9,306 nucleotides of DNA from Deltaproteobacteria bacterium. Lineage in GTDB: Bacteria; Desulfobacterota; Desulfobacteria; C00003060; C00003106. Under the pieces are notes generated by a model. The model made no database searches, had not been told where the DNA came from, and was given only the letters and a program-made list of their open reading frames with translations. The position numbers were made by a program, and so were the translations under genes. The DNA lies in NCBI GenBank assembly GCA_019314005.1, contig JAFDAE010000065.1, positions 1 to 9,306 on the forward strand, given 5' to 3'. This document shows positions 1-9,306 of this stretch, in pieces (within the stretch, counting starts at the first letter, position 1; the number at the start of each line of letters is the position of its first letter).

Positions 1-270
1 GCAAAGCCGGTTACAAACGATAGAGGAATGACCCTCTGTGGCGCAGGTATCGAGCTTACTGAAGAGATGATTAATCGCCTGTCCAATATGGAAGTAGCGC
101 GAATCACAGTGGAGGGGCATCCTATAGATACGGGAGAGAGTGTCAAAAGTCTCAGCCAACTGATAGACGAACTTAATGTCCGTTTCAGATATGTGGAAGG
201 AGACCCACTCATGATAAAGATCAAAAACATCTTATTAGAACGTTGCAAGCAAAAGGCCGGAGAAGAATAA
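1..270 (+). CDS. C-terminal part of a small conserved protein preceding HDOD (5' end outside window)
   Basis: The frame is open from base 1 to the TAA at 268-270, so the start lies upstream of the window; the ATG at 28 is internal. The visible 89 residues begin with a segment of the form A-K-P-V-x-N-x-R-G-x-x-L-x-x-x-G-x-x-L-T, followed by a helix and I-x-V-E-G-H-P. That pattern is familiar from short proteins in proteobacterial signalling operons, of the 'lkpGmvla.dv...Gr.Ll..G..Lt' type, often encoded next to HDOD or HD-GYP genes. The rest is an acidic, helix-rich tail with no recognisable catalytic motif. The gene stops 2 bases before the ATG of the HDOD gene, and its last codons carry that gene's Shine-Dalgarno, so the two are probably translationally coupled. 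The exact function is unknown. The family match is from memory of the sequence pattern only. Confidence 0.75.
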   Translation, partial: AKPVTNDRGMTLCGAGIELTEEMINRLSNMEVARITVEGHPIDTGESVKSLSQLIDELNVRFRYVEGDPLMIKIKNILLERCKQKAGEE

Positions 271-272
271 GA

Positions 273-1130
273 ATGCAAGTCGACAAAGAAGCTGTCAGAA
301 AACGCGTGGAGGCTATGCAAAGTCTCCCTACCCTGCCCGGCATCTTTGATAAAATCAGCCGCTTGATGGAAAATTCCGAGACAGCTGCCGAGGACATTGC
401 AAAGGTGATCTCCTCTGATCAGGCTCTGTCCGCCAAAATTCTTAGGGTTGTAAACTCCGCGTTCTATGGGTTTCCGGGTCGCATCTCAAACGTCACACAT
501 GCCCTTATCATATTAGGGTTCGATGTTGTCAAAGGACTTATACTCAGCACCTCGGTTTTTGATATGATGCTTGCCAGGGGATTCGACGGGCTGTGGAAGC
601 ACTCTCTCGGGTGTGCCATGGCCGCCGGAGTCATTGCCAGAAAAACAAAGGACCCAAATCCTGAGGAGGTGTCGGTCGCCGGGCTTTTGCACGATATAGG
701 AAAGGTGATCATAAGGATTGAACTTCCGGAAGAATCAGATCTGATAGACACAGTGGCTGCGGAAAAACAAATCTTAACGTATGAGGCGGAGGAAGAAATC
801 CTCGGGTTCAACCATACTACTGTCGGCAAATGGGTTTGTCAAAAATGGAACCTCCCAAACAAGCTCGCAGATCCCATCACCTATCACGACAACCCCGATC
901 TTGCGCGCCTCGCTCGGAAACCGACCGCCATTATCCATGTCGCCAATATCCTTGTCAGAGGGATCGGTTTTGGCTTCCCGGGAGACAATCTGGTCCCTCG
1001 AATTGAGCCTAAGGCCTGGAAGGCTCTCAACATCTCCGACTCACTTCTGGTAGAAATCATCGGTGAAATGGACGATAGGCTGGAAGATGCCGAAGATTTC
1101 TTTTCAGACGGTGATAATGAGACAGAATGA
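273..1130 (+). CDS. HDOD domain signalling protein
   Basis: This 285-residue protein is an HDOD (HD-related output domain) protein, a regulatory relative of HD phosphohydrolases used as a signalling output. The diagnostic N-terminal block runs from about residue 17 to 95: L-P-T-L-P near the start, then I-A-x-V-I-S-S-D-Q-A-L-S-A-K-I-L, V-N-S-A-F-Y-G and I-x-N-V-T-H-A-L-I-I-L-G. Several HD-type residues are kept: H110 in W-K-H-S, H140-D141 in L-L-H-D-I-G-K, H181 and H205-D206. A residual metal site is therefore possible, but most HDOD proteins are considered non-catalytic. I chose the ATG at 273 because a GGAG (259-262) lies 10 bases upstream; a TTG at 243 in the same frame would overlap the previous gene deeply. 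The 3' end overlaps the next gene as ATGA (1127-1130). Confidence 0.93.
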   Translation: MQVDKEAVRKRVEAMQSLPTLPGIFDKISRLMENSETAAEDIAKVISSDQALSAKILRVVNSAFYGFPGRISNVTHALIILGFDVVKGLILSTSVFDMMLARGFDGLWKHSLGCAMAAGVIARKTKDPNPEEVSVAGLLHDIGKVIIRIELPEESDLIDTVAAEKQILTYEAEEEILGFNHTTVGKWVCQKWNLPNKLADPITYHDNPDLARLARKPTAIIHVANILVRGIGFGFPGDNLVPRIEPKAWKALNISDSLLVEIIGEMDDRLEDAEDFFSDGDNETE

Positions 1131-2086
1131 GACAAGTCAAAAAAAGAGTGCTGATTATAGGCAGCGATTCTCCTGACGCGGATGAGATAAAACAACTCTT
1201 AGAAAAGGACACAAAACATTTTATTGTTTATACGGCAGAGTCTTCTCTCCGTGCCCTTGATACGATTTACAGTGAGCCTCCGGACCTTATCATTCTTCAT
1301 CAGTCATTTGAAACAGGCGATTGGAAGGACCTTTGCCGCAGGATTAAAGCGGATACCGTCTTTAGTCATTTACCGATTGTTCTCGTGTTACAACCGATTG
1401 GGCACGACTTTGAAATCGACTGGGACAGTCTTCCGGTTGACGACTATCTTGAACAACCACTAAATCACAAAGAGATACGCTCAAGACTTTCCCTTACCTT
1501 TGCTCGAGCAGTAAGGATGAGCGATGCCAATCCCCTGAGTCGCCTTCCCGGCAACCATTCCATTATGAAAGATATACAGGCGCGAATTGATGATGAACGT
1601 GTCTTTGCCGTGGGCTATGTGGACCTTGATTATTTCAAGTCGTATAACGACAAATACGGCTTCCTTAGAGGAGACGAGATACTCAAGATGACCGCCCGTC
1701 TCCTGACAAACGCCATACGAAACCTCAACTCTCCAGAGGCGTTTGTAGGGCATGTCGGTGGAGATGACTTTGTCTTTATTATCCCTCCTGATAATGTTGA
1801 TAGTGTATGCAACGAGGTCATAAAAAATTTCGATCTGATCGTAGGCAACTTTTACGATGAGGATGACAGGATACGAGGCTACATCGACTCTACAAATCGC
1901 AAAGGGGGAAAAGAGCGTTTTCCTATTATGTCGATTTCGATAGCGGTTGTCACAACCGAATATAGGCCTGTCAAGCATATCGGACAGATTGGCGCAATCG
2001 CGGCAGAGATGAAAAAGCGCGTTAAAGCTATGGATGGGAGTTGTTATCTAAAAGACTTGCGAGGTTCAAAGAACGCTAGCTTGTAG
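1127..2086 (+). CDS. Degenerate receiver-GGDEF protein (probable diguanylate cyclase)
   Basis: This 319-residue protein has two domains. Residues 5-125 have the fold pattern of a response-regulator receiver (VLIIGSDSPD; PPDLIILH; HLPIVLVLQ; DDYLEQPL). However, the phosphorylatable Asp is His58, the switch Thr/Ser is Leu88 and the conserved Lys is Gln110, so phosphorylation by a histidine kinase is unlikely. Residues 135-310 form a GGDEF domain with V-D-L-D-Y-F-K-S-Y-N-D at 165-175 (metal ligand D166) and the active-site motif GGDDF at 211-215. It also has the RGDEIL and late A-E-M-K-K-R-V-K blocks of cyclases. The residues nine to six before GGDDF (203-206) are S-P-E-A, not R-x-x-D, so the product-inhibition I-site is absent. 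It should make c-di-GMP from two GTP in the cytoplasm. It is the last gene of the operon, with a 4-base overlap with the HDOD gene. Confidence 0.93.
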   Translation: MRQVKKRVLIIGSDSPDADEIKQLLEKDTKHFIVYTAESSLRALDTIYSEPPDLIILHQSFETGDWKDLCRRIKADTVFSHLPIVLVLQPIGHDFEIDWDSLPVDDYLEQPLNHKEIRSRLSLTFARAVRMSDANPLSRLPGNHSIMKDIQARIDDERVFAVGYVDLDYFKSYNDKYGFLRGDEILKMTARLLTNAIRNLNSPEAFVGHVGGDDFVFIIPPDNVDSVCNEVIKNFDLIVGNFYDEDDRIRGYIDSTNRKGGKERFPIMSISIAVVTTEYRPVKHIGQIGAIAAEMKKRVKAMDGSCYLKDLRGSKNASL

Positions 2087-2531
2087 GTATAAGTGTCCGC
2101 AAGATATCCTCGTTTCCTATAATTCCCACCAGCTTACCTTGATCCACGACCGGCAATGTATGGATGTTCTTGCTCACCATGAGGGTGGCGATCTCTTCAA
2201 GACCGGTATCAAGTCCAACCGTTATGGGGTTTAGGGTCATAGCCTCTTCTACAGAAACCGCGGCTATTTTTTTCACTTCCTTTTCTAAGTTCTTGTATGA
2301 AGCCAACGGAATAAACCCGTCCAACAAGGTAATAAAGGGGGGTATGGGGAATTTTTCCTGCTGAGCAATTAGATCGCTTTGGCAGATAATCCCTTTCACC
2401 TGGCCCTGGCTATCCACCACCGGTAGCCCGTTGACGCGCTTTTCCAACAGCAGTTGGACGGCTTCGACAATGTTTGTTTCCAGAGCAACCGTAATCACCT
2501 CTTTTGTCATAATTTCTTTAGCTGTAAGCAT
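2076..2531 (-). CDS. CBS-domain pair protein
   Basis: This 151-residue stand-alone CBS (Bateman) module should bind an adenine nucleotide and act as an energy or nucleotide sensor; its partner is not known. CBS1 is about residues 1-58 (M-L-T-A-K-E-I-M start, N-G-L-P-V-V-D, V-K-G-I-I, S-D-L). A linker of about 40 residues carries aromatic and Pro residues (F-P-I-P-P-F). CBS2 is about 93-148 (E-A-M-T-x-N-P-I-T-V, H-T-L-P-V-V-D, L-V-G-I-I, N-E-D-I-L). Three in-frame starts lie close together: GTG 2540, ATG 2537 and ATG 2531. The GGAG at 2543-2540 overlaps the GTG, leaves only 2 bases before ATG 2537, and 8 before ATG 2531, so 2531 is preferred. The 3' end overlaps the convergent GGDEF gene by 11 bp. 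The region just upstream is the MITE-like element, which must hold or separate its promoter. Confidence 0.92.
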   Translation of the reverse strand: MLTAKEIMTKEVITVALETNIVEAVQLLLEKRVNGLPVVDSQGQVKGIICQSDLIAQQEKFPIPPFITLLDGFIPLASYKNLEKEVKKIAAVSVEEAMTLNPITVGLDTGLEEIATLMVSKNIHTLPVVDQGKLVGIIGNEDILRTLIPTS

Positions 2532-2539
2532 GTTCATCA

Positions 2540-2543
2540 CTCC
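2540..2543 (-). promoter_or_regulatory. Shine-Dalgarno of the CBS gene, abutting the MITE-like element
   Basis: AAAGGAG reads on the minus strand, with GGAG at 2543-2540, eight bases before ATG 2531. Its AAAGGA part is also the left copy of the direct repeat that flanks the neighbouring element, so the element is inserted exactly at the edge of the ribosome binding site. Confidence 0.7.
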
Positions 2544-2546
2544 TTT
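2541..2546. repeat. Left copy of the TCCTTT direct repeat flanking the MITE-like element
   Basis: TCCTTT immediately precedes the left inverted repeat; the same six bases immediately follow the right inverted repeat at 2689-2694. The left copy is also the complement of the CBS gene's Shine-Dalgarno. Six matching bases are suggestive but could be chance. Confidence 0.5.
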
Positions 2547-2688
2547 GAGACCTTTGCATAACTGCCATTTCTCCGTGATGCGGCGTCAGGCTTCAAATAT
2601 TAATCCTCAAAATACCTAATGTATTCCTCCGGTTAAGATTTTCGCCTTCCTTGCCTGACAAAAAAATGTCGCGTTATGCAAAGGTCTC
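2547..2688. mobile_element. 142-bp MITE-like element with 16-bp terminal inverted repeats
   Basis: The left end (2547-2562) reads GAGACCTTTGCATAAC and the right end (2673-2688) is its perfect reverse complement. The element is flanked by TCCTTT on both sides (2541-2546 and 2689-2694), a candidate 6-bp target duplication. An inner inverted repeat GTCAGGC/GCCTGAC (2585-2591 and 2653-2659) would help the whole unit fold back. There is no room for a transposase, so it would be a non-autonomous element. From memory, GAGACCTTTGCA-type ends occur in some IS5-family elements; that assignment is unverified. It separates the 3' end of the ABC operon from the CBS gene, both on the minus strand. Confidence 0.75.
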
Positions 2689-2694
2689 TCCTTT
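2689..2694. repeat. Right copy of the TCCTTT direct repeat flanking the MITE-like element
   Basis: TCCTTT directly follows the right inverted repeat and ends one base before the TAA (2696-2698, minus strand) of the ABC exporter gene. It matches the left flank at 2541-2546. Confidence 0.5.
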
Positions 2695-2695
2695 A

Positions 2696-4660
2696 TTAAA
2701 AAAACTTTTGCCTTTGATACAATTGATAATACAGCCCCTGTTGAGCGATCAGTTCGTCGTGAGCGCCGACCTCCCTGATGCGGCCTTTATGAAGAACGAT
2801 AATTCGATCTGCGTGCCGGATGGTAGATAACCGGTGCGCAACCACAATGGCTGTGCGCTTCTGCATCAACCTTAGAGTCGCCTCCTGTATCAAACGTTCG
2901 GTCTCAGTGTCTACACTTGAGGTTGCTTCATCAAGAACAAGGACCTCGGGATTGCGTGCAAGGGCTCTGCCAAAGGCTATCAGCTGCCGCTCTCCGCTCG
3001 ACAGGGTACGTCCCCCTTCCATCAGCACTGTATCAAGACCGTTAGGGAGAGCTTGTATTAACCGGCTAATATTAGAAGCAACAACAATTCCCTCCAGGTG
3101 TTCCGGAGTCATACGCGGATTTCCTTCGGTAATATTGTTTCTGATAGTATCGGCAAATAGAAATACATCCTGGGTAATCAATGCAATACGATCCCGGAGC
3201 ACGGCCTTCGGGATCCGGCGAAGGTCAACCCCGCCGATACTGATCGTTCCCTCGGTCGGATCGTAAAACCGTTCAAGAAGATGGATAAGGGTCGATTTTC
3301 CCGCTCCGGTCGGTCCAACAATGGCAACCGTCTCTCCGGGCCGAACAGCAAATGAAATGTTCTTGAGAACAGGGACTCCGTCCATGTAACAAAACGAGAC
3401 GTTCTCAAAAGAGATCGTGCCCACAGGGCCTTCAACTCCGGCAGGCGCTAGGGGATCGGGAATCTCATCTGAAGTGTCAAAGAGAAGAAAAATTCGTTCA
3501 GAGGAGGCCATTGCAGACTGCATCATATTGTATTTTTCAGCAATATCCCGAATAGGCCTGAAAAACATTTTCATGTAAGATATGAATGCCACAAGAGCCC
3601 CCAGACTGAGGTCCTGGGCAAGCACACGCGCCCCGCCATACCATATAATCAAGGCTGTGGTGACAACGCCCAATAGTTCAATAACCGGCATGAATACCGC
3701 GAATATATTGACCTGCCGCATTTCGGTCAAATAGTTTTGGTGGTTGAGCCTGCTAAAGCGCTTATAATTTTTCACCTCCTGCAGAAACAATTGGATGACG
3801 CTGATACCATCGATCGTTTCCTGAAGCCGTGTATTGATCTGTGCTATCTTAACTCGAAGTTCTCGAAAAACGTCTCGCGCCAAGCGACTGAAGTATGAAG
3901 TAGTTAAAAAAATAAGAGGGAGCATCAGAAAACAGATCAACGCAAGTTGCCAGTGAATGACAAGCAGCGCTGTTATGATTCCGATCAGCATGAAGATATC
4001 CTTGAAGAAGACCGTGATAATCGATGTCAATAGTTCATGGAGGTTTTGAACATCGTTGGTAACGCGGGTGACCAGGCGGCCGACCGGATTCTTGGTAAAG
4101 AACTCTAGGGAACGACGTTGAAGATGGTTAAACAGGCTTGTCCTCAGATCATGGATAATGGATTGCCCAGCGTATTCCATTATGATTACATGGCCGAAGC
4201 TGAAAATGAAATGGCACACAATAATAGCGACAAATATCAGGGCAATCCGGGCAACACCGGCATAATCCCTCCCTCGGAGATCCGCCAGGTCGGCTTTGCT
4301 CAGTTTGGAAAGCTCTTGATAAGGAATTCGCGCAAACGGATCGTGGATTTCAAAAACCGAGGGGTATTGCTTAACTACCTTTTCAACCTCCGGGAGGCGC
4401 ATGTCAACCACATAAAAGCGCTGTTGTTTTTCAGCTTCCACCCCCTCCTTAGGAATGTCCTGAACAATGTACCGATCAATCGCTATTTTGGTCAAATATG
4501 GAAGGGTGAGGTCCAGGGCAGTGATAGCTGTTGTCAAAACGATGGAAAGCAAAAAGAGGCGCCGGTAAGAAGAAATATATGTAAAGAGTCTTTTCAGCAA
4601 TCCTACATCATATGGCTTGCCAAGTTGATCCTCTTCAAAATATCCGTAGTTAATTCTCAT
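2696..4660 (-). CDS. ABC exporter half-transporter with catalytic Glu and periplasmic insertion (heterodimer subunit B)
   Basis: This 654-residue protein combines a transmembrane domain (about 30-370) with an ATPase domain (about 414-650), as in type IV ABC exporters of the YheH/BmrD/MdlB class. It shows Walker A GPTGAGKST (449-457), Q-loop Q497, Walker B VLVLDE with the catalytic Glu578, and H-loop His609. Its signature motif is altered to LSSGERQ (553-559) from LSGGQ. Between the first two membrane segments lies a charged insertion of about 75 residues (62-137) absent from its partner; by topology it would be extracytoplasmic. The ATG at 4660 lies 11 bases inside the upstream gene, so the two subunits are probably translationally coupled and made in equal amounts. 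The substrate cannot be predicted: drugs, lipids and peptides are all possible. The gene ends just before the MITE-like element. Confidence 0.95.
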   Translation of the reverse strand: MRINYGYFEEDQLGKPYDVGLLKRLFTYISSYRRLFLLSIVLTTAITALDLTLPYLTKIAIDRYIVQDIPKEGVEAEKQQRFYVVDMRLPEVEKVVKQYPSVFEIHDPFARIPYQELSKLSKADLADLRGRDYAGVARIALIFVAIIVCHFIFSFGHVIIMEYAGQSIIHDLRTSLFNHLQRRSLEFFTKNPVGRLVTRVTNDVQNLHELLTSIITVFFKDIFMLIGIITALLVIHWQLALICFLMLPLIFLTTSYFSRLARDVFRELRVKIAQINTRLQETIDGISVIQLFLQEVKNYKRFSRLNHQNYLTEMRQVNIFAVFMPVIELLGVVTTALIIWYGGARVLAQDLSLGALVAFISYMKMFFRPIRDIAEKYNMMQSAMASSERIFLLFDTSDEIPDPLAPAGVEGPVGTISFENVSFCYMDGVPVLKNISFAVRPGETVAIVGPTGAGKSTLIHLLERFYDPTEGTISIGGVDLRRIPKAVLRDRIALITQDVFLFADTIRNNITEGNPRMTPEHLEGIVVASNISRLIQALPNGLDTVLMEGGRTLSSGERQLIAFGRALARNPEVLVLDEATSSVDTETERLIQEATLRLMQKRTAIVVAHRLSTIRHADRIIVLHKGRIREVGAHDELIAQQGLYYQLYQRQKFF

Positions 4661-6398
4661 ATTCCAACTCTTCTTCTATCTCCTGCCAGCGATACATATT
4701 GCTGTAAAATCCTTCCCGGCTCATCAGTTCTTCATGGGTTCCGGAGTCAGTGATTCGACCCTCTTCAAGCACTATAATCAAATCGGCATGGCGAACGTGG
4801 TTTAGTCTATGAGAGACCATTACTGTTGTCAGTTTTGGAGAAAGATTCCTTATAGAGGCAAGAATGGCCGCGGCAGTATCGGTATCCACCTGGCTCAGGG
4901 AGTCATCGAGGACCATAATAGGCGCTGACACAAGAAAAGCCCTTGCCAGGGCAAGACGCTGCCGTTGTCCGCCTGAAAGCGTAACCCCTTTTTCGCCGAT
5001 TAGTGTATCAAATCGATCAGTGAACCCCATAATAGTTTCATAAAAGCCGGCTGCGCGAGCAGCTTTTATAATCTCTTCCTCTGAAGCATCGTCTCTGCCG
5101 AAACAGAGGTTCTCACGGACAGTTCCGGAAAAAAGAAAGGCATCCTGCGGGACTACTACTGTGTGGGATCGGAGTGTATGAAGCGATATCTTGCGCACAT
5201 CAATTCCGTCGATCAGGATACGCCCACTCGTTGTGTCTACAAGTCTCGGGATAAGGTGACAAAGCGTGGTCTTACCGCTCCCCGTGGGTCCCACCACTCC
5301 GAGAGTCCGGCCTGATTCCAGTGAAAAGGCAATGTTGGAAAGTACGTACGGCATATCCTGATTATACCTGAAACTTACCTCATCAAAGACTATATCTCCC
5401 TTAAGGGTTTCAGCAGTGCAAGGTTCTTCGGGGCTTTGGATATCAGACTTTGTTTCAAGAACTGCGTTTATCCTGTCTAAAGACGCCGCCCCCCGTTGTA
5501 TCAGATTTACGACCCATCCCATAGCCATCATGGGCCATGTGAGAAGGCCCAGGTAACTTATGAAGGCAACGAAATCACCAGGCGTAATGGTAAAGGTGAT
5601 AGTCTGCCGCCCCCCCAGATAGAGCACTATGGCCACACTCATACTGGAAAAAAACATCATGCCTGGAGAAATAAAGCCGGTAAGCCTGACCAGCCGCAGA
5701 TTTTTTGCCAGATAGTCTCTCGAAACATCAGAAAGTCTCTTCGCTTGCATCGCCTCGCGATTATACGCCTTAATTACGCGGATGCCGGCGAAACATTCTC
5801 GTGCGACCTCGGTCATATCAGAAAATGAGGCCTGCACCTCTTTGTATCGACGGTGCATCCTCCGGCTCAAAACCCGGGTAAAGAAAACAATTATAGGCAT
5901 GGGCAAGAGCGCAAAGAGCGTCAGTGTAACATTGATGTAGAGCATAAATCCTATAGTGGCGATACCCAAAACCACGGCATCCATGAGCGCCACCATTCCC
6001 ATGCCCACAGCCATCCGCACGTTCTGTATATCATTGGTGGAGCGGGCCATCAGGTCACCGGTTTTGGTTTGGTCAAAATAGGCCGGGGAAAGTGTCTGTA
6101 TATGGGAAAAGAGCTGGTTTCTTAAGCCCTCCTCTACCCTCCGTGAGGTTCCCAGGAGACAGCGTCGCCAGACAAAGCGAAACAGTCCGATCAAGAGAGC
6201 TATTCCGACAATGTAAAAGGCATAACGAAGCAGTCCCGGAGCTGCTACAATACCGATTGTGAGATCATCAACCGCCCATTTGATAATGCGGGGGATAAGG
6301 AGCTGAAGGACGTCAACGAGGAGGAGAGAAAAAAGGCCGACTGCAATAATAGCCTTGTGTTCTACAAAGGAGGATTTGAGAAGGCGATATGATTTCAT
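4650..6398 (-). CDS. ABC exporter half-transporter with degenerate Walker B (heterodimer subunit A)
   Basis: From ATG 6398 this is a 582-residue exporter half of the YheI/BmrC/MdlA class, with a six-helix membrane domain (about 15-310) and an ATPase domain (about 335-575). It has Walker A GPTGSGKTT (370-378), Q-loop in VVPQD, canonical signature LSGGQRQ (474-480) and H-loop His530. The residue after the Walker B Asp is Asp499 (VLDDS) instead of Glu, so its own ATP site should be weakly or non-hydrolytic. This complements the partner, which keeps Glu but has a poor signature. The start is uncertain: a TTG at 6452 is in frame and would add 18 residues, and a stop at 6462-6464 limits the frame. 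The family N-terminus (M-K-S-Y-R-L-L) favours ATG 6398, although neither start has a strong Shine-Dalgarno. Confidence 0.93.
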   Translation of the reverse strand: MKSYRLLKSSFVEHKAIIAVGLFSLLLVDVLQLLIPRIIKWAVDDLTIGIVAAPGLLRYAFYIVGIALLIGLFRFVWRRCLLGTSRRVEEGLRNQLFSHIQTLSPAYFDQTKTGDLMARSTNDIQNVRMAVGMGMVALMDAVVLGIATIGFMLYINVTLTLFALLPMPIIVFFTRVLSRRMHRRYKEVQASFSDMTEVARECFAGIRVIKAYNREAMQAKRLSDVSRDYLAKNLRLVRLTGFISPGMMFFSSMSVAIVLYLGGRQTITFTITPGDFVAFISYLGLLTWPMMAMGWVVNLIQRGAASLDRINAVLETKSDIQSPEEPCTAETLKGDIVFDEVSFRYNQDMPYVLSNIAFSLESGRTLGVVGPTGSGKTTLCHLIPRLVDTTSGRILIDGIDVRKISLHTLRSHTVVVPQDAFLFSGTVRENLCFGRDDASEEEIIKAARAAGFYETIMGFTDRFDTLIGEKGVTLSGGQRQRLALARAFLVSAPIMVLDDSLSQVDTDTAAAILASIRNLSPKLTTVMVSHRLNHVRHADLIIVLEEGRITDSGTHEELMSREGFYSNMYRWQEIEEELEYEN

Positions 6399-6486
6399 AC
6401 CAGGGGCCCCAATCGGGGGGAAATCGAAGCATGATAGTGACCGATCTTCCAAATAGCGGTGTTATTCCGGTTCCTTGTTATGTTCG

Positions 6487-6495
6487 ATTTTATCA
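6487..6495 (-). promoter_or_regulatory. Possible extended -10 promoter for the ABC exporter operon
   Basis: The minus strand reads TGATAAAAT at 6495-6487, an extended -10 box (TGnTAAAAT, five of six to TATAAT). No good -35 lies 17 bases upstream. It would start transcription near 6480, about 80 bases before ATG 6398 and about 28 before TTG 6452. This is only the best candidate in an otherwise featureless 280-bp intergenic region (6399-6679). Confidence 0.3.
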
Positions 6496-6648
6496 AGGCA
6501 GGGATGATTTTTATAGACAAGTTGCTCCTTTTTCTTACAATAAAGAGCTTGAAATGTACGGCACGAACCAGACCCGTCGACTGACCCCTCTTCAGGCCAT
6601 GACGCATGCGCACATCGCATATCACAGAACTGCAATTATTTACTCCTT

Positions 6649-6668
6649 GAGACCTTTGCAAAGGTCTC
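6649..6668. repeat. 20-bp perfect palindrome built from two abutted GAGACCTTTGCA repeat ends
   Basis: GAGACCTTTGCAAAGGTCTC is perfectly self-complementary. Each half is the first ten bases of the terminal repeat of the element at 2547-2688, and the repeat identity runs to 12 bases because the two ends overlap by four bases at the centre. It looks like an element whose interior was lost, or a head-to-head fusion of two ends. It lies 11 bases beyond the PilZ stop codon. As RNA it would form a strong hairpin, but no T-run follows on either strand, so it is not a standard terminator. Confidence 0.8.
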
Positions 6669-6679
6669 TTCATCAATAC

Positions 6680-6994
6680 TTACTCTAACATTTCCTTTAA
6701 GATGTGATCCCACCACGTCACAGGACCTGTATTGAACTCCTCAAACTCAATGCCTATCATGTATGTTTGTCCAACCTGTTTAATCCAAGCGACCCTCCCC
6801 TTTGTCCTGATCGGGACGTGAGAATGGACGATTATATCCAAGAGAGTCCCTATCTCCCACGACTCACTGCATTTAATCATCAGGCCGCCGGGGCTTGCAT
6901 TGTATACGAACTCTTTTATAAATTTCTTGCCATCAGAGAGAGTGATATACAAGAGGCTGTACCCCCGGTGATATCCCCTCTTTTCTTCGTCCAT
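6680..6994 (-). CDS. Single-domain PilZ protein (c-di-GMP receptor)
   Basis: This 104-residue protein is almost entirely one PilZ domain. The two c-di-GMP-binding motifs are intact: R-x-x-x-R as R6-G-Y-H-R10, and (D/N)-x-S-x-x-G as N32-A-S-P-G-G37. The closing strand block (G-R-V-A-W-I-K, then M-I-G-I-E-F) is also typical. It should bind c-di-GMP in the cytoplasm and pass the signal to a protein partner, for example in motility, exopolysaccharide or pilus control. The target is not visible. ATG 6994 is chosen over an in-frame TTG at 7000 because GGAG at 7006-7003 lies 8 bases from the ATG but only 2 from the TTG. The gene stands alone, with its own promoter, and is bracketed by GAGACC repeats at 6649-6668 and 7093-7114. 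The cyclase gene earlier in the window is a plausible source of its ligand. Confidence 0.93.
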   Translation of the reverse strand: MDEEKRGYHRGYSLLYITLSDGKKFIKEFVYNASPGGLMIKCSESWEIGTLLDIIVHSHVPIRTKGRVAWIKQVGQTYMIGIEFEEFNTGPVTWWDHILKEMLE

Positions 6995-7039
6995 GGACAA
7001 CGCTCCTTTTGCTGATAAGGAAAGGCATTAGTATGTTAG

Positions 7040-7068
7040 AGTATAGATCATAGCGAGATGTTATTCAA
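7040..7068 (-). promoter_or_regulatory. Sigma70-type promoter of the PilZ gene
   Basis: On the minus strand, TTGAAT (7068-7063) is followed after exactly 17 bases by TATACT (7045-7040). That matches TTGACA/TATAAT at four and five of six positions. Transcription would begin near 7033, giving a leader of about 40 bases with the AAAAGGAG ribosome site. It lies wholly between the repeat end at 7093-7114 and the gene. Confidence 0.6.
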
Positions 7069-7092
7069 GCTTTTCATATAGCTTTCTTTCAT

Positions 7093-7114
7093 ATGGCAGT
7101 TATGCAAAGGTCTC
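7093..7114. repeat. Solo 22-bp repeat end of the GAGACC family
   Basis: These 22 bases are an exact reverse-complement copy of the left end of the MITE-like element (2547-2568). Identity stops there, so this is a solo or heavily truncated end. Its last two bases, with A7115, form the TGA stop of the DUF166-like gene on the minus strand. Together with the palindrome at 6649-6668, it brackets the PilZ gene in inverted orientation. Confidence 0.85.
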
Positions 7115-7769
7115 ATAATGCGAGCGCGCGTTTAAACGCCGCTGCGTGGATCTTGCCTGCAAAATGCACCGGACTTTTCCCGTAAATCGGATCCCAGCCC
7201 GAAGGGTCCGCTACACAGAAGAGTTGTGCTTCAAGACCAATACGCACCGCGGCTTCCTCCGTGGTCAGCCCCACCACACGTGTTGCTGCATCCCAGGTGG
7301 CGCCGCAAGGGGCCCCTCGCAGTATCGTAACACGGTCCACCCTTCCGTCAGCGACCTCTACAGTAAATTCCGGCGAACCAAATCGTTCTCCGTAGCGGCC
7401 CAGGCAGACCTGCCTGGCAAGACCGCATCAGGTCGGAGGAGTCAGAACTCCTTTCATTGGCGTTTTTTTCCCTGAGGCGACCACGGGAATATTTCTTTCG
7501 CGGCATGCAATAGCAAGGTCATGAGACAGGTCTGGATGTTTCAAAAAATCGAGAACGAGATCTGCCCGGATCTCACGGGGCAAATAGAGTGTTGTATCGT
7601 CCACAACATGTGGCAACGATATGTCAATCGATATAATTTCCAGGCCAAACAGGTCCCCCCCATATTTTTTAATACCCCGTATCTTTTTTTCGCCGCTCCT
7701 GTTTTGTTGAAAAACAAGAATTTTTTGGGGGACGTGCGCTTGTTCCTGCACAAAGCTATTGCAATGCAT
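7113..7769 (-). CDS. DUF166-like selenoprotein with in-frame TGA (Sec114)
   Basis: Two open segments (7769-7431 and 7427-7113) lie in the same frame, split only by TGA at 7430-7428. Read through, they give 218 residues covering the whole DUF166 pattern as I recall it. This starts with strand K-I-L-V-F (16-20) and contains L-V-L-D-F-L-K-H-P-D-L (71-81). Next come the P-P-T-U-C motif (111-115), R-Y-G-E-R-F-G-S-P-E (125-134), L-R-G-A-P-C-G-A-T-W (150-159) and V-H-F-A-G-K-I-H near the end. The TGA falls where a Cys pair would be expected, giving U114-C115. A hairpin matching the E. coli SECIS tip follows it. Other Cys are C122, C155 and C185. Reaction and substrate are unknown; the Sec-Cys pair suggests redox or metal chemistry. 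ATG 7769 follows AAGGA by 5 bases and lies downstream of a -10 box, which excludes the ATGs at 7790 and 7799. A nonsense mutation is the alternative, but both halves are otherwise intact. Confidence 0.82.
7400..7417 (-). promoter_or_regulatory. Bacterial SECIS-like hairpin
   Basis: On the minus strand, 10 bases after the TGA, CCAGGCA (7417-7411) pairs perfectly with TGCCTGG (7406-7400) around the four-base loop GGTC (7410-7407). The tip GCA-GGUC-UGC is, from memory, identical to that of E. coli fdhF mRNA, and the loop begins 17 bases after TGA, about one base from the fdhF distance. The bulged U in the fdhF stem is missing. It should bind SelB and deliver Sec-tRNA. Confidence 0.78.
7428..7430 (-). 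other. Selenocysteine codon (TGA) in the DUF166-like gene
   Basis: This in-frame TGA lies between Thr113 and Cys115 of the reconstructed protein. The coding sequence continues without any frame change or further stop to the real TGA at 7115-7113, and the conserved motifs after it are intact. Confidence 0.78.
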
Positions 7770-7797
7770 TGTCTTCCTTATGTTATTCATAATCCGC

Positions 7798-7827
7798 ATT
7801 ATATACGTACCTGGCTGCGGAAGTCCA
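7798..7827 (-). promoter_or_regulatory. Probable promoter of the DUF166-like selenoprotein gene
   Basis: The minus strand carries a perfect TATAAT at 7803-7798. The best -35 is TGGACT (7827-7822; four of six to TTGACA) with an 18-base spacer. The start site would be near 7791, about 22 bases before ATG 7769, which supports that start codon. The rest of the 203-bp intergenic stretch (7770-7972) holds only a weak hairpin (ATACG-5T-CGTAT, 7859-7873) without a T-run in the right place for a terminator. Confidence 0.5.
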
Positions 7828-7972
7828 TATTTTTCTCATTTTCAAAATGTTACTTCTGATACGTTTTTCGTATATATTCTACGGGATTGGTCATCAACCT
7901 CGATCTTACACTGAAACAGGAAGAATATCAGGCAGAGGAGTTGGAAGACTGGTCAAAGGACATATAGGAGCT

Positions 7973-9306
7973 TTATCGATTAAGGTTCCAGTCGTAGTAA
8001 ATGTACTCAAACTTAAGCGATTCGGCGTTGTTCCGGATGAATTGCCGGGATTCTGTGTCATGCAGATAGTCATAAAGGAAATCCACAACGCCGCGTCGTC
8101 CGCCAAAGTCGGGTTCATACCAGCGGAAGATCTCAGATAAGAGTATCTTGTTCTCTTCAGGAAGGACGATCACTTCTGAAGAATTTACGAAGCTCCCGGC
8201 AGCATCCTCAAGCTGGTCATAAATCGTAGCTGCGTCATAACAGTCGATAGGAGCACAGGACCGAGAGCCGCACACCAGGGTGAAGTGAATACGGGGATCC
8301 ACAGGCTTGAGCATAAAGGACTTGCGAGGGTTTCCGGGACCAAATTGTCGTAGCGGACTAAACCAGGGGCGAGTGTTAGCGCGCAGGATCCCGTGTTCGA
8401 TGTCGTCGGCGGAGAAAAGGTAACCCCCGATACCGTACTTCACGCGCCTAAAGAAGCGAGGGATTTCCTGAACCGATTGAGTAATGCCGAGAGACGCAAT
8501 ACCGTCGACCACAATACTGTTATAAAGGTTCACCCAAAAGGCCAGCTTTTGCCGACGTCCTACGAGACGGGACAGACGGAATCCCCGTAAACCATTGGTA
8601 AGAATTCGGTAGTCCTGGTACTCGGCAGACTCTCGGAGCGCCTGGTAGTCTACCCGGCCCCTCGTGGTATCGTAAAAGGAGTTCCGCAATGCCCGAATGG
8701 CCCGCATGAGAGCGCCCGCAAGGTTGTCGGGTGCGATATCAGGCATTATGTTTCCCTTGTTTAAGACCACATCAGAGGTGAAGAGACCGCGCACCTTGGC
8801 GGTTACCCGCCTCGATATTTTCTCGCTTTCGTAAAATTCATGCACCAGGTCGATAAACAGGGCTGCCGTCCAGCTGAAGTTGTCGCTTCCGTATCCCGTG
8901 CCATCGAAGGAATCAAAGTACTCGTGAAAGCCGAAGCGTATAGGGAGCTGTAAGAGATCCTTTTGCAGAGAGTCGGCCTTCAGGGTATATCCGTAGCGGC
9001 GGAGGCCCTGGGCGAGCATCCAGTTGATATTGAGCCATACGGGTCCGCGCCAGTAGTTGGCGCGGTCAAAATCCCGGCTCTGGGTGTCGTAGTTAGGAAC
9101 AGTGAAACAGTTGCCTTGGTTAAGGGCACAAAATGAGGCAGAATCAAGATGCTGGTAGAGGCTTTCGGCCTGCTCGCGGCTTGCCGCTCCGGCAAAGAGC
9201 GGCAGAAAACCTGCGGCGGTATCTACCTCGATGGTGTCATCGGCCACCAGGTCGTATGCATCAAATATTTTATGTTCGGGGTGCCACAGCTTTCGCCGCA
9301 TGGATG
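7973..9306 (-). CDS. Glycoside hydrolase (GH63/MGH1-like) C-terminal part fused to DUF547; N-terminus outside window
   Basis: The frame is open to the window edge (9306). The ATG at 9301 is not a believable start, because the sequence opens in the middle of a hydrolase domain. Numbering from 9301 there are 442 residues. Residues 1-160 match the end of an (alpha/alpha)6-barrel hydrolase of the GH63/mannosylglycerate-hydrolase-like group. It has N-Y-W-R-G-P-V-W-L-N-I-N-W (82-94) and F-H-E-Y-F-D-S-x-D-G-x-G-Y-G (124-137), where E126 is the likely general base, and F-S-W-T-A-A-L. Residues about 190-440 are a DUF547 domain: L-A-F-W-V-N-L-Y-N (253-261), H-x-I-L-R (303-307), I-H-F-T-L-V-C-G-S-R-S-C-A-P (338-351) and the I-F-R-W-Y-x-x-D-F-G-G block (391-401). 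It probably acts on an alpha-linked glucoside or mannoside storage or solute sugar. The role of DUF547 is not known. Both domain calls are from motif memory. Confidence 0.88.
   Translation of the reverse strand, partial: SMRRKLWHPEHKIFDAYDLVADDTIEVDTAAGFLPLFAGAASREQAESLYQHLDSASFCALNQGNCFTVPNYDTQSRDFDRANYWRGPVWLNINWMLAQGLRRYGYTLKADSLQKDLLQLPIRFGFHEYFDSFDGTGYGSDNFSWTAALFIDLVHEFYESEKISRRVTAKVRGLFTSDVVLNKGNIMPDIAPDNLAGALMRAIRALRNSFYDTTRGRVDYQALRESAEYQDYRILTNGLRGFRLSRLVGRRQKLAFWVNLYNSIVVDGIASLGITQSVQEIPRFFRRVKYGIGGYLFSADDIEHGILRANTRPWFSPLRQFGPGNPRKSFMLKPVDPRIHFTLVCGSRSCAPIDCYDAATIYDQLEDAAGSFVNSSEVIVLPEENKILLSEIFRWYEPDFGGRRGVVDFLYDYLHDTESRQFIRNNAESLKFEYIYYDWNLNR

Follow-up and report, generated by a model that had tools for sequence, protein, structure and literature searches.

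DUF166 is tabulated as a selenoprotein family in two reviews (PMC9312934 and PMC13188914), whose tables credit it to Zhang & Gladyshev 2007 and include the selenocysteine (Sec)-containing DUF166 protein of the Olavius algarvensis delta symbiont from the same work. In addition, a 2021 paper (PMC8318568) lists a Sec-containing 'DUF 166' in a marine deltaproteobacterium. The NCBIfam model NF041372 (DUF166_seleno, 'DUF166 family (seleno)protein DfsP') gives no function in its name, and canonical DUF166 proteins (PF02593) are often labelled thymidylate synthase in records. That identity was rejected, as it is a label in some record names, and neither a PDB sequence match up to E 10 nor a match to a thymidylate synthase family was found. 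The open-licence literature, searched under the unspaced spelling 'DUF166', included no mention of PF02593, no printed metal-cluster function for DUF166 or DfsP, and no paper combining at least four of the five terms DUF166, CODH, iron-sulfur cluster, IscU and scaffold, and for DUF166 with formate dehydrogenase or acetyl-CoA it gave solely the selenoprotein reviews; 'DUF166 domain' was not found among the matches listed. Neither DfsP nor the wider DUF166 family has a function assigned in the family models and papers found.

The gene examined here lies in a 9306 nt stretch of a deltaproteobacterial contig, and this whole stretch is referred to as the window. Its product matches NF041372 at 327.3 bits (cut-off 200) over positions 1–202 of the 203 in the profile, and its assignment to DUF166 in the preliminary description is borne out by PF02593, at 143.8 bits against a gathering cut-off of 24.4, with the two halves of the product matching separately at 43.5 and 96.2 bits. 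The gene is dfsP, a further member of an already known selenoprotein family. Though the preliminary description presented it as an apparently undescribed selenoprotein and knew of no Sec-containing DUF166 member, the DfsP model and the entries in the reviews and the 2021 paper contradict both statements.

The selenoprotein status of dfsP is therefore not new, and what is added is a functional reading of DUF166, namely evidence that the wider family probably assists the assembly or maturation of metal-cluster enzymes in anaerobic carbon metabolism. CODH/ACS is an old carbon-fixing enzyme and its cluster assembly is only partly understood. Sec placed beside a cluster-scaffold Cys would, if true, be an unusual use of selenium, and one that is directly testable.

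The dfsP reading frame and its in-frame TGA

The coordinates originally given for the gene, 7113–7769, are correct, and the strand, absent from that account, is minus (7769 to 7113). Translation from ATG 7769, which is preceded by a Shine-Dalgarno-like AAGGAAG (7779–7773) with its AGGA core five bases upstream of the ATG, yields the expected 218 aa product with Sec at residue 114. An alternative in-frame ATG (7799–7797, minus strand) gives 228 aa and places the same residue at 124, and residue numbers used here (Sec124, Cys125 etc.) are counted from this ATG. When TGA is read as U, the frame from 7799 to 7113 is open and its sole internal TGA is at 7430–7428, confirming that a single TGA splits one frame. 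The protein around this point reads ...TPPT-U-CGLARQVCLGRYGERFG... (motif PPT-U-CG). The true stop codon (7113–7115, minus strand) is likewise TGA and matches the end of the NF041372 profile (202 of 203); as the gene ends in TGA where the family profile ends, TGA is not globally reassigned here. Perfect 23 nt inverted copies (ATGGCAGTTATGCAAAGGTCTCA) are present at 2546–2568 and 7093–7115 of the window, the second overlapping the dfsP stop codon, and related pieces (TGCAAAGGTCTCT) were seen at 2677 and 6657.

One scan of a genome collection recovered 122 encoding stretches, and the best 80 of these, together with the window, make up the 81 loci compared here; the titles of the 80 are those of Desulfobacterota/Deltaproteobacteria-type organisms (one merely 'Proteobacteria'). 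The codon at position 124 is TGA in 66 loci, TGC in 12, TGT in three and nothing else. Thus, the residue is encoded by TGA or a Cys codon in 81 of 81 loci, and the earlier view that the TGA replaces the first residue of a Cys pair is upheld by the 15 loci in which a Cys codon precedes Cys125. Purifying selection on dfsP is equally strong on both sides of the TGA. When the window gene was compared to its homologue in locus L001, dN was 0.162 and dS 0.86 before the TGA, and 0.142 and 0.76, respectively, after it, and in four more distant pairs dN was 0.20–0.25 on both sides (dS at least 1.69, partly infinite).

The standard code breaks dfsP into two ORFs, which might suggest a pseudogene, two distinct genes or the misreading of TGC or TGT as TGA in sequencing, but the same TGA recurs with a conserved hairpin in 66 of the 81 loci (best 80 of 122 plus the window) and is flanked by purifying selection, making this very improbable. 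A pseudogene or split genes were ruled out because PF02593 matches both halves, TGA/Cys is conserved and dN/dS is low on both sides. Decoding of the TGA as Trp, as in a code-4 genome, is less credible still. Though W is found at the site in some public predicted proteins (3 of 153 DfsP or Cys-type rows, including P0002), this fits gene callers using code 4 (TGA = Trp), and the only sense codon ever seen at the site is Cys (15 of the same 81 loci), a SECIS is present and sel genes are found in relatives. The terminal TGA of dfsP, at the family end, and the Cys homologues led us to reject Trp.

A 7 bp hairpin with a GGTC loop, CCAGGCA-GGTC-TGCCTGG (7417–7400, minus strand), begins 10 bases past the TGA, as initially reported, and is the apical hairpin of a SECIS. 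Five additional pairs (7422–7426 with 7395–7399) may form a lower stem, and the hairpin so extended folds at −19.9 kcal/mol (z −2.4), with 2 of 200 shuffles as good. In the window, just one TGA, the internal TGA of dfsP, is followed at a distance of 8–14 nt by a mismatch-free stem of 7 pairs (G-U counted as pairing) with a loop beginning GG. However, such sites also turn up when the whole window is dinucleotide-shuffled (at least one, on either strand, in 35 of 200 shuffles; mean 0.2), so that the hairpin alone is only mildly unusual, and suggestive rather than proof. That it is more than chance follows from the PF02593 matches to both halves and from its being kept with Sec and mostly lost with Cys. 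Among the best 80 of 122 stretches plus the window, at least six of the seven pairs form in 61 of 66 TGA genes versus 2 of 15 Cys genes, 412 of 462 cells are paired in TGA genes versus 61 of 105 in Cys genes, and the loop is GGTC in 32 of the 66 TGA genes. In the 66-row alignment (62 distinct), the percentage paired, the number of doubly changed cells and the covariation score all exceeded those of all 500 shuffles and all six slid controls, while pairs with a double change and further pair types were not in excess over the shuffles. Pairing fails in 22 of 62 rows at the loop-adjacent position (columns 20/25) and in 15 of 62 at columns 16/29. An Rfam scan of the window with E up to 10 found no SECIS family and one weak lncRNA match far off. 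With a hairpin conserved along with the TGA and with covariation, the proposal of a bacterial SECIS 3′ of the TGA holds.

Comparison of the homologues shows a TGA that behaves as a codon selected for sense, with Cys codons as its only alternatives and a conserved SECIS after it, and with homology continuing downstream and low dN/dS on both sides the original reading of it as Sec is supported; judged on sequence, the TGA almost certainly encodes Sec. Insertion would be by SelB and tRNA-Sec. SelA was matched in 46 of 51 TGA-form relative genomes, 45 over the cut-off (12 of 14 genomes using PF03841 and 34 of 37 further genomes using TIGR00474, one a fragment below cut-off), and the remaining five (G001, G014, G429, G450 and G455) gave no match. 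Of 28 genomes covering the two forms, 27 had SelB over the cut-off, among them 14 of 14 of the TGA form. A tRNA-Sec scoring at least 69 bits (our own cut, compared with an Rfam gathering score of 47) was found in 8 of 14 Cys-form and 13 of 14 TGA-form genomes, a 1.7 Mb MAG being the one exception among the latter. When 78 Sec, 23 Cys and seven canonical rows were placed in a quick tree, the Sec/Cys label needed eight changes, at least three of them forced by well-supported branches, indicating that Sec and Cys interconverted several times, though long branches make the details unsure.

Some features of the sel genes were also recorded. G014, titled a complete chromosome and the source of locus L061, has a TGA-form dfsP, a 75.9-bit tRNA-Sec and SelB, and no SelA by PF03841 or TIGR00474. 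On the minus strand of L150 (G006:C1:1446000-1465500), a divergent second selB (5915–7996) is directly downstream of a second tRNA-Sec (7890–7981, anticodon TCA); G006 also carries a standard selB and tRNA-Sec, and a Cys-type DUF166 copy lies between HdrA-type genes approximately 7 kb away. A divergent selB with a tRNA-Sec-like match close by is also found in G018, G021 and G024, and in G024 it is the sole selB over the cut-off.

Conserved residues and predicted fold

Residues were surveyed in 270 rows, 117 canonical DUF166 and 153 DfsP or Cys-type, with Sec written as Cys. Three Cys are invariant (270 of 270 rows), namely Cys125 (codon at 7425–7427), Cys165 in an APCG motif (7305–7307) and Cys195 (7215–7217), while His212 (7164–7166) is His in 267 rows and Asp203 is Asp in 269, all of these codons being on the minus strand. 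In the canonical rows, residue 124 is nearly always Phe (115) and otherwise Leu (2); in the DfsP or Cys-type rows it is Cys (150) or W (3). As Cys125 is invariant, Sec124 is an added selenol directly before an old Cys.

Sec usually serves redox catalysis, and DfsP might on this basis be a stand-alone thiol/selenol oxidoreductase, with Sec124 pairing with Cys125 or Cys99 to reduce disulfides, peroxides or another small substrate, and with any scaffold likeness ancestral only. Cys99 (147 of 153 rows) and His218 (153 of 153) indeed mark the DfsP and Cys-type group and not the canonical rows, where mostly V/I/A and I/T/V/L, respectively, are found. However, the three cluster-type Cys and the His remain conserved in DfsP, and we consider a stand-alone oxidoreductase unlikely.

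Because a fold search with the full-length protein was dominated by generic Rossmann-like matches, the C-terminal domain (residues 118–228) was refolded alone. The corresponding stretch (7113–7448, minus strand) includes the stop codon, which is carried in the models as one extra Cys. The predicted fold is CutM-like or IscU/SufU-like. The C-terminal domain of CutM was at Foldseek rank 1 for the isolated domain and gave the highest VIA Z (7.0–7.3 over 96–99 residues, five entries), and IscU/SufU/NifU_N formed the longest run of top Foldseek matches. Among 27 hhalign profiles compared to DUF166, PF01592 (IscU/NifU_N) was the best, with P 0.0089 but a probability of 4.5 % and the Cys about three columns off. 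Use of hhalign on small alignments was uninformative. As no sequence-profile match between PF01592 and the dfsP product was found up to E 1, the product is not filed as IscU, and we would place true kinship of DUF166 with IscU at somewhat less than an even chance.

Gene neighbourhoods of canonical DUF166 and DfsP

Neighbourhoods were read for 18 canonical DUF166 loci. Six (L145, L146, L175, L176, L177 and L188) belong to an archaeal-type ACDS operon. CdhB is downstream of DUF166 in all six, and CdhA ends 9 bp upstream of it in the five other than L188, which is truncated by the contig end; these genes were called by Pfam scan in L145 and by similarity in the other five. L145 also includes formate-tetrahydrofolate ligase, FolD and MTHFR, forming a Wood-Ljungdahl cluster. 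In five others (L148, L149, L178, L179 and L180; Pfam scan in L148, similarity of 59–86 % in the other four), DUF166 follows AcsB, a CdhD/E protein, RACo and a MinD/CooC-like ATPase on the same strand, at 12–27 bp from the ATPase. Five of the six ACDS loci encode a relative of this ATPase (38–40 %), again on the same strand, 4.2–4.4 kb away. In a third group of five (L141–L144 and L174), the genes flanking DUF166 encode a SufBD-core protein on one side and an FMN-reductase/LMWPc protein on the other (scanned in L143), and in L147 and L181 none of the labelled genes is near DUF166. In three proteins (P0231, P0233 and P0234), DUF166 is naturally fused to the NuoE-type [2Fe-2S] domain PF01257. 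The phylum was sampled with 395 genomes, of which 83 have DUF166 (82 over the cut-off; 25 with an internal TGA) and 255 the ACS domain PF19436, which is present in 76 of the 83 versus 179 of the 312 others (Fisher P 5e-10, uncorrected for kinship). Operon positions, fusions and motifs point to a role in assembling the metal clusters of CODH/ACS.

The position between CdhA and CdhB in the ACDS operon, that between HdrA-type genes in L150 and the NuoE fusions could also be expected if DUF166 and DfsP, in place of assisting assembly, were small Zn or Fe-S subunits with a structural or electron-transfer role in CODH/ACS, Hdr and FDH complexes. However, the five SufBD-linked canonical loci are without labelled CODH/ACS, FDH or HdrA genes in the DNA read, the five loci with DUF166 right after the CooC-like ATPase have it at the end of the ACS operon, a typical place for maturation genes, and no partner subunit is among the labelled genes at most DfsP loci. 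A subunit role is therefore distinctly improbable.

Among the labelled genes of the fetched loci, none of CdhA, CdhC and SufBD is near DfsP. FdhA is upstream of dfsP on the same strand in 13 of 61 loci with at least 3.3 kb upstream (from the best 80 of 122), in the usual order NuoE-NuoF-FdhA-small protein-DfsP. These 13 dfsP genes are of the TGA form (11) or TGC form (2), and FdhA itself has TGA at its own Sec site in 13 of 13; that of L062 matches TIGR01591 at 843 bits. This position after a Sec-FdhA gene argues against the stand-alone oxidoreductase, which would be favoured by the opposite-strand rubrerythrin ORF that starts 360–415 bp past the TGA in 11 of the 81 loci (best 80 of 122 plus the window). 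In the window, dfsP is flanked by a glycoside-hydrolase/DUF547 gene and a PilZ gene, and with no Fdh- or CODH-type neighbour its own context says nothing on function.

Other neighbours include an unnamed protein of approximately 128 aa encoded directly upstream of dfsP, and after fdhA where present, in 15 loci (L043:5618-5998, L062:5560-5952 and 13 more), the two members scanned giving no Pfam or NCBIfam match at E 0.001. A DUF3786 protein with the FeS domain PF04060, a kind also present in CdhE, starts 1.3–3.6 kb past the TGA or Cys codon of dfsP in 11 loci (L043:8785-9600, where the domains were scanned, and 10 more). MreB, Fe-ADH and FolE2, found next to genes of the Cys-type DUF166 group, indicate no clear function. 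In the window, an ORF at 7973–9304 (minus strand), open at the window edge, fuses a DUF547 domain to the final part of an MGH1-like glycoside hydrolase.

Proposed role and comparison with known systems

The best explanation of the whole, to which we assign a probability of roughly 0.55, is that dfsP encodes a bacterial selenoprotein, that DUF166 proteins are metallocluster scaffold or maturation factors, and that DfsP is a derived Sec branch of them. A role for DUF166 as cluster scaffold or maturation factor, taken by itself, has about an even chance of being correct, and gene context is the basis for linking it to maturation of CODH/ACS or FDH. The clusters handled would most likely be Fe-S, and possibly Ni-Fe-S. 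The three invariant Cys and the near-invariant His of the C-terminal domain probably form a metal or cluster site arranged like that of IscU, and docking of a partner or nucleotide is the probable task of the N-terminal Rossmann-like domain. Canonical DUF166 proteins would then serve CODH/ACS or SUF assembly as scaffold or carrier. In DfsP, which has Sec (or Cys) in place of Phe/Leu directly before the first cluster Cys, the selenol of Sec124 may either ligate the bound cluster or metal or drive persulfide or redox chemistry during transfer, the target of which is probably formate dehydrogenase and related Fe-S complexes. A more specific version, in which DUF166 is an unrecognised IscU-type scaffold dedicated to anaerobic Fe-S/Ni or Mo enzymes, CODH/ACS among them, and DfsP a Sec-based cluster scaffold, with the Sec beside the first cluster Cys ligating or handling the nascent cluster, is tentative and on balance doubtful.

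Of the known systems, DfsP as defined by NF041372 is the closest; its whole length is matched by the window gene, relatives have TGA or Cys at the same position, and nothing of substance differs. The Sec-DUF166 of the Olavius algarvensis symbiont belongs to the same domain family and is known here from the review tables alone, not by sequence. Canonical DUF166 proteins (PF02593) share the family and layout, with Cys125, Cys165 and Cys195 common to both and His212 nearly so, but have Phe or Leu before the first Cys (117 of 117 rows) where DfsP has Sec or Cys, do not have the Cys99 and His218 of the DfsP type among their commonest letters, and have CODH/ACS or SUF neighbourhoods in 16 of 18 loci. 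The likeness of the DUF166 C-terminal domain to that of CutM, the CO dehydrogenase medium chain, is one of predicted fold, the sole basis on which the two were compared, and with IscU/SufU/NifU_N (PF01592) the domain as predicted appears to share a strand hairpin followed by a Cys and then a helix, and three Cys.
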